DNA from: Rhodobacter maris
GTDB taxonomy: Bacteria > Pseudomonadota > Alphaproteobacteria > Rhodobacterales > Rhodobacteraceae
Direction of reading: 5' to 3'
Length of the DNA: 64,000 nt
NCBI RefSeq assembly: GCF_900217815.1
Contig: NZ_OBMT01000007.1
Span: 62,001 to 126,000, forward strand
In this document: one piece after another, positions 1 to 64,000 of the stretch
How the letters are laid out: each line of letters begins with the position of its first letter
How positions within the stretch are numbered: position 1 is the first letter of the stretch
Program-made: the position numbers and the translations under genes
The notes under the pieces: generated by a model
What the model saw: the letters and a program-made list of their open reading frames with translations, nothing else
Told to the model about the DNA's origin: nothing
The model's database searches: none

Positions 1-2093
1 TTCTGGGCAATTTCAAGACGTACCGCGACACCTATCTGAAATGGGCGGGCGAGCAGAAGGTTCCGGCAGGGCTGCGTGATCTCTGGGGCGAAGTGCTGCG
101 CGGCTTCTTTGACCGCGCCGAGATCGCACTCTCGACCGGCTGGGGCAAGGAGGTGGTCGATGTCGATCGCGGCCGACTCTTTGCCGAAAACCAGCGGCTG
201 ATGAACGAGAAGAACAAATATCTGACGATCTTCGAGAGCATTCACAATCCGGTGGTGCTGATCGATGCCGAAGGGCGGGTCGAAAACATGAATTTCGCCG
301 CTGCACGGCTCTTTTCCGAAGATGTGATCCCGGGCGCGACCTATTACGGCGCCGTCGCGCCGCCGCCCTTTGTCGAGCTTTTCGGCTTTGCGCTGGCTGA
401 TCTGGAAGGAGAAGTGCCAGAGCGCGAGATTGCCACCTGTGGCGGGCGCCGCCGCTTTGCCATTTCCACCCAGGAAATGCTGGATGTGAGCCGCAAGTTC
501 CTGGGCACGGTGGTGAGCCTGACCGATGTGACCGAGCAGCACCGGGCCCGGCAGGAGGCGGAAGCGCTGGCGCAGGCGAAGACCGATTTTCTCGCCACGA
601 TGAGCCATGAGATCCGCACTCCGATCCATTCCATCGGCGGGGTGGTCGAGCTGATGCGGCAGGGTGCGCTTGACCCGGTGCAGGCCGATTATCTGGAAGC
701 GATCGCGCGCTCGGCGCGGGTGATGAGCTCGATCGTCTCGGAAATCCTCGATTACTCGCGCATCGAGGCGGGGGGGCTGGCGCTTGAGGCGGTGCCGTTC
801 TCGCTTGAGCAGCTTCTCGACGACATGCGGCAGGTGATCGAGCCGCTCGTGGAGCGTAAGCCCGCGGTGCGGCTGATGCGGGCGCCCTACGCACGCATGC
901 CCTGCCTCGTCGGCGATCCGGGCAAGCTGCGCCAGATCCTGATCAACCTTCTCGGCAATGCGGTCAAGTTCACCGAGGCCGGGGTGGTGATGGTGGGGAT
1001 CGAGCAACTGGCGGAAACCGAGGCCGGGCTGCGGCTGCGGTTCTCCGTGCGCGACACCGGGCCGGGAATCGTGCCGGAGCGGTTGGAGGAGATCTTCAAG
1101 CCCTTCACGCAATCGGATGGCTCGATCGAGCGCAAGCACGGCGGCACCGGGCTCGGCCTTGCGATCTCGCGCCGATTGGCCGCGCTGATGGGGGCGGAAC
1201 TGGGCGTCGAGAGCACGCCGGGCGTGGGAAGCTGCTTCACGCTCGATGTCACGCTGGGGCGGGCCGCCGATACCGGGCAGGCCTGCGGTGCGGTGGAAGC
1301 GACAGAACTGCCGCGCCGTGCGCTGCAGTTGCTGATCGTCGAAGACGATCCGGTCAATCGGCTCGTCGCGGGCGGGCTCTTGCGGCAGGCGGGGCATCGG
1401 GTGCAGATCATGCCCTCGGGCGAGGCGGCGCTGCAGGCGCTGACTGGTCAGGAATTCGATTTGGTGCTGACTGACCTCAACCTGCCCGATCTTTCGGGCT
1501 TCGAGCTGGCGCGGGCCATTCGCGCCCATGCCGATCCGGCGGTGGCGAAGCTGCCGATCATCGCGATGTCGGCGCATGGGCCCGCGGTCGACCCGGCGGC
1601 GCTTGACGCGGCGGGGATCGGCGGCTTCCTTGCCAAGCCCTTCCAGTTTGCCCGGCTCGAGGCGGTGTTGCAGCGCGTGACCGGCGTGGCCGCGCCGCGC
1701 CCGCTGGGCGGGCCACCCGCACCGCAGGCGCGCCCCGATCCGGGCGGGCTCGTCGATCTGGGCGTGCTGCGCGATCACCGCAGCGCGCTCGGCGCCGGGC
1801 CGACCGAGCGGATCGTTTCCACCTTCGTGCATTCGGTGCAGGGCACCGCGCATGAGCTTGAACTCGCGGCGCAGACCGGCGAATGGCAACAGGCGGGGAT
1901 GATCGCGCATCGGCTGAAAAGCTCGGCGCGTCATGTCGGGCTCAATGCGCTCGCCGAGGAAGCCGAGCGGGTCGAGCGCCGGGCCGTGCAGGGCGCCAAG
2001 GCCTATGCCCCGATCGCCGATCTCGCGCTCTCGTGCCGAGCCGCCGCGGGGCTTGTGGCCGCGCTCTGGAAACAGATCGAGGCGGAAGCCTGA
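1..2093 (+). CDS. dorS: Hybrid sensor histidine kinase DorS/TorS-like (5' end outside window)
   Basis: The C-terminal 696 residues of a TorS-type hybrid kinase; the open frame continues through the left edge, so the sensor region is missing. In order I see a PAS-like segment, a HisKA box (FLATMSHEIRTP), an HATPase domain (N box INLLGNAVKFTE, then DTGPGIVPE and GGTGLGLAIS), a receiver domain (LLIVEDDPVNR, phosphoacceptor in LVLTDLNLPD, lysine in FLAKPF) and a C-terminal HPt domain with histidine in IAHRLKSSARH. This phosphorelay layout is that of TorS/DorS, which sense TMAO or DMSO and pass phosphate to TorR/DorR. It ends 1 bp from the convergent dorR-like gene and lies beside dorCDA, which supports the role. 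The ligand cannot be read from this fragment. Confidence 0.88.
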   Translation, partial: LGNFKTYRDTYLKWAGEQKVPAGLRDLWGEVLRGFFDRAEIALSTGWGKEVVDVDRGRLFAENQRLMNEKNKYLTIFESIHNPVVLIDAEGRVENMNFAAARLFSEDVIPGATYYGAVAPPPFVELFGFALADLEGEVPEREIATCGGRRRFAISTQEMLDVSRKFLGTVVSLTDVTEQHRARQEAEALAQAKTDFLATMSHEIRTPIHSIGGVVELMRQGALDPVQADYLEAIARSARVMSSIVSEILDYSRIEAGGLALEAVPFSLEQLLDDMRQVIEPLVERKPAVRLMRAPYARMPCLVGDPGKLRQILINLLGNAVKFTEAGVVMVGIEQLAETEAGLRLRFSVRDTGPGIVPERLEEIFKPFTQSDGSIERKHGGTGLGLAISRRLAALMGAELGVESTPGVGSCFTLDVTLGRAADTGQACGAVEATELPRRALQLLIVEDDPVNRLVAGGLLRQAGHRVQIMPSGEAALQALTGQEFDLVLTDLNLPDLSGFELARAIRAHADPAVAKLPIIAMSAHGPAVDPAALDAAGIGGFLAKPFQFARLEAVLQRVTGVAAPRPLGGPPAPQARPDPGGLVDLGVLRDHRSALGAGPTERIVSTFVHSVQGTAHELELAAQTGEWQQAGMIAHRLKSSARHVGLNALAEEAERVERRAVQGAKAYAPIADLALSCRAAAGLVAALWKQIEAEA

Positions 2094-2094
2094 G

Positions 2095-2793
2095 TCAGGC
2101 AGAGAAGACGTAGCCGAGCCCGTGCACCGTCACGATCAACCGCGGCTTTGCCGGGTCGGGCTCGATCTTGCGCCGCACGCGCCGCACCAGCACGTCGATG
2201 GTACGATCGAAAGTTTCATGCCCGCGCCGGCTCACATGGGTCATCAACAGATCGCGCGTCAGCACCTGGCCGGGATGGGTGACGAAGGTGGCGAGCAGCT
2301 CGAACTCCGCGCGCGTCATTTTCACCGGCGCGCCTTTCGGGTCGGTCAGCGTCCAATGCGCAATGTCGAGCGTCCAGCCCTCGAACTGTTTTTTCGACTC
2401 GTCGGCCTTCACGCTGCGCGCCGCGGCCACCCGCCGCGCGAGGTTCTTGGTGCGCGGCAGGATCTCGCGCATGTTGTAGGGCTTGGTCACGTAATCGTCT
2501 GCGCCAAGCTCCAGCGCCACGATCCGGTCCACCTCCTCGCGCCGCGAGGTGACCATGATCACGCCCACCTCGGACTGGCGGCGCAATTCGCGCAGGAGCG
2601 AAAGCCCGTCCTCGCCCGGCAGGTTGATATCGAGCAAGATCACGTCGACATCGCCACCCGCGAAGATCTGCCGCATCGCCTCGCCATCCTCGGCCTCGCT
2701 GACGCGGTGGTTCTCTTTGGCCAGATAGGCCGCCAGCGTCTGCCGCCCGACCGGATCATCTTCGACGATGAGAATGTGATAGGCGGTCTTCAT
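2095..2793 (-). CDS. dorR: OmpR/PhoB-family response regulator DorR/TorR
   Basis: A 232-residue two-domain response regulator. The receiver has ILIVEDDPVGR, phosphoacceptor Asp in VILLDINLPGED, a Thr/Ser position in MVTSR and Lys in YVTKPYN. The winged-helix DNA-binding domain ends with the typical VRRKIEPDP and VHGLGYVF motifs. Known family role: TorR/DorR activates the DMSO/TMAO reductase operon. I chose the ATG at 2793 because the receiver starts right after it and AAGGA lies about 9 nt upstream; in-frame ATGs at 2802 and 2817 would add 3 or 8 residues. Tail to tail with dorS, divergent from dorC, sharing a control region with tor-box-like sites. Confidence 0.9.
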   Translation of the reverse strand: MKTAYHILIVEDDPVGRQTLAAYLAKENHRVSEAEDGEAMRQIFAGGDVDVILLDINLPGEDGLSLLRELRRQSEVGVIMVTSRREEVDRIVALELGADDYVTKPYNMREILPRTKNLARRVAAARSVKADESKKQFEGWTLDIAHWTLTDPKGAPVKMTRAEFELLATFVTHPGQVLTRDLLMTHVSRRGHETFDRTIDVLVRRVRRKIEPDPAKPRLIVTVHGLGYVFSA

Positions 2794-3054
2794 GGCAGGC
2801 ATCCTTTTGCCCCTCATCGCGCCCCGGCGCTACACTGGCAACGAAAAAACGGTATTTCGGTAATTTCTTCCGGTATTTAACATCCTGTTCACATAATTTT
2901 TCTTCGCATTAACAACCGGCTGCAACGCGGTTCATATCGTGGGCCTAAACCCGTTCGCGAACGAGGTCGGACCGCATCTCCCCGCGGACCCCAAGCGAAT
3001 CGCCCGGATGTGCCGCGGCGAAAGACCTCCCGAACGGCATGACCGGAGGGACAA
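2794..3054. promoter_or_regulatory. dorR-dorC divergent control region with tor-box-like sites
   Basis: This gap separates divergent dorR and dorC. CTGTTCACAT at 2885-2894 and CGGTTCATAT at 2928-2937 each match 9 of 10 bases of the E. coli TorR box CTGTTCATAT. A weaker copy, TTCTTCGCAT, lies at 2900-2909. The two good sites are 43 bp apart centre to centre, about four helical turns. Closer to dorR, CGGTATTT occurs at 2850-2857 and 2871-2878 with CGGTAATTT at 2858-2866 between them. CGTTCGCGAACG at 2952-2963 is a perfect palindrome. GGAGGG at 3045-3050 is the ribosome binding site for dorC. DorR binding is inferred by similarity. Confidence 0.65.
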
Positions 3055-4230
3055 GTGATCAGGAAATTATGGGCCGTGATGCGCCGCCCCAGCACCCGCT
3101 GGGGGCTGGGAACGCTCGTGCTCGGCGGCGCGCTTGTGGGCGCGGTCGGCTGGAACGGCTTCCACTATGCGGTGGAGGCCACGACAACGACGGAATTCTG
3201 CCTCTCGTGCCATTCGATGCAGGGCAATTTCGAGGAATACAAGACCACCGTCCATTATTCGAACCCGATGGGCGTGCGCGCCGAATGCGCCGATTGCCAT
3301 GTGCCGAAATCGGGCTGGCGGCTCTATCGCGCCAAGGTTCTGGCGGCGAAAGATCTCTGGGGCGAGATCACCGGATCGATCGACACGCCCGAGAAATTCG
3401 AGGCGCACCGGCTGGAGATGGCCGAGACGGTCTGGGCCGACATGAAGGCCAATGACTCGATCGGCTGCCGCTCTTGCCACAGCTTCGAGGCGATGGATTT
3501 CGCGCATCAAACCAAGCCCGATGCCGCGACCCAGATGCAAAAGGCAATGCAGGAGGGCGGCACCTGTATCGACTGCCACAAGGGCATTGCGCACCATCTG
3601 CCCGACATGTCCTCGGGCTACAAGAAACTGTTCGAGGATCTCGAGGCGGCGGCGGGCGCGCTGCGCCCGAAACCGGGCGATATGGTCTATCCGCTGAAAA
3701 CGCTTGAGGTTTATCTGGAGCAGCCCTCGGGCGACGGCGGAAAAGCCTCCGGCAAGGTGCTTGCGGCCACGCCGATGAAGGTGGAGGCGGCGAAGGGCGA
3801 CTGGCTGCGGGTCTCGGTTGAGGGCTGGCAGCAAGAGGGCGCCGAGCGCATGCTTTATGCCGCGCAGGGCCAGCGCATCTTCAACCTCGCGCTGACACCG
3901 GCGGCGCTGGGGGCCGTGGTGCCGGGCACGAGCATGGTCGACCCGGACACCGAGCAGACCTGGACCGACGCGACGATCTCCGTCTGGGTCAAGAATGCCG
4001 ATCTGACCGACAGTCTGGACAAGGTCTGGTCTTACGCCGGCTCGATGTTCAACGCCGCCTGTGGCACCTGCCATGTGCTGCCGCAAACCGGGCACTTCCT
4101 CGCCAACCAATGGATCGGCACCCTCAATGCGATGAAGCCGAAGGCGCCGCTTGATGAAGAGCAATTCCGGCTGGTGCAGAAATACGTGCAGATGCATGCC
4201 AAGGACATGGGCGGGGAGGAGCACGAATGA
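3055..4230 (+). CDS. dorC: Pentaheme c-type cytochrome DorC/TorC (NapC/NirT family)
   Basis: A 391-residue membrane-anchored multiheme cytochrome that takes electrons from the quinol pool and passes them to periplasmic DMSO reductase. Five CxxCH haem sites are visible: CLSCH, CADCH, CRSCH and CIDCH in the NapC-like N-terminal half, and CGTCH in the C-terminal half that is special to TorC/DorC. One N-terminal hydrophobic segment (about residues 19-35) is the uncleaved anchor. The start is GTG, chosen because GGAGGG sits 4 nt upstream; an ATG seven codons in is possible but has no such site. First gene of the dorCDA operon; its stop overlaps the next start by 4 bp. Confidence 0.95.
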   Translation: MIRKLWAVMRRPSTRWGLGTLVLGGALVGAVGWNGFHYAVEATTTTEFCLSCHSMQGNFEEYKTTVHYSNPMGVRAECADCHVPKSGWRLYRAKVLAAKDLWGEITGSIDTPEKFEAHRLEMAETVWADMKANDSIGCRSCHSFEAMDFAHQTKPDAATQMQKAMQEGGTCIDCHKGIAHHLPDMSSGYKKLFEDLEAAAGALRPKPGDMVYPLKTLEVYLEQPSGDGGKASGKVLAATPMKVEAAKGDWLRVSVEGWQQEGAERMLYAAQGQRIFNLALTPAALGAVVPGTSMVDPDTEQTWTDATISVWVKNADLTDSLDKVWSYAGSMFNAACGTCHVLPQTGHFLANQWIGTLNAMKPKAPLDEEQFRLVQKYVQMHAKDMGGEEHE

Positions 4231-4850
4231 CTGCGCTCTCTCCCATCCCCGCGGCGGTGATCGACCGCGCGCTCCTTTGGCACTGGCTCGCCGATCTGTT
4301 CCTTGCCCCGCCCACGCCCGCGCAGCTTGGAGCGCTGCAGGGCCGCGCCGGGGTGGAATGGCGCACCGCCCTTGCTGCTGAACCTGATTTCGCGAATGCA
4401 ATCAGTCGGATCGATGCGGTTCTTGAGGTGGGGGATGCGGCGGGTCTCGCCTCCGCGCTCACCATCGCCTTCAACCGGATGTTCCTCGGCCTTGGCGGCA
4501 AGCGCACGCTCTCGCCCTGTGAATCCGCCTGGGTCGGCACGCGGCGGCTCTATCAGGCGCCGGTGAGCGAGATCGCGGCGCTGTTGCGGGCGAGCGATCT
4601 TACCCTCGCCGAGGACTGCTGCGAGCCCGCCGATCACCTCGCCGTCGAGCTGATGCTGCTCGCGCATCTTGAGGCGTCGGCCGATCCGCGCGCCGAGGAC
4701 ATGGCCGCCCGGCTGGCAGGCTGGACGCCCGACTTTTTGACCGCCGTCAAGGCGGTTGATCCCACCGGCTTTTGGGCTGGGGCGGCGGATCTCTTGTCTG
4801 CCGCACTCGCCCGCTCCCTCCACCGCAAACCGGAAGAAAGGACAGTCTGA
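4227..4850 (+). CDS. dorD: TorD-family chaperone for DMSO reductase
   Basis: A 207-residue TorD/DmsD-family cytoplasmic chaperone. It binds the apo-reductase and its Tat leader, helps cofactor insertion and stops early export. The protein is all-helical in appearance and has the family core segment FNRMFLGLGGKRTLSPCESAW (the proline-x-glutamate-x region), followed by the helix that normally carries the conserved DHL motif, here ADHLAVELML. It overlaps dorC upstream and dorA downstream through ATGA junctions, so translation is coupled to its client. The R. sphaeroides name for the equivalent is dorB/dmsB. The family call is firm; the gene symbol follows R. capsulatus usage. Confidence 0.9.
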   Translation: MTALSPIPAAVIDRALLWHWLADLFLAPPTPAQLGALQGRAGVEWRTALAAEPDFANAISRIDAVLEVGDAAGLASALTIAFNRMFLGLGGKRTLSPCESAWVGTRRLYQAPVSEIAALLRASDLTLAEDCCEPADHLAVELMLLAHLEASADPRAEDMAARLAGWTPDFLTAVKAVDPTGFWAGAADLLSAALARSLHRKPEERTV

Positions 4851-7318
4851 TGACGAAGATTTCCGGAAACGACCTGCGCGCAGAGCTCTCGCGCCGCGCC
4901 TTTTTGAGCTACTCGGTCGCCGCCGGGGCCTTGGGCCTCTTTGGCCCCTCGCTCCTCGCCAAGGGTGCGCACGCGGCTGAGGCCAATGGCGCGGTGATGT
5001 CGGGCAGCCACTGGGGTATTTTTACCGCCAAGGTCGAGGAGGGGCGCGCGACCGCCTTCACGCCCTGGGAAAAAGACCCGCATCCGACACCGATGCTCGA
5101 AGGCGTGCTCGACTCGATCTATTCGCCGAGCCGGATCAAATACCCGATGGTGCGCCGCGAATACCTTGAAAAAGGCATCGAGGCGGATCGCTCCACCCGC
5201 GGCAACGGTGATTTTGTGCGCGTGAGCTGGGATCAGGCGCTCGATCTCATCGCCAAGGAAATCCAGCGTGTCGAAACCACCTACGGGCCGCAAGCGGTGT
5301 TTGGGGGCTCCTATGGCTGGAAGAGCCCGGGGCGGCTGCACAATTGCACCACGCTCCTGCGCCGCATGCTCAACCTTGCGGGCGGTTTCGTGAACGGCAC
5401 GGGCGATTATTCGACCGCCGCCGCGCAGGTGATCATGCCCCATGTGATGGGCACGCTCGAAGTTTACGAACAGCAAACCGCCTGGCCGGTGGTGGCGGAA
5501 AACACCGAGCTGATGGTGTTCTGGGCTGCCGACCCGATCAAGACCAACCAGATCGGCTGGGTGATCCCCGAACATGGTGGCTACACCGGGCTTGCGGCAC
5601 TGAAGGCCAAGGGCACCAAGGTGATTGTCATCGACCCGGTGCGCACCGCGACGGTTGATTACTTCGATGCCGAACATATCCAGCCCAAGCCGCAAACCGA
5701 TGTGGCGCTGATGCTGGGGATGGCGCATACGCTGGTGAGCGAAAACCTGCATGACACCGAGTTCCTCGACAACAACACCTCGGGCTTCGACAAGTTCCTG
5801 CCCTATCTGACGGGCGACGCCGACGGCACGCCGAAATCGGCCGAATGGGCCGCGGAAATCTGCGGCGTTCCGGCCGAAACGATCAAGGATCTGGCGCGCC
5901 GGCTCACGGGGTCGCGGTCGATGCTCGCCGCGGGCTGGTCGATGCAGCGCATGCATCACGGCGAACAGGCGCATTGGATGCTTGTCACGCTCGCCTCGAT
6001 GATCGGCCAGATCGGTCTTCCGGGCGGCGGCTTCGGGCTTTCCTACCACTATTCGAACGGCGGCACCCCCTCGACTGATGGCCCCGCGCTTTCGGGCATC
6101 ACCGATGGCGGCGCGGCGGCAGGCGGGCCGGAATGGCTGGCGGCTTCGGGCGCGGCTTCGATCCCGGTCGCACGTGTGGTCGAGATGCTGGAAAACCCCG
6201 GTGTCGAGTTCGACTTCAACGGCACCCGCTCGACCTACCCGGATATCAAGCTGGCCTATTGGGTGGGCGGCAACCCCTTCACTCACCATCAAGACCGCAA
6301 CCGGATGCTGAAGGCCTGGGAAAAACTCGACACCTTCATCGTGCACGACTTCCAGTGGACTGCCACCGCCCGCCACGCCGACATCATCTTGCCGGCCACG
6401 ACGAGCTATGAGCGCAACGACATCGAGACGATCGGGGATTATTCGAACCTCGGTATCCTCGCGATGAAACAGGTGGTCGCGCCGCTCTACGAGGCGAAGA
6501 ACGACTACGATATCTTCGAAGCGCTCAGCGACAAGCTCGGCAAGAAGGCCGCCTTCAACGAGGGCAAGGACGAGATGGGCTGGATCCAGTCCTTCTACGA
6601 GGCCGCGGCGAAACAAGGCAAGGCGAAGGGCGTCGAGATGCCCGATTTCGAGACCTTCTGGGCCGATGGCATCGTCGAGTTTCCGGTTACCACGGGGGCG
6701 AGCTACGTGCGCTACGCCGAGTTCCGGGAAGATCCGCTCCTCAACCCGCTCGGCACGCCGACCGGGCTGATCGAGATCTACTCGAAGAACATCGAGAAGA
6801 TGGGCTATGACGATTGCCCGGCGCATCCGACCTGGATGGAACCGCTCGAACGGCTCGATGGGCCGGGGGCGAAATTCCCGCTCCATGTCGCCGCCTCGCA
6901 CCCGTTCAACCGGCTGCACTCGCAGCTCAACGGCACGGTGCTGCGCGAGGGCTATGCGATCGTGGGCCATGAGCCCTGCCTGATGAACCCCGAAGATGCC
7001 GCCGCACGCGGCATTGCCGATGGCGATGTGGTGCGCGTCTATAACGACCGCGGCCAGATCCTCACCGGGGTGAAGGTCACCGATGCGGTGATGAAAGGGG
7101 TGATCCAGATCTATGAGGGCGGCTGGTATGACCCGCTCGACCCCGCCGAGAAGGGCACGCTCGACAAATACGGTGATGCGAACGTGCTTACCGCTGACAT
7201 TCCCACCTCCAAACTCGGTCAAGGCAACTGCGGCCAGACCGTGATTGCCGAGGTGGAAAAATACACCGGCCCCGAGGTGACCGTGACCGCCTTCACGGCG
7301 CCTGCGGCGGCGGAATGA
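4850..7318 (+). CDS. dorA: Periplasmic DMSO/TMAO reductase DorA, molybdoenzyme
   Basis: An 822-residue precursor of the soluble bis-MGD DMSO reductase, the terminal enzyme of DMSO respiration. A twin-arginine leader (SRRAFL at residues 14-19, hydrophobic stretch, AHA near 40-42) directs folded export. No N-terminal Fe-S cysteine motif is present, as expected for this single-subunit type. In GDYSTAAAQ the serine at precursor residue 188 corresponds to the Mo-ligand Ser147 of the mature enzyme. GGSYGWKSPG carries the active-site Tyr and Trp known from the Rhodobacter structures. Near-identical blocks such as SYHYSNGGTPST and WMEPLERLDGPGAK are as in the Rhodobacter enzymes I remember. Length matches the family. 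Last gene of dorCDA; cofactor genes follow. Confidence 0.97.
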   Translation: MTKISGNDLRAELSRRAFLSYSVAAGALGLFGPSLLAKGAHAAEANGAVMSGSHWGIFTAKVEEGRATAFTPWEKDPHPTPMLEGVLDSIYSPSRIKYPMVRREYLEKGIEADRSTRGNGDFVRVSWDQALDLIAKEIQRVETTYGPQAVFGGSYGWKSPGRLHNCTTLLRRMLNLAGGFVNGTGDYSTAAAQVIMPHVMGTLEVYEQQTAWPVVAENTELMVFWAADPIKTNQIGWVIPEHGGYTGLAALKAKGTKVIVIDPVRTATVDYFDAEHIQPKPQTDVALMLGMAHTLVSENLHDTEFLDNNTSGFDKFLPYLTGDADGTPKSAEWAAEICGVPAETIKDLARRLTGSRSMLAAGWSMQRMHHGEQAHWMLVTLASMIGQIGLPGGGFGLSYHYSNGGTPSTDGPALSGITDGGAAAGGPEWLAASGAASIPVARVVEMLENPGVEFDFNGTRSTYPDIKLAYWVGGNPFTHHQDRNRMLKAWEKLDTFIVHDFQWTATARHADIILPATTSYERNDIETIGDYSNLGILAMKQVVAPLYEAKNDYDIFEALSDKLGKKAAFNEGKDEMGWIQSFYEAAAKQGKAKGVEMPDFETFWADGIVEFPVTTGASYVRYAEFREDPLLNPLGTPTGLIEIYSKNIEKMGYDDCPAHPTWMEPLERLDGPGAKFPLHVAASHPFNRLHSQLNGTVLREGYAIVGHEPCLMNPEDAAARGIADGDVVRVYNDRGQILTGVKVTDAVMKGVIQIYEGGWYDPLDPAEKGTLDKYGDANVLTADIPTSKLGQGNCGQTVIAEVEKYTGPEVTVTAFTAPAAAE

Positions 7319-7327
7319 GCCTCCCCC

Positions 7328-7381
7328 GGAGGGGCTTTGGCCCCTCCGCAACACCGCACCGCGCCCTCCGGGGCGCGGTGC
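7328..7381. terminator. Twin GC hairpins after dorA
   Basis: Two perfect inverted repeats fill the dorA-moeA gap. GGAGGGGC (7328-7335) pairs with GCCCCTCC (7340-7347) across a TTTG loop. GCACCGCGCCC (7356-7366) pairs with GGGCGCGGTGC (7371-7381) across TCCG. Neither is followed by a T run, so they may stabilise the dorA 3' end or cause partial termination. Confidence 0.55.
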
Positions 7382-7406
7382 CCCCAAGACCCGAGGACTT
7401 CGCGCG

Positions 7407-8633
7407 ATGACCGTGCATGACACTTCCGCCCCGATGCTCGACATCCCCGCCGCCCGCCGTCTGGCCTGTGACCTGATCAAACCGCTCACCGTCACCGAGA
7501 CACTTGCGCTTGCGCGCAGCCTTGGCCGGATCGCCGCCGAAACCGTGACCTCCGGGCGGGCCCTGCCAATGCGCGAACGCTCCGCCATGGACGGCTTTGC
7601 GCTGCGTCTGGCCGACCTTTCAAACACCCTCTCGCTCCCCGTTGCGGGGACCATCGCCGCGGGCGCGCCTGCGGGCGATTTGCCCACGGGCGCGGCCTTG
7701 CGCATTTTTACCGGCGCGCTCGTGCCTGCGGGTGCAGATTGCGTGGTGCCGGTCGAGGATTGCACCGAAGAGGGCGAGACGATCCGCCTTTCTGCCCGCC
7801 CGAAACCGGGCCAGCACATCCGCAAAGTGGGCTCCGAGCAGCCGCTGGGCGGTGTGCTCCTGCGGCAAGGCACGCGCATCGCGCCCCAGCACATCGGCCT
7901 TCTGGCCGCCAATGGCATCGCCCGCGTCCGTGTGCTGCGCGTGCCGCGGATCGCGCTTTTTTCCAGCGGGGACGAGCTCGGCGGCAAAGGCCCCGCGGCG
8001 ATCCCGGACAGCAACCGCCCGATGCTGATGGCGCTGGCGCTGGCCGCAGGCGCCGAAGTCGATGACCTCGGCATCCTCCCCGATGACCTCCCCGCGATCA
8101 CCGCGCGGCTCACGGCGCTCGCGGGCCGGGCCGATATCATCCTCACCTCCGGTGCCGTCTCGATGGGCGGGCGCGACCATCTGCGCCCCGCGCTTGAGGC
8201 GGCGGGCGGGCAGATTGCGGGCTGGCGCGTTGCGCTCAAACCCGGCAAGCCGGTGATGTTTGGCACGCTCGGCGCCTCGGTTGTCACCGGCCTGCCGGGC
8301 AATCCGTTTTCTGCCTTCACCGGCTTTCACCTCTTCGTCGCGGCCCAGCTTGCCACACTCACGGGCCAGCCCCTCGCGCCCCTGTTCGCGCAGCCCGCAC
8401 GTGCGGGCTTCGACTGGGTCCGCAAGCCGGGCCGCGCCGAAGTCTTCCCGATCCGGCTCAGCCATGGCGAGATCGACGGCGTGCCGATCGTGCAGCGGAT
8501 GGGGGAGGGGAGTTCGGCCACGCTCTTTCCGCTTGCAGAAGCCGACGGGCTTGGTTTCGTCCCCGCCGAGACGACAAAAGTGAGCTTTGGCGCGGCGCTG
8601 CGCTTCATGCCGCTTGGGCAGAGGGTGTTTTGA
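7407..8633 (+). CDS. moeA: Molybdopterin molybdotransferase MoeA
   Basis: A 408-residue MoeA that inserts molybdenum into adenylylated molybdopterin in the cytoplasm. The N-terminal MoeA domains include MRERSAMDGFAL; the central MoCF-binding fold has LFSSGDEL, DSNRPML and the ligand loop TSGAVSMGGRDH; GLPGNPFSAF and the C-terminal beta-barrel domain IV complete it. Length is typical. It starts 88 bp after dorA and heads a run of cofactor genes ordered moeA, DUF2478, moaA, moaD, moeB, moaC with gaps of a few bases or overlaps. The placement beside a bis-MGD enzyme suggests cofactor supply under the same anaerobic conditions. Confidence 0.95.
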   Translation: MTVHDTSAPMLDIPAARRLACDLIKPLTVTETLALARSLGRIAAETVTSGRALPMRERSAMDGFALRLADLSNTLSLPVAGTIAAGAPAGDLPTGAALRIFTGALVPAGADCVVPVEDCTEEGETIRLSARPKPGQHIRKVGSEQPLGGVLLRQGTRIAPQHIGLLAANGIARVRVLRVPRIALFSSGDELGGKGPAAIPDSNRPMLMALALAAGAEVDDLGILPDDLPAITARLTALAGRADIILTSGAVSMGGRDHLRPALEAAGGQIAGWRVALKPGKPVMFGTLGASVVTGLPGNPFSAFTGFHLFVAAQLATLTGQPLAPLFAQPARAGFDWVRKPGRAEVFPIRLSHGEIDGVPIVQRMGEGSSATLFPLAEADGLGFVPAETTKVSFGAALRFMPLGQRVF

Positions 8634-8634
8634 G

Positions 8635-9159
8635 ATGACCCTGCCGCTCGCCGCCGTGCTTTTTGACGAAACCCCGCCCGATGCCCTTTTGAGCACCTTT
8701 GCGCGCCGCCTTGCCGCCGAAGGGCGGCAGGTGCGCGGCCTGATCCAGCGCCGCGAGGCGGGCTCCGGCCGCTGCCACTGCGCCGATATGGACTTGCTCT
8801 CGCTCGCCGGGCCAGAGATCTTTCCTGTCTCGCAACCGCTTGGCCCCGGTGCGCATGGCTGCCGGCTCGATCTTGGCGCGCTGGCCGGCGCCGCGCAGTT
8901 CCTCCTTTCCGAGCTTGCCCGCGCGCCAGACCTGCTGATCCTGAACCGCTTCGGCAAGGCCGAGGGCGAGGGGCGCGGCTTTCGCGATGTGATCGCCGAG
9001 GCGATGGCGCGCGAGGTGCCGGTGCTCACCGCCGTGCGCGGCCGCCATGTGGCGGACTGGGCCACCTACACCGAGGGCTTTGGCCTCTGCCTCGCCCCCG
9101 ATCCCGCCGCGCTTGCGCGCTGGTTTTCTGAACTGACGGAGGTTTCCCATGCCGCTTGA
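8635..9159 (+). CDS. DUF2478 protein in molybdopterin operon
   Basis: A 174-residue protein matching the DUF2478 family, which often sits with molybdenum genes and has no settled function. It begins with a beta-strand segment (PLAAVLFDE), then a paired-cysteine/histidine element [10 protein letters not shown] and [10 protein letters not shown], and later [21 protein letters not shown], a pattern like the P-loop-related NTPase THEP1/MobB-like fold but lacking a clear Walker A glycine-rich loop. The C-terminal [11 protein letters not shown] is also family-like. The ATG is 2 nt after the moeA stop, and the end overlaps moaA by 11 bp, so it is co-translated. A role in Mo cofactor handling is inferred from context only. 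Confidence 0.75.
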
Positions 9160-10165
9160 TCCGCGCGCGCCCCTTTGCGACGGGTTCGACCGTGCCGTGC
9201 GCTATCTGCGCGTCTCCGTCACGGATCGCTGTGATCTGCGCTGCGCCTATTGCATGAACGAACACATGCAGTTCCTGCCGCGCCGCGAGGTGTTGAGCCT
9301 CGAAGAGCTTGACCGGCTGGTGAGCGCCTTTGTCGAGATGGGCGTCACCAAGCTGCGCGTCACCGGCGGCGAGCCCTTGGTGCGGCGCGGCATCATGACC
9401 TTTTTTGCCGCGATGGGGCGGCATCTGGAGGCCGGGCGGCTGAAAGAGCTGACGCTCACCACAAACGGCACGCTGCTCGCCCGTCATGCCGAAGAGCTTG
9501 CGGCTTGCGGTGTGAAGCGGGTGAATGTGTCGCTCGACACGCTCGATGCGGGCAAATACGCGCGCCTCACCCGGCGCGGCAAAATCGAAAACGTGCTTTC
9601 GGGCATCGCGGCGGCGCGGGCGGCGGGGCTCAGGGTGAAGCTCAACACCATTGCCCTTGCCGGGCTCAATGATGACGAGCTGTTTGATCTGACCGGCTTT
9701 GCCGCGCGGAACGATTGTGACCTGACCTTCATCGAGTTGATGCCGATGGGCGATATTGCGGAGGCGGAGCGGCTCGGCCAGTTCTGGCCGCTTGATGCGC
9801 TGCGCGAACGGCTCGAAACGCGCTACCGGCTGATCGACACCGCAGAAAGCTCGGGCGGCCCGGCGCGCTATGTGACGCTGGCAGAAACCGGGCAAAAGAT
9901 CGGCTTCATCTCGCCCCTGAGCCACAACTTTTGCTCCAATTGCAACCGCGTGCGGATCACCTGCAAGGGTGAGTTGTTCACCTGCCTTGGTCGCGAGGGC
10001 GCAACCGACCTGCGCCCGGTTTTGCGGGCAGGCGTGGAGGGGCTGGCGCTGCACCGCGCGATCCGCGATGCAATTGCGCTCAAACCCGCAGGCCATGCGT
10101 TTGACTATGGCGCCTGCGCGGTTTCGGGCGCGGTGGCGCGCGGCATGAACCATACCGGAGGCTGA
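9149..10165 (+). CDS. moaA: GTP 3',8-cyclase MoaA (radical SAM)
   Basis: A 338-residue MoaA that turns GTP into 3',8-cyclo-GTP, the first step to molybdopterin, working with MoaC. The radical-SAM cluster motif CDLRCAYC is near residue 30; [11 protein letters not shown] is the SAM-binding GGEP motif; the second cluster is held by cysteines in [20 protein letters not shown]. The chain ends in GG, as in functional MoaA proteins whose C-terminal glycines enter the active site. Its start lies inside the previous gene and moaD begins 3 nt after its stop. All hallmark residues are present. Confidence 0.96.
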
Positions 10166-10168
10166 GCC

Positions 10169-10414
10169 ATGGATATTCTCTATTTCGCCTGGTTGCGCGA
10201 GCGCGTGGGCGTGCCCCGCGAAGAGCTGGAGACGCAGGCCGCGACGGTGGCCGAACTGGTGGCGGAACTCGTCGCGCGGGAGCCGCGCTATGCCACAGCC
10301 TTTTCCGACCCATCCGTGCTGCGCGTCGCGCTCGATCAGGAGCTTGCAGGCTTTGATGCGCCGCTTGCGGGCGTGCGCGAAGTGGCCTTTTTCCCGCCGA
10401 TGACGGGAGGCTGA
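10169..10414 (+). CDS. moaD: Molybdopterin synthase sulfur carrier subunit MoaD
   Basis: An 81-residue ubiquitin-like protein ending in PPMTGG. The C-terminal Gly-Gly is adenylylated by MoeB, then thiocarboxylated to donate sulfur for the molybdopterin dithiolene. The start MDILYFAWLRE is typical of MoaD. It lies between moaA and moeB, 3 nt after the first and 1 nt before the second. The partner large subunit, moaE, is not in this window and must be elsewhere in the genome. Confidence 0.93.
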   Translation: MDILYFAWLRERVGVPREELETQAATVAELVAELVAREPRYATAFSDPSVLRVALDQELAGFDAPLAGVREVAFFPPMTGG

Positions 10415-10415
10415 G

Positions 10416-11192
10416 ATGGGGGCTGAAATGGACGGCTTGCCGAATTTCGACCCCGAGGGCCGCTATGGCCGCCATCTGATCCTGCCCGAGATCGGTCCGG
10501 AGGGGCAGACGCGGCTCGGGCGCGCCTCGGTGCTGGTGATCGGCACCGGCGGGCTTGGCGCGCCGGTGCTCCTTTACCTTGCCGCCGCCGGGGTGGGGCG
10601 GCTCGGCTTTGCCGATGACGATGTGGTCTCGCTTTCGAACCTGCAACGGCAGGTGCTGCATTCCACCCCGCGTGTGGGCGATCTCAAAACCCATTCGGCC
10701 CGTGATCGGCTCGCCGACCTCAATCCCGAGATCCGGCTTGAGCCCCATGCGCTCCGGGTGAGCGCTGAAAACATCGGGGCGCTTCTCGAAGGGCATGATC
10801 TGGTGATCGACTGCACCGATACGTTGCCCGCGCGCCACCTGATCAACCGCGCCTGCGTGGCGGCGGGCGTGCCGCTGCTTTCCGGGGCGATCGCGCAATG
10901 GGAGGGCCAGATCGGCCTTTATCACCCGGCAAGCGGCGGGCCCTGTTATGCCTGCGTCTTCCCCGAACCCGAGGCGCCGCCGCCGGTGCAATCCAAGGGC
11001 GTCGTGGGGGCGCTTCCCGGGGTAGTCGGCGCGCGCATGGCGCTGGAGGCGATCAAGTTTCCCACCGGGGCGGGGGCGCGCCTCAAGGGCAAGCTCTGGA
11101 TGGTCGACACGCTGTGGAACGCGGAGCGGCTGATGGTCACGCGCCCCCGCGCCAATTGCCCTGTTTGCGGGGGGAAGGGGGGATCATGCTGA
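10416..11192 (+). CDS. moeB: MoeB/ThiF-family adenylyltransferase
   Basis: A 258-residue E1-like enzyme that adenylylates the MoaD C-terminus. [12 protein letters not shown], the nucleotide-binding [17 protein letters not shown], the NLQRQ arginine finger segment and DCTDT are all present. Two CxxC pairs, CYAC and CPVC, bind structural zinc. There is no rhodanese domain. After the first CxxC the usual Ser/Thr-Cys-x-(Glu/Ala)-x-Gly stretch is replaced by [10 protein letters not shown], so the conserved mobile-loop cysteine is missing; that residue is known to be dispensable in E. coli MoeB. Its end overlaps moaC by 7 bp. A second ATG four codons in is an alternative start. Confidence 0.9.
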
Positions 11193-11662
11193 CCCATTTT
11201 GACGCCGCCGGTCAGGCGCATATGGTTGATGTGTCGGAAAAACAGGACACGAAGCGCACCGCGCTGGCCGAGGGCCGCGTGATCATGCGCCCCGAGACCC
11301 TTGCGCTTGTGATGGCGGGCACGGCGGGGAAGGGCGATGTGCTCGGCATCGCCCGCGTGGCGGGGATCATGGCCGCCAAACGCACCTCGGATCTTATTCC
11401 GCTCTGCCATCCGCTCGCGCTCACCCGCGTTGCGCTTGAGCTGGAGGCGGACCCGGTGGCGAGCGCCGTTCTGATCCGCGCCACCGTCGCCACCACCGGG
11501 CAGACCGGGGTGGAAATGGAGGCGCTCACCGCCGTCTCGGTCGCTGCGCTGACGGTCTATGACATGCTGAAAGCCGCCGAAAAGGCGATGCGGATCGAGG
11601 GGATCCGGCTTCTGGCGAAAGACGGCGGCAAGTCGGGTGCGTTCCGCGCCGAAGGGGCGTGA
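11186..11662 (+). CDS. moaC: Cyclic pyranopterin monophosphate synthase MoaC
   Basis: A 158-residue MoaC that completes cyclic pyranopterin formation from the MoaA product. [23 protein letters not shown] (the conserved Cys-His-Pro) and [21 protein letters not shown] (read in two blocks) match the family, as does the C-terminal KDGGKSG with the catalytic lysine. The chosen ATG overlaps the moeB 3' end and is preceded by a strong GGGGGA-type ribosome site inside moeB. Last gene of the cofactor operon; 60 bp separate it from an unrelated amidohydrolase. Confidence 0.95.
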
Positions 11663-11722
11663 GGGCTGTCCGTTGCCCTTACGCGGTGCTAGAGCGGGGG
11701 CAGCCAAGCGACGGAGGGCCTG

Positions 11723-12892
11723 ATGGGCGCGGATCATGTGTTGCAACCGGATGCGGATCTGATCGCGGATCTGACCCGCTGGCGGCAGGCGCGCCATCGC
11801 CGCCCCGAGCTGTCTGGCGCCGAGCACGAGACCGCGCGGCAGGTCGCGCAAGATCTTGCCGCGACCGCGCCGGAGCGCCTTGTGACCGGGCTGGGCGGCA
11901 CCGGTGTTGCGGCTGTCTATCAGGGCACCGCACCGGGGCCCACGCTGATGATCCGCTGCGAGCTCGACGGGCTGCCGATTGCCGAGACCGGAACCCCCGC
12001 TTACCGCTCGGAAAATCCGGGGCAGGGGCATCTGTGCGGCCATGACGGGCATATGGCGATCGTGCTGGGCCTTGCGCGGCTTTTGGGCCGGGACCGGCCA
12101 CGGCGGGGCAGGGCGGTGGTGCTTTTTCAGCCTGCCGAGGAGGATGGCGCGGGCGCGCTTCGGGTGATTGCGGACCCGGCCTTTGCGCCGTTGCGCCCCG
12201 ATCTTGCGCTTGCGCTTCATAACTTTCCGGGCTTGCCGCTCGGCGCGGCGGTGGTGGAAACCGGCATCGCCCATTGCGCCTCGCGCGGCCTCAAGATCGT
12301 GCTGGAGGGCCGCACCGCCCATGCCGCCGAGCCCGCGCTCGGCCTCTCGCCCGGGCCGGCGCTCGCGCGGTTGATCATGGACCTGCCGGGCCTGAGCAAG
12401 GGGGATGGGCCCGTCGAGCAGGATTTCGCGCTTCTCACCGTCACCCATGCCGAGCTTGGCGCCGCGGCTTTTGGCATCGCGCCCGGTCAGGCCGAGCTCT
12501 GGGTGACGCTGCGCACCCGCACCGATGCCGGGATGGCCGCGCTTGTGGCGGCCACGGAGGCGATGGTGGCGCGCGCAGCCGCAGCGGCAGGGCTCACCCT
12601 GACGCTGAGCTTTCATGACGTCTTTGCCCATTGCGAAAACGCGCCCGCGGCGGTGGCGCTTTTTGACCGCGCGATTGCCGCGGCGGGCCTGTCGCGTTTG
12701 GCCTTCGACGCGCCGATGCGCGCCTCGGAGGATTTTGGCCGTTTTTCGACGCTCTGTCCCGCAGCCATGCTGCGGCTCGGCGCGGGCACGGCCTGCCCGA
12801 ACCTGCATGCCCCGGATTACGATTTCCCCGATGCGCTTATCGCGCCGGGCGTGCGGCTTTTTGCGGCCGCCGCGCGCGATCTGCTTTACTGA
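11723..12892 (+). CDS. M20D-family amidohydrolase
   Basis: A 389-residue peptidase M20D enzyme of the hippurate/indole-acetyl-amino-acid hydrolase type. Metal-binding motifs are GHLCGHDGHMAI and FQPAEEDGAGA; further metal or substrate histidines lie in LHNFPGLPLG and GRTAHAAEP, and SEDFG near the end is the usual C-terminal ligand region. The enzymes remove acyl groups from N-acyl amino acids; the substrate here cannot be read. The ATG follows GGAGGG. The 3' end overlaps the convergent sensor kinase gene by 7 bp. Confidence 0.87.
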   Translation: MGADHVLQPDADLIADLTRWRQARHRRPELSGAEHETARQVAQDLAATAPERLVTGLGGTGVAAVYQGTAPGPTLMIRCELDGLPIAETGTPAYRSENPGQGHLCGHDGHMAIVLGLARLLGRDRPRRGRAVVLFQPAEEDGAGALRVIADPAFAPLRPDLALALHNFPGLPLGAAVVETGIAHCASRGLKIVLEGRTAHAAEPALGLSPGPALARLIMDLPGLSKGDGPVEQDFALLTVTHAELGAAAFGIAPGQAELWVTLRTRTDAGMAALVAATEAMVARAAAAAGLTLTLSFHDVFAHCENAPAAVALFDRAIAAAGLSRLAFDAPMRASEDFGRFSTLCPAAMLRLGAGTACPNLHAPDYDFPDALIAPGVRLFAAAARDLLY

Positions 12893-14982
12893 AGGGGGCG
12901 TTCCGGGCGCGCCACCGGCACCCGCAGCACGAAGGTCGCGCCTTTCCCCGGGGCGCTTTCGAAGCTGAGCCCGCAGCCCGCCATTTCGGCAAAGCGGCGG
13001 GCGAGCGAAAGCCCGATCCCGGCACCGCCGATCGTGCCGTTCTCATGGCCGAGCCGCTCGAACGCCTCGAAGATCGTCGCGTGATGCTCGGGCGCGATGC
13101 CGGGGCCGCTGTCGGTGACCCGCACCGCCAGCTCGTCCGGATCCTCCTGACGGAAGCTGATCCGGACGCTGCCGCCTTCGACATTGTATTTGATCGCATT
13201 CGACAAAAGCTGATCGAGGATTCGGCGCAGCGCCTCGCCATCGCACAGAACGGTTGGGAGCGGGGCATCCCGGGGCTCGATCGAGAGCTCCAGCGCCAGC
13301 CGTTCCGCCTCCGGGCGCAGGCTCTCGAAGGCGTCCTCGATCAGCGGCACGATCGCCACGCGCTCGCGTGCCATCCGCATGTCCTGCCGCTCAAGCCGGC
13401 TCAGGTCGAGTACCATGTCGACGAGCCGCACCAGCGTCCAGCCCGCGCGCGAAATGGCCCGCACCTGCTCGATGCGCGCCCCGTCGAGTTCCTTGCCCGC
13501 CGAGCCCTCGAGCAGGTCTGCATAGCCGATGATCGCGGTGAGCGGGGTGCGCAGCTCATGGCTCATCGCCGACAGGAATTGCGCCTTGGCGCGGTTGGCG
13601 GCATCGAGCCGGTCTGCCATCGTGACGAGATGCTCGCTCACGCGTTGCAATTCGAGGATTTCGGTGCGGGCCGGGGCGCTCAGCGTGCCGCCTTCGGCAA
13701 TCACGGCCATCCGCCCCTCGAGATCGTCGAGCGGGCGGGCCACGCGCGCGCTCATCCGTGAAGAGCGCCGCCACAGGAGGGCGAAGAACCCCGCATAAAA
13801 GAGCACGAGGATCGCAAGCATCCCCTTGCCGACGAAGGCAAGCCGGTGGCTCAGCGCGGCAGAATCCGACAACACCGCCGCTTCGCTCGTCAGCACGAGC
13901 AATTGCCAGTTCGGCCCGGCGACGGTCGCCCAGGCCGCGAGCATCGGCCGGTTGCGCGTGAGCCGACCCACGCCCTCCGGGGTTTCCTGCATGCGTTGCG
14001 CGAGATCGGAAAGATCTGCCCGCGCGAAAATGTTGAATTCCTCGGGTTTGAACGTGTCTGCGAGGATCGCGCTTTCGTAATCATGCCCGACGAGTTCGGT
14101 CATGCCCAGATCGGCCTCGGCCGCGGGCGGCAAGGCCAGCACCGTGCCATCACGTCCCACAAGCACCGCATAGCCCGCCCCGGGCAATGTGATGTCAAGC
14201 ACTCGGGCGATGATTGTCGCCACCGTCACATCGGCGCCGACCACGGCCGCGAGCCGGTCGCGCGCCCCGTAGACGGGCGCGATCGACGACACCATCCAGC
14301 CGCCGCCCGCCGGATCGACATAGGCATCGGTCCAGACCGGACCGCGGGACGGGTCATGCGCGGCATCGGCCTCGTAATAGAAATTGTAGCTCGGAATATC
14401 CATCCGCGGCGGATAGATCGCGCGCACGTCGAACCAGGGATGGATCCGGTTCAGGCTGTCGTCGGTGTTGAGATAGGTCTGGGTGATCAGCGGCTCCGCC
14501 TCGGTCACGGCGCGCAGGAGCGGGTCGAGCGTCGCGGTGCGCCAGAGCTTCTCGCGCTCGGCCGGGCCGATTTTCGTGATCGCGGAATAGAAAACTGCCG
14601 CGCCGCCGTCGTCGCTGCGGCTGACGAGCGCGCCTTCGGGCGTGGTCTCGTATCGGCTGCGTTCAGCCATCGAGGGCCTGGCGGGGGTGGCGAGCGCCCG
14701 GCCGGTCTCTGCGGCGAGCACCCGGGTCAGCGCGGTGACGCTGTCGAGCCGATGCGCGATCACATTGGCCTCGCGGATCGCCGCCTCGTGCAGGGTTTGG
14801 GTCGAGATCTGCGAAAGCGCACTGGCGGAGCGATCATAGACGAGTTGGCTCGTGCCCCAATAGATCACCAGAAAGCCGAGTTCGATCAGAAGAAGCGGGA
14901 GCATCGCGGCGCGCAGATAGGCGTGCCACAGCCATGTCTTCAGCGGCACGGGAGCCGCGGTTTTCCGACGCTTGCCGATCAT
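12886..14982 (-). CDS. Membrane sensor histidine kinase with Cache-type periplasmic domain
   Basis: A 698-residue sensor kinase. The N-terminal membrane helix (about residues 26-46) is followed by a periplasmic region of about 320 residues that resembles a double Cache ligand domain (SYNFYYEADAAHDPSRGP, WTDAYVDPAGGGWMVSSIAP). A second membrane helix lies near residue 390, then a HAMP-like segment, HisKA (FLSAMSHELRTPL) and HATPase (LDQLLSNAIKYN, VTDSGPGIAPE, GGAGIGLSLARRF). No receiver domain is fused and no response regulator gene is adjacent, so it is an orphan kinase here. Cache sensors of this form bind small metabolites such as amino or carboxylic acids; the ligand is unknown. Confidence 0.85.
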   Translation of the reverse strand: MIGKRRKTAAPVPLKTWLWHAYLRAAMLPLLLIELGFLVIYWGTSQLVYDRSASALSQISTQTLHEAAIREANVIAHRLDSVTALTRVLAAETGRALATPARPSMAERSRYETTPEGALVSRSDDGGAAVFYSAITKIGPAEREKLWRTATLDPLLRAVTEAEPLITQTYLNTDDSLNRIHPWFDVRAIYPPRMDIPSYNFYYEADAAHDPSRGPVWTDAYVDPAGGGWMVSSIAPVYGARDRLAAVVGADVTVATIIARVLDITLPGAGYAVLVGRDGTVLALPPAAEADLGMTELVGHDYESAILADTFKPEEFNIFARADLSDLAQRMQETPEGVGRLTRNRPMLAAWATVAGPNWQLLVLTSEAAVLSDSAALSHRLAFVGKGMLAILVLFYAGFFALLWRRSSRMSARVARPLDDLEGRMAVIAEGGTLSAPARTEILELQRVSEHLVTMADRLDAANRAKAQFLSAMSHELRTPLTAIIGYADLLEGSAGKELDGARIEQVRAISRAGWTLVRLVDMVLDLSRLERQDMRMARERVAIVPLIEDAFESLRPEAERLALELSIEPRDAPLPTVLCDGEALRRILDQLLSNAIKYNVEGGSVRISFRQEDPDELAVRVTDSGPGIAPEHHATIFEAFERLGHENGTIGGAGIGLSLARRFAEMAGCGLSFESAPGKGATFVLRVPVARPERPLQ

Positions 14983-15124
14983 CCGGCCCTTTCCATGGGC
15001 GTTGCGCCTCCGGGAGGGCCGCGCCTGTTCAACTGCTCGCTCAGTTGCCGGTGATCATGCGCACAAAAGAGTCGCCAAAGTGTGGAGATCGTCGCAAGGG
15101 CCGCGGTCCTGGCTTTCGGGCAGC

Positions 15125-15155
15125 AAAAAAGCCCCGCGCCGAGGCGCGGGGCTTT
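15125..15155 (-). terminator. Intrinsic terminator of the Bax-inhibitor-like gene
   Basis: GCCCCGCGCC (15131-15140) pairs with GGCGCGGGGC (15143-15152). Read leftward, the stem is followed by a run of six T (plus strand A at 15125-15130), the classic intrinsic terminator for the minus-strand gene ending at 15192. The rest of the 209-bp gap to the kinase gene holds that gene's promoter region, with no further structure I could support. Confidence 0.85.
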
Positions 15156-15191
15156 CCGGAGGGTGTAGGGGTCAGCCCCGGGCGGGCGCGA

Positions 15192-15911
15192 TCACTCGCG
15201 GTTGCCGAGGAACTGGAGCAGGAACATGAACAGGTTCAGGAAGTCCATGTAGAGTTGCAGCGCGCCGAGGATCGCGGCCTTGCCGAGGAAATCGGAGTCG
15301 GAGCTGGCGAGTTGCAGATAGGTGTTCTTGATGTTTTGCGTGTCATAGGCGGTCAGCCCCGCGAAAATGAGCACGCCAAGCACCGAGATCGCGAATTGCA
15401 GCGCCGAAGAGGCGACGAAGATATTCACGATCGAGGCGATGATCAGCCCCACCACGCCCATCATCAGGAACGAGCCCATCGCCGTCAGGTTGCGCTTCGT
15501 GGTGTAGCCGTAAAGCGAGAGCGAGGCGAAGGCGATCGCGGTGACGAGGAAAGTCTGCGCGATCGAGATGCCGGTATAGGCCTTGAAAATGAAGCTCAGC
15601 GAGAGCCCCATCAGCGCCGAATAGCCCAGAAACACCATCTGTGCGGTCGAGGTGGACATCTTGTGCAGCATCGCCGAGAAGGCGAAGACCACGGCGAGGG
15701 GGGCGAACATCACCACCCATTTAATCGGCGTTCCGAAGATTGCGGCAACGAGCTGGTCGTTCATGCCAACGCCGAAAGCCACCGCGCCGGTGATCAGCAT
15801 GGCGATGGACATCAGCCCGTAGACCTTGTTCATATGGGCGCGCAGACCCTCGTCGATATAGGTCGCGCGGCCCGCCGCCGAAGTGGCGCGCATCGTGTTG
15901 AAATCAGCCAT
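15192..15911 (-). CDS. Bax inhibitor-1/YccA family membrane protein
   Basis: A 239-residue integral membrane protein of the Bax inhibitor-1 (UPF0005) family with seven hydrophobic segments. The final part has the family-typical YDTQNIKNTY and ILGALQLYMDFLNLFMFLLQ, ending in a short hydrophilic tail. Bacterial members are pH-sensitive calcium-leak channels or interact with FtsH; the role here is open. ATG at 15911 has AGGAGG 6 nt upstream, which decides the start over the longer frame. Single-gene unit with its own terminator. Confidence 0.9.
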   Translation of the reverse strand: MADFNTMRATSAAGRATYIDEGLRAHMNKVYGLMSIAMLITGAVAFGVGMNDQLVAAIFGTPIKWVVMFAPLAVVFAFSAMLHKMSTSTAQMVFLGYSALMGLSLSFIFKAYTGISIAQTFLVTAIAFASLSLYGYTTKRNLTAMGSFLMMGVVGLIIASIVNIFVASSALQFAISVLGVLIFAGLTAYDTQNIKNTYLQLASSDSDFLGKAAILGALQLYMDFLNLFMFLLQFLGNRE

Positions 15912-16041
15912 TGAGTGCCTCCTGGAATGTCGTGCGGCGCTTGTGGGGCGCCGCTTCACGGGGTCATGTGGGAAGGGCGAAGGGGCGTTTCAAGAACCGA
16001 AAACCGGTTTTTGCCCCGGGGGTCGCCCGGTCGGGGTGCCG

Positions 16042-17001
16042 TCACCGCATTGTGACGACGATCTTTCCGGTGGCGCGGCGGGCGCGCAGCATCTCGAGCG
16101 CCTCGGTGGCGCGGGCGAGCGGAAATGTCGCGGAAATATGGGGTTTGAGGTTGCCGCTCGCGGCCAGTGCGAAGAGTTCACGCATCGCGGCGCGGAAGGC
16201 TTTAGGGTCGAGATCAAGATAACCGCCCCAGTAAAGCCCGTGGATTTCGAGGTTCTTCACCAGCGCATGATTGAGCTTGAGCGCGGGGGGCGTGCCGCCG
16301 GCAAAGCCGATCAGCAAGAACCGTCCGCCGGGCTTCAGCGCGCCGAAGGCGGCCTCGCCCAGCGGGCCGCCGACCGCATCATAGACGATATCAACCCCGC
16401 CAAGCGCCTTGAGGGCGGCTTTGAGGTCGGGCGTTTCCGCATCAATGAGTTCAGCCGCGCCGGCGGCCTGGGCCACGGCGAGTTTTTCAGCCCCGCGCGC
16501 CACCGCGATCACCCGCGCGCCAAGCGCCGCGCCGATCTCGACCGCCGTGAGCCCGACGCCGCCTGCCGCGCCCAGAACCACGAGCGTCTCGCCCGCCTTC
16601 ACGCGCGCCCGCGCGCGCAGAGCCATATAAGAGGTGCCATAGGCGATCTGGAAAGCGGCCGCCTCGACGAGTTTCATTTTCTCGGGCACCGGGGTACAGC
16701 GCGCCTCGGCAAAGACGCCCGCCTCGGCGAGCCCGCCGTGACCGGCATAAACCGCGACCCGTGTGCCCGGGGCAATGGTCGTGCCCGGCCCGGCCGAAGT
16801 GACCCGCCCTGCCGCTTCGAGCCCGAGCACGAAAGGCGTGGGCGGAGTGTCCTGATAGCTGCCCTCGACCATCAGCAGATCCGCGAAATTCAGACCGCAA
16901 GCGGCGATTTCGACGACAAGCTCGCCTTCTGCAGGCGCGCGCAGGGCGCGTTCGACCAGCCGCGGTGCGGTTTTCGGGGCAGAGAGTTCAAAAGCGCGCA
17001 T
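16042..17001 (-). CDS. Zinc-type alcohol dehydrogenase-like NADPH:quinone oxidoreductase
   Basis: A 319-residue medium-chain dehydrogenase/reductase of the quinone oxidoreductase group. It has the GroES-like N-terminal half (CGLNFADLLMVEG, FVLGLEAAGRV), then the Rossmann fold with LGAAGGVGLTAVEIGAALGA (the AAGGVG dinucleotide motif) and YDAVGGPLGE. Zinc ligands of true alcohol dehydrogenases are not conserved, fitting NADPH-dependent quinone or enone reduction. I chose ATG 17001, where homology starts (MRAFELSAP). The gap to the Bax-inhibitor-like start (15912-16041) contains the palindrome AAAACCGGTTTT at 16000-16011, of unknown role. Confidence 0.85.
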   Translation of the reverse strand: MRAFELSAPKTAPRLVERALRAPAEGELVVEIAACGLNFADLLMVEGSYQDTPPTPFVLGLEAAGRVTSAGPGTTIAPGTRVAVYAGHGGLAEAGVFAEARCTPVPEKMKLVEAAAFQIAYGTSYMALRARARVKAGETLVVLGAAGGVGLTAVEIGAALGARVIAVARGAEKLAVAQAAGAAELIDAETPDLKAALKALGGVDIVYDAVGGPLGEAAFGALKPGGRFLLIGFAGGTPPALKLNHALVKNLEIHGLYWGGYLDLDPKAFRAAMRELFALAASGNLKPHISATFPLARATEALEMLRARRATGKIVVTMR

Positions 17002-17409
17002 CGGGGCTCCGTTCGGGAAAGCGGAAGGGCGCGGCGGCCCGGATTGGTGCACGATAGCGGGCGCTCGCGGCTTCGGCCAGTGGCTGCGGCGCGATCGGAG
17101 CCCGGGCAGATCGGCGCAGTGCGGCGTGGGATGCGCTGCATTGCCGAATCAACCTTGGCGGGTGTTGGCCGGTTGACGTTGGGGAAGTTGCGATCTGCGC
17201 TGCAATTTGCAAAACATCCTGTGCTTGTGTGGGGCCTCCAGGTTGCGCCTCAGGGCTGTTGTCGCGCAACGCGAAACAAACAGTTGTCAGTTTCTCAGAC
17301 TTTGGTATCAAGACGCCTATCTTTTTGGTCAGGTTGTTCTGTTTGTTGCCGAAGCGCCGTTTGGCCCCATGCTAGGGTATTCGGGCACAAATGTTCCGGG
17401 GAAGAGTGA
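17002..17409. other. Divergent intergenic region before the HTH regulator gene
   Basis: 408 bp between the leftward oxidoreductase and rightward regulator genes. AT content rises towards 17250-17350. TTGCCG at 17346-17351 followed after 17 bp by ATGCTA (17369-17374) could be a sigma-70 promoter for the regulator; the ribosome site GGGGAAGAG lies at 17398-17406. I see no ORF with coding character. Confidence 0.4.
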
Positions 17410-17772
17410 ATGAAACATCCGGTCGATGTCCATGTGGGCAAACGAATCCGCCACCGTCGTTGGATGGTGGGAGTCACGCAGCAACAACTGGCCGACAAGG
17501 TCGGCATCAAGTTTCAGCAGATCCAGAAATACGAGACCGGGATGAACCGGGTCTCGGCCTCCCGTCTTTGGGATATTGCCGACGCGCTGGACGTTCCGGT
17601 GTCGTTTTTCTTTGAAGGTCTTTCCGGGGAAGAGCCGGAGCTGCCGAACCGGGAAGGGGATCTCTTTTCCGACAAGGAAGCGCTGGCGCTCGTCCGGTCT
17701 TACTATGCGATCCCGGAAGAGCAGCGCCGTCGCCTTTTTGAATTGGCGAAAGTGCTTTCGAACGTGGCTTGA
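17410..17772 (+). CDS. XRE/Cro-type helix-turn-helix regulator
   Basis: A 120-residue DNA-binding protein. An HTH_3 domain covers residues 10-65: GKRIRHRRWMVGVTQQQLADKVG is helices 1-2, followed by the recognition helix around KFQQIQKYETGMNRVSASRLWDIA. The C-terminal part (SDKEALALVRSYYAIPEEQRRRLFELAK) is the conserved tail of a small alphaproteobacterial regulator group that often controls stress or envelope functions. No enzymatic domain. Single gene closed by a strong terminator. Target genes are not evident. Confidence 0.85.
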   Translation: MKHPVDVHVGKRIRHRRWMVGVTQQQLADKVGIKFQQIQKYETGMNRVSASRLWDIADALDVPVSFFFEGLSGEEPELPNREGDLFSDKEALALVRSYYAIPEEQRRRLFELAKVLSNVA

Positions 17773-17794
17773 TCCGCTCGGGGTCTGGCGATTT

Positions 17795-17826
17795 AAAAGA
17801 GGGGAGCGCCTGGCGCTCCCCTTTTT
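17795..17826 (+). terminator. Intrinsic terminator after the HTH regulator
   Basis: GGGGAGCGC (17801-17809) pairs with GCGCTCCCC (17813-17821) over a CTG loop, then five T at 17822-17826. It closes the regulator transcript and ends only 23 bp before the next start codon, so that downstream gene needs its own promoter or readthrough. Confidence 0.88.
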
Positions 17827-17849
17827 GCCGATCCTGCCGGAGACCGCCG

Positions 17850-18671
17850 ATGCCCGTTTCGCTTGCCGCTGCCGAAAAGACCGCGCTTCTTGCCACTGCC
17901 GAGGCGCTTGCGGAGGTGGCGCGGGCCACCACGCTCGCGTATTTTCGCCCGGCAGGCGGGATCGGTGCGGAGAACAAGATTTCGGCCGGATTCGATCCGG
18001 TGACCGTGGCCGATCGCGCCACCGAGGCGGCGATGCGCGCGCTTCTGGCCGAGCGCCGGCCCGAGGACGGGATCTGGGGCGAGGAACAGGGCGTGGTGCG
18101 GGGCCGCTCGGGGCTGACCTGGGTGCTCGACCCGATCGACGGCACGCGCGGTTACATGTCGGGCACGCCCACCTGGGGAGTGCTGATCGCACTTTCGGAA
18201 GAAGGGGAAACGACGCCGGGCGCGCCGCTTTTGGGGGTGATCGACCAGCCCTATATCGGTGAACGGTTCGTGGGCGGTTTTGGCGTGGCGCGCGTCACCG
18301 GGCCGCTGGGGGAAATGGGCTTGAGCACACGTCCGGCGCGCGCGCTTTCCGAGGCGGTATTGTTCTCGACCTTTCCCGAGGTGGGCACGGCGGAAGAGGG
18401 CGCGGCTTTCGCGCGGCTCGCAGGCCAGGTAAAGCTGACGCGCTACGGGATGGATTGTTATGCCTATGCGCTGATCGCGGCGGGGCAGATCGACCTTGTG
18501 GTCGAGGCGGGGCTGCAGCCCTATGACGTGGCCGCACCGATCGCGGTGATTGCGGCGGCGGGCGGTGTGGTCACCGACTGGACCGGCGGGCCTGCACATG
18601 CGGGCGGCCGCGTGCTGGCCGCCGCCAATGCCGAGATCCATGCCGCGGCGCTCGCGGTGCTGAACGCTTGA
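17850..18671 (+). CDS. hisN: Inositol-monophosphatase-family histidinol-phosphatase (HisN-like)
   Basis: A 273-residue member of the inositol monophosphatase family. Metal sites: GEEQG (Glu), then LDPIDGTRGYMSG, where the GTRGYMSG form is typical of HisN-type histidinol-phosphatases rather than SuhB or CysQ; PYDVAAPIAVIAAAGG gives the C-terminal Asp. Activity would be L-histidinol phosphate to histidinol in histidine synthesis. ATG 17850 has a CCGGAG site 8 nt upstream; earlier starts would lie in the terminator hairpin. Substrate assignment within the family is likely but not certain. Confidence 0.82.
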   Translation: MPVSLAAAEKTALLATAEALAEVARATTLAYFRPAGGIGAENKISAGFDPVTVADRATEAAMRALLAERRPEDGIWGEEQGVVRGRSGLTWVLDPIDGTRGYMSGTPTWGVLIALSEEGETTPGAPLLGVIDQPYIGERFVGGFGVARVTGPLGEMGLSTRPARALSEAVLFSTFPEVGTAEEGAAFARLAGQVKLTRYGMDCYAYALIAAGQIDLVVEAGLQPYDVAAPIAVIAAAGGVVTDWTGGPAHAGGRVLAAANAEIHAAALAVLNA

Positions 18672-18680
18672 GGGGGCAGG

Positions 18681-18764
18681 CGGGGGGCCGCGGCCCCCCG
18701 CACCCCCCGCCCGGAGGGGCCCTCGGGCCCCTCCGGACCACCCCGGCGCCCGGCCTTTGGCCGG
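18681..18764. repeat. Three consecutive GC-rich palindromes
   Basis: CGGGGGGCC/GGCCCCCCG (18681-18700), CCGGAGGGGC/GCCCCTCCGG (18711-18720 with 18727-18736) and CCGGCC/GGCCGG (18750-18764) follow one another in the 120-bp gap. No T run follows. The middle one has nearly the same arms as the first hairpin behind dorA, which suggests a dispersed REP-like palindrome. Confidence 0.6.
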
Positions 18765-18791
18765 CGGCCCAGTGTTCGAGGGAGCGGAACG

Positions 18792-20129
18792 ATGCGGGAA
18801 GTGCTGATCCGGGGCGCCGAGGTCGTGGTGACGATGGACGGGGCGCGGCGCGAACTCGAGGGCGCCGATCTGCTCATTCGCGGCGGCGCGATTGCTGCCG
18901 TGGGACCGGGCCTGACCACCCCGGGCGAAGTGGTGGAGGCTAAAGGCTGTGTGGTCACGCCGGGGCTGATCAACACGCATCATCACCTTTATCAGACCCT
19001 CACCCGCGCGGTGCCGGGCGGGCAGGATGCGCTTTTGTTTGGCTGGTTGAAGCGGCTCTATCCGATCTGGGCGCGGATGGGGCCAGAGGAGATCCATGTC
19101 TCGGCGCTCACGGGGCTGGCCGAACTTGCGCTTTCGGGCTGCACGCTGAGCTCCGACCACCTTTATCTCTACCCGAATGGCGCGCGGCTCGATGACACGA
19201 TCGCCGCCGCTGACGAGATCGGGCTGCGCTTCCACCCCACCCGCGGCGCGATGTCGATTGGCGAGAGCGCGGGGGGGCTGCCGCCCGATAGCCTGGTCGA
19301 ACGCGAAGCTGCGATCCTGACCGACTGCATCCGCGTGATTGACGCGCATCACGATCCGCGGCCGGGCGCGATGGTGCGGGTCGGCGTGGCGCCGTGCTCG
19401 CCTTTTTCCGTCAGCCGCGAGCTGATGCGCGATGCCGCGCATCTGGCCCGTGACAAGGGGGTGATGCTGCACACGCATCTTGCCGAAAACGCCGAGGATA
19501 TCGCCTATTCGCTGGAAAAGTTCGGCTGTCGGCCCGGGCAATATGCCGAGGATCTGGGCTGGACCGGCGCAGATGTCTGGCATGCCCATTGCGTCAAGCT
19601 TTCTGGCGAGGAGATCGCGCTCTTTGCCCGCACGCTGACCGGGGTCGCCCATTGCCCCTGTTCGAATTGTCGGCTCGGTTCCGGCATTGCGCCGGTGCGG
19701 GCGATGCGCGATGCGGGGGTGAAAGTGGCGCTTGGCGTTGATGGCTCGGCCTCCAACGATGCGGGCAACCTGATCGCCGAGGCGCGGCAGGCGCTGCTGT
19801 TGCAGCGGGTGCAAAACGGCGCCGAGGCGATGGGGGTGCGGGAAGCACTGGAAATCGCGACGCTTGGCGGCGCGCAGGTGCTGGGCCGCCCCGAGCTTGG
19901 CAGCCTTGAGCCCGGCAAGCGCGCCGATATCGCGGTCTGGGATGTGACGGGGCTTGAGGCGGCCGGGGCATGGGATCCGGTTGCCGCGCTGCTCCTCTCC
20001 GGCCCGATGCGGGTCAAACACCTCTTTGTCGAGGGCAATCAAGTGGTTGCCGACGGGCAGATTACGACGCTCGATCTGCCCCGCGTGATCGAGCGCCACA
20101 ATCGCCTGGCGCGAAAGCTGGCGCTCTGA
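18792..20129 (+). CDS. 8-oxoguanine deaminase (amidohydrolase family)
   Basis: A 445-residue amidohydrolase in the AtzA/TrzN/guanine deaminase group. The zinc site is formed by NTHHHLYQTL, HTHLAEN, WHAHCVKLS and GVDGSASND. PGGQDALLFGWLKRLYPIW and HCPCSNCRLGSGIAPVR are typical of 8-oxoguanine deaminase, which makes urate from 8-oxoguanine released from damaged DNA. Cytosine or s-triazine deaminases are close relatives and cannot be ruled out. The gene converges on a guanine deaminase gene, which makes a purine-salvage role likely. A GGAGCGG site precedes the ATG. Confidence 0.82.
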   Translation: MREVLIRGAEVVVTMDGARRELEGADLLIRGGAIAAVGPGLTTPGEVVEAKGCVVTPGLINTHHHLYQTLTRAVPGGQDALLFGWLKRLYPIWARMGPEEIHVSALTGLAELALSGCTLSSDHLYLYPNGARLDDTIAAADEIGLRFHPTRGAMSIGESAGGLPPDSLVEREAAILTDCIRVIDAHHDPRPGAMVRVGVAPCSPFSVSRELMRDAAHLARDKGVMLHTHLAENAEDIAYSLEKFGCRPGQYAEDLGWTGADVWHAHCVKLSGEEIALFARTLTGVAHCPCSNCRLGSGIAPVRAMRDAGVKVALGVDGSASNDAGNLIAEARQALLLQRVQNGAEAMGVREALEIATLGGAQVLGRPELGSLEPGKRADIAVWDVTGLEAAGAWDPVAALLLSGPMRVKHLFVEGNQVVADGQITTLDLPRVIERHNRLARKLAL

Positions 20130-20197
20130 TCCCTTCGACTTGGCACAAATATCCCGGGGGTGAATTTGGCACAGCCAAAGAGGGGGTGGCGCCCCCG

Positions 20198-21484
20198 CTA
20201 CCTGTGCCGCTTGCCCCCGACCCAGACCCCGGCAATCGCCCGGTCATCGCCCATCATGATGGTGGGGAAGAGCGCCTCCCAGACGTTCTCGGCACGCGCC
20301 GCCCGTTGCGCGATTGCCGGCGTCGAGGCGAGATCGAGCGCGATCAGATCCGCCTCCATCCCCGGCGCGAGGTTGCCCACCTTCTCTTCGAGCCGCAAGA
20401 GCCGCGCCGCGCCTGTGGTGGCCAGATACCATAGCTGCGCCGGATGCAACGCCACGCCGCGCAACTGCGCCACCTCGTAAGCCGCCGCCATCGTGCGCAG
20501 CATCGAGAAGGAGGAGCCGCCCCCGGTATCGGTGGCGAGCCCCACCCGGAGCCCCGCAGCCGCCATGCCCGCCGTGTCAAAAAGCCCTGAGCCGATGAAC
20601 GTGTTCGAGGTCGGGCAATGCGCGAGCCCCGCCCCCACCTCCACGAGCCGCGCCATTTCGCGCGGCGCGAGATGGATCGCATGGCCGTAAACGGCATTGG
20701 CGCCGAGCAAGCCGAAAGTCTCGTAAGTGTCGAGATAGTCACGCGCCTGCGGGTAAAGGCTTTTTACCCAGGCGATCTCGTCCACCTGCTCGCTCAGATG
20801 GGTTTGCATCAGGCAATCGGGATGCTCGGCCCAGAGCGAGCCCAGCGCGAGCAACTGATCCGGTGTCGAAGTGGGCGAGAACCGCGGCGTGATCACATAG
20901 GAAAGCCGGTTCCGTCCGTGCCAGCGCTCCAGCAGCGCCTTGCTTTCGTCGTAAGCGGCCTGCGCGGTGTCGCGCAGCCCCTCGGGCGCGGTCGCACGGT
21001 CCATGCAGGTGCGCCCGGCCAGCGCGCGCACGCCGCGCGCCTCCGCCTCAAGAAAGAAGGCCTCGACCGAGGCGGGATGGATTGTGCAATAGCTGCACAT
21101 TGAGGTCGTGCCATGGGCGAGCGCGAGATCGAAATAGGTTTTCGCCACCCTTTCCGCATGGGCGGGATCGGCAAAGCGCATCTCCTCGGGGAAAGTATAG
21201 GTGCCAAGCCAGTCGATCAGCCTTTTGCCCCAGCTCGCGATGATCGCGGTCTGGGGATAATGCACATGGGTGTCGATGAAACCGGCAGAGAGGAGCTTGT
21301 CGCCCATGTCGGTCACGGGCGCGGCCGGATAGCGCGCGCGCAGATCCCCGGCCGGGCCGACGGCGAGGATCCTGCCCGCCTCAAGCGCCACCGCGCCGCG
21401 TGCCTCATGCCGCGCCGCGCCCGGCCCCTCGGCCATCGCATCGGCGCCGAAACTCAGCACCTGCCCCAGGATCAGCTCGATCAT
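20198..21484 (-). CDS. guaD: Guanine deaminase
   Basis: A 428-residue guanine deaminase converting guanine to xanthine. Zinc and catalytic motifs are FIDTHVHYPQ, HLSEQVDEI, YGHAIHLAP and ATDTGGGSSFSML; CSYCTIHPASVEAFF and AGRTCMDRATAPE are also family-specific. ATG 21484 gives the standard length; a longer frame reaches into the neighbouring mgtE gene and is not credible. It has a good sigma-70 type promoter and faces the 8-oxoguanine deaminase gene across a 68-bp gap that contains the GC hairpin GGGGGTGGCGCCCCC. Confidence 0.93.
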   Translation of the reverse strand: MIELILGQVLSFGADAMAEGPGAARHEARGAVALEAGRILAVGPAGDLRARYPAAPVTDMGDKLLSAGFIDTHVHYPQTAIIASWGKRLIDWLGTYTFPEEMRFADPAHAERVAKTYFDLALAHGTTSMCSYCTIHPASVEAFFLEAEARGVRALAGRTCMDRATAPEGLRDTAQAAYDESKALLERWHGRNRLSYVITPRFSPTSTPDQLLALGSLWAEHPDCLMQTHLSEQVDEIAWVKSLYPQARDYLDTYETFGLLGANAVYGHAIHLAPREMARLVEVGAGLAHCPTSNTFIGSGLFDTAGMAAAGLRVGLATDTGGGSSFSMLRTMAAAYEVAQLRGVALHPAQLWYLATTGAARLLRLEEKVGNLAPGMEADLIALDLASTPAIAQRAARAENVWEALFPTIMMGDDRAIAGVWVGGKRHR

Positions 21485-21506
21485 CTGCGTCCCTTTCCTT
21501 TGCCCC

Positions 21507-21535
21507 ATGCTAGGGCGCGGCCCGGGCTTTGCCAA
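21507..21535 (-). promoter_or_regulatory. Predicted guaD promoter
   Basis: On the minus strand TTGGCA (21535-21530) and TAGCAT (21512-21507) are separated by exactly 17 bp, about 23 bp before the guaD ATG. Spacing and hexamers fit sigma-70 promoters of this group. Confidence 0.5.
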
Positions 21536-21610
21536 TCTCGGCTTTTGTGTCTCTTGTGGCTGGGCTAAGGTGCGGCAAGCCGAAAACGGGCAGCGCAGAA
21601 CGGGGGCAGA

Positions 21611-22990
21611 ATGACGGAAGAGCGGGTCGAGGACGATTTCGAGGAGGATTACGCGCTTTCGGGCGATCTGGTCGAGCAGGTGCTTGCCGCGACCGAGGCG
21701 CAGGATGCCGCGGAACTGACGGCGCTTCTCGAACCGCTTCACCCCGCCGATATCGCCGACCTGCTCGAACAGGTCGATACCGGCGAGCGCCGGGAGATCC
21801 TCAAGCTTTACGGCGATGAGTTCGACGGCGAGATCCTCACCGAAATCGACGAATCGATCCGCGAGGAGGTGATCGAGCAACTGCCCGCCGAGGTGCTGGC
21901 CGAAGCCGTGCGCGAACTCGATTCCGATGATGTGGTCGACCTGATCGAGGATCTGGGCGAGCCGCAGCAGGAAGCCATTCTCGATGCGCTTGATGACAGC
22001 GACCGCGCCGCCGTCGAGCAATCGCTGACCTGGCCCGAATATTCCGCAGGCCGTCTGATGCAGCGCGAGGTGGTGACGGCGCCCGAGCACTGGACGGTGG
22101 GGGAGGCGATCGACTTCCTGCGCGCCGAGGACTGGTTGCCCGACCAGTTCTACCATGTCGTTCTGGTGGATCCGTTCCACCATCCGGTCGGCTATGTGAC
22201 ATTGGGCAAGATCCTGTCCTCGCGCCGTGAAACCGCGCTCAACACGATCACCGAAGACAGTTTCCGCACCATCTGGGCGCGGCAGGAAGAGGGCGATGTC
22301 GCCTATGCCTTCAATCAGTATCACCTGATTTCCGCCCCGGTGGTGGATGACGACGACAGGCTCGTTGGCGTGATCACCATTGACGATGCGATGAATGTGC
22401 TCGACGAAGAGCACGAGGAAGACATTTTGCGCCTGGCGGGCGTGGGCGACGAGAGCGCCATTTCCGATACCGTGCCCGAGACGGTGCGCCAGCGCCTGCC
22501 GTGGCTGATGGTGAACCTGTTCACTGCGATCCTTGCCTCGACAGTGATCGCGCTTTTCGAGGGCACGATCGAGCGACTGGTGGCGCTCGCGGTGCTGATG
22601 CCGATCGTCGCCTCGATGGGGGGCAATGCGGGCACGCAGACGCTCACTGTCGCGGTGCGCGCGCTTGCCACGAAAAGCCTGACCGAGAGCAACGTCTGGC
22701 GGGTGATCCGCCGCGAGGCGATGGTGGGCTTTACTAATGGCGCGGTCTTTGCCGTGGTGATGGGGCTCGTGGCGTGGTTCTGGTTTGGCACGCCGGCGCT
22801 TGGCCTCGTGATCGGCGCGGCCATGGTGATCAACCTCTTTGTCGCCGCGCTCGCCGGGATTGCGGTGCCGCTTGCGCTGGAGCGGCTTGGGGCAGACCCC
22901 GCGCTCGCCTCAGGCACCTTTGTCACGACCGTCACAGATGTGGTTGGTTTCTTTGCCTTTCTGGGGCTTGCGGGAGTGCTTTTGTTATGA
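21611..22990 (+). CDS. mgtE: Magnesium transporter MgtE
   Basis: A 459-residue MgtE channel. The cytoplasmic N domain (LEPLHPADIADLLEQVD, acidic helical repeats) is followed by paired CBS domains (residues about 140-260, MQREVVTAPEHWTVGEA, VVDDDDRLVGVITIDDAMNV) that sense intracellular Mg2+, then five membrane helices with the family signature MPIVASMGGNAGTQT and the C-terminal FVTTVTDVVGFFAFLGLA. Known role: Mg2+-gated uptake across the inner membrane. Its stop overlaps the cyclo-ligase start by 4 bp, so the two are translationally coupled. Confidence 0.95.
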   Translation: MTEERVEDDFEEDYALSGDLVEQVLAATEAQDAAELTALLEPLHPADIADLLEQVDTGERREILKLYGDEFDGEILTEIDESIREEVIEQLPAEVLAEAVRELDSDDVVDLIEDLGEPQQEAILDALDDSDRAAVEQSLTWPEYSAGRLMQREVVTAPEHWTVGEAIDFLRAEDWLPDQFYHVVLVDPFHHPVGYVTLGKILSSRRETALNTITEDSFRTIWARQEEGDVAYAFNQYHLISAPVVDDDDRLVGVITIDDAMNVLDEEHEEDILRLAGVGDESAISDTVPETVRQRLPWLMVNLFTAILASTVIALFEGTIERLVALAVLMPIVASMGGNAGTQTLTVAVRALATKSLTESNVWRVIRREAMVGFTNGAVFAVVMGLVAWFWFGTPALGLVIGAAMVINLFVAALAGIAVPLALERLGADPALASGTFVTTVTDVVGFFAFLGLAGVLLL

Positions 22991-23541
22991 CGGATCTGGC
23001 CGCGATCAAGGCCGAGGCGCGCAAGGAGGCCTTTGCGCGGCGCAAGGCGGCCTTTGCCGGGGGGCAGGGGGCAGCTTGCGAACATCTGACCTCGGCGCTG
23101 ATGCGGTTCGGCCCGGCGCCGCTGGCGGGGTATCTGCCGATCCGCACCGAGATCGACCCGCGCCGGGTGATGGCGGCCCATCCCGGGCCGGTCGGTGTGC
23201 CGGTGATCCTCGGCCCCGGGCGCGCGCTGATTTTCCGCGCCTGGACGCCCGAGATGCCGCTGGTGGAGGGCGAATATGGTGCCCCGATCCCGCAAAGCGG
23301 GCCCGAGATCACGCCCCGCGTGCTGATCGTGCCGCTCGTCGCCTTCGACCGGCGCGGCTACCGGCTCGGCTATGGCGGTGGCTTTTACGACCGCACGCTC
23401 GAGGCCCTGCGCGCCAAGGGCCCGACCACGGCGATCGGCTATGCCTTTGCGGCGCAGGAAATGGAGGCGGTGCCGGTCGAGCCCACCGATCAGCCGCTTG
23501 ATCTCATCGTCACCGAGCAAGGCCCGATCTGGCCGCGCTGA
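22987..23541 (+). CDS. 5-formyltetrahydrofolate cyclo-ligase
   Basis: A 184-residue MTHFS/YgfA family protein that recycles 5-formyl-THF to 5,10-methenyl-THF with ATP. The diagnostic motif LVAFDRRGYRLGYGGGFYDRTL is present (phosphate/folate site), together with GYLPIRTEIDPR near residue 45 and a C-terminal PTDQPLDLIVTE. ATG overlaps the mgtE stop (ATGA). I looked for 6S RNA, which often neighbours this gene, but there is no room on its 5' side. Confidence 0.92.
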   Translation: MTDLAAIKAEARKEAFARRKAAFAGGQGAACEHLTSALMRFGPAPLAGYLPIRTEIDPRRVMAAHPGPVGVPVILGPGRALIFRAWTPEMPLVEGEYGAPIPQSGPEITPRVLIVPLVAFDRRGYRLGYGGGFYDRTLEALRAKGPTTAIGYAFAAQEMEAVPVEPTDQPLDLIVTEQGPIWPR

Positions 23542-23583
23542 AACACCTCGTCCGGGCAGGGGGCGCGACATGCGCCATCGGGC

Positions 23584-23612
23584 TTGCCTTTTGCGCCCGC
23601 TTGCGCCTATGG
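23584..23612 (+). promoter_or_regulatory. Predicted promoter giving a leaderless transcript
   Basis: TTGCCT (23584-23589) and CTATGG (23607-23612) are 17 bp apart. A start site 7 nt after the -10 falls on the A of the ATG at 23619. No Shine-Dalgarno sequence precedes that ATG. Confidence 0.5.
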
Positions 23613-23618
23613 AACCGC

Positions 23619-24434
23619 ATGAAACTGCTTTTTCTTGGCGATGTGATGGGGCGCGCGGGGCGGGCGGCCGTGGTGGAACGGCTGCCGAAGCTGCGCGCGG
23701 ACTGGCGGCTCGATTTCGTCGTGGTGAACGGCGAGAACGCCTCGGGCGGCATGGGGCTCACCGGCGATCATGCGAAGCTTCTGCTCGGCGCGGGTGCCGA
23801 TGTGGTGACGCTCGGCGATCATGCCTTCGACCAGAAGGACATGCTGCGCTTCATCGAGACCGAGCCGCGGGTGATCCGCCCGGTCAATTTTGCCAAGGAG
23901 GCGCCGGGCAAGGGGGCGCGGCTGTTTGAAGACGCGCGCGGGCGCAAGGTGCTGGTGACGCAGGTGCTCGGGCAAGTCTTCATGAAGCGCGCCTTCGACG
24001 ATCCGTTCTCGGCGCTCGACGGGGTGCTGCGCACCCATCCGCTGGGCGGGCAGGCGCAGGCGATCCTGGTCGATGTGCACTGCGAGGCGACTTCGGAAAA
24101 GATGGCGATGGGGCATTTCTGCAATGGCCGGGCGAGCCTCGTTGTCGGCACCCATACCCATGTGCCGACCGCCGATGCGATGATCCTCTCCCAGGGCACC
24201 GGCTATCTGAGCGATGCCGGCATGTGCGGCGATTACGATTCGGTCATCGGCATGGAGAAGGCCGAGCCGATGCGCCGCTTCATCACCGGCATGACGCGGG
24301 AGAAATTCACCCCCGCGAGCGGCGCGGTGACGCTTTCGGGGGTCTATCTCGAGACCGATGACCGCACCGGCCGCGCAACCCGCATCCAGCCTGTGCGGCT
24401 GGGCGGGCATCTGCCTGAATCCACGCCAGTTTGA
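23619..24434 (+). CDS. YmdB-type metallophosphoesterase (TIGR00282 family)
   Basis: A 271-residue phosphoesterase of the YmdB/DR1281 family. LFLGDVMGRAGR, VVNGENASGGMGL, TLGDHAFDQ, DVHCEATSEKMAMGH and GTHTHVPTAD supply the dinuclear metal site. B. subtilis YmdB hydrolyses 2',3'-cyclic nucleotides and affects biofilm genes; the alphaproteobacterial role is not known. Start at 23619 matches homologues; a TTG six codons upstream is in frame but overlaps the putative -10. It may be expressed from a leaderless mRNA. Confidence 0.88.
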   Translation: MKLLFLGDVMGRAGRAAVVERLPKLRADWRLDFVVVNGENASGGMGLTGDHAKLLLGAGADVVTLGDHAFDQKDMLRFIETEPRVIRPVNFAKEAPGKGARLFEDARGRKVLVTQVLGQVFMKRAFDDPFSALDGVLRTHPLGGQAQAILVDVHCEATSEKMAMGHFCNGRASLVVGTHTHVPTADAMILSQGTGYLSDAGMCGDYDSVIGMEKAEPMRRFITGMTREKFTPASGAVTLSGVYLETDDRTGRATRIQPVRLGGHLPESTPV

Positions 24435-24464
24435 ACCGCTTGCCCGGGCCGGAGCAATGGAGGC

Positions 24465-24492
24465 TTGCCGCCTCGCGCGGCGCGGGTAGTAT
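24465..24492 (+). promoter_or_regulatory. Predicted promoter of the SLC13 carrier gene
   Basis: TTGCCG (24465-24470) and TAGTAT (24487-24492) with a 16-bp spacer, 25 bp before the ATG; AAAGAGG at 24504-24510 is the ribosome site. Confidence 0.45.
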
Positions 24493-24516
24493 CGGCCCGA
24501 TGCAAAGAGGTGCGCG

Positions 24517-26301
24517 ATGATCGACCTTGGACTGAGCCAGACCGCCGAGGCGTGGTTCACCCTCGCCCTTGTCGCCACGATGCTCGTGCTTTTCATGCGC
24601 GAAACCTTCGCCACCGAGGTGGTGGCGATCGCGGGCGCCGCGGTGCTGCTCGCGCTCGGCATCGTGCCTTACCAGGAAGCGACATCGGTGCTGTCGAACT
24701 CCGCTCCCTGGACCATCGTGATGATGTTCCTGCTGATGGGCGGGCTGGTGCGCACCGGCGCGCTCGACTGGCTCACCAAGCTCGCCGAGAAACATGTCGA
24801 CGACCGCCCGGTGGTGGCGGTGATCGCGATCTTTGCCGCGATCGCGGCCGCCTCGGCCTTTCTCAACAACACCCCCGTCGTCGTGCTGATGATGCCGGTG
24901 ATGATGGCGCTGGCCCGCAAGATCGGCGTTTCTCCCTCCAAATTCCTGATTCCGCTCAGCTATGCGGCGATCCTTGGCGGCACGATCACGCTCATCGGCA
25001 CCTCCACCAACCTTCTTGTCGACGGGGTGGCGCGCGACAAGGGGCTGGCCCCCTTCACCATGTTCGAGATCTCCGGCATGGGGCTTGTGCATGTGCTGAT
25101 GGGCGGGCTCTACATGCTGTTCATTGGCCGCCATCTGCTGCCTGACCGCACCTCGATGGGCGCGCTTCTGGGCGACAAGCGGAAGATGAAATTCTTTACC
25201 GAAGTGGCGCTGCCCGAGGGCTCCGGGCTGATCGGCCAGTCGGTGCTCGAGGTCGATCTCTTCAAGCGCGAGGGGATGCGGGTGATCGACGTGTTGCGCG
25301 GCGATGCCTCGTTGCGCCGCGATCTCGCGGGCGCGGTGCTCGAGGCGGGGGACCGGGTGGTTTTGCGCACCGAGATGGCCGAGCTGATGAGCCTGCAGCA
25401 GAATTCCGACCTGCGCATGGTCGACAAGCTCTCCTCGGTGCAGACCGAAACCGTCGAGGTGCTGATCTCGCCCGGCTGCCGGATGATTGGCCGCTCGCTC
25501 GGGGATCTGCGGCTGCGCCGCCGCTACGGCGTCTATGTGCTGGCCGCGCACCGCCGCAACCAGAACATCGGCCGCAAGCTCGACGACCTTGTCGTCGTGG
25601 TCGGCGATACACTGCTTCTGGAGGGGGCGCCCGAAGATATCGCCCGGCTCGCCGCCGACATGGACCTTGTCGATGTGACGAAGCCGCGGATCCGGCCGTT
25701 CCGCCGCTCCAAGGCGCCGATCGCGGTGGGGGCGATGGCGGCGGTGGTGGGGCTTGCCGCCTTCGACGTGGCGCCGATCCTGCTCTTGGCAACGCTCGCG
25801 GTGGCGGTGATCCTGCTCACCCGCGCGATCGACCCGGACGAGGCCTTCTCCTTCATCGAGGGGCGGCTGATGGCGCTCATCTTTGCCATGCTCGTGGTTG
25901 GCGTGGCGCTGGATCGGTCCGGCGCGGTGCAGCTTCTGGTGAACGCGGTCGCGCCCTTCCTGCAGGGCCTGCCGCCGCAGATGACGCTGCTTGCCCTCTA
26001 TGTGCTGGGCTCGGTGCTGACCGAGACAGTCTCGAACAATGCGGTTGCGGTGATCCTGACGCCGATCGCGATCCAGATGGGGCATACGCTCGGCATCGAC
26101 CCGCGCCCGCTCGTTGTGGCGGTGATGTTCTCGGCCTCCGCCTCCTTCGCCACGCCGATCGGCTATCAGACCAATACGCTCGTCTACGGCCCGGGCGGCT
26201 ATCGCTTCTCGGATTATCTCAAGGTCGGCGTGCCGCTCAACGTGCTTCTGGCCGTGGTCGGCACGCTTGTCATTCCGCTGATCTGGCCGCTCACGCCCTG
26301 A
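24517..26301 (+). CDS. SLC13/DASS-family anion permease with TrkA-C domains
   Basis: A 594-residue carrier. The N-terminal membrane half carries the SNT-type loop [16 protein letters not shown] and [10 protein letters not shown]; two RCK_C/TrkA-C domains fill residues about 215-380 ([39 protein letters not shown]); the second membrane half repeats the pattern with [18 protein letters not shown] and [11 protein letters not shown]. This layout is that of the bacterial sulfate/citrate-type transporters such as SdcS relatives and SAC1-like sulfate carriers. The substrate (sulfate, tricarboxylate or other anion) cannot be decided. Stands alone between the phosphoesterase and yebC. Confidence 0.85.
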
Positions 26302-26340
26302 CCGCCACCCGCCCCGCCGCGGCGCTTGCGCGCGGGATGC

Positions 26341-26369
26341 TTGCGGCGGGCGCAGGCTCTGGCTATAGA
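26341..26369 (+). promoter_or_regulatory. Predicted yebC promoter
   Basis: TTGCGG (26341-26346), a 17-bp spacer and TATAGA (26364-26369) lie 34 bp before the yebC ATG; a close sigma-70 match. Confidence 0.6.
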
Positions 26370-26402
26370 GACCGCCGACACGGATATGTGACGGAGACCG
26401 GC

Positions 26403-27143
26403 ATGGCAGGCCATTCCAAATGGGCGAACATCCAGCACCGCAAGGGCAAGCAGGATGCGATCCGCTCGAAGATGTTCTCGAAGCTGGCGAAGGAGATCAC
26501 CGTCGCCGCGAAAATGGGCGATCCCGACCCCGACAAGAACCCCCGCCTGCGGCTTGCGGTGAAAGCGGCCAAGGCGCAGTCGATGCCGAAAGACGTGATC
26601 GATCGCGCGATCAAGAAATCGCAGATGGGCGATGCGGCGGATTATACCGAGATCCGCTATGAGGGCTACGGGCCGAACGGCATTGCGATCATCGTCGAGG
26701 CGCTGACTGACAACCTCAACCGCACCGCCTCGAACGTGCGCAGCTATTTCACCAAATCGGGCGGCAACATGGGCCAGACCGGCTCGGTGAGCCACGGCTT
26801 TGACCGGGTCGGCGAGATCTCCTATCCGGCGAGCGTGGGCGATGCCGATACGGTGATGATGGCGGCGCTCGAAGCGGGCGCCGATGATGTCGAGAGCGAC
26901 GAAGAGGGGCACTGGATCTATTGCTCGGTCGAGGCGCTGAGCGAGGTCTCCGAGGCCTTGGAAGCGGCGTTGGGCGAGTCGACGGAATCGAAGCTGATCT
27001 GGAAGCCGCAAACCACGACTGAGGTTGATCTCGAGACCGCGCAAAAACTGATGAAGCTGATCGACGCGCTCGAGGAAGATGACGACGTGCAGACGGTGAC
27101 GCATAACTTCGACGTCCCCGAGGATGTCGCCGCCCAGCTCTGA
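26403..27143 (+). CDS. yebC: YebC/PmpR-family protein
   Basis: A 246-residue YebC family protein beginning [18 protein letters not shown], the invariant start of the family, with [14 protein letters not shown] and the acidic C-terminus typical of it. Members act as transcription regulators (PmpR) or, on more recent evidence, as ribosome-associated factors that ease translation of difficult sequences. Full length, with its own promoter and a strong terminator. In many bacteria it precedes ruvC; that link is absent here. Confidence 0.95.
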
Positions 27144-27160
27144 GCCGGGCAGCGGGTTTG

Positions 27161-27186
27161 AAAGGGCGCCCTCCGGGGCGCCTTTT
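27161..27186 (+). terminator. yebC intrinsic terminator
   Basis: GGCGCCC (27165-27171) pairs with GGGCGCC (27176-27182) over TCCG, flanked by A on the left and followed by TTTTT (27183-27187 region). Confidence 0.85.
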
Positions 27187-27210
27187 TCATTTTGGGGCAT
27201 GCGCCAAAGC

Positions 27211-27240
27211 AAAAAGCCCCGAAGAGGCTTCGGGGCTTTG
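27211..27240 (-). terminator. Terminator between yebC and the RNA helicase gene
   Basis: AAAGCCCCGAAG (27213-27224) pairs perfectly with CTTCGGGGCTTT (27228-27239). Flanking A and T runs make it usable in both directions; its nearest user is the minus-strand helicase gene ending at 27261. Confidence 0.85.
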
Positions 27241-27260
27241 CGTGTTTTGGGGCGGCTCGA

Positions 27261-28835
27261 TCAGCCTTCCGAGGTTTCCTCGATCTCGGCCTCGGCCACT
27301 TCGGGCGCCTCGGTCACCGGCTTGGGGCTCGGACGAAAGGAGCGCATCAGGAAGTCGGGCACATGATCGCCCATGCCGACCACTGCCGGGCCGGTGTCGC
27401 GGTAGCGTCCGCTGCGGTCACCCCGCTCCCGGCGTTCCTCGCGCCGCGAAGGCTCGCGTCGGGCTTCCGGCACTTCGACGATCAGGCTGTCTTCCGCTTC
27501 CAAGGCCACCTCCTCGACAATGGCCTTCTCGGCCGGTTTCTCGCGCTCGGGGCGAGGCGTGCGTTTCTCGTCGCGATTGCGGTCGCGATCCCGGCCGCCC
27601 CGCGCAGAGCGCGATCGGCCCGAACGGCCGCCCTTCTCGTCATCGTATTTCTTCGGCTCGCGGTGTGCCGCCTCGGAGAGCGCAAAGCCCTCGGGCGCCT
27701 CGGTGCGCGGGATTTCCATCTTCACAAGGGCCTCGATCGCGGCGAGATACTTGCCATCCGCGGGCGTGCCGATCGAGATCGCGGTGCCCAGACGCCCGGC
27801 ACGACCGGTGCGGCCGATGCGGTGGACGTAATCCTCGGCATGGCTCGGCAAGTCGTAGTTGAAGACATGGCTGACGGCCGGAATGTCGAGGCCGCGCGCG
27901 GCGACATCGGAGGCGACAAGCAATTGCAGCGTGCCATCGCGGAAGCTGTCAAGCGTGCGCATGCGCTGGCTCTGGTCGAGATCGCCATGAATCGGTGCCG
28001 CGTTGAACCCATGCGTTTTCAGCGATTTCGCGACGATATCCACGTCGGTCTTGCGGTTGCAGAAGATGATCGCGTTGGTGCAGCTTTCGCCCTCGGCCGA
28101 GATCAGCGCGCGCAGCAGTTCGCGTTTCGCCTTTGCCGTCTGGTCGCGGCGGGGCGGCGCAATCTCGACAAGCTTTTGTGTGATCGTTTCCGAGGTCGTC
28201 GCCTGCCGTGCCACTTCGATCCGGGCGGGCGAATGCAGGAAGGTGTTGGTGATCCGCTCGATCTCGGGCGCCATGGTGGCCGAGTAGAACATCGTCTGAC
28301 GGGTGAAGGGGGTGAGCTGGAAGATCCGTTCGATATCCGGAATGAAGCCCATGTCGAGCATCCGGTCGGCCTCGTCCACCACCATGATCTGCACGCCGGT
28401 GAGCAAAAGCTTGCCGCGCTCGAAATGGTCAAGCAACCGGCCCGGCGTGGCGATCAGCACATCGACGCCGCGGTCGATCAGCTTGTCCTGTTCGCCAAAG
28501 CTTACGCCGCCAATCAGCAGTGCCTTGGTGAGCTTGGTGTATTTTGCATAGGTATCGAAATTCTCGGCCACCTGCGCGGCCAGCTCGCGGGTCGGGCAGA
28601 GCACGAGCGAGCGCGGCATCCGCGCCCGGGCGCGGCCTTTGGCGAGCATCGTCACCATCGGCAGCGTGAACGAGGCGGTCTTGCCGGTGCCGGTCTGGGC
28701 GATGCCGAGCACATCCTTGCCGTCGAGCGCATGGGGGATGGCCCCCGCCTGGATCGGCGTCGGCGTCTCGTAGCCCGCATCGGCGACGGCCTTGAGAACA
28801 TCGGGGGACAGTTTGAGATCGGTAAACTTCGTCAT
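27261..28835 (-). CDS. DEAD-box RNA helicase (RhlE-like)
   Basis: A 524-residue DEAD-box helicase. Motifs in order: Q motif (TPIQAGAIPH), motif I AQTGTGKT, Ia PTRELAAQV, Ib TPGRLLDH, II DEAD (VVDEADRML), III SAT, IV IIFCNRK, V ARGLDIP and VI HRIGRTGRAG. The C-terminal 140 residues are charged, rich in Arg, Glu and Gly-Arg patches (RSGRSRSARGGRDRDRNRDE), probably disordered RNA-binding tail. RhlE/DeaD-type proteins remodel rRNA and mRNA, often in the cold. ATG 28835 gives the family start MTKFTDL. Confidence 0.93.
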   Translation of the reverse strand: MTKFTDLKLSPDVLKAVADAGYETPTPIQAGAIPHALDGKDVLGIAQTGTGKTASFTLPMVTMLAKGRARARMPRSLVLCPTRELAAQVAENFDTYAKYTKLTKALLIGGVSFGEQDKLIDRGVDVLIATPGRLLDHFERGKLLLTGVQIMVVDEADRMLDMGFIPDIERIFQLTPFTRQTMFYSATMAPEIERITNTFLHSPARIEVARQATTSETITQKLVEIAPPRRDQTAKAKRELLRALISAEGESCTNAIIFCNRKTDVDIVAKSLKTHGFNAAPIHGDLDQSQRMRTLDSFRDGTLQLLVASDVAARGLDIPAVSHVFNYDLPSHAEDYVHRIGRTGRAGRLGTAISIGTPADGKYLAAIEALVKMEIPRTEAPEGFALSEAAHREPKKYDDEKGGRSGRSRSARGGRDRDRNRDEKRTPRPEREKPAEKAIVEEVALEAEDSLIVEVPEARREPSRREERRERGDRSGRYRDTGPAVVGMGDHVPDFLMRSFRPSPKPVTEAPEVAEAEIEETSEG

Positions 28836-28933
28836 GAGCGTCCTTGAGCGCACGGGCAGAGGCCTCGCGCGGAGTGGGGGGACGCTATGTCCGGGCGTCC
28901 CGGTCGATTGGTCGCACGGATTGCGACGGTTTT

Positions 28934-28962
28934 GCCCTACTCCATAGCGGGGCAGACGTCAA
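28934..28962 (-). promoter_or_regulatory. Predicted promoter of the RNA helicase gene
   Basis: Minus strand TTGACG (28962-28957), 17-bp spacer, TAGGGC (28939-28934). It lies about 100 bp before the ATG, leaving a long leader, common in cold-induced helicase genes. The rest of the 250-bp divergent gap with argS shows TTGACG at 29033-29038 as a possible argS -35, without a clear -10. Confidence 0.45.
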
Positions 28963-29085
28963 CAAACTGCCAAAAAACCGGCTGATTCGGCCTGCGACGC
29001 AGGAACGCGGCCCGGTCTGTGTCGCGGCCCGTGTTGACGGAGCCGCGGCGCTCTGGCAGGGGAGAGGCAACGAAGGAAGCCGATC

Positions 29086-30831
29086 ATGAACATTTTTGCC
29101 GATATCCGCCGTGCTGTCGTCGCGGCGCTCGAGGAAATGGGGGCCGAGGGCGCGCTGCCTGCGGGGCTCGATCTGTCGAACGTGGCGGTGGAGCCGCCGC
29201 GCGATGCCGCGCATGGCGACATGGCGACCAATGCCGCGATGGTGCTGGCCAAGCCCGCGGGGCAAAACCCGCGCGCCCTGGCCGAGGCGCTGGTGGCCAA
29301 GCTTGCCGCCGATCAGCGCATTGCCGAGGCCACAGTCGCCGGGCCGGGCTTCATCAACCTGCGCCTCGTGCCCGGCGTCTGGACCGAGGTTCTGCGTGCC
29401 GCGCTCGATGCGGGGCGCGATTTCGGCCGCTCTGACCTTGGCGCGGGCGTGAAGGTCAACGTCGAATATGTTTCCGCAAACCCGACCGGGCCGATGCATG
29501 TGGGCCATACCCGTGGCGCGGTTTTTGGCGATGCGCTGGCGAGCTTGCTCGATTTCGCGGGCTATGATGTCACGCGCGAATATTACATCAACGACGGCGG
29601 CGCGCAGGTCGATGTGCTCGCGCGCTCGGCCTATGAGCGTTACCGCGAGGCCAATGGCCTTGAGCCGGAGATCCGCGAGGGGCTCTACCCCGGCGATTAC
29701 CTCATTCCCGTGGGCGAGGCGCTGAAAGCGAAATATGGTGCGGACCTGATCGACAAGCCCGAGGAAGACTGGCTTGCCGAGGTGCGCGACTTTGCGACCG
29801 AGGCGATGATGGCGATGATCCGCGAGGATCTGGCGCTTCTCAATGTGAAGATGGATGTCTTCTATTCGGAAAAATCGCTCTACGGCACGGGGCAGATCGA
29901 GGCGGCGCTAAAGCGGCTCGAAGACCTCGGCCTGATCTATGAGGGCGTGCTGGAGCCGCCGAAGGGCAAGCTTCCCGAAGACTGGGAAGAGCGCGAGCAA
30001 ACGCTGTTCAAATCCACCCAATACGGCGACGATGTGGACCGGCCGGTGAAGAAATCGGATGGCGCCTGGACCTATTTCGCCCCCGATATTGCCTATCACT
30101 GGACCAAGATCGCGCGCGGCTTCGACCATCTGATCGACGTGTTCGGCGCCGATCACGGCGGTTACGTCAAACGCATGAAGGCCGCCGTGGCGGCGCTGAG
30201 CGAGAACAAGGTGAGCCTCGACATCAAGCTCATCCAGCTTGTGAAGCTTTTCAAGAACGGCGAGCCCTTCAAGATGTCGAAGCGCGCGGGCACTTTTGTC
30301 ACCCTGCGCGATGTGGTCGAGCAGGCCGGTGCCGATGTCACCCGCTTCCATATGCTCACCCGCAAGAACGATGCGCCTTTGGACTTTGACTTCGACAAGG
30401 TGCTTGAGCAGTCGAAGGACAACCCGGTCTTTTACGTGCAATACGCCCATGCCCGCGTCGCCTCGGTGCTGCGCAAGGCCGCCGAGCTGGGCCTTGACGT
30501 GAGTGATGCCGCGCTGGCGGGAGCGGATCTGGCGCAAAACAGCCATGAGGCGGAGACGGCGCTGGCCAAGAAAATCGCGGAATGGCCGCGGCTCGTCGAG
30601 ATTGCCGCGCGCGCGAACGAGCCGCACCGGGTCGCCTTTTTCCTCTATGAGATCGCCTCGGATCTGCACGCGCTCTGGCACCGTGGCAACGAGGAGCCCG
30701 CCCTGCGCTTCGTGCAGGAGGACGATCTTGCCCTGACATCGGCGAAAATCGCCCTCGCGCGGGCCTGTGCCGTTGTGATTTCGGCCGGTCTTGGTATTCT
30801 TGGCGTGACCCCGGCTGAAGAGATGCGCTGA
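29086..30831 (+). CDS. argS: Arginyl-tRNA synthetase
   Basis: A 581-residue class I arginyl-tRNA synthetase. It has the Arg-tRNA synthetase N-terminal additional domain, the HIGH-type motif in [20 protein letters not shown], the KMSKS-type motif in [18 protein letters not shown], and the C-terminal DALR anticodon-binding domain ([14 protein letters not shown] through [16 protein letters not shown]). Length is normal. It opens a tight rightward operon with the SPOR protein, nagZ, scpA and scpB. AAGGAAG precedes the ATG. Confidence 0.96.
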
Positions 30832-30877
30832 ACATCCGCCGGGCTGAGGGCAAAAGCCCGAACCCGAAGAGGCGAGC

Positions 30878-31918
30878 ATGTATACTCCCGACCCCCGGAT
30901 GGGCGGGGCCGATCACGATCAGGGCAGGGGACGGCAGAGCCCCGCCCCGGTGCTGCCGGTGCAGCGCTGGGTGCAATGGGCTGGCGCGGCCACCTCGGTG
31001 GCGCTGGTGCTTGGCGTCGTGATCTGGGGCTATCGGCTCGCGGTGCGCGATGTCTCGGGAGTTCCGGTGATCCGCGCGATCGAGGGGCCCGCGCGTATCG
31101 CGCCCGAGAACCCGGGCGGTGATCTGGCCGCCCATGTCGGTCTTGCGGTGAACGAGGTGGCAGGCTCGGGCCTTGCCGCGCCCGGGCCGGATCGGGTGGT
31201 GCTTGCCCCGGATCCGACCGGGCTCGCCCAGGAAGACACGCCGATGGCGGCGCTGCGCCCGCTTCCCGATCTCGCGGCGCCCGGAGAGGCGCCTGAAGGT
31301 GAGGGGGAAACGCCCGCCGCGGTTGCCGTGCCCGACAACGCCCGCGCACCCCGTCCCGATGCGCCTGCGGCGGCATTGCCTGAAAGCCCGCAGGCCGCGA
31401 CGGCTGCCCTGCCTCCCGAGCCGCTGCCCGAGACGGCAGAAGACGCTGCGGAGGACGAGGTCGGCGCCGAGGCCGCGCCGGCCCCGGAAGGGACGGCGAT
31501 TTCTCCAGATATTCCGGGGCTTGCACGCTCGCCGCGCCCGGCGGCGCGGCCCGACCGCGACCTTGAGGCAGAGGCGGCGGCGCTTGCTGTCGCGCGGGCG
31601 CTCGGGGGCGGAGCTGCGCCCTCTGCGCAGGCCACGGTGGTCGAACTCGACCCGAAAAATGTACCGAAGGGCACGCGCGTGGTGCAGCTTGGCGCCTTCG
31701 ACAGCCCCGAGGTCGCGCGGGCCGAATGGGATCGCGTGGCCGTCCGGTTCGAAGCGCTGATGGCGGGCAAAAAGCGGATCGTGCAGGAGGCGGCCTCCGG
31801 CGGGCGCAGTTTCTGGCGGTTGCGCGTTGAAGGCTTCGAAAGCGTGGAGGCGGCGCGCCAGTTCTGCGCCGCGCTCGTTGCCGAGGGCACGAACTGCATT
31901 CCCACGGTCATCAAATGA
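30878..31918 (+). CDS. SPOR-domain membrane protein
   Basis: A 346-residue single-pass protein. A short cytoplasmic N-terminus leads to one membrane helix (about residues 30-50, WAGAATSVALVLGVVIWGY), then about 200 residues of Ala/Pro/Glu-rich linker in the periplasm, then a SPOR domain (VVQLGAFDSPEVARAEWDRV, FWRLRVEGFESVEAARQFC). SPOR domains bind denuded peptidoglycan at the division site. Position between argS and nagZ and coupling to nagZ by an ATGA overlap suits a cell-wall role. Order argS-SPOR-nagZ-scpAB is a familiar alphaproteobacterial arrangement. Confidence 0.88.
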   Translation: MYTPDPRMGGADHDQGRGRQSPAPVLPVQRWVQWAGAATSVALVLGVVIWGYRLAVRDVSGVPVIRAIEGPARIAPENPGGDLAAHVGLAVNEVAGSGLAAPGPDRVVLAPDPTGLAQEDTPMAALRPLPDLAAPGEAPEGEGETPAAVAVPDNARAPRPDAPAAALPESPQAATAALPPEPLPETAEDAAEDEVGAEAAPAPEGTAISPDIPGLARSPRPAARPDRDLEAEAAALAVARALGGGAAPSAQATVVELDPKNVPKGTRVVQLGAFDSPEVARAEWDRVAVRFEALMAGKKRIVQEAASGGRSFWRLRVEGFESVEAARQFCAALVAEGTNCIPTVIK

Positions 31919-32913
31919 GTGTTCCCGGAGCGGTGATCCTCGGCGTCGAGGGGCTGCGCCTCGGCGCCGACGAGGCGGCCTTTCTGCGCGCGGCCGACCC
32001 CTGGGGGCTGATCCTTTTTGCCCGCAACGTCGACGCGCCGGCGCAGCTTTCCCGTCTCACGGCGGATCTGCGCGCCGCGCTTGGCCGGGAGGCGCCGATC
32101 TTCATCGACCAGGAGGGCGGGCGGGTGCAGCGGCTGCGCGCGCCGCAGTGGCGAGACTGGCTGCCCCCGCGCGACGAGGCGCGCCTTTCGGGCGCGCGGG
32201 GCCTGTGGCTGCGCGCGCGACTTCAGGCGGCGGAGCTGCGCGCGATGGGCATCGACGCCAATTGCGCGCCCACCTGCGATATTGCGGGGCCCCGGACACA
32301 TCCGTTTCTTTTCAACCGTTGCCTTGGCGAAAGCGTTGAAGAGGTGGTGAAAAACGCCCGCGCCACGGCGGATGGCCTGCTGGCGGGGGGCGTGCTGCCG
32401 GTGCTCAAGCACATGCCCGGACACGGCCGCGCCGAGGTGGACAGCCACAAGAACCTTCCTGTCGTCGAGGCCTCCGCCGAGGATCTGCGCGCGAGTGATT
32501 TTGCCGCTTTTGCCGCGCTTGCAGATCTGCCGATGGGCATGACTGCGCATATCCGCTTTCCGGCCTTTGACACGGCGCCCGCCACGCAAAGCGCGGCGAT
32601 GATCCGGCTCATCCGCGAAGAGATCGGCTTTGCCGGGCTCTTGATGACCGATGACATCGGCATGGAGGCGCTTTCGGGCGATTATGCCGCCCGCGCCACG
32701 GCGTCGATCGCGGCGGGCTGTGATCTCGTGCTCCATTGCAACGGTACGCGCGCCGAATTCGAGCAGACGGTCGAAGCCGCGGGGCGCCTTGTGCCGGCGG
32801 CACAGCTGCGCGCCGCGGCGGCGCTGCGCTGGCGGCGTCCTCCCGCAGAGGTTGACTTGGCCCGGCTCATTGCCGAGTTTGAGACTCTCTCGCGCGGGGA
32901 GGCCCATGGCTGA
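31915..32913 (+). CDS. nagZ: Beta-N-acetylhexosaminidase NagZ
   Basis: A 332-residue glycoside hydrolase family 3 enzyme that removes N-acetylglucosamine from anhydromuropeptides during cell-wall recycling. FIDQEGGRVQRLR, CAPTCDI, the catalytic loop KHMPGHGRAEVDSHKNLP (His acid/base region) and LLMTDDIGMEALSG (Asp nucleophile) are present. No signal peptide, as expected for the cytoplasmic enzyme. Start overlaps the SPOR gene stop; its own end overlaps scpA by 8 bp. Confidence 0.94.
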   Translation: MSVPGAVILGVEGLRLGADEAAFLRAADPWGLILFARNVDAPAQLSRLTADLRAALGREAPIFIDQEGGRVQRLRAPQWRDWLPPRDEARLSGARGLWLRARLQAAELRAMGIDANCAPTCDIAGPRTHPFLFNRCLGESVEEVVKNARATADGLLAGGVLPVLKHMPGHGRAEVDSHKNLPVVEASAEDLRASDFAAFAALADLPMGMTAHIRFPAFDTAPATQSAAMIRLIREEIGFAGLLMTDDIGMEALSGDYAARATASIAAGCDLVLHCNGTRAEFEQTVEAAGRLVPAAQLRAAAALRWRRPPAEVDLARLIAEFETLSRGEAHG

Positions 32914-33718
32914 GGAAACGAGCCTTTTTGAAAGCACGAGTGTCAGCGAGCGGCTTGCGGCCGAGGCGCTGATTGTCGATGTCGACGGGTTTGAAGGCCC
33001 GCTCGATCTGCTGCTCACGCTTTCGCGGATGCAAAAGGTCGATCTGCGGCGGATCTCGGTGCTGGCCTTGGCCGAGCAATATCTGCGCTTTGTCGAAGAG
33101 GCAAAGGCCCTGCGCATCGAGTTGGCCGCCGACTATCTGGTGATGGCGGCCTGGCTTGCATTCTTGAAATCACGCCTGCTGCTGCCGCCCGAACCGGGCG
33201 AAGAGGGGCCGTCGGCCGAAGACCTCGCCGCGCATCTCGCCTTCCAGCTTGAGCGGCTCGCGGCGATGCGCGAGGCGGCGGCAAGCCTGATGGCGCGCGA
33301 CCAGCTCGGGCGCAACTTCTTTGCGCGCGGCCTTGAGGAGCAGGTCGAAAAGGTGCGCAGCGTGCGCTATTCCGCCTCGCTGCTTGAGCTGATTCAGGCC
33401 TATGCACGGATTCGCACTCGCGACGAGTTCCGCCCCTATGCCTTTGACCGCAAAGATATCTTCACGATGGAAGAAGCGCTTGAGCGGATCCGCGGGATGA
33501 TCGGCTTTGCCGGGGACTGGACTGCGCTCACCCATTACATGCCCGAGGGCTGGGGGCGGGAGCCCGCGCGCCGCCGCTCTGCCACCGCCGCGACGTTCGC
33601 CGCCTCGCTCGAGCTGGCCAAACAGGGCCAGATCGAGATCCGCCAGAGCGAGACTTTCGCGCCGATCACGATCCGCGCGCGCACCACGCCGCGCGTGCCT
33701 GCGCCGAGGGAGAGCTGA
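32906..33718 (+). CDS. scpA: Segregation and condensation protein ScpA
   Basis: A 270-residue kleisin subunit of the Smc-ScpAB condensin. The N-terminal segment FEGPLDLLLTLSRMQKVDLR is the conserved ScpA start, followed by LEQYLRF-like and AADYLVMAAWLAFLKSRLLLP. The middle is helical and acidic; the C-terminal winged-helix region binds the Smc head. ATG 32906 lies within the nagZ end with GGGGAGG upstream; a longer in-frame extension lies wholly inside nagZ and is rejected. scpB starts 2 nt after the stop. Confidence 0.93.
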   Translation: MAEETSLFESTSVSERLAAEALIVDVDGFEGPLDLLLTLSRMQKVDLRRISVLALAEQYLRFVEEAKALRIELAADYLVMAAWLAFLKSRLLLPPEPGEEGPSAEDLAAHLAFQLERLAAMREAAASLMARDQLGRNFFARGLEEQVEKVRSVRYSASLLELIQAYARIRTRDEFRPYAFDRKDIFTMEEALERIRGMIGFAGDWTALTHYMPEGWGREPARRRSATAATFAASLELAKQGQIEIRQSETFAPITIRARTTPRVPAPRES

Positions 33719-33719
33719 G

Positions 33720-34361
33720 ATGAGTGAAAGCCGGTACGATCCGAACGAAAAATCACTTTTCGACGCGCCCCCCTTGGCCGAACAGGAACGGATGGTGGAG
33801 GCGATCCTGTTTGCCTCCGCCGAGCCGGTGAGCTTGCGCGAGATGGCCGACCGCATGCCGCATGGCTCAGATGCCGCCGAGGCGCTGGCTTACCTGCGCC
33901 GGCGCTACGAGGGGCGCGGGGTCCATCTGGTGCAGGTGGGCGATGCCTGGGCCTTCCGCACCGCGCCCGATCTGGGCTTTTTGATGCAAAAGGACGTGGT
34001 GGAGCTGCGCAAGCTCTCCCGCGCGGCGATCGAAACGCTCGCGATCATCGCCTATCACCAGCCGGTGACACGGGCGGAAATCGAGGAAATCCGGGGCGTT
34101 GCGGTGAGCCGTGGCACCATCGACCAGCTTTTGGAGATGGAATGGGTGCGGCTCGGGCGGCGACGCATGACGCCGGGGCGGCCAGTGACCTTCATTGTCA
34201 CGCCAACCTTTCTGGACCATTTCGGACTTGAATCCGCGCGCGACTTGCCGGGGCTGAAAGAGCTGCGCGCGGCAGGGCTGCTGGACAACCGGCCGATGCC
34301 GGGCGCCGAAGAGGAAGAAGGCGATATGGTGGGCCAGAGCGAACTTTTCGAAGAGGAATGA
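33720..34361 (+). CDS. scpB: Segregation and condensation protein ScpB
   Basis: A 213-residue ScpB with two winged-helix domains. MVEAILFASAEPVSLREMADRMP opens the first; KLSRAAIETLAIIAYHQPVTRAEIEEIRGV is the most conserved family block; YIVTPTFLDHFGLESARDLPGL-like sequence (FIVTPTFLDHFGL) ends the second. An acidic tail follows. It partners ScpA on the Smc condensin for chromosome segregation. Stop overlaps the following small gene by ATGA. Confidence 0.94.
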   Translation: MSESRYDPNEKSLFDAPPLAEQERMVEAILFASAEPVSLREMADRMPHGSDAAEALAYLRRRYEGRGVHLVQVGDAWAFRTAPDLGFLMQKDVVELRKLSRAAIETLAIIAYHQPVTRAEIEEIRGVAVSRGTIDQLLEMEWVRLGRRRMTPGRPVTFIVTPTFLDHFGLESARDLPGLKELRAAGLLDNRPMPGAEEEEGDMVGQSELFEEE

Positions 34362-34585
34362 GCATGGATCTGGCGCAGCTCCTGCAGAGGATCGTTAACA
34401 TGGTACTGCGACGGCTGTTGCGGATCGGTGTGAACAAGGGGATGGAGGGCCTCGCCCGCGGCGGCAGCGGAGGCGCCCAAAAGGGCAACACCCTGACGCC
34501 CGCCGAACGTCAGGCGGCGGCGCGGGCCCGGCAGGCCGTGAAACGCGCGCGTCAGGCGGCGCAGATCACCCGCCGGATGCGCTGA
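34358..34585 (+). CDS. Conserved small basic protein after scpB
   Basis: A 75-residue protein (73 if the ATG at 34364 is used). Residues 5-30 form an amphipathic or hydrophobic helix (LLQRIVNMVLRRLLRIGVNKG), then a Gly-rich hinge, then a Lys/Arg/Ala-rich helix from about 47 on (TLTPAERQAAARARQAVKRARQ in part). Small proteins of this form follow scpB in related genomes, as I recall, but I know no function. It overlaps scpB by 4 bp and is therefore co-translated. Coding status is likely because of the overlap start and steady codon bias. Confidence 0.65.
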   Translation: MSMDLAQLLQRIVNMVLRRLLRIGVNKGMEGLARGGSGGAQKGNTLTPAERQAAARARQAVKRARQAAQITRRMR

Positions 34586-34927
34586 GCCCGCGGTGCCGCG
34601 CGAAAAAAGGGCGCAGGGACACCCTGCGCCCAGTCGGCGGTTTGGCTCGCGCCCTGAGACGCGCCGGGGAGGGGCAGTCGGCCGAGAGGCGGTCGGCCGA
34701 CCGTTCCGCGAGTATGGCCCCGGACCGGCGGCAGCCGGTTGCGGCAAGACCGCCTCCTGCCCCGCGGCGCAAAACGGCCGGAGGCAGGGCCGGGAGCGGC
34801 GCGGAAGCCTCCAGCACGGGCGTGACGGGTCATTCCGGCGCCTCCCGGTTTGACGTGATGCAGGAAAAACTACGCTGCCGTGCGCCGGTTCCCGGGGGCG
34901 GGATCGGCTGGCGCAAACCCGCCGGGC
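34586..34927. other. Intergenic region with minus-strand terminator; possible small RNA or long 3' UTR
   Basis: 342 bp without a convincing gene. GGGCGCAGGG (34609-34618) pairs with CCCTGCGCCC (34622-34631); read leftward it is followed by six T (plus A 34603-34608), a textbook terminator for minus-strand RNA. It lies 300 bp beyond the enoyl-CoA hydratase stop. Upstream of it on the minus strand are further paired stretches (for example GGTCGGCC with GGCCGACC around 34692-34712). Short ORFs here run through the terminator and lack protein-like composition. Confidence 0.55.
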
Positions 34928-35713
34928 TCAACTCCAGTCGGGTTTGCGCTTCTCAAGGAAGGCCTGCACTCCCTCGGCCGTGTCGCGCAGCAGCATGTTT
35001 TCCACCATCACCGCGCCCGCATGGGCATAGGCGGCAGCGAGGTGCATTTCGGCCTGTTCGTAAAAGGTGCGCTTGCCCATTGCCACCGCCGCGCCGAGTT
35101 TCGCCGCGAGGGTTTCGGCAAGCGCGGTCGTGGCGGTGTCGAGCGCGTCATGCGCAACGACGCGGTTGACGAGCCCCACCTCGCGCGCACTGGCGGCATC
35201 GATGAACTCCCCGGTGGTGAGCATTTCAAACGCCACCTTGCGCGGTACGACCCGGGACAGCGCCACCATCGGTGTCGAGCAGAAGAGCCCGATATTGACG
35301 CCGTTCACACCAAAGCGCGTGCCCTCGGCGGCAACGGCGAGATCGCAGGAGGCGACGAGCTGGCAGCCTGCCGCAGTGGCGATGCCATGCACCTGGGCGA
35401 TCACCGGCTGCGGCAGGGCAGGGATCATCTGCATGACCTCGGCGCAGCGGGCGAAAAGGTCGGCGAAATAGGCCCGGCCCGCGTCTGGGCTGTCCCGCCC
35501 TGCCTGCATTTCCTTGAGGTCATGGCCAGCGCAGAACGCTTTTCCCGCGCCCTTGAGCACCACGACTTTCACGTTGCGGTCCTCGGCGAGCGCGTCGAAC
35601 CTGGCCTTCAGCGCGGCCAGCATCGCGTCGGAGAGCGCATTGAGGCTTTGCGGCGCGTTCAGCGTCAGATGCGCGATGACGCCACGTTTTTCCATCTCCA
35701 CCAGATCGGTCAT
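34928..35713 (-). CDS. Enoyl-CoA hydratase/isomerase family protein
   Basis: A 261-residue crotonase-fold protein. Motifs: APQSLNALSDAMLAAL, GAGKAFCAGHDLKEMQAG (oxyanion hole), VIAQVHGIATAAGCQLVASCDLAVAA and FGVNGVNIGLFCSTPMVALSRVV. The CAGHDLKEM and GLFCSTPM blocks resemble the subgroup close to human ECHDC3. One of the two hydratase glutamates is not conserved (SCDL and GLFCST replace the usual acidic positions), so classical hydration activity is doubtful. Divergent from a PaaI-type thioesterase gene, suggesting a shared acyl-CoA pathway. Confidence 0.85.
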   Translation of the reverse strand: MTDLVEMEKRGVIAHLTLNAPQSLNALSDAMLAALKARFDALAEDRNVKVVVLKGAGKAFCAGHDLKEMQAGRDSPDAGRAYFADLFARCAEVMQMIPALPQPVIAQVHGIATAAGCQLVASCDLAVAAEGTRFGVNGVNIGLFCSTPMVALSRVVPRKVAFEMLTTGEFIDAASAREVGLVNRVVAHDALDTATTALAETLAAKLGAAVAMGKRTFYEQAEMHLAAAYAHAGAVMVENMLLRDTAEGVQAFLEKRKPDWS

Positions 35714-35766
35714 TGAACTTCCTCCCTTTGGACGAAAGTCTGGGCGCGAGGAGGCTTTCGGGGAAG

Positions 35767-36189
35767 ATGCCAGTGCTCATGGACGTTACGTCACTTTCAT
35801 CCTTTCTCGCGGCGCATTTTCCGCAGGTGGCGGGGATGTTTGCTGTCGAGGTGGTGGGCGAGGAGACCGTGATCCGGCTCAAGGTGGACGAAAGCCACCT
35901 GCGCCCGGGCGGCACGGTCTCGGGGCCGAGCATGTTCGCGCTGGCCGATGTGGGGATTTATCTCGCGATCCTCGCGCGGATCGGGCCGGTGATGCTCGCG
36001 GTGACGACGAATGCGACGATCGATTTTTTGCGCAAGCCCGAGGCGGGGCGCGATCTGATCGCGAAGGTGCGGGTGCTCAAGCTTGGCCGCACGCTCGCAG
36101 TGGGCGACGCGCTGATCTATTCCGAAGGCGCGCCGGAACCGGTTGCCCGGGCGAGCATGACCTATGCGATTCCCCCCGAAAAGCGTTGA
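35767..36189 (+). CDS. PaaI-family hotdog thioesterase
   Basis: A 140-residue hotdog-fold protein. HLRPGGTVSGPSMFALADVG is the PaaI/4HBT core with the central helix, followed by AVTTNATIDFLRKPEAGRDL and AKVRVLKLGRTLAVGDALIYSEG. It would hydrolyse an acyl-CoA thioester; substrate unknown. ATG 35767 is preceded by GGGGA; an ATG four codons later is nearly as good. Divergent from the enoyl-CoA hydratase-like gene across about 50 bp. Its stop codon lies inside the first copy of a 17-bp direct repeat. Confidence 0.83.
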   Translation: MPVLMDVTSLSSFLAAHFPQVAGMFAVEVVGEETVIRLKVDESHLRPGGTVSGPSMFALADVGIYLAILARIGPVMLAVTTNATIDFLRKPEAGRDLIAKVRVLKLGRTLAVGDALIYSEGAPEPVARASMTYAIPPEKR

Positions 36190-36210
36190 CGCACCGAAAA
36201 GCGTTGACGC
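36176..36210. repeat. 17-bp direct repeat at the thioesterase stop
   Basis: CCGAAAAGCGTTGACGC occurs at 36176-36192 and again at 36194-36210, separated by one A. The first copy contains the last codons and the TGA stop of the thioesterase gene, so this is a short tandem duplication of the gene end. Confidence 0.9.
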
Positions 36211-36315
36211 TAGGGCGGCCTGCCGGCTCCTGCCCGTGCGCTTGTTTCATGAGATCCGGACTCGTATAGCTGGATCGGGGTGAACATTTCTCCGCAACTT
36301 GGCAGGGGGTGCCAA

Positions 36316-37260
36316 ATGAATTTGAAGATCGTTTTTGCGATGGTCGCCGGTCTGGGCGCGGCTTTCGCGGGCGTGGCGGGGCAGGCCGCAACGCTGGATG
36401 CGGCGCAGCTTCTCAACCAATACAACCTGATAAGCATCGGCAACGTTGTTGCCTATCAGGAGGTTGAGGGCAACGTTTACATTGGTGGCGACCTGAACGG
36501 CTCGACGATGCAGGCTGATTTCGTGCAAGGGGTCGAACCCGACCCTTCGCTGGCGGATGTGGTGATTCTCGGCGACCAGAATGCCATTCTCAACCTTGAC
36601 AGTGACGCCGCCTCGACCGTGGTGATCGGGGGCAGCTCGAACAATTGGGTCAACAACCTCGGGGCGGGGTCGCTGACGGTCGGTTCGCTGCCCGCCGCGA
36701 CGGTTCTGGACAGCTCGGAGGTTTTTGCCACTCTGACGGCCGCCTCGGCCGCGCTGGCCTCTCTTGCGCCGACGGCAACCTATACCGAGACCGAACAAGG
36801 CTATATTTTCGGGGCGGGCATCTTCACGGTGTCGTTGAATGATCTGACCAAGAATGAGATCACCTTCGCGCTGTCGGCGGGAGAGACCGCGATCATCAAC
36901 GTGATCGGCGATGTGGTGAGCTTCTCGAAGAATTTCGTGAACACCGACTATGCGCTTGCCTCGCAGGTGATCTGGAACTTCGTCAATGCCACGGTGGTGG
37001 AGCTGAACAGCAAGCTGATCGGTGCGGTTCTGGCGCCGACGGCGACCGTGTCCGGGTTCAGCGGCTCGATGGAGGGCTCGCTTTTTGCCAGCTCCGTCAA
37101 TCTTACAAACGGCGAGATCCATTATCAGGGGTTCACCGGCACGCTGCCGATTGTGGAGAATAACACGCCGCCCGCCGTCCCGCTTCCCGCCTCCCTGCCG
37201 CTGCTTTTTGGCGGGATCGGGCTGACGGCGTTTCTGCGCCGCAATCGCAAGACCTGCTGA
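36316..37260 (+). CDS. Choice-of-anchor A family protein with VPLPA-CTERM sorting signal
   Basis: A 314-residue exported protein. Signal peptide at residues 1-24 (MNLKIVFAMVAGLGAAFAGV, cleavage near AQAA/GQAA). The body resembles the choice-of-anchor A (collagen-binding-like) domain: NLISIGNVVAYQEVEGNVYIGGDL near the start, then VVIGGSSNNWVNN, and QVIWNFVNATVVELNSKLIGAVLAP in the second half, consistent with beta-solenoid packing. The C-terminus has VPLPASLPLL, one hydrophobic helix and RRNRKTC, the VPLPA-CTERM tripartite signal processed by exosortase. No exosortase gene is in the window. Codon usage is less GC-extreme than neighbours. ATG 36316 is chosen over an ATT/ATG 12 codons upstream because it gives a proper signal peptide. 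Confidence 0.82.
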   Translation: MNLKIVFAMVAGLGAAFAGVAGQAATLDAAQLLNQYNLISIGNVVAYQEVEGNVYIGGDLNGSTMQADFVQGVEPDPSLADVVILGDQNAILNLDSDAASTVVIGGSSNNWVNNLGAGSLTVGSLPAATVLDSSEVFATLTAASAALASLAPTATYTETEQGYIFGAGIFTVSLNDLTKNEITFALSAGETAIINVIGDVVSFSKNFVNTDYALASQVIWNFVNATVVELNSKLIGAVLAPTATVSGFSGSMEGSLFASSVNLTNGEIHYQGFTGTLPIVENNTPPAVPLPASLPLLFGGIGLTAFLRRNRKTC

Positions 37261-37359
37261 CCGACAGGCTTCCCAGACATCGATCTGTGCAGTTCTGCTG
37301 CGCCGGTTGACGTGTTGAACAGTTCCTGAGGCCCGGCCGCACGGTCGGGCCTGCCTGTT

Positions 37360-38823
37360 TCAAAGCCCGAACACGTAAGGCGCAAGCCCCATCACCGCGG
37401 CCCAGATCACGCCGATGCTGACAAGGTTCACCATAAAGCCTGCCCGCACCATGTCGGCGAGTTTCAAGCCTTTGTAGGTGAAGACGATCGCATTGGGGGG
37501 CGTGGCGACGGGCAGCATGAAGGCCATCGAGGCGGCAAGCGCCACCGGCACCATCAGCCATTCCACATCGAGCCCGCGCCCGACCGCGACCGCGCCGAGC
37601 ACCGGCAGGAAGGTCGCCGCCGAGGCGGTGTTGGAGGTGATCCCGGTGAGGAACACCATCACCGCCGCCACGATCAGCACCAGCACCGAAAGCGGCACCG
37701 CCCCCACCGCGGCCACCTCGGCCCCGATCCAGCCCGCAAGGCCCGTGGCGTCAAAGGCGCCCGCGAGGGCGAGCCCGCCGCCAAAGAGGATCAGCACGCC
37801 CCAGGGCAGGCCGGGCGCCACGCTCCAGTCGAGCACGAAGCCCTTGCCGCGCCCGGCAGGCAGCGCAAAGAGCACGACCGCGGCGAGGATCGCGATGCCG
37901 CTGTCGGAGATCGGCAGGCCAAGCGCCTCGCGGAAGATCCACGCGAAGGCCGTGAGCGCAAAGACTATGGCAACGGTGATCTCGCCGCGTGACATCGGGC
38001 CGAGACGAGTGATTTCGTCGCCGATCACGCCGCGTACCGAGGCGAGGTCGAGGCCGCGCACGTCAAAGGCGATGCGGGTGAGGATGAGATGGGTGAGCGG
38101 CAGCATCACCAGAACGATGGGCACGCCCAGAAGCATCCAGCGGAAAAAGCCGATCTCGATGCCGTGGCCGGTTTCCAGCAGGCTCGCCATCAGCGCATTG
38201 GGGGGCGTGCCGATCAGCGTGCCCGCGCCGCCAATCGAGGCGGAAAAGGCGATCGAGAGCATCAGCGCCACGCCAAAGCGGCGCGCGCGGGGCTTGTCGA
38301 CGCTCTCGCTCTCGACCACCTCGACGACAGAGGCGCCCACCGCCACCATCATCACCGCGGTCGCGGTGTTGGAGATCCACATCGACAAAAACGCCGTGGC
38401 CAGCATGAAGCCCGCGATGATGCCTTCGGGAGACCTTCCGAGCGCGGCAACCACATGCAGCGCAATGCGCCGGTGCAGCCCCCAGCGCTGCATCGCCGCG
38501 GCGAGGAGGAAACCGCCGAGAAAGAGGAAAATCAGATGGTTGCCATACTGCGCCGTGACCTTGGCGATGGGCAGGATATCCAGCACCGGCATCGCGACGA
38601 TGGGCAAAAGCGCGGTGGCCGGCAGCGGCACCGCCTCGGCGAGCCACCAGATCACCATCCAGAGCGCCACACAGACGAGCCGCCACGCCTCCGGGGCAAG
38701 CCCCCATGGCGCGGGCACCACAAGGGCCGGGATCAGGCACAAGGGTCCCGCGATCAGCGCAAGGACATGAAGCGGCGCGAGCCCCTCGGCGCGCGCGGGA
38801 TCTTGCACAGTCTCTTTGGTCAT
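37360..38823 (-). CDS. SLC13/DASS-family sodium-coupled dicarboxylate or sulfate carrier
   Basis: A 487-residue membrane protein with about 11-12 helices. Family marks: the SNT motif in MWISNTATAVMMV (first half), IGGAGTLIGTPPNALMA, and in the second half TGITSNTASAATFLPVL with PVATPPNAIVF. These two SNT loops bind sodium and carboxylate in VcINDY-type carriers, so dicarboxylate uptake is the best guess. Unlike the other SLC13 gene in this window it has no TrkA-C domains. Start at ATG 38823, with GGGGAGAG upstream; the longer frame to 38940 has no ribosome site. Confidence 0.88.
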   Translation of the reverse strand: MTKETVQDPARAEGLAPLHVLALIAGPLCLIPALVVPAPWGLAPEAWRLVCVALWMVIWWLAEAVPLPATALLPIVAMPVLDILPIAKVTAQYGNHLIFLFLGGFLLAAAMQRWGLHRRIALHVVAALGRSPEGIIAGFMLATAFLSMWISNTATAVMMVAVGASVVEVVESESVDKPRARRFGVALMLSIAFSASIGGAGTLIGTPPNALMASLLETGHGIEIGFFRWMLLGVPIVLVMLPLTHLILTRIAFDVRGLDLASVRGVIGDEITRLGPMSRGEITVAIVFALTAFAWIFREALGLPISDSGIAILAAVVLFALPAGRGKGFVLDWSVAPGLPWGVLILFGGGLALAGAFDATGLAGWIGAEVAAVGAVPLSVLVLIVAAVMVFLTGITSNTASAATFLPVLGAVAVGRGLDVEWLMVPVALAASMAFMLPVATPPNAIVFTYKGLKLADMVRAGFMVNLVSIGVIWAAVMGLAPYVFGL

Positions 38824-39083
38824 CTCTCTCCCCTTCCTCCGCCCTGAGCCTAGCATGCTCTTCCTGCCCTCGCGCCGCGACCCGATGCGCGCGGGAGGGC
38901 AGATTGTCAGAGGGCGGGCTGAATCAGCGGGATTGGGCACCTTGTGCGTGGGGTAAATAAATACCTATTTTGCAAGCTATTGAATTGCATAACGTAATTT
39001 CGCATCATCGCCCTTGATTTGAACGCGGAAATACCCGAAAAGCCCGCATCCGAATTCCACAACCCTTCAAAGGGCGATCGACA
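38824..39083. promoter_or_regulatory. rplM upstream region, unusually AT-rich
   Basis: 260 bp between divergent genes. 38955-39030 is strikingly AT-rich for this genome. TTGTGC at 38952-38957 with TATTTT about 18 bp later is a possible rplM promoter. No stable leader structure like a ribosomal-protein autoregulatory site was recognised. Confidence 0.4.
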
Positions 39084-39548
39084 ATGAAAACCTATACCGC
39101 GAAACCGGCGGAGATCGAGAAGAAGTGGATCCTGATTGACGCCGAGGGCGTCGTTCTGGGCCGCCTCGCCACGATCGTTGCCATGCGCCTGCGTGGCAAG
39201 CACAAGCCGACCTTCACCCCCCATATGGACATGGGCGACAACGTGATCATCATCAACGCCGACAAGGTGCAGATGACCGGCACGAAGCGTGAAGACAAAC
39301 GTTACTACTGGCACACCAACCACCCGGGCGGGATCAAGTTCCGCACCGCGCGGCAGGTGCTCGAAGGGGCCCACCCCGAGCGCGTGGTGATCAAGGCGGT
39401 CGAGCGGATGATCTCGCGCAACCGTCTGGGCCGCGCCCAGATGTCGAACCTGCGCGTCTATGCCGGTGCCGAGCATCCGCATGAAGCCCAGCAGCCCGAA
39501 GTTCTGGACGTGAAGGTCCTGAACAAGAAGAACACCCGGAGCGCCTGA
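39084..39548 (+). CDS. rplM: 50S ribosomal protein L13
   Basis: A 154-residue L13. [37 protein letters not shown] and the family signature region around MLPRNRLGR-like [19 protein letters not shown] are present. It assembles early into the 50S subunit. rpsI begins 2 nt after its stop, the usual rplM-rpsI operon. AGGGCGA lies ahead of the ATG. Confidence 0.97.
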
Positions 39549-39550
39549 TC

Positions 39551-40045
39551 ATGTCCGATATCAAATCCCTCGACGATCTGAAGTCGGCCGTTTCGGGCAC
39601 GCCCGCGGCCGTCACCACGACCGCCGAAGCGGCCCCCCGCACCCCGGTGCGTGACGCGCTCGGCCGCGCCTATGCCACCGGCAAGCGCAAGAACGCGGTT
39701 GCCCGCGTCTGGGTCAAGCCCGGCTCCGGCAAGATCACCGTGAACGGCAAGGCGATGAACGAATACTTCGCCCGCCCGGTGCTCCAGCTCATCGTCAACC
39801 AGCCCTTCGGTGTGGCCGGTGTCGAAGGCCAGTATGACGTGCTGGCGACGGTTGTCGGCGGTGGCCTCTCGGGTCAGGCCGGGGCGGTCAAGCACGGCAT
39901 CTCGAAAGCGCTGCAACTGCACGAGCCGTCCTTGCGCGCCGCGCTCAAGGCCGCGGGCTTCCTGACCCGTGACTCGCGCGTCGTCGAACGGAAGAAATAC
40001 GGCAAGGCGAAAGCCCGCCGCTCGTTCCAGTTCTCGAAACGCTGA
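39551..40045 (+). CDS. rpsI: 30S ribosomal protein S9
   Basis: A 164-residue S9. The core starts at about residue 42 ([21 protein letters not shown]) and ends in the invariant [17 protein letters not shown], whose last residues touch P-site tRNA. The N-terminal 40 residues, Ala/Thr-rich, are an extension usual in Rhodobacterales. It closes the rplM-rpsI operon and is followed by a strong terminator. Confidence 0.97.
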
Positions 40046-40069
40046 TCGGTTCGCCAGAGATTCGGAAAA

Positions 40070-40096
40070 CGCGGTCCCTCTCGGGGCCGCGTTTTT
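40070..40096 (+). terminator. rplM-rpsI operon terminator
   Basis: CGCGGTCCC (40070-40078) pairs with GGGGCCGCG (40083-40091), one G-T pair, TCTC loop, then TTTTT. Confidence 0.88.
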
Positions 40097-40112
40097 CTTT
40101 GGCGCCTGCGCA

Positions 40113-40140
40113 CAAAGAAAAGCCGCCCCGAAGGGCGGCT
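40113..40140 (-). terminator. Ferredoxin gene terminator
   Basis: AGCCGCCC (40121-40128) and GGGCGGCT (40133-40140) with a tetraloop that reads TTCG on the minus strand; leftward it continues TTTTCTTTG. It ends the ferredoxin transcript. Confidence 0.85.
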
Positions 40141-40166
40141 CCGGAAAGGCCCGGGTCTGGCCGGGG

Positions 40167-40610
<444 letters not shown>

Positions 40611-40676
40611 TCAGTCTGACCCTAGGCGCGGGCAGGCAAAGCGGATAAGGTCGCGCCATTCACTCCGACGAGTTCC

Positions 40677-41285
40677 ATGCCGCGCCTCTCCCTCTCTGCT
40701 CTCGCCCTGCCGTTCTTTCTTTGCGCCTGTGTCGAGCAGGCGGCGCAGGAGGCGGCGCCTCCCCCGTCACAGTCTGCGGTGGCCGCGGCGACGCGCGACG
40801 GCGCACCGATTGTCGCCACAGGGGCTGCCGTGGCGCGGCTGACGCTGGCGGGGGAGTGGCGCGACACCTCCCCCGGGGCACAGGCACCCGGCTGCTATCA
40901 TGTGGAACGTCGCCCCGCTGTGGTCGAGACTGTGACCGAGCACGCGCTTGTCGCGCCCGAGAAACGCGATCCGGTGAGCGGGGTGGTGCTGGAGCCTGCG
41001 CGTTACAATACGATCACCGAGGCGCGGATCGTTGAAGGCGGCGAGCGGCTGTGGTTCCGCCGTGTCTGCGACGCGGATCTGACGCCCGAACACATCCAGA
41101 CCCTGCAACGTGCGCTTGCGGCGCGGGGGCTTTATGCGGGCCCGGAGACCGGCCGGATTGATCGGGCCACCACCGCGGCGATCCGGGCCTATCAATCGCA
41201 ACGCGGGCTGATCAGCCCGGTGCTGTCGCAGCGCGCGGCCGAGCAGATGGGCGTGATCTTGTGGCGAGAGCGCCCGGTGCCCTGA
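40677..41285 (+). CDS. Putative lipoprotein with peptidoglycan-binding domain
   Basis: A 202-residue secreted protein. A short signal peptide ends in a lipobox-like FFLCAC, so Cys16 or Cys18 would be lipidated. The middle (HVERRPAVVETVTEHALVAP, FRRVCDADL) is not recognised. Residues about 138-190 form a PG_binding_1 helical domain: PEHIQTLQRALAARGLYAGPETGRIDRATTAAIRAYQ, read as two helices around a GPETGRID turn. Likely an envelope lipoprotein attached to peptidoglycan. Single gene, divergent from the ferredoxin. Confidence 0.78.
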   Translation: MPRLSLSALALPFFLCACVEQAAQEAAPPPSQSAVAAATRDGAPIVATGAAVARLTLAGEWRDTSPGAQAPGCYHVERRPAVVETVTEHALVAPEKRDPVSGVVLEPARYNTITEARIVEGGERLWFRRVCDADLTPEHIQTLQRALAARGLYAGPETGRIDRATTAAIRAYQSQRGLISPVLSQRAAEQMGVILWRERPVP

Positions 41286-41315
41286 CGCAAGGCGCGCGGC
41301 TGCCGCAGATCGCGC

Positions 41316-41348
41316 GCCCGGCCAGAACGGGAGCTTGCCTGGCCGGGC
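41316..41348. terminator. Hairpin between convergent genes
   Basis: GCCCGGCCAG (41316-41325) pairs perfectly with CTGGCCGGGC (41339-41348) over a 13-nt loop, between the lipoprotein gene and the convergent binding-protein gene. No T run, so termination is uncertain. Confidence 0.5.
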
Positions 41349-41396
41349 CGCTAGCGTGGCGCGGAGCCATGGCCCCGCACCACCCCGTTTCTTGCC

Positions 41397-42467
41397 TCAG
41401 TTCGCCAGCCAGGCGTTGAAGCGCTCGTTCAGTTCCGAGTCATTGTCGACCCAGAAGTCGAGGTTGGTCTCAAGCGCGTTCGTCATGTTCGCCGGATAGG
41501 TCGGCAGGTGCGGACCCATCACAGTCTTGCCGTCCTTGTAGAGGATCTCGCCCGCGTTCGAGGATTTCCGGGTCGGGCCGTAGGAGATGTATTGTGCCTG
41601 GCGGCGCAGCCCCTCGGTCGAGGTGGTGAACTGGATATACTTCATCGCGTCATCCAGATGCGGCGCCCCTTTCGGGATCACATACATCTCGTGCTCGTAG
41701 ACTTGCCCGTCCCAGAGCACGACAAGCGGCTTGCCCTCTTCGATCGCGGCATTGAAGATCCGTCCGTTATAGGCGGTGGACATCGACACTTCGCCATCGG
41801 CCAGAAGCTGCGGCGGCTGCGCGCCCGCTTCCCACCAGATCACGTCGCTCTTGATCGTGTCGAGCTTGGCGAAGGCGCGGTCGAGCCCCTCGTCGGTGGA
41901 GAGCACGTCATAGACCTCCGCCGCCGGCACACCATCGGCCATCAGCGCCATTTCGAGCACGGTCTTGGGCGCCTTTTTCACGCCGCGCTTGCCGGGGAAT
42001 TTTTGCAGATCGAAGAAATCGGCGATTTTCGTCGGTTTCTCGCCGGGGAATTGCGAGGCGTCATAAGCGATCACATTCGCCCAGAGGTCGGTCGAAATGC
42101 CACAATCCATCACCGCGCCGGGCAGGAAATCTTCCATCGCCGGGGTGCCGTCGGAGCCGGGCAGGAGCAGATCGGGGTCGATCTCCTCGAGCAGGCCCTC
42201 GTCGCACAGCCGCACCGCATCGGCATATTCGACGAGCGCGACATCGACCGAAACGTTGCCCGATTCCGCCTGTGCTTTCAGCGGCGTGGCGGGGTTGTCG
42301 GCATCGGTCATCGTGGTCTTGATGCCGGTGGCTTCCATGAAGGGTTTCACATGGGCCTCGACTTCGGCCGCGCCATAGGCGCCGCCCCAGCTCAGGACCA
42401 CCACTTCGGCTTGGGCCGCCACCGCCATCGAGGAGGCGATGACCGTGGTGAGGAGGAGTGTCTTCAT
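41397..42467 (-). CDS. Polyamine-type ABC transporter substrate-binding protein (orphan)
   Basis: A 356-residue periplasmic binding protein of the PotD/SBP_bac_8 group. Signal peptide at 1-20 (MKTLLLTTVIASSMAVAAQA). Mature start EVVVLSWGGAYGAAEVEA is like spermidine/putrescine or opine binders; VDVALVEYADAVRLCDEGLLEEID, KTVLEMALMADG and WWEAGAQPPQLLADGEVSM follow the family pattern. No permease or ATPase gene is near, so the transporter partners are elsewhere. Ligand unknown: polyamine, GABA or similar. Confidence 0.85.
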   Translation of the reverse strand: MKTLLLTTVIASSMAVAAQAEVVVLSWGGAYGAAEVEAHVKPFMEATGIKTTMTDADNPATPLKAQAESGNVSVDVALVEYADAVRLCDEGLLEEIDPDLLLPGSDGTPAMEDFLPGAVMDCGISTDLWANVIAYDASQFPGEKPTKIADFFDLQKFPGKRGVKKAPKTVLEMALMADGVPAAEVYDVLSTDEGLDRAFAKLDTIKSDVIWWEAGAQPPQLLADGEVSMSTAYNGRIFNAAIEEGKPLVVLWDGQVYEHEMYVIPKGAPHLDDAMKYIQFTTSTEGLRRQAQYISYGPTRKSSNAGEILYKDGKTVMGPHLPTYPANMTNALETNLDFWVDNDSELNERFNAWLAN

Positions 42468-42822
42468 CTGTTCGGTTCCTTGTTCTGCCAGATGGTCCGG
42501 GGCCGGCCGCTTGTGTGGGCTGGGTCAGCGGCAGCGCGCCTGCCCACGTCTGGCCCCGTGCCTTTCCGGCTTAGGCGCCGCGGTGCGCCGACGGGCGGGC
42601 GCAAACCGACGCGAAATCATCCGTTTGCGCCGTTTGCCGAAACTCCCGCCCGGAACGGCTGCGCAAATTGCCGCGGTTGGCCTGCCGGGCCGCGGGCGGG
42701 CGGCGGACATCCGGCGCGACGAGAGGCCGAAGTGCCCGGGAGATGGGCGCCTTGCCTGCCTGGCAGGCAGAACGAAGACACGCCCGCGCCTTGATTCGGG
42801 GTCTTGCCCGGAGGGGAGCGGT
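42468..42822. other. Intergenic region with two inverted repeats
   Basis: 355 bp upstream of the leftward binding-protein gene and behind argP. GGCGCAAAC (42598-42606) is inverted as GTTTGCGCC (42623-42631). TGCCTGCC-T-GGCAGGCA (42753-42769) is a perfect odd palindrome of the operator kind. I see no gene and no clear promoter hexamers. Confidence 0.55.
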
Positions 42823-43722
42823 TCAGCGCAGCGCAATGAGCCGGGTGCGGGCCTCGGCCACCACTTCTTTCGTCAGCCTCTCAAGAAGCGGGCTGCCGAG
42901 CCGCACATGCTGCCAGTGCAGCGGCACATCGAGATATCGCCCGCGCAGAAGCTCCACCAGCGCGCCGCTCTCGATCATCCCGGCGGCCAGCGGCAGGGGC
43001 TGAAGCGCCCAGCCAAGCCCGGCCTGGCAGGCGTCCAGAAAACCTTGTGTCGAGGGGACGCGATGCGCGGGCGCGGTGAGCGGCAGGTCGAACTGCTGGC
43101 GCAGCCAGCGCGCCTGCAGCCCGTCATTGGCGTCGAACTGCAAAACGGGCGCGCGCGCGAGTGCCTGCGGTGTCACGCCTTGCGCAAAATGGCGGCGCAG
43201 AAAGGCGGGGCTCGCGCAGGCGGCATAGCGCAGCGCGCCAAGCGGGCGGGTGCGACAGCCGGGCAGGGGGATCGGCTCGGTGGTGAGCGCGGCGAGCACC
43301 TCACCCCGGCGCAGCCGCCTTGCGGTGTGTTCCTCGTCTTCGCGCGTCAGATGCACAAGCGCTCCGGTGGCTTCGGCAAAGCGCGCCACCGCAGGCAGGA
43401 ACCAGCTCCCGAGCGAGTCGGCATTCACAGCGACATTCAGGGTGACCGGTCCCGCCTCCGGCCCGCCAAGCCCCGGCAGATCGGCCGCGACCTCGCCCTC
43501 AAGAAGCCGCACCCGTTCCAGATGGGCACAAAGCCGCGCGCCTGCCTCGGTGGCCACGGGCGGCTGGCTGCGGACCACGAGCGTGGCCCCCACCCGTTCC
43601 TCGAGCGCGCGGATGCGTTGCGACACCGCCGAGGGCGTGATGCCGAGCCCGCGCGCGGCGCGCTCGAAACTGCCTTCGCGCAGCACTGCCGCCAGCGCGG
43701 CGAGGTGTGGATAATCAAACAT
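42823..43722 (-). CDS. argP: LysR-family regulator ArgP/IciA-type
   Basis: A 299-residue LysR regulator. The HTH covers residues 3-60 (YPHLAALAAVLREGSFERAARGLGITPSAVSQRIRALE), then VVRSQPPVATEAGARL, then a periplasmic-binding-like effector domain. The AVSQRI and PPVATEAG blocks match ArgP. ArgP in other bacteria answers to arginine/lysine and turns on the exporter argO, which here is the divergent neighbour 71 bp away; this gene pair is the main support. ATG 43722 matches the family start; an ATG 7 codons upstream is possible. Confidence 0.88.
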   Translation of the reverse strand: MFDYPHLAALAAVLREGSFERAARGLGITPSAVSQRIRALEERVGATLVVRSQPPVATEAGARLCAHLERVRLLEGEVAADLPGLGGPEAGPVTLNVAVNADSLGSWFLPAVARFAEATGALVHLTREDEEHTARRLRRGEVLAALTTEPIPLPGCRTRPLGALRYAACASPAFLRRHFAQGVTPQALARAPVLQFDANDGLQARWLRQQFDLPLTAPAHRVPSTQGFLDACQAGLGWALQPLPLAAGMIESGALVELLRGRYLDVPLHWQHVRLGSPLLERLTKEVVAEARTRLIALR

Positions 43723-43793
43723 CTTAAGCCATACTTCATCCACTTTAGCATCCTGAACTGGACTACATTACTCGCCGCGGTCAGAAAAGCGCC

Positions 43794-44408
43794 ATGACCC
43801 AGCTTTCCCCCTTTTTCACGGGCTTCGCCCTCTCGCTCGGGCTGATCGTTGCGATCGGCGCGCAAAATGCCTTCGTGCTGCGCCAAGGGCTTCGGCGCGA
43901 GCATGTGGGGCCCGTTGTTGCCTTCTGTGCGCTCACGGATCTGGTGCTGATCGGCGCCGGGGTGGCGGGGCTCGGCGGCCTCCTCGGGGCGGCGCCGCGG
44001 CTTCTGTTCTGGCTCTCGCTTGGGGGGGCGGCGTTTCTTGGCTGGTATGGCCTCTCGGCGCTGCGCCGCGCGCTTGGGGCGGAGCGGCTTGTTGCCCAGG
44101 CCGGTGGCGCGGGGCTGACGCGGAGCGGAGCGCTCGCCCGCGTGGCCGGGTTCACGCTCCTCAACCCGCATGTCTATCTTGATACGGTATTGCTCGTTGG
44201 CTCGGTCGGGGCAGCCCAGCCCGCCGGGGCGCAACCGGCCTTTGTTCTGGGTGCGGGCGCAGCAAGCCTGATCTGGTTTGCCGCGCTCGGTTATGGTGCG
44301 CGCTTCCTTGCGCCTCTCTTCGCAAAGCCTCGCGCCTGGCGGCTGCTCGATCTTGTGGTCGGGGGGATGATGCTCGTCCTCGCAGCGGGGCTTGTGCGCG
44401 GGCTCTGA
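43794..44408 (+). CDS. argO: LysE/ArgO-family amino acid exporter
   Basis: A 204-residue membrane protein with six hydrophobic segments. The first is FTGFALSLGLIVAIGAQNAFVLRQGL, with the family motif GAQNAFVLRQG; the second half has FTLLNPHVYLDTVLLVGSVGA, another LysE mark (NPxxYLD). Exports basic amino acids, arginine or lysine. Divergent from argP, which would regulate it from the 71-bp gap that reads as AT-rich around 43723-43770. Confidence 0.9.
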   Translation: MTQLSPFFTGFALSLGLIVAIGAQNAFVLRQGLRREHVGPVVAFCALTDLVLIGAGVAGLGGLLGAAPRLLFWLSLGGAAFLGWYGLSALRRALGAERLVAQAGGAGLTRSGALARVAGFTLLNPHVYLDTVLLVGSVGAAQPAGAQPAFVLGAGAASLIWFAALGYGARFLAPLFAKPRAWRLLDLVVGGMMLVLAAGLVRGL

Positions 44409-44569
44409 TCCGCCCCGGTCTGAACCGTTTCAAGGCGGCCGTCCGGGCGGGAGGCAGCCTTGCATCCGATCCGCCTTGCGCTCCCCTCACAAAAACGTCA
44501 CTTTTGCCGCAGGTCAGGCCGCGCCACCCGGCATGAGCCTGACCGCAGAAACGGACAGGGAGTCCCCTC

Positions 44570-46168
44570 ATGAATTCACCCCTCACCCTTCCCAAGGCTT
44601 TCGCTCTGGCGGCGCTGATGGCCTGCACCGCGCCCGTGGCGCTGTTTGCGGGAACGCCGGCCGATACGCTGGTGCTGGCCGATGCGATCGACGATATCGT
44701 CTCCATCGACCCGGCCGAGGCCTTCGAATTTTCGGGCACCGACCTCAATAACAACCTCTATGACACGCTGGTGGAACTCGATCCGGCGGAATCGGGCAAG
44801 ATGGTGCCGGGGCTCGCGGAGAGCTGGTCGCTCGCCGATGACGGCGTGACCTATACGTTCAAAATGCGCCCGGGCGTGACCTTCTCCTCGGGCAACCCGG
44901 TCACTGCCGAGGCTGCGGCCGCCTCGCTCAAGCGGGTGGTCATGATGGACAAGACCCCCGCCTTCATCCTCACCCAGTTCGGGCTCTCGAAGGATAATAT
45001 CGAGGAAACGATCCGCGCCGAGGGCGACACGGTCATCCTCAAGACCGACAAACCCTATGCGCCGAGCTTCGTTTACAACTGCCTCACCGCGGGCGTGGCC
45101 GAAATCGTCGATGTGAAGACGGTGATGGAGCATGAAGTTGATGGCGACATGGGCAATGCCTGGCTGCAGTCGAACTCGGCGGGCACCGGCGCCTATGTGC
45201 TGAAGAGCTTCAAGCCGAGCGAAGGCTATGTGCTTGAGCGGCGCGAGGGCCACTGGCGCGGCGATGCGCCGATGAAATACGTCATGATGCGCCATATTCC
45301 CGAGGGCGCGACCGAGCGGCTGCTGATCGAGAAGGGCGATATCGACATCGGCCGTGAGATGACGCCGATCGACATCGCCGGTGTCGAGGGCAACCCCGAT
45401 GTCACCGTGCAGGGGGACGTCGGCGGGCAGATCTACTACCTCGCGATGAACCAGAAAGTGCCGGAGCTGACCAACCCGAAAGTGCTTGAGGCGATGCGCT
45501 GGGCGGTGGATTACAAGGGCATGACCGACACGATCCTGAAGGGTCAGTGGGTGGTGCATCAGGCCTTCCTGCCGCAAGGCTTTTTGGGCGCGCTGGACGA
45601 GACGCCCTATCACCTCGATCTCGACAAGGCGAAGGCGCTTCTGGCCGAGTCGGGCGTGACGCTGCCGCTCAACCTCTCGCTCACCGTGCGCAACAACCAA
45701 GAACGCATGGATATTGCGCAATCGGTGCAGAACACCTTCGGCCAGATCGGCATCAACGTGACGCTCGATGTGGGCGACGGCAAGCAAGTGCTTGAAAAGT
45801 ATCGCGCGCGTCAGCATCAGATCACGCTGCAGACCTGGGGCCCGGATTATCCCGACCCGCAGACCAACGCCTCGACCTTCGCGGAAAACCCCGACAACTC
45901 GGACGAGGCGAAGGCCACGGGCTATCTCGCCTGGCGTACCGCCTGGGATCCGGGTGCAATGGGCGCGATGGCGGAGGCCGCGGTGCGCGAAGTCGATACC
46001 GCCAAGCGTGCCGCGATGTATGAGGACATGCAGCGCACCCACCGCGACACTTCCGCTTTCGTGCTGATGTTCCAGCAGGCGCGGCAGGATGCGATGCGGG
46101 CGAACGTCAAGGGCTTCTATGCCGGTGGCGCGACCGATTCCGCCACCTACTGGACCGTGACGAAGTAA
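44570..46168 (+). CDS. Dipeptide/oligopeptide ABC transporter substrate-binding protein
   Basis: A 532-residue SBP_bac_5 protein. Signal peptide at 1-25 (LALAALMACTAPVALFAG). Family blocks: DPAEAFEFSGTDLNNNLYDTLVEL, GLAESWSLADDGVTYTFKMRPGVTFSSGNPVTAE and TLQTWGPDYPDPQTNASTFAENPDN, all read here in part. It delivers peptides to the permease encoded next. 160 bp of promoter region lie upstream, with GGGAGT ahead of the ATG. Heads a five-gene transporter operon plus a dipeptidase gene, so a short peptide is the likely ligand. Confidence 0.9.
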   Translation: MNSPLTLPKAFALAALMACTAPVALFAGTPADTLVLADAIDDIVSIDPAEAFEFSGTDLNNNLYDTLVELDPAESGKMVPGLAESWSLADDGVTYTFKMRPGVTFSSGNPVTAEAAAASLKRVVMMDKTPAFILTQFGLSKDNIEETIRAEGDTVILKTDKPYAPSFVYNCLTAGVAEIVDVKTVMEHEVDGDMGNAWLQSNSAGTGAYVLKSFKPSEGYVLERREGHWRGDAPMKYVMMRHIPEGATERLLIEKGDIDIGREMTPIDIAGVEGNPDVTVQGDVGGQIYYLAMNQKVPELTNPKVLEAMRWAVDYKGMTDTILKGQWVVHQAFLPQGFLGALDETPYHLDLDKAKALLAESGVTLPLNLSLTVRNNQERMDIAQSVQNTFGQIGINVTLDVGDGKQVLEKYRARQHQITLQTWGPDYPDPQTNASTFAENPDNSDEAKATGYLAWRTAWDPGAMGAMAEAAVREVDTAKRAAMYEDMQRTHRDTSAFVLMFQQARQDAMRANVKGFYAGGATDSATYWTVTK

Positions 46169-46217
46169 GATCCTCCCGCCGCGCGGTCTTTGGGCTGCGC
46201 GGCGGGGCCATCCCCTC

Positions 46218-47279
46218 ATGGCAGTTTCCGAACTCTCCCTCCCCGCTCGCCTGACCGAGCTTTTCCGCCGCATCGCCGGCGGGCTCGTCACTCTTGCCAT
46301 CACCCTTCTGGGCCTGTTGCTCGTCACCTTCATCATCGGCCGCGTCGTGCCGATCGACCCGGTTCTGTCGATCGTGGGCGAACGCGCGACCCAGGCGCAA
46401 TATGACGCCGCGCGCGAGGCGCTTGGCCTCGATACGCCACTTTGGCAACAATTCTGGATCTATGTCCGCGATGCGGTGCAGGGCGATCTGGGCCGGTCGA
46501 TCCGCACGCAACAGCCGGTCCTGACCGAGATCACCCGCCGCTTCCCCGCCACGCTCGAACTCGCCACGCTCGGCACGATCATCGGGGTCATTCTGGGCGT
46601 GCCCGCGGGCGTGCTTGCCGCCACCCGGCCGGGCTCGATCTCGGACCAGATCGTCCGCCTCGTCGGCCTTGTCGGCTATTCGATGCCGGTATTCTGGCTC
46701 GGTCTCATTGGCCTTCTTATCTTCTACGGCGAGCTTGGCTGGGTCGGCGGCCCGGGCCGTCTCGACCCCTCCTATGACATGATGCTCGAATTCACGATGA
46801 CGCGCTACACCGGCGCGATCTTGATCGATTCCGCGCTCAACGGCGCCTGGGACGTATTTGCCAATGCGCTCACCCATATCGTGCTCCCGGCAGGGCTTCT
46901 GGGTTACGTTTCAATGGCCTACATCAGCCGGATGACGCGCAGTTTCATGCTGGGCGAGTTGAGCCAGGAATATATCACCACCGCCCGCGTCAAGGGTATG
47001 CCGGAATGGCGGGTGATCTGGGTGCATGCGATGCGCAACGTCTCGGTGCCGCTGATCACCGTTGTGGCGCTTTCCTATGCCTATCTGCTCGAAGGTTCGG
47101 TGCTGACCGAAACGATTTTCGCCTGGCCGGGGCTCGGCAGCTATATCACCGATGCGCTCTTTGCCGCAGATATGCCCGCGGTGCTGGGCGGCACGGTGGT
47201 GGTGGGCGTCGCCTTCGTGACGCTCAACATGGCGTCGGACCTGCTCTACCGCCTCGTTGATCCGAGGGCGCGCACATGA
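46218..47279 (+). CDS. Peptide ABC transporter permease (DppB-type)
   Basis: A 353-residue inner-membrane permease with about six helices. It has VTFIIGRVVPIDPVLSIVGERAT at the N-terminus, typical of DppB/OppB, a binding-protein-dependent transport EAA loop in YITTARVKGMPEWRVIWVHAMRN, and the ending GLGSYITDALFAADMPAVLGGT. Overlaps the next permease gene by 4 bp. The first of the two permease subunits. Confidence 0.92.
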   Translation: MAVSELSLPARLTELFRRIAGGLVTLAITLLGLLLVTFIIGRVVPIDPVLSIVGERATQAQYDAAREALGLDTPLWQQFWIYVRDAVQGDLGRSIRTQQPVLTEITRRFPATLELATLGTIIGVILGVPAGVLAATRPGSISDQIVRLVGLVGYSMPVFWLGLIGLLIFYGELGWVGGPGRLDPSYDMMLEFTMTRYTGAILIDSALNGAWDVFANALTHIVLPAGLLGYVSMAYISRMTRSFMLGELSQEYITTARVKGMPEWRVIWVHAMRNVSVPLITVVALSYAYLLEGSVLTETIFAWPGLGSYITDALFAADMPAVLGGTVVVGVAFVTLNMASDLLYRLVDPRART

Positions 47280-48184
47280 CCCAGACCCTTTCGCAATGGC
47301 TCACCGATCCCTCGCCCTCGTCGCGGGCGCAGGCGCGCATCGGGCAGGCCTGGCTGGCCTGGCTCCGGCTCAGGCGCAACCATCTTGCAATGCTCGGGCT
47401 CGCCATCATTGTGCTTTTGTGCGCGATGGCCGCCTTCGCGCCGCTTTTTGCCACGCATGACCCGTTCACCCAGAACCTCGGCCAGCGGCTCTTGCCGCCG
47501 GGCACGCCGGGGCATTGGCTCGGCACCGATGATTTTGGCCGCGATATCTGGTCTCGCATCGTCTATGGCGCGCGCATCACGCTTTATATCATCGCCCTTG
47601 TGGCCGTGACCGCGCCGGTGATCGGCCTCGCCATCGGTACCGTGGCGGGCTATTTCGGCGGCATCGTCGATACCGTGCTGATGCGCATCACCGATATCTT
47701 CCTTGCCTTCCCGCGGCTCATTCTGGCGCTCGCGCTTGTCGCCGTGCTGGGGCCGGGGATCGTCAATGCCGTGCTTGCGATCGCGCTGACCGCATGGCCG
47801 CCCTATGCCCGTGTGGCACGCGCCGAAACGCTCACCGTGCGCAATTCGGACTATATCGCCGCGGTGCGGCTGCAGGGCGCCGGAGCCGGGCGGATCATCT
47901 GGGGCCATGTCATGCCGATGTGCCTGCCCTCGGTGATCATCCGCGTCACGCTCGACATGGCGGGGGTGATCCTGATCGCCGCGGGCCTTGGCTTTCTCGG
48001 CCTTGGCGTGCAGCCGCCGCTTCCCGAATGGGGTCTGATGATCTCTTCGGGGCGCAAGTTCCTGTTCGAGCAATGGTGGGTGGCCACCATGCCGGGCCTC
48101 GCGATCTTCCTTGTGTCGCTCGGCTTCAACCTTCTGGGCGATGGTCTGCGCGACGTGCTTGACCCGCGGAGTGCCTCGCGATGA
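47276..48184 (+). CDS. Peptide ABC transporter permease (DppC-type)
   Basis: A 302-residue permease. The start has the DppC/OppC N-terminal pattern RLRRNHLAMLGLAIIVLLCAMAAFAPLFA, then HWLGTDDFGRDIWSRIVYGARI, the diagnostic DppC box, and the EAA loop YIAAVRLQGAGAGRIIWGHVMPM. It ends PGLAIFLVSLGFNLLGDGLRDVLDPR. Pairs with the upstream DppB-type subunit. ATGA overlaps at both ends. Confidence 0.93.
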   Translation: MTQTLSQWLTDPSPSSRAQARIGQAWLAWLRLRRNHLAMLGLAIIVLLCAMAAFAPLFATHDPFTQNLGQRLLPPGTPGHWLGTDDFGRDIWSRIVYGARITLYIIALVAVTAPVIGLAIGTVAGYFGGIVDTVLMRITDIFLAFPRLILALALVAVLGPGIVNAVLAIALTAWPPYARVARAETLTVRNSDYIAAVRLQGAGAGRIIWGHVMPMCLPSVIIRVTLDMAGVILIAAGLGFLGLGVQPPLPEWGLMISSGRKFLFEQWWVATMPGLAIFLVSLGFNLLGDGLRDVLDPRSASR

Positions 48185-49014
48185 GTTTGCTGGAAATCGA
48201 AAACCTCCGTGTCACCTTTGATACGGAGACGGGCCCGGTTCATGCTGTGCGTGGCGTAAGCTTCAGCCTCGGGCGTGAACGTCTTGGAATTGTGGGGGAA
48301 AGCGGCTCCGGCAAGACCATCACCGGGCGCTCGGTTCTGCGCCTCATCCGCCCGCCGGGGCGGATCGAGGCGGACCGGATGCGCTTTGACGGCATCGACC
48401 TCACGAAGGCCTCGGAAAAGCAGATGCGCGCGTTGCGCGGGCCGCGCCTTGCCATGGTGATGCAAGACCCGAAATACTCGCTCAACCCGGTGATGCGGGT
48501 GGGCGCGCAGCTCATGGAGGGCCTTTTGCGGCGCGACCGGCTTGGCCGGGCGGAGGCGCGCAAAAAGGCGATTGCCGCGCTGGAAGCGGTGCAGATCCGC
48601 GACCCCGAGCGGGTGATGGAGGCCTGGCCGCATGAGCTTTCCGGCGGGATGGGGCAGCGCGTGATGATCGCGATGATGCTGATCCCTGAGCCCGATCTGC
48701 TGATTGCCGACGAGCCCACCTCGGCGCTCGATGTGACGGTGCAGGCGGAGGTGATGGCGATCCTCGACGGGCTCGTGCGCGAGCGCGGCATGGGGCTCAT
48801 CTTCATCAGTCACGATCTGCGCCTTGTGGCGCGGTTTTGCGACCGGGTGCTGGTGATGTATCGCGGCAAGATCGTCGAGGAACTGGCCGCGGGCGATCTG
48901 ATGGAGGCCAAACACCCCTATACGCAGGGGCTTTTGAATTGCTTGCCGCGCATCGGGGGGCCGCGCAAACCCCTGCCGGGGCTCGACCGCACGGGGGACT
49001 GGGCCAATGCGTGA
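48181..49014 (+). CDS. Peptide ABC transporter ATP-binding protein (DppD-type)
   Basis: A 277-residue ATPase. Walker A GESGSGKT, Q loop VMQDPKYSLNPVM, signature LSGGMGQRV, Walker B LLIADEPTSALD and switch His in ISHDLRL. The signature is LSGGM rather than LSGGQ, as often in DppD. It is shorter than typical DppD (about 320), ending after LLNCLPRIGGPRKPLPG, so the C-terminal oligopeptide-transporter extension with the Fe-S cysteines of some members is largely missing. Overlaps the next ATPase gene by 8 bp. Confidence 0.91.
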   Translation: MSLLEIENLRVTFDTETGPVHAVRGVSFSLGRERLGIVGESGSGKTITGRSVLRLIRPPGRIEADRMRFDGIDLTKASEKQMRALRGPRLAMVMQDPKYSLNPVMRVGAQLMEGLLRRDRLGRAEARKKAIAALEAVQIRDPERVMEAWPHELSGGMGQRVMIAMMLIPEPDLLIADEPTSALDVTVQAEVMAILDGLVRERGMGLIFISHDLRLVARFCDRVLVMYRGKIVEELAAGDLMEAKHPYTQGLLNCLPRIGGPRKPLPGLDRTGDWANA

Positions 49015-49795
49015 TGTGATCGAATCTGATTTCATCGAGATCGACAACCTTTCCGTCACCTTCGAGGCGAAGGGGCGGCGCGTGCATGCGGTGCAGAATG
49101 TCAGCCTTTCGGTCGGCGCCAAGCAGAGCTTTGGCCTTGTGGGCGAAAGCGGCTCGGGCAAATCCACCATTCTGCGTGCGATCTGCGGGCTGGCGCCTGT
49201 GTCCGGCGGCGCGATCCGCATCGCTGGAGAGCCCGTGAATACGCGCAACGCCAAGGCCTTTGCGAGCCGGGTGCAGATGGTGTTCCAGGACCCCTATGCG
49301 AGCCTGCATCCGCGCCACACCATTGACCGCACGCTCTCCGAGCCGCTCGCGATCCATGGCATCAAGGGCACCGATGCCCGCGTTGTGCGCGCGCTTGAGG
49401 ATGTGGGCCTGCCCGCCTCCTTCCGCTTCCGCTATCCGCACCAGCTTTCGGGCGGGCAGCGCCAGCGCGTGGCGATTGCCCGCGCGCTGATGCTTGAGCC
49501 CGAGATCCTGCTTCTGGACGAGCCCACCTCGGCGCTTGATGCCTCGGTGCAGGCAGAGGTGCTCAACCTGCTCAACCGGCTGCGCGCCGAGCATGGTTTG
49601 ACATTTTTGATGGTCAGCCATGATCTTGCGGTTATCGACCATATGTGCGACCGCATCCTTGTCATGCAGCACGGCCGCGCCGTCGAAGAGCTGGCCCGCG
49701 AAGACCTCGCCTCCGCGCGCATGAAGACCGAGTATGCCCGCAACCTGTTCGCGGCTTCCGCCGACCGGATGTTGGGCGCCACTTCAAAGGACTGA
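49007..49795 (+). CDS. Peptide ABC transporter ATP-binding protein (DppF-type)
   Basis: A 262-residue ATPase. Walker A GESGSGKS, Q loop VFQDPYASLHPRHTIDRTLSEPL (the YxSLxPR form of DppF/OppF), signature LSGGQRQR, Walker B LLLDEPTSALD and SHDLAVI. Works as the partner of the DppD-type subunit. It ends 2 nt before the membrane dipeptidase start, so peptide uptake and cleavage are co-transcribed. Confidence 0.92.
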   Translation: MRDVIESDFIEIDNLSVTFEAKGRRVHAVQNVSLSVGAKQSFGLVGESGSGKSTILRAICGLAPVSGGAIRIAGEPVNTRNAKAFASRVQMVFQDPYASLHPRHTIDRTLSEPLAIHGIKGTDARVVRALEDVGLPASFRFRYPHQLSGGQRQRVAIARALMLEPEILLLDEPTSALDASVQAEVLNLLNRLRAEHGLTFLMVSHDLAVIDHMCDRILVMQHGRAVEELAREDLASARMKTEYARNLFAASADRMLGATSKD

Positions 49796-49797
49796 AA

Positions 49798-50856
49798 ATG
49801 ATCCCCGTGTTCGACGGCCACAACGACCTTCTGTTGCGGCTTCTGGAGGCGCCCGAGCGGCGCGAAACGATCTGGCTCACCGGTGAGGGGAAAGGCCAGC
49901 TTGATCTGCCGCGGATGCAGGCGGGCGGCTTTGCGGGGGGCTTCTTCGCGATCTATCTGCCCTCGCCGGCGTCGCATGACGATGCCGATCTGATGGCGCA
50001 GATGGAAAACCCGCCCTATGCGCTGCCGCTGCCCGACGCGATTCCCTTCTCTGATGCGCTCGCGCCCGCCATCGCCGCGGCGGGTCACATGCTCTGGATG
50101 GAGCGCGCAGCCAAGGGCGCTTTCCGCATTTGCCGCACCGGGGCGGAGGTGCGCGCGGCACTCAAGGAGGGGGTGATCGCGGGCATCATGCATATGGAGG
50201 GCGCCGAGGCGATCGATGAAAGCCTTGATACGCTTCATGTGTTCCATGCGATGGGGCTGCGCTCGCTCGGGCCGGTCTGGTCGCGCCCGACGCTCTTTGG
50301 CCATGGCGTGCCCTTTGCCTACCCGTCCTCGCCCGATACCGGGCCGGGGCTCACCGATGCGGGCAAGCGGCTTGTGAAGGAATGCAACGCGCTCAAGGTG
50401 ATGATCGACCTGAGCCATCTCAACGAGAAGGGCTTTGACGATGTGGCCGCGCTCTCCGATGCGCCGCTCGTGGCCACGCATTCGAACGTGCATGCGCTTT
50501 GCGCATCGTCGCGCAACCTCACCGACCGCCAGCTCGACATGATCCGCGAAAGCCGCGGCATGGTGGGGTTGAACTATGCGGTGGGCTTCCTGACCGAGAC
50601 TGGCATCAAGGATCCGGCCTGCGGCTGGGCGCCGATGCTGCGCCACCTCGATTACCTGATCGAGCGGTTAGGCGAGGATCACGTCGGCCTTGGCTCGGAT
50701 TTTGACGGCGCCGAAATTCCCGCGGTGCTGGGCGATGTCGCGGGGCTGCAGGGGCTTGTTGAGGCGATGCAGGCGCATGGCTATGGCGAGGCGCTGGTGC
50801 GCAAGATCGCGCATGAGAACTGGTGTTCGCTGATCGAGCGCACGCTCGGCGCCTGA
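49798..50856 (+). CDS. Membrane dipeptidase (peptidase M19, renal dipeptidase family)
   Basis: A 352-residue M19 zinc dipeptidase. FDGHNDLLLRL gives the His-x-Asp ligand pair, GIMHMEGAEAID the bridging Glu, VATHSNVHALC and HLDYLIERLGEDHVGLGSDFDGA the later His and Asp ligands. The enzymes cut dipeptides including those with D-residues. No signal peptide, so it probably works in the cytoplasm on peptides brought in by the transporter encoded upstream. The start is the ATG 2 nt after the ATPase gene, with AAAGGA ahead. Confidence 0.9.
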   Translation: MIPVFDGHNDLLLRLLEAPERRETIWLTGEGKGQLDLPRMQAGGFAGGFFAIYLPSPASHDDADLMAQMENPPYALPLPDAIPFSDALAPAIAAAGHMLWMERAAKGAFRICRTGAEVRAALKEGVIAGIMHMEGAEAIDESLDTLHVFHAMGLRSLGPVWSRPTLFGHGVPFAYPSSPDTGPGLTDAGKRLVKECNALKVMIDLSHLNEKGFDDVAALSDAPLVATHSNVHALCASSRNLTDRQLDMIRESRGMVGLNYAVGFLTETGIKDPACGWAPMLRHLDYLIERLGEDHVGLGSDFDGAEIPAVLGDVAGLQGLVEAMQAHGYGEALVRKIAHENWCSLIERTLGA

Positions 50857-50874
50857 GCCAAACCGCGCGCAAAG

Positions 50875-50909
50875 AAAAACCGCCGGTCTCGCAAAAGACC
50901 GGCGGTTTT
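50875..50909. terminator. Bidirectional terminator between dipeptidase and acetate kinase genes
   Basis: AAAACCGCCGGTCT (50876-50889) pairs perfectly with AGACCGGCGGTTTT (50896-50909) over CGCAAA. A and T runs at both sides let it stop transcription from either convergent gene. Confidence 0.9.
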
Positions 50910-50925
50910 GATTTTGCCAAGGCGC

Positions 50926-52164
50926 TCACTCGGCGGCGAGGCGGGGGCTTTCTTCCTGCATCGCCGCCACGCCGGGCCGGGTCAGGGCGACGGTGTCGAT
51001 CGCGATCATCCGTTCTTCGTCTGTCGGCACGACCAGCGTGGCCACCCGCGCGCCCGCGGCGGAGATGTTCGGATCGCCGCCGCGCGCGGCGGCATTGAGC
51101 CGCGGGTCGATCTCGATCCCCAAAAAGCCTATGTCGGCACAGATACGCGCCCGGATCTCGGCGCTGTTCTCGCCGATGCCTGCGGTGAAGACGAGCGCAT
51201 CTATACCGCCCATCGCGGCGGCATAGGCGCCAATCGTCTTGCGGATCTGATAGGTGAAGACCTCAAGCGCGAGCTGGCAGCGGGTGTTGCCTTTTTCGGC
51301 GGCGGTACAGATCTCGCGCATGTCATTGGAAAGGCCGGAAAGGCCCAGAAGCCCGCTCTTGCGATAGCAGATTTCCTCGACTTGATCGAGGCTCATGCCA
51401 AGCTCCTTGACAAGGTGGAAAATGATCGCCGGGTCAAAATCGCCCGCCCGCGTGCCCATCGCCACGCCGCTGAACGTGCCAAAGCCGATCGTCGTATCGA
51501 CCGATTTGCCGCCATCGATTGCATCGAGTGTAACGCCGTTGCCAAGGTGGCACACGACCATCGACAGCGCCTCGATCGGACGGTTGAGCAGCTCGGCGGC
51601 GGTTTGGCTCACATAGCGGCAGGAAGTGCCGTGAAAGCCGTAGCGGCGGATACCATGAGCCGTGCTGAGCTCGAACGGCAGCGCATAGAGATGCGCCTTG
51701 GGCGGCACGGTCTGGTGAAAGGCAGTGTCGAAAACGGCGACATTGGGCGCGCCGGGGAAGGCGCGCCGGGCCTCTTCGATGCCGACAATATTGGCGGGGT
51801 TGTGGAGCGGTGCGAAATGGGCGCAATCGTGCAGCGCCTGGATGACGCAATCGTCCACAAGGACCGAACCGAAGAAAATCGCGCCGCCATGCACCACGCG
51901 GTGACCGATGGCGGTGATCGCGCCGGGGCATTCCAGCACGCCATATTCGGGCGACAGGAGCGCCTCCATCATCACCCCGAAGGCGTCATGGTGATTTGCG
52001 GTCTCGGAATGGCGCCGCTCGCCGCGGCGACCGACGAAATGCTCGGCATAGCCCTCGGGCTCACCGATCTTTGCAACGATGCCGGAGGCGAGAACCTTTG
52101 CCAGATCAGGGGTATAGAGCTGATATTTGAGGCTGGAACTGCCGCAGTTGATGATCAGGATCAT
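50926..52164 (-). CDS. ackA: Acetate/propionate kinase
   Basis: A 412-residue kinase of the acetate kinase family. ILIINCGSSSLKYQL is the N-terminal phosphate-binding block, AIGHRVVHGGAIFFGS holds the family His-Gly-Gly and catalytic Arg region, DTAFHQTVP, RYGFHGTSCRYVS, VVCHLGNGVT and VFTAGIGENSAEIR follow. It makes ATP from acyl phosphate. No other phosphotransacetylase gene lies nearby; the PduL-type enzyme in the microcompartment operon to the right would supply its substrate, so propionyl phosphate is a likely natural one. Co-directional with the membrane protein gene upstream. AAGGA lies 8 nt before the ATG. Confidence 0.93.
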   Translation of the reverse strand: MILIINCGSSSLKYQLYTPDLAKVLASGIVAKIGEPEGYAEHFVGRRGERRHSETANHHDAFGVMMEALLSPEYGVLECPGAITAIGHRVVHGGAIFFGSVLVDDCVIQALHDCAHFAPLHNPANIVGIEEARRAFPGAPNVAVFDTAFHQTVPPKAHLYALPFELSTAHGIRRYGFHGTSCRYVSQTAAELLNRPIEALSMVVCHLGNGVTLDAIDGGKSVDTTIGFGTFSGVAMGTRAGDFDPAIIFHLVKELGMSLDQVEEICYRKSGLLGLSGLSNDMREICTAAEKGNTRCQLALEVFTYQIRKTIGAYAAAMGGIDALVFTAGIGENSAEIRARICADIGFLGIEIDPRLNAAARGGDPNISAAGARVATLVVPTDEERMIAIDTVALTRPGVAAMQEESPRLAAE

Positions 52165-52176
52165 GGGGATTTCCTT

Positions 52177-52215
52177 GTCGGTCGATGGGGTCGGTCGGTG
52201 GGGTCGGTCGGGGGG
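52177..52215. repeat. 13-bp tandem triplet before ackA
   Basis: Three head-to-tail copies: GTCGGTCGATGGG (52177-52189), GTCGGTCGGTGGG (52190-52202) and GTCGGTCGGGGGG (52203-52215), two mismatches in all. They lie 13 to 51 bp before the ackA ATG, just ahead of its ribosome site. Confidence 0.9.
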
Positions 52216-52299
52216 AGATGCGGCCGCGGGGGCGTCCGCCGGGAAGTCCTGGACGGCGCGGCACCGAAGCGTCGCGCCGTCTGGGGTCGGGTCGGGGCC

Positions 52300-52315
52300 G
52301 GCCGGAGGTCCGGCC
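52300..52315. repeat. Hairpin in the membrane protein-ackA spacer
   Basis: GGCCGGA-GG-TCCGGCC is a perfect inverted repeat 9 bp past the membrane protein stop. Without a T run it is more likely an mRNA-stabilising or partial stop element between the two leftward genes. Confidence 0.55.
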
Positions 52316-52323
52316 CTGCCGGG

Positions 52324-53235
52324 TCAGACCGGAAGCGGGATCAGGGCCCAGAAGCCGAGGAAGCTCAGCAGGTTGACGGCAAAGGTCATGACCGCGATCG
52401 CGCAGGCCGGCGGGTCGATATGGGTGTCGCCATGGCACAGGAAGGCGCGGGCGAAGAACTCACCGAGGAAGGCCGAGAGGATGCCGATCACCGCGCCCCA
52501 GATCACGCTGCCGGAGGCGACGCCCGCGAGGGCTGCGGGCAGCATGATGTGGTGCGAGACGGGGGTAAGCACACCCAGCGTCAGGAACAGAAGGCTCGAG
52601 GCCGCGATGCCGAAGGCCAGAAGCGCGCCGGGCACACCATGGGTCACGCCGAGCCAGCCGCCAAGGAGCCCGCCGCCAAGCCCGATCACCACGATCTGCG
52701 CGAAGCTCGACTGGAACACCAGCCATTTGGTGGCGTCGGTCGGGTGGAAGAAGCCACGGCCCGGATCGGCCTTGCCGCAAAGCCCGCAGGTGCCCCACAG
52801 GAAGCGCGCGATAAAGGCGGAGATCACCACGCCAACGGCCGGAAGGTCGCTGAAGGCGAGGCCCGGGCCGAAGCTCGGAACAAAGGTGAGCGCCCAGAAG
52901 ATCAGATAGCCGACCACGCCGAACACGCCGCCCACAAGGAGCACGTCCGGGCTGTTGAGCCCCATGCCCGCGGTGACGATGTTGCGCCCGCTATCAAGCT
53001 TGCCCTTCTTGGCGGCATAGGCGGCGGCGGCCACGCCCGCAGCAAAGCCGCCCGTGTGCGGGCCAAAGGCGCCAAAGGGGATGCCGAAGAAATCGGTGGC
53101 CTCGGGGGCGACTGCCATCTGGATCGCCACGCCGATCATCGTCAGGAAGCCGACGAAGGTGAAAGCCGGGAGCGCACCGATTGCGGCCCCGAATATACCG
53201 CCGCCAAAGGCGACGAGCAAACCGAGCAGTGTCAT
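52324..53235 (-). CDS. Unassigned multi-pass membrane protein linked to ackA and microcompartment locus
   Basis: A 303-residue integral membrane protein with eight or nine hydrophobic segments and glycine-rich helices (LLVAFGGGIFGAAIGALPAF; VIGLGGGLLGGWLGV). Two soluble elements stand out: GTCGLCGKADPGRGFFHP near residue 150 and LCHGDTHIDPPACAIAV near residue 272, with conserved-looking Cys, His and Asp. HTGGFAAGVAAAAYAAKKGK is another polar loop. I do not recognise a named transporter family with certainty. Position upstream of ackA and divergent from the microcompartment operon suggests transport of the diol, propanol or propionate, but this is inference. AAGGAGA precedes the ATG. It is the first gene of the leftward unit. 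Confidence 0.6.
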   Translation of the reverse strand: MTLLGLLVAFGGGIFGAAIGALPAFTFVGFLTMIGVAIQMAVAPEATDFFGIPFGAFGPHTGGFAAGVAAAAYAAKKGKLDSGRNIVTAGMGLNSPDVLLVGGVFGVVGYLIFWALTFVPSFGPGLAFSDLPAVGVVISAFIARFLWGTCGLCGKADPGRGFFHPTDATKWLVFQSSFAQIVVIGLGGGLLGGWLGVTHGVPGALLAFGIAASSLLFLTLGVLTPVSHHIMLPAALAGVASGSVIWGAVIGILSAFLGEFFARAFLCHGDTHIDPPACAIAVMTFAVNLLSFLGFWALIPLPV

Positions 53236-53248
53236 TCTGGTCTCCTTG

Positions 53249-53319
53249 TATATCCGGCCGAGCCTGTGGCAATTGAACCGGATGACTCTTGTTTATTACG
53301 AAACCGGATATTTATCCGG
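53249..53319. promoter_or_regulatory. CCGGAT half-site array before the membrane protein gene
   Basis: CCGGATA-TT-TATCCGG (53304-53319) is a perfect palindrome. The same half-site recurs as CCGGAT at 53278-53283 and inverted as TATATCCGG at 53249-53257. TCCGGAGC is also repeated at 53315-53322 and 53327-53334. The array covers the likely promoter of the leftward membrane protein-ackA unit, so it looks like operator sites for an unseen regulator. Confidence 0.55.
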
Positions 53320-53668
53320 AGCCGTTTCCGGAGCGATTTTCCGCAAGGCAAAAGAAACCCGACCGCGAAAACGATGTTCCGCAGATAGTCTCACCCGGGC
53401 CCGATTTTGCGGGATTTCCTCCGATCGCGCCGATGTCGATCAGGCACCAAATTACGCGCGGGCGATCCGGGGGATCAAGATGAGCGGCTTGGCCTTCGCG
53501 GGTAGTTTCTTGACAGGAGGCCGAATCCGCACGGCAGGAATCCGCGCCAGTGGTCATCAAGTATTTGAAGTTAATATTCTAAATTTACAGCGATGCGAGT
53601 CGTCTGTACTCCCGCCGCAGGGCTTGGGGCGCATTTGAGCGCTTTGGAAGCCTCTGGCGCGGTGCGCG

Positions 53669-53746
53669 CTTGTCATCGCCGCGCGGCGCAGGGCAGGGCG
53701 CTCTTGCGCCGCGATGACAAGAAAACACCCGTTGGTGTCTTTTTTT
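53669..53746 (+). terminator. Large imperfect hairpin followed by intrinsic terminator
   Basis: CTTGTCATCGCCGCGC (53669-53684) pairs with GCGCCGCGATGACAAG (53706-53721), one mismatch in 16. Four bases later ACACC (53725-53729) pairs with GGTGT (53734-53738) over CGTT, followed by C and seven T (53740-53746). It could end a small RNA made from the AT-rich stretch upstream, or act as an attenuator ahead of the microcompartment operon. Confidence 0.6.
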
Positions 53747-53936
53747 GTCCTGCCGCGTTTTCGCCTTTTCAGACGACGCGTGCAAAACCCCTGTGTTGCA
53801 AGGAAAAAGCGGTCAAGGCTGGCGCTGGGCAAGTTATTCCCCCTGCTGGTCAAGCCCGTCTCGTTGACCATCCGCCACCCCGGGGCCTATTTCTTCCTCA
53901 GTCGCCGATAAAAGGCCGACACAGGAACGGAAAACC

Positions 53937-54527
53937 ATGAAACCCCTCACTGGACATAAAATCTTGATGCTCGTCGGAGATTATTCCGAGGATTATGAGG
54001 TGATGGTTCCGTTTCAGGCGCTCGGCATGCTCGGTTTCACGGTCGATACGGTCTGCCCCGGCAAACGCAAGGGCGAAACGATCCGCACCGCGATCCATGA
54101 TTTCGAGGGCGACCAGACCTATTCGGAAAAACCCGGCCATCTGTTCCGGCTCACCGCGCATTTTGCGACGGTCAGCCCGGACGACTACGCCGGTCTCTAT
54201 CTCGTCGGTGGCCGTGCCTGCGAATACCTGCGTCTGGATGCGCAGGTGCTGGCCATCGTGCGGGCCTTCATGACGGAGAACCGGCCTGTGGCCGCGATCT
54301 GCCATGGCGCGCAGCTCCTGACCGCCGCCGATGTGGTGCGCGGGCGTCGGATGACGGCCTACCCGGCCGTCGAGCCGGAAGTGCGGGCGGCAGGAGCCCA
54401 CTTCGTCGCAGTCGCGCCGGAGCAAACCGTGGTCGACGGAAATCTCGTGAGCGCACCGGCATGGCCGGGGCATCAGACCCTGATGCGCGCCTTCGTGAGC
54501 CTCGTCGCTCCGAACATTCTGACCTGA
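53937..54527 (+). CDS. DJ-1/PfpI-family protein heading the microcompartment operon
   Basis: A 196-residue class I amidotransferase-like protein of the DJ-1/PfpI type. ILMLVGDYSEDYEVMVPFQAL gives the N-terminal Glu region; the nucleophile elbow AICHGAQLL has Cys122 and His123; AYPAVEPEVRAAGA follows. Members are proteases, glyoxalases or deglycases. At the head of an aldehyde-forming pathway, handling of reactive carbonyls is a fair guess but unproven. 52 bp separate it from the glycyl radical enzyme gene, with a small CCGGGC/GCCCGG hairpin at 54536-54553. ACAGGAAC precedes the ATG. Confidence 0.85.
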   Translation: MKPLTGHKILMLVGDYSEDYEVMVPFQALGMLGFTVDTVCPGKRKGETIRTAIHDFEGDQTYSEKPGHLFRLTAHFATVSPDDYAGLYLVGGRACEYLRLDAQVLAIVRAFMTENRPVAAICHGAQLLTAADVVRGRRMTAYPAVEPEVRAAGAHFVAVAPEQTVVDGNLVSAPAWPGHQTLMRAFVSLVAPNILT

Positions 54528-54579
54528 CCGGCTCTCCGGGCATGCGCGCCCGGGAAGCTTTCACAGCCTGGAGGATGCA

Positions 54580-57105
54580 ATGATTGAGAAGGGCTTCACC
54601 AAACCGACCGACCGTATCACGCGGTTGAAAAACCAGATCCTGAACGCCCGGCCCTATGTGGAGGCGGAACGCGCGGTGCTGGCCACCGAAGCGTACAAGG
54701 CGACCGAAGGTCTGCCGCCGATCCTGCGTCGTGCCCGGGTGGTGGAAAAAATCTTTGCGGAACTGCCGATCACGATCCGCGACGACGAACTTGTCGTGGG
54801 CTCGATCACCATCAACCCGCGTTCGACCGAAATCTGCCCCGAATTCAGCTTCGACTGGGTGGAAAAAGAGTTCGAAACGATGGCTGGCCGCGTTGCCGAC
54901 CCGTTCGAGATCCCGAAGGAAACCGCCGCGGCGCTCCATGAAGCGTTCAAATACTGGCCCGGCCGCACCACTTCGGACCTTGCCTCCTCCTATATGTCGC
55001 AAAAGGCCAAGGACTGCATGGCCAACGGCGTCTTCACCGTCGGCAACTACTTCTACGGCGGCGTCGGCCACGTCTGCGTTGACTACGGCAAAATCCTGAA
55101 GATCGGCTTCTCCGGCGTCATCATGGAAGCGATCAAGCGTCGCGAATTCCTTGACGACAAAGACCCCGACGCGATCAAGAAAAACCAGTTCTACACCGCC
55201 GTCATCATCGCCTACAAAGCCGCGATCGATTTCGCGCATCGCTATGCGGACAAGGCCGAGGAACTGGCCAAAGCCTGCTCCAATCCGACCCGCAAGGCCG
55301 AGCTTGAGCAAATCGCCAAGAACTGCCGCCGCGTGCCCGAACATGGCGCCACCACCTTCTGGGAAGCCTGCCAGACAATGTGGTTCATCCAGTGCATGTT
55401 GCAGATCGAAAGCTCGGGCCACTCGATCTCGCCCGGTCGCTTCGACCAATACATGTATCCCTACCTGAAAGCCGATACCTCGATCAGCCGCGAAGCCGCG
55501 CAAGAGCTTGTCGACTGCATCTGGATCAAGCTCAACGACGTCAACAAGACGCGCGATGAAGTTTCGGCCCAGGCCTTCGCGGGCTATGCCGTGTTCCAGA
55601 ACCTCTGCGTGGGCGGGCAAACCGAAGACGGGCTCGATGCCACGAACGACGTGTCTTACATGTGTATGGAAGCCGTCGCTCACGTTCGCCTTCCGGCGCC
55701 CTCGTTCTCGATCCGCGTCTGGCAAGGCACGCCCGACGAGTTCCTGCACCGCGCCGCCGAAGTGGTGCGCCTCGGGCTCGGCGTTCCGGCTGTCTACAAC
55801 GACGAGGTAATCATCCCGTCGCTGCAAAACCGGGGTGTCTCGCTCGCTGATGCCCGCGATTACGGCATCGTCGGCTGCGTGGAACCGCAGGCGATCCACC
55901 GCACCGAAGGCTGGCACGACGCGGCCTTCTTCAACGTGGCGAAGGTGCTCGAGATCACGCTCAACAACGGCAAGGTGGGCGATCTGCAACTCGGCCCGGT
56001 CACCGGCGACGCGAAAGAGTGGAAATCGCTCGAAGATTTCTATGCCGCCTTCTCGGGGCAAATGGCCTTCTTCGTCAAATATCTGGCCGAAGCCGACAAC
56101 TGTGTCGACATCGCCCATGCCGAACGGGCGCCGCTGCCCTTCCTCTCGGCGATGGTCGATGACTGCATGGGCCGCGGCAAGTCGGTGCAGGAAGGTGGGG
56201 CGATCTACAACTTCACCGGCCCGCAAGCCTTCGGCGTCGCCGACACCGGTGACTCGGTCTATGCGATGAAGAAATTCGTCTTCGACGGCAAGAAGCTGAC
56301 GATGGCGGAACTGAAGGAAGCGCTCGACGCGAACTTCGGCATGGTGGCGAGCAGCAATGCTCCCTCGGGCGAAATGAGCGAAGCGCAGGTTTACGAAGCG
56401 GTGAAGAAAGTTCTCGCCTCGAATGCCTCGCTCGATGTCGCGGCGCTGAAAGACGAGGTCTATCGCACCCTCGCCACCGGGGCGGCCCCGGCCGGTGCGC
56501 CGAAATACGACGGCATCCGCCGCCTGCTCGACTCGGCCGAAGCCTTCGGCAACGACAATGACGATGTCGACCTGATCGCCCGCAAATGCGCTCAGATCTA
56601 CTGCAAGGAAGTGGAAAAATACACCAACCCGCGGGGTGGCCAGTTCCAGGCCGGGATCTATCCGGTGTCTGCCAACGTGCTCTTCGGCAAGGATGTGGGC
56701 GCGCTGCCCGATGGCCGCCCGGCCAAGCTTCCGCTCGCCGATGGTGTGTCTCCGCGCCAGGGCAAGGACCGTCTCGGCCCGACCGCCGCTGCGAACTCCG
56801 TCGCCAAGCTGGACCACTTCATCGCCTCGAACGGCACGCTCTACAACCAGAAATTCCTGCCCTCCGCTCTGGCAGGCGATACCGGGTTGCAGAACTTCGC
56901 CTCGCTCGTGCGCTCCTACTTCGACCACAAGGGGATGCATGTGCAGTTCAACGTGATCGACCGCGAAACGCTGCTCAAGGCGCAGAAAAACCCCGAGGAC
57001 TACAATGACCTCGTGGTGCGGGTGGCCGGTTACTCGGCGCAGTTCGTCGTGCTCGCGAAAGAAGTGCAGGACGACATCATCAGCCGGACGGAACAACAGT
57101 TCTGA
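54580..57105 (+). CDS. Glycyl radical diol dehydratase (1,2-propanediol dehydratase type)
   Basis: An 841-residue glycyl radical enzyme. Catalytic Cys433 and Glu435 lie in GIVGCVEPQ; the radical glycine is Gly817 in RVAGYSAQF. GCVEPQ plus EGWHDAAFFN fits the B12-independent propanediol/glycerol dehydratases and not pyruvate formate-lyase, and argues against choline lyase CutC, though that family is close. It removes water from 1,2-propanediol to give propionaldehyde inside the microcompartment. The protein starts directly with the enzyme domain (KPTDRITRLKNQILNARPYV), so there is no obvious N-terminal targeting extension. GGAGGA sits before the ATG. Needs a radical-SAM activase not present in the window. 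Confidence 0.88.
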   Translation: MIEKGFTKPTDRITRLKNQILNARPYVEAERAVLATEAYKATEGLPPILRRARVVEKIFAELPITIRDDELVVGSITINPRSTEICPEFSFDWVEKEFETMAGRVADPFEIPKETAAALHEAFKYWPGRTTSDLASSYMSQKAKDCMANGVFTVGNYFYGGVGHVCVDYGKILKIGFSGVIMEAIKRREFLDDKDPDAIKKNQFYTAVIIAYKAAIDFAHRYADKAEELAKACSNPTRKAELEQIAKNCRRVPEHGATTFWEACQTMWFIQCMLQIESSGHSISPGRFDQYMYPYLKADTSISREAAQELVDCIWIKLNDVNKTRDEVSAQAFAGYAVFQNLCVGGQTEDGLDATNDVSYMCMEAVAHVRLPAPSFSIRVWQGTPDEFLHRAAEVVRLGLGVPAVYNDEVIIPSLQNRGVSLADARDYGIVGCVEPQAIHRTEGWHDAAFFNVAKVLEITLNNGKVGDLQLGPVTGDAKEWKSLEDFYAAFSGQMAFFVKYLAEADNCVDIAHAERAPLPFLSAMVDDCMGRGKSVQEGGAIYNFTGPQAFGVADTGDSVYAMKKFVFDGKKLTMAELKEALDANFGMVASSNAPSGEMSEAQVYEAVKKVLASNASLDVAALKDEVYRTLATGAAPAGAPKYDGIRRLLDSAEAFGNDNDDVDLIARKCAQIYCKEVEKYTNPRGGQFQAGIYPVSANVLFGKDVGALPDGRPAKLPLADGVSPRQGKDRLGPTAAANSVAKLDHFIASNGTLYNQKFLPSALAGDTGLQNFASLVRSYFDHKGMHVQFNVIDRETLLKAQKNPEDYNDLVVRVAGYSAQFVVLAKEVQDDIISRTEQQF

Positions 57106-57149
57106 TCCTCTTCCCGCAGGCCCCGTCCGCCCAGGGCGGGACCTGACCT

Positions 57150-57194
57150 CCGGGGGGCATCGGCGCCTCTCCCCTCCCTGCCGATGCCCTCCGG
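57150..57194. repeat. Strong intercistronic hairpin after the glycyl radical enzyme gene
   Basis: CCGGGGGGCATCGGC (57150-57164) pairs with GCCGATGCCCTCCGG (57180-57194), one mismatch in 15, loop 15 nt. A smaller imperfect pair (GTCCGCCC/GGGCGGGAC) lies at 57125-57141. No T run follows, so it probably protects the dehydratase mRNA end or lowers readthrough into the next genes. Confidence 0.65.
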
Positions 57195-57223
57195 GCCCTA
57201 CCTCTCGCGCAACAGGTGTCCCG

Positions 57224-58363
57224 ATGACCCGCTACCAAAGTTTCACGCCCCGCACCGAGATCGTTTTCGGCGAAGGGCTGCTGGAGCGCCTCGAAGCCTA
57301 CCGTGGCCAGCGCGTCGGCATCGTGACCGATGAATTCATGGCTTGCTCCGGCCCGCTTGACCGGGTGATGGCCCATCTGGGGGGGTGCGAGGTCAAGGTC
57401 TTCGCTGAAGCCATTCCCGAACCGCCGCTGGCCACTGTCGCCGCCGGTGCGCGCCTCTTTGCCGACTTCCGCCCCGATGTGGTGCTCGCCCTTGGCGGAG
57501 GCTCGCCGATCGACGCGGCAAAGGCGATCCTCTCCGTGGTGCGCGGCATGGATACCTCGCGCCGGATCCGTCTCGTCGCGATCCCGACGACGAGCGGCAC
57601 GGGCTCGGAAGTGACCTCCTTCGCGGTGATCTCCGACCCGGCCAACAATCGCAAGTTCCCGCTGATTTCCACCGATCTGATCCCGGATGTGGCGCTGCTC
57701 GACCCGGAATTCGTACGCACGGCGCCCCCCAAGGTGACCGCCGATACCGGCATGGATGTGATCACCCATGCGATCGAGGCGGTGGTGGCGCGCAATGCCT
57801 CGAACTTCACCGATGCCTTTGCCGAAAAGGCGCTTGAGCTGGCCTTTGCGGCGCTGCCGAAAGCTTACGAGAACGGCAATGATCTGGCCGCCCGCGATGC
57901 GATGCATCAGGCTTCCTGCCTTGCCGGTCTCGCCTTCAGCGAGGCGGGGCTCGGCATCAACCACGGCCTCGCCCATGCGCTGGGCGGGCGGTTCCATCTG
58001 GTGCACGGGCGCCTCAATGCGGTGCTTTTGCCGCATGTGATCGCCTGGAATGCCGGGCTCGTCGATGACGCGCCGGGCTGCCGCGAAACGGCGGGGCGCT
58101 ATGCCCGCATCGCGCTGCGCGTCGGGCTCGACGTACCCGGCACCCGCGCGGGCGTGATCGCGCTGATCCGTGCCATCGAAGCGTTCAACGAGCGCTTCGC
58201 CATCCCTTCCACGTTGCGTGGCCTTGGCCTCGACATCGGGGAATATCGTCGGGCGATCCCCGACCTTGCGGCAGCCGCAATGGCGGATGCCTGCACCGCG
58301 GGTAACCCGCGCCGGCCCTCGCTTGCGGAGCTTGAGCAGCTCCTCGACCGGGCCGGGGGCTGA
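57224..58363 (+). CDS. Iron-containing alcohol dehydrogenase (PduQ-like propanol dehydrogenase)
   Basis: A 379-residue group III alcohol dehydrogenase. NAD-binding GGGSPIDAAKAI, PTTSGTGSEVTSFAVI and the iron-ligand set Asp in TGMDVITHAIEA, His in EAGLGINHGLAHALGGRFH and the later His in LVHGRLNAVLLPHVI are visible. It would reduce propionaldehyde to 1-propanol, recycling NAD+ inside the shell. The start ATG 57224 gives MTRYQSFTPRTEIVFGEG, standard for microcompartment members. The longer frame into the previous gene is a shadow. 118 bp with a hairpin separate it from the dehydratase gene. Confidence 0.9.
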   Translation: MTRYQSFTPRTEIVFGEGLLERLEAYRGQRVGIVTDEFMACSGPLDRVMAHLGGCEVKVFAEAIPEPPLATVAAGARLFADFRPDVVLALGGGSPIDAAKAILSVVRGMDTSRRIRLVAIPTTSGTGSEVTSFAVISDPANNRKFPLISTDLIPDVALLDPEFVRTAPPKVTADTGMDVITHAIEAVVARNASNFTDAFAEKALELAFAALPKAYENGNDLAARDAMHQASCLAGLAFSEAGLGINHGLAHALGGRFHLVHGRLNAVLLPHVIAWNAGLVDDAPGCRETAGRYARIALRVGLDVPGTRAGVIALIRAIEAFNERFAIPSTLRGLGLDIGEYRRAIPDLAAAAMADACTAGNPRRPSLAELEQLLDRAGG

Positions 58364-58450
58364 GTGGGGAGGACGCGCCGACATCGCATCATGAACCATC
58401 TATCCCCAATGAAACCAACGTTTTGCAGACCGGAAAGCAAGGAGTAAGTC

Positions 58451-58735
58451 ATGCAACAAGAAGCTCTCGGAATGGTCGAGACCAAAGGTCTGGTCGCCGC
58501 CATCGAAGCCGCCGACGCCATGGTGAAATCGGCCAATGTGGCCATGGTCGGCTATGAAAAAATCGGGTCCGGCCTCGTCACCGTGATGGTGCGCGGCGAT
58601 GTGGGTGCGGTGAAGGCCGCCACCGACGCCGGTGCCGTTGCCGCCGAAAAAGTGGGGTCGGTCGTTTCCGTCCACGTGATCCCGCGCCCCCACACCGAAG
58701 TGGAAAAAATCCTGCCGGCCGCGAAAGCCCTGTGA
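58451..58735 (+). CDS. Microcompartment shell hexamer (BMC-H, PduA/PduJ-like)
   Basis: A 94-residue single-BMC-domain protein. [25 protein letters not shown], the core, leads to the pore loop KIGSG at residues 37-41, the same as in PduA, whose pore admits 1,2-propanediol. [14 protein letters not shown] is the conserved edge region, and Lys26 is the usual contact lysine between hexamers. It would tile the shell facets and pass the diol in. AAGGAG precedes the ATG. First of three shell genes in a row. Confidence 0.95.
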
Positions 58736-58762
58736 GCCCGACCCTAGGAAGGAGGATCGACG

Positions 58763-59572
58763 ATGAAAGACGATCTTGTCGAAAAACTGATGGATGAGGT
58801 GATGCGGAAGATGAGCCCCGAGGCTCCCGCTGCGGCCCCCGTCGAAGCCGCCGCGCCCAAAGCCGCGCCGAAAAAAGCCTGCAACCTCACCGAATTCGTC
58901 GGCACTGCCATCGGCAACACCGTCGGTCTGGTGATCGCCAATGTCGATCCGCTGCTGCATGAGCAGATGAAGATCGACAAGAAATACCGCTCGATCGGTA
59001 TTGTCGGTGCGCGCACCGGGGCAGGCCCGCATATCTTTGCCGCCGATGAAGCGGTGAAGGCGACCAACAGCGAAGTGGTGCTGATCGAACTGCCGCGCGA
59101 CACCGAAGGCGGTGCCGGCCACGGCTCGCTGATCCTGTTTGGCGCGGAAGATGTCTCGGATGCGCGCCGCGCCGTCGAGGTTACGCTCTCCGAGCTTAAC
59201 CGCACCTTTGGCGACGTCTACGGCAACTCGGCCGGTCACCTGGAATTCCAGTATACCGCCCGCGCGTCCTATGCGCTCAACAAGGCCTTCGGGGCGCCGC
59301 TTGGCCAGGCCTTCGGCATCACCGTGGGTGCGCCTGCCGCGATTGGTGTGCTGATGGCCGATACCGCCGCGAAAGCCGCGACGGTCGTGCCGGTGGCCTA
59401 TTCGTCCCCCGGCAACGGCGGCACCAGCTTCTCGAACGAGGTGATCTTGTGCTTCACCGGCGACTCCGGCGCCGTGCGGCAAGCGATCATTGCCGCGCGC
59501 GATGTCGGCAAGCAGGTGCTGTCCACGCTCGACGGGGCGGAACTGGTCTCCTCGACCACCCCCTACATCTGA
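58763..59572 (+). CDS. Microcompartment shell trimer (BMC-T, PduB-like)
   Basis: A 269-residue tandem BMC-domain protein. An N-terminal amphipathic helix (DDLVEKLMDEVMRKM) and an Ala/Pro-rich linker precede the first BMC domain (FVGTAIGNTVGLVIANVD), with the second around ASYALNKAFGAPLGQAFGITVGAPA. GAGPHIFAADEAVKATNSEVV and GNGGTSFSNEVIL fit the PduB/EtuB family. PduB's N-terminal peptide links shell to enzyme core, so the helix here may have that job. GGAAGGAGG lies just before the ATG. Confidence 0.93.
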   Translation: MKDDLVEKLMDEVMRKMSPEAPAAAPVEAAAPKAAPKKACNLTEFVGTAIGNTVGLVIANVDPLLHEQMKIDKKYRSIGIVGARTGAGPHIFAADEAVKATNSEVVLIELPRDTEGGAGHGSLILFGAEDVSDARRAVEVTLSELNRTFGDVYGNSAGHLEFQYTARASYALNKAFGAPLGQAFGITVGAPAAIGVLMADTAAKAATVVPVAYSSPGNGGTSFSNEVILCFTGDSGAVRQAIIAARDVGKQVLSTLDGAELVSSTTPYI

Positions 59573-59604
59573 GCCCCCACATCTGAGACTGAAAGGAAAT
59601 CGTC

Positions 59605-60222
59605 ATGTCGGAACAAAGCCTTGGATTGATCGAGACGGCGGGTCTGGCGGCGGCTGTGACCGCGGCGGATGCGGCGGTCAAATCGGCCAATGTCACGCTT
59701 GTCGGCTATGAACTCACCAAGGGTGACGGCATGGCGGTGGTAAAACTGCGCGGCGATGTGGGGGCTGTGAAAGCCGCCATCGAGGCAGCGCAGGCGGCGG
59801 CGGGGCGCGTCGGACGGGTCGTGGCGACCCGGGTCATCGCACGCCCCGCCGACGGTCTCAAAGGGATCGTCGAGAGCCGCGAAACGATCGGGTGGGCCCG
59901 GAGCGGTGAAGGTTATCCCGCTGCCACAGCTCCGCACCCGGAGGCGCCCGCCGAGAAGGCGCCGAACCTGCCGGATGCGTCTTCCTCGGACGCATCCGGC
60001 ACCCAGGCAACCGAGGAGGCGGCACCCGAGCCCGAACCCGAGCCGGCCGCACCCGAAGCCCCGGTTGACGGTGCGCCCGAACCGGCCGCCGTGGTCCTGG
60101 AAGACCCGGAACCGCAGCCCGAGGCTGAACCGGCCTCCGCATCTGCCCCGGCACCGAAATCCGCGCCCCAACCGAGCCCGCCGCGCCCGTCGCGGCCGGT
60201 CAAGGGACCGAAGAACCGTTGA
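59605..60222 (+). CDS. Shell hexamer with long acidic/proline-rich C-terminal tail
   Basis: A 205-residue protein. Residues 1-87 form a BMC-H domain ([39 protein letters not shown]). The pore loop is ELTKGDG instead of EKIGSG, so the pore differs from the upstream hexamer. Residues about 90-205 are a low-complexity tail rich in Pro, Ala and Glu with a repeated EPEPEP-like run and a basic end [11 protein letters not shown]. PduK and EutK also have C-terminal extensions, but theirs are folded or carry metal sites; this one looks disordered. No domain recognised in the tail. Confidence 0.9.
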
Positions 60223-60250
60223 TCCGTGCCGACCCTGAAGGACAAGTAGA

Positions 60251-60913
60251 ATGAACATCACCACCCCCCTGATCGAGCGCATCCTCGCCGAAGTTCTGGC
60301 CCAGGGGCAGGCCGCCGCGGCGACCCCCGTCGCGGCCGATCCGGCGCTGGTGCCGGTGGGGGTCTCGAACCGCCACATCCACCTGTCTCGCCCCGACATG
60401 GATATCCTGTTCGGGCCGGGCGCGAGCCTCACCCGGATGAAGGCGATGAAACAGCCCGGCCAATATGCCGCCGAGGAAACCGTGATCCTGCGCGGGCCGA
60501 AGGGCGAGATCGGCAAGGTCCGGGTGCTCGGCCCGCTCCGCAAGGAAACTCAGATCGAGGTCTCGGTCGCCGATGGTTTCGTGCTCGGCATCAAGCCGCC
60601 GATGCGGATGTCGGGCAAGCTTGAAGGCTCCGCGGGCCTCACCGTGGTTGGCCCGAAAGGCGCGGTGGTGAAAGACGCGGGCGTGATCGTTGCGCTGCGC
60701 CACATCCACATGGCGCCCGCCGATGCTTCCCGCCTTGGGCTGAAAAACGGCGACACGGTCGATGTGGACGTGACCGGCCCGCGCGGCGGCATCATGCGCA
60801 ATGTGGCGATCCGTTCCGACGAGGTCTCGGCCACCGAGATGCATATCGACGTTGAGGAAGCCAATGCCTTCGGGCTGAAAAACGATGCGCTCGTGCGCAT
60901 CCTGAAGGCCTGA
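60251..60913 (+). CDS. pduL: PduL-type phosphate propanoyltransferase
   Basis: A 220-residue PduL phosphotransacylase that converts propionyl-CoA to propionyl phosphate and frees CoA within the shell. Two metal-binding histidine motifs, SNRHIHLS and LRHIHMAP, are the family marks, with GPGASLTRMKAMKQPGQYAAEE between. The N-terminal helix TTPLIERILAEVLAQG plus Ala-rich linker is a typical encapsulation peptide. Product would feed the acetate/propionate kinase encoded at the left of the locus. Confidence 0.94.
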   Translation: MNITTPLIERILAEVLAQGQAAAATPVAADPALVPVGVSNRHIHLSRPDMDILFGPGASLTRMKAMKQPGQYAAEETVILRGPKGEIGKVRVLGPLRKETQIEVSVADGFVLGIKPPMRMSGKLEGSAGLTVVGPKGAVVKDAGVIVALRHIHMAPADASRLGLKNGDTVDVDVTGPRGGIMRNVAIRSDEVSATEMHIDVEEANAFGLKNDALVRILKA

Positions 60914-60923
60914 GGAGAGCGCC

Positions 60924-61760
60924 ATGCCCGGCCCGGACGACATCCTGCGCGACTTCGGCGCCCTTCTGCGGGAGGGCGCGATCCTGCCCCGCGAAGAGCG
61001 CGCCGCGGGCCCGCTCCGGGTCGGCGTCGATCTGGGCACGGCAAACCTCGTGCTTGCCGTCACCGATGCGGCGAGCCGCCCGGTGGCGGGACTGACCGAA
61101 CGCTCGGGCGGCATCCGCGACGGGATCGTGGTCGATTACGCGGGCACGGTGCGTGCGGTGCGGCGAATGAAGGCGGAGCTTGAGGCGCGGCTGGGCGAGA
61201 AGCTCCTGCGCGCGGCGACCGCCATTCCCCCCGGCATCCACCCGGGCGCCGCCAAGGCGATCGGCAATGTGATCGAGGCTGCCGATTTCGAGCTTGCCTG
61301 CATCGTCGATGAGCCCGTTGCCGCGGCGCGGGTGCTTGGCGTCACCGATGGCGCCGTGGTCGATGTGGGCGGCGGCACCACCGGCATTTCGGTGCTGCGC
61401 GGCGGCACGGTGCTCGCCTCGGTCGACGAGGCGACGGGCGGCACGCATATGACCCTGGTGCTCGCGGGCGCGCTCCGGCTCGATCTGGCCGCGGCCGAGG
61501 CGATGAAGCTCGACCCGGCGCAGGCGCGGGACGTGTTCGCGCTGGTGCGCCCGGTGGTCGACAAGATGGCCGCGATCGTTGCCGGGGTGGTGGACCGCTA
61601 TCCGACACTCGACACCGTCCATGTTGTGGGCGGGGCCTGCAGCTTTGAGGAATTTGGCGCGGTGTTCGCGGCGCGGCTCGGGCGCAGGGTGATCAAGCCC
61701 GCCGAACCGCTGCTCGTGACGCCGCTTGGTATCGCGCTTTTTGCCGGGGAGGGGCGGTGA
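60924..61760 (+). CDS. EutJ-like Hsp70-fold ATPase
   Basis: A 278-residue actin/Hsp70-fold protein of the EutJ family. Phosphate-1 loop VGVDLGTANLVLAVTDA, connect region DGIVVDYAGTVRAVRRMK, phosphate-2 VDVGGGTTGISVLRGG and the adenosine motif VVGGACSFEEFGAVFAARLG are seen. It lacks a peptide-binding domain. EutJ is thought to help enzyme folding or reactivation inside microcompartments, without firm evidence. The N-terminus GPDDILRDFGALLREG looks like an amphipathic targeting helix. Stop overlaps the next ATG by one base (TGATG). Confidence 0.88.
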   Translation: MPGPDDILRDFGALLREGAILPREERAAGPLRVGVDLGTANLVLAVTDAASRPVAGLTERSGGIRDGIVVDYAGTVRAVRRMKAELEARLGEKLLRAATAIPPGIHPGAAKAIGNVIEAADFELACIVDEPVAAARVLGVTDGAVVDVGGGTTGISVLRGGTVLASVDEATGGTHMTLVLAGALRLDLAAAEAMKLDPAQARDVFALVRPVVDKMAAIVAGVVDRYPTLDTVHVVGGACSFEEFGAVFAARLGRRVIKPAEPLLVTPLGIALFAGEGR

Positions 61761-62461
61761 TGGATCTCGACCGCATCCTGATCGACGCGCTCTCGGACCG
61801 GATCGTGGCCGCGCTGAAGGCGCGTTCGCGCCGGGCGCTCGTCGTCTTTTCCGATACCGATCTGGGGCTTGAACCGGCGCTGGCCGGGCTCGAGACCCTC
61901 AGCGCGGCGGGCTGGACCGGCGACTGGCTCGCCGCGCCCGAGATGCGCGATGGGCTCGCGCCGCGGCTGCGGTTGCCCGAGGCGGAGGCCGCGCCGCGGC
62001 TCACGCGCTTTGGCCTTGTGCTGGTGCCTGCGCTGAGCCTTTCGACCGCGGCCAAACTCGCCACCGGCATTGCCGATGATCTGCCCTCGCGGGTGCTGGG
62101 CGAAGCGCTCGACCGCGGGCTGCGCGTGGTCGCGGCGCGCGATGGCGTCTGCCCGGCATCGCGCGAGCGCGCAGCGCGTGGGCTCACGCCCAAAAACGCC
62201 GCGCGCCGGGCGATGATGTCCGCCCATCTGGAGGAGATTGCGGCGCAGGGCGTGGAGTTGTGCTGGGCGACGCGGCTGGCCGCGACGGTTCAGGGCACGC
62301 CCGCCGCGATGGCGGCCCCGGCGCAGCAGACGGGCATTTTGGGCTGGCAGCAGGCGCGCGCCTGCCCCGGCCCCGAATTGCGGCTGGGCCGCGCGGTGCG
62401 GCTGACGCCGCTCGCCTCCGACATCCTGTCGGCGCGCGGCATCCGGCTGATCAGAGAGTGA
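61760..62461 (+). CDS. Microcompartment-associated flavoprotein-like protein
   Basis: A 233-residue protein. ALVVFSDTDLGLEPALAGLETLSAAGW is an N-terminal Rossmann-like segment. The central LVLVPALSLSTAAKLATGIADDLPSRV matches the HFCD flavoprotein pattern (Pro-Ala-x-x-x-Thr-x-Ala-Lys-x-Ala-x-Gly-Ile-Ala-Asp), where FMN is bound. Such flavoproteins occur in other diol microcompartment loci and may handle cofactor redox state. The N-terminal helix MDLDRILIDALSDRIVAALK is amphipathic. I chose ATG 61760; the GTG one codon earlier is in frame. Function unproven. Confidence 0.68.
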   Translation: MDLDRILIDALSDRIVAALKARSRRALVVFSDTDLGLEPALAGLETLSAAGWTGDWLAAPEMRDGLAPRLRLPEAEAAPRLTRFGLVLVPALSLSTAAKLATGIADDLPSRVLGEALDRGLRVVAARDGVCPASRERAARGLTPKNAARRAMMSAHLEEIAAQGVELCWATRLAATVQGTPAAMAAPAQQTGILGWQQARACPGPELRLGRAVRLTPLASDILSARGIRLIRE

Positions 62462-62470
62462 GGAGCGATC

Positions 62471-62752
62471 ATGTATCTGGCTAAAGTCATCGGACGGGTC
62501 GTCGCCACCACCAAGGACCAGAGCCTTGCGGGCGCGAAACTCCTGATCGTGTGCCGCCTCGACGCGCGGCTTGCGCCCTATGACGATACCGAGGTGGCGG
62601 TCGATACCGTTGGCGCGGGCGATGGCGAAACGGTGATCATCACCACGGGCTCGGCGGGGCGCTTTGCCGGCACCTTCGATCACTCCGTGGTCGACGCCTC
62701 GATCGTCGGCATTGTCGATACGGTCGAATGCCGGCCGGAAGTCGGGGTCTGA
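62471..62752 (+). CDS. Microcompartment shell pentamer (BMC-P, EutN/PduN)
   Basis: A 93-residue EutN/CcmL-family protein that closes shell vertices as a pentamer. MYLAKVIGRVVATTKDQSLAGAKLLIV is the family start, DTVGAGDGETVIITTGSAGR the conserved loop, and VVDASIVGIVDTVE the C-terminal strand. Every closed shell needs this type; it is the only one in the window. GAGGAGC precedes the ATG. Confidence 0.95.
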   Translation: MYLAKVIGRVVATTKDQSLAGAKLLIVCRLDARLAPYDDTEVAVDTVGAGDGETVIITTGSAGRFAGTFDHSVVDASIVGIVDTVECRPEVGV

Positions 62753-62755
62753 GCC

Positions 62756-63229
62756 ATGGCGCTGATCGACCGCATTCTTGCTACCGAACTGGCCACGCGC
62801 CGCCCGCTCGTGCTGTTCGACGCCTGCCGGATCGCTGCGCGCGCCGAACTTGAGGCGCGGCATATGGGTGTTCCGGTCTGCGTGGCGCTGTGCGACGGGG
62901 CCGGCGAGGCGCTTCTCTTCCATCGGATGGAAGGCGCGCTGCCCGCCTCGAGCGTGCTCGCGCCCGCCAAGGCGCGCACCGCGGCGCGCTACCGGATGGG
63001 CACGGACGAACTTGGCCTTCTGTGTGCCCCGGGCGGGATGCTCGAAGGCCTCGGCGCGGCGGAAAGCGGGCTCGTGCTTTTTGGTGGCGGCCTGCCGATC
63101 CGGGCGGGTGCGGCGGTGCTTGGCGCCATCGGGATCAGCGGCGGCAGCGTCGCGGAAGACATGCAGATCGCCCGTGCGGCGATCGCAGGACATTGGGGCG
63201 CGGCCCTCGAGAAAGGACAAGGAAGATGA
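62756..63229 (+). CDS. GlcG/HbpS/PduO-C-like protein
   Basis: A 157-residue protein of the GlcG/HbpS (DUF336) fold, the family of the PduO C-terminal domain. MGVPVCVALCDGAGEALLFHRMEGALPASSVLAPAKARTAA is the typical strand-helix core (read in parts), and GAIGISGGSVAEDMQIARAAI the conserved C-terminal motif. PduO-C binds haem or cobalamin in B12-dependent loci; in this B12-independent locus its job is unclear. The N-terminus ALIDRILATELATRR is an amphipathic helix. Overlaps the aldehyde dehydrogenase gene by ATGA. Confidence 0.82.
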   Translation: MALIDRILATELATRRPLVLFDACRIAARAELEARHMGVPVCVALCDGAGEALLFHRMEGALPASSVLAPAKARTAARYRMGTDELGLLCAPGGMLEGLGAAESGLVLFGGGLPIRAGAAVLGAIGISGGSVAEDMQIARAAIAGHWGAALEKGQGR

Positions 63230-64000
63230 AAGACAGCGATATCGAAGACGCCGTGGCCCGCGTGCTGAGCGGCTATACCGGGGCGGCCGCGCCCGCCCCC
63301 GGTGCCTCCTCTCCGACGGCCCCCTCTCACAAACCCTCGATCGAAGGCTGCGTCTGGGAAGCGACGAAACCGGCCGATCCGATGGATGACATCATCGGCG
63401 GCATCCTCACCCGGGCGCTGAGCGAGCGCAACTGCTCCTGCTGCAAGACCGGCGATTGCAAGGGCGCTACCGGTTGCCTCTCGATCTCGGACGCCGAGGC
63501 GGTGGAGCTGGGCGACGGCATTTTCGAAACGATGGACGCGGCGATCAACGCCGCTGCCGAGGCGCAGAAGAAATACCTGTTCTGCTCGATGGCGGACCGC
63601 AAGCGCTTTGTGGACGGTATCCGGAGCATTTTCACCGACCCGGCGATCCTTGAGCGGATCTCGCGCCTCACCGTCGAGCAAACGGGCATGGGCAATGTCG
63701 AGCACAAGATCATCAAGAACCGGCTTGCGGCCGAAAACAGCCCCGGCATCGAGGATCTGGTGACCGAAGCGCAAAGCGGCGATGACGGGCTCACCCTCGT
63801 GGAACTCTCGCCCTATGGCGTGATCGGCGCGATCACTCCGACGACCAACCCGACCGAAACGATCATCTGCAACGGCATCGGCATGCTTGCGGCCGGCAAT
63901 GCGGCGGTGTTCAGCCCGCATCCGCGCGCCCGCGGCGTCTCGCTCCTCGCGATCAAACTGATCAACCGCAAGCTGGCCGCGCTTGGCGCGCCCGCGAACC
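63226..64000 (+). CDS. CoA-acylating aldehyde dehydrogenase (PduP-like), 3' end outside window
   Basis: The first 258 residues of a microcompartment aldehyde dehydrogenase that turns propionaldehyde, NAD+ and CoA into propionyl-CoA. An N-terminal amphipathic helix (DSDIEDAVARVLSGY) and Ala/Pro linker look like an encapsulation peptide. Residues 70-84 carry five cysteines (NCSCCKTGDCKGATGC), which is not part of the usual PduP/EutE N-terminus. The dehydrogenase domain starts about residue 98 (GIFETMDAAINAAAEAQKKYL) and contains ELSPYGVIGAITPTTNPTETI and the GNAAVFSPHP cofactor region. The catalytic Cys lies beyond the window. AAGGAAG precedes the ATG. Confidence 0.9.
   Translation, partial: MKDSDIEDAVARVLSGYTGAAAPAPGASSPTAPSHKPSIEGCVWEATKPADPMDDIIGGILTRALSERNCSCCKTGDCKGATGCLSISDAEAVELGDGIFETMDAAINAAAEAQKKYLFCSMADRKRFVDGIRSIFTDPAILERISRLTVEQTGMGNVEHKIIKNRLAAENSPGIEDLVTEAQSGDDGLTLVELSPYGVIGAITPTTNPTETIICNGIGMLAAGNAAVFSPHPRARGVSLLAIKLINRKLAALGAPAN

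Follow-up and report, generated by a model that had tools for sequence, protein, structure and literature searches.

A clade-specific cysteine cluster, and candidate metal site, in the packaging linker of a GRM3 aldehyde dehydrogenase

The nearest solved relatives of the enzyme discussed here are the GRM3 aldehyde dehydrogenases of R. palustris (5JFL, 5JFM, 5JFN and 6GVS). The core enzymes of that GRM3 system have been reconstituted in vitro in functional form, and the N-terminal extension of its aldehyde dehydrogenase, in which two amphipathic helices have been described, is disordered in crystals (PMC5311937). The gene set of GRM3 loci has been described as well (PMC4207490); by a published count, PduT or PduS is found in about two thirds of such loci, and the supply of electrons to the encapsulated activating enzymes of glycyl-radical microcompartments is an open question (PMC6325248). 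Under anaerobic conditions, RegA represses the R. capsulatus cluster homologous to the one studied here (rcc02199-rcc02213) 76- to 250-fold (PMC5359404).

Our locus lies towards the end of a 64,000-nucleotide stretch of Rhodobacter maris DNA, hereafter the window, and profile matches recover the gene set of a GRM3-type glycyl-radical microcompartment. It holds a glycyl radical enzyme (54580-57105), an iron-type alcohol dehydrogenase (AlcDH), shell genes for two BMC-H, one BMC-T and one EutN (BMC-P) protein, PTAC (PduL), EutJ, a 234-residue protein that occupies the GRM3 flavoprotein slot (61757-62461) and has no Pfam or NCBIfam match, and an HbpS/DUF336 protein (62756-63229) directly upstream of the aldehyde dehydrogenase gene; just past the window end come the activating enzyme, a radical-SAM protein containing a ferredoxin insert, and a histidine kinase of the PocR type. 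Several neighbours have features of their own: the flavoprotein-slot protein has a Cys132 that is conserved in syntenic loci, the BMC-T shell protein (58763-59572) has a Cys40 in its N-terminal segment that is conserved among the 18 loci compared, one BMC-H protein (59605-60222) has a long tail without PduK-type cysteines, and a protein predicted to lie in the membrane, encoded next to acetate kinase at the locus edge (52324-53235, minus strand), matches neither Pfam nor NCBIfam. In the interval from the gene of the glycyl radical enzyme to that of the activating enzyme, we recognised no PduS, PduT or GrpU, either here or in syntenic alphaproteobacterial loci, an absence that applies to the stretch examined, with the locus's own proteins as queries. 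The GRM3 locus is rare: even draws of 385 genomes from the class and 394 from the family returned only the genome of origin, and genus searches were therefore used instead.

The aldehyde dehydrogenase (AldDH) gene (63226..64000, forward strand) extends to about 64827, outside the window, where the contig completes the reading frame, and its ATG at 63226 overlaps the stop codon of the upstream HbpS-like gene (ATGA). The product, of 533 residues, belongs to the CoA-acylating aldehyde dehydrogenases of the PduP/EutE type and to GRM3, oxidises propionaldehyde and is presumably packed in a bacterial microcompartment; it matches the family profile NF011927 of NCBIfam at 704 bits (cutoff 403) and Pfam PF00171 at 111.6 bits. 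It aligns over its full length with 5JFL, 5JFN and 6GVS, and with the R. palustris BisB18 enzyme it shares end-to-end homology, the type of locus, a two-helix N-terminal encapsulation region (as predicted here) and the catalytic Cys, His, Thr and Glu. The catalytic domain, placed from Gly98 by the 5JFL alignment and the invariant columns (63517..64000, forward strand), has its catalytic residues beyond the window end; Cys339, Glu428, His458 and Thr459 are invariant columns of the homologue alignment and equal Cys330, Glu419, His449 and Thr450 of 5JFL in construct numbering, and the catalytic machinery is intact. What sets the two enzymes apart is the N-terminal extension, which in R. palustris BisB18 is without any cysteine.

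In the R. maris enzyme, this extension of about 97 residues carries the cluster N-C70-S-C72-C73-x4-C78-x5-C84 (63433..63477, forward strand). All five cysteines, reported by a first-pass annotation of the DNA, hold at the codon level, where residues 70, 72, 73, 78 and 84 are each encoded by TGC (at 63433, 63439, 63442, 63457 and 63475). The same annotation had placed the cluster between a presumed encapsulation helix and the catalytic domain; the position is right, but a second predicted helix intervenes and a sixth linker cysteine, Cys42 (63349-63351), whose conservation is broader than that of the five, had been overlooked. The presumed encapsulation peptide is the first amphipathic helix, residues 3-15 (63232..63270, forward strand), on which the sequence and the AF2 model agree, the latter with low confidence, and which corresponds to the encapsulation helix reported for its R. 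palustris counterpart (PMC5311937). Cys42 lies in a P-x3-G-C42-x-W segment recognised in the alignment (63334..63357, forward strand). The second helix of the encapsulation region, also amphipathic, is predicted by AF2 at residues 56-66 with pLDDT below 50 (63391..63423, forward strand), and the cluster follows between it and the catalytic domain. When all 12 cysteines of the protein were placed at random, five fell within 15 residues in 165 of 200,000 shuffles; together with the clade conservation described below, this rules out chance crowding as the sole explanation.

The predicted structure says little about the linker itself. The AF2 model, built with a 33-sequence alignment, has a mean pLDDT of 71 and falls below 50 at residues 49-83, a range that takes in most of the cluster and for which the model is uninformative; the low values suggest disorder, with the caveat that metals are not modelled by AF2. 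Together with the disorder of the R. palustris extension in crystals, they indicate that the apo linker is probably flexible. Residues 1-97 match no Pfam model even at an E-value of 10, including the ferredoxin-type Fer4 models that the activating enzyme of the same locus does match, and the best PDB hit of the extension has an E-value of 1.8. Judged by Pfam and the PDB, a known metal domain is thereby rejected for the extension.

The distribution of the cluster was followed through 80 homologous loci, found by scanning a single genome for each species, and further loci from genus and order searches, about 100 in total. The N-C-S-x-C motif was found in 11 enzymes, six from Rhodobacter and five from Rhizobium, and in a maximum-likelihood tree of the catalytic domain these form one clade (support 99/98), so that a single gain suffices. 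Elsewhere the picture is more diffuse: the Rhodovulum enzyme has C-C-W plus a CxxC, those of Cohaesibacter have one to four scattered linker cysteines at drifting positions, and the other long-extension alphaproteobacterial enzymes retain a counterpart of Cys42, in some cases alongside one more cysteine; the Cohaesibacter drift indicates that part of the linker cysteine content may be loosely constrained. The gammaproteobacterial, Firmicutes and R. palustris enzymes have no extension cysteines or an isolated one or two. As had been proposed, PduP/EutE enzymes usually lack the cluster: it is absent from E. coli PduP, from about 90 other homologous loci and from the R. palustris GRM3 enzyme, and the sampled loci and the R. 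palustris structures rule it out as a general feature of GRM aldehyde dehydrogenases. The expectation of conservation in orthologues is thus borne out inside one clade and fails outside it. At a separate locus, that of a Breoghania metagenome-assembled genome (L026), the glycyl radical enzyme, PduL, EutJ and AldDH genes all seem frameshifted, through either decay or assembly error.

Within the clade, Cys42, Cys70, Cys73 and Cys78 are invariant in all 11 members, as are Asn69 and Ser71, whereas the other two cysteines vary: Cys72 has been lost twice, to Asn in one Rhodobacter and to Gly in one Rhizobium enzyme, and Cys84 is restricted to Rhodobacter, with Ser in every Rhizobium member. The length and composition of the linker differ across the Rhodobacter-Rhizobium divide, and the six cysteine columns have a mean identity between the two groups of 0.75, rising to 1.0 for the four invariant ones, against 0.26 at the 69 other linker columns (column permutation p ~0.003, for columns that are not fully independent and with an aligner that favours matching cysteines). 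In one Rhizobium enzyme (L104), the segment of the second helix has been deleted and the four cysteines are retained as CX7CX2CX2C. Such a pattern is more readily explained by a single site of four cysteines than by five thiols that act separately. It also bears on a rival explanation, that the cysteines have no function and were simply passed down in a disordered linker that tolerates them: the low predicted order, the drifting cysteine number in Cohaesibacter and the failure to keep Cys72 and Cys84 are what drift would produce, but the invariance of four positions amid linker columns of such low identity is not, and we consider drift improbable.

Our preferred reading, which we hold tentatively and at somewhat less than even chances, is a lineage-specific four-cysteine metal site, gained once, that would fold the packaging linker of the AldDH. 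The cysteine motif would have arisen in the disordered encapsulation linker of one common ancestor of the GRM3 enzymes of Rhodobacter and Rhizobium, with Cys42, 70, 73 and 78 as the conserved set and Cys72 and Cys84 as extras. In the microcompartment lumen, the four thiolates would then most probably make up one small site that holds Zn(II) or Fe-S, tying the segment before the second helix to that just ahead of the catalytic domain, and the packaging arm would thereby be shortened and stiffened. We infer metal binding, the choice of metal and the structural role alike, and zinc is as possible as Fe-S at such a site. Against the metal-site reading count the lack of a matching metal-site family, the low AF2 order, the variable Cys72 and Cys84 and the drift in Cohaesibacter.

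Cysteines on a flexible arm may also act as thiols. Disulfides formed within or between subunits in an oxidised lumen could cross-link the AldDH core or lock encapsulation, and reopen under anaerobic conditions: a cysteine-rich arm on a tetramer could make such cross-links, RegA, a redox regulator, controls the homologous cluster of R. capsulatus (PMC5359404), and a changing number of cysteines, as observed, would be tolerated. Disulfides, however, need neither a fixed CxxCx4C spacing nor a Cys42 that is kept through the deletion of a helix, and the partner proteins offer little in return. Comparing cysteine columns between the cluster-bearing clade (n=8) and outgroup loci (n=10), we found that the glycyl radical enzyme, the shell proteins, PTAC, EutJ, EutN and the protein of the flavoprotein slot gained no cysteine that tracks the cluster. 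AlcDH has a partial cysteine column (7/8 in the clade against 2/10 in an outgroup that is mostly gaps), and the activating enzyme has one in 7/8 against 1/10, with Tyr in the R. maris protein. The one clear exception is the HbpS-like protein, with Cys at its position 42 in 8/8 clade members and 0/10 of the outgroup, a column that a neutral substitution of Cys for Val or Ala in a buried strand might explain just as well; apart from these three columns, a coordinated gain of cysteines in partners is ruled out. Redox-active thiols thus appear a rather unlikely explanation, if one to be taken seriously.

The HbpS-like column bears on a reading in which the cysteines are not ligands but ordinary side chains, the N-C-S-x-C and P-x3-G-C-x-W segments being recognised by another protein of the lumen. 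The neighbouring gene with its clade-specific cysteine would suit such docking, as would the invariance of Asn69 and Ser71 and the retention of Cys42, often as C-x-W, in alphaproteobacterial enzymes without the cluster, as expected of a short linear motif. Yet four conserved cysteines exceed what docking needs, the reading comes without an identified partner, and Trp44 is lost in two enzymes of the R. capsulatus group and in the Rhizobium group; we regard it as unlikely for the cluster. The segment around Cys42 can be considered separately, and a possible role for P-x3-x-C42-x-W is that of a short docking motif. Across long-extension alphaproteobacterial GRM3 enzymes this segment is kept far more widely than the cluster, the Trp being lost at times.

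The first-pass annotation had further suggested that the cysteines could bind an Fe-S cluster or zinc and connect the enzyme with redox state or the radical enzyme. In its strongest form, an Fe-S cluster on the packaging arm of the Rhodobacter and Rhizobium AldDHs would sense oxygen or the redox state, or act inside the lumen as an electron donor to the enzyme that activates the glycyl radical enzyme. With PduS, PduT and GrpU unrecognised in the stretch examined, an alternative carrier would be useful, and the cysteine spacing is compatible with Fe-S; the catalytic cycle of the AldDH, on the other hand, involves NAD and CoA only. Moreover, every GRM3 system needs activation of its glycyl radical enzyme, yet most GRM3 AldDHs are without the cluster, and the R. 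palustris system was reconstituted in vitro using an AldDH that lacks these cysteines (PMC5311937). We consider both the relay and the sensor very improbable and, since most GRM3 AldDHs do without the cluster, it unlikely that the radical enzyme is generally linked to the AldDH by redox; the suggestion is weakened further by the lack of a matching cysteine gain in the glycyl radical enzyme and the shell proteins.

Overall, the cluster is real and, judging from the alignments, under apparent constraint in one clade. Given this restriction, any function would be accessory rather than a core part of the system. The motif is small and is present in the R. capsulatus group, whose members lend themselves to laboratory work. 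Under the relay or sensor reading, the enzyme would be a CoA-acylating aldehyde dehydrogenase whose packaging domain holds Fe-S; a zinc site of structural role alone would, if true, still be uncommon in an encapsulation peptide.

Beyond R. palustris, the cluster can be set against known cysteine motifs. A search of the same genome for CxxCx4Cx5C returned, besides the AldDH, mostly short or implausible frames, and the only other match assignable to a protein family was an Rrf2/NsrR-like regulator (L118:1294-1863, minus strand; C16 near 19425). NsrR binds a [4Fe-4S] cluster through Cys93, 99 and 105 (PMC5411485), which align with the last three cysteine positions of the regulator's motif. The AldDH has only the spacing in common with this class, without homology, and its Cys84 is replaced by Ser in Rhizobium. 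Closer in setting is PduK, whose tail may ligate an Fe-S cluster through four cysteines (PMC6325248). The PduK tails of E. coli, Klebsiella and Listeria share CxxCx4Cx10C. They are, like the AldDH linker, appendages of a microcompartment protein with a CxxCx4C core, and the two motifs agree in their first three cysteines. PduK, however, is a BMC-H shell protein with the motif CNLCxDPxCxRxKG(D/E)PRxxC, while the AldDH has neither the NLC, DP and KGDP residues nor a BMC domain. The fourth cysteine of PduK, at +10, has no AldDH equivalent, and the resulting doubt over a fourth ligand counts against the metal-site reading. With CxxCx4C alone in common, membership of the PduK-type tetracysteine motif is rejected, and the likeness is a resemblance. 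Both likenesses speak for the metal-site reading by analogy: PduK and NsrR indicate that such spacing can hold Fe-S, not that the AldDH does so. For PduT and GrpU, too, a role in supplying GRM microcompartments with Fe-S clusters has been proposed (PMC6325248), but these are shell proteins with pore-borne ligands and are not recognised at this locus. A core enzyme with a cysteine site would be a candidate of a new kind for the supply of electrons.
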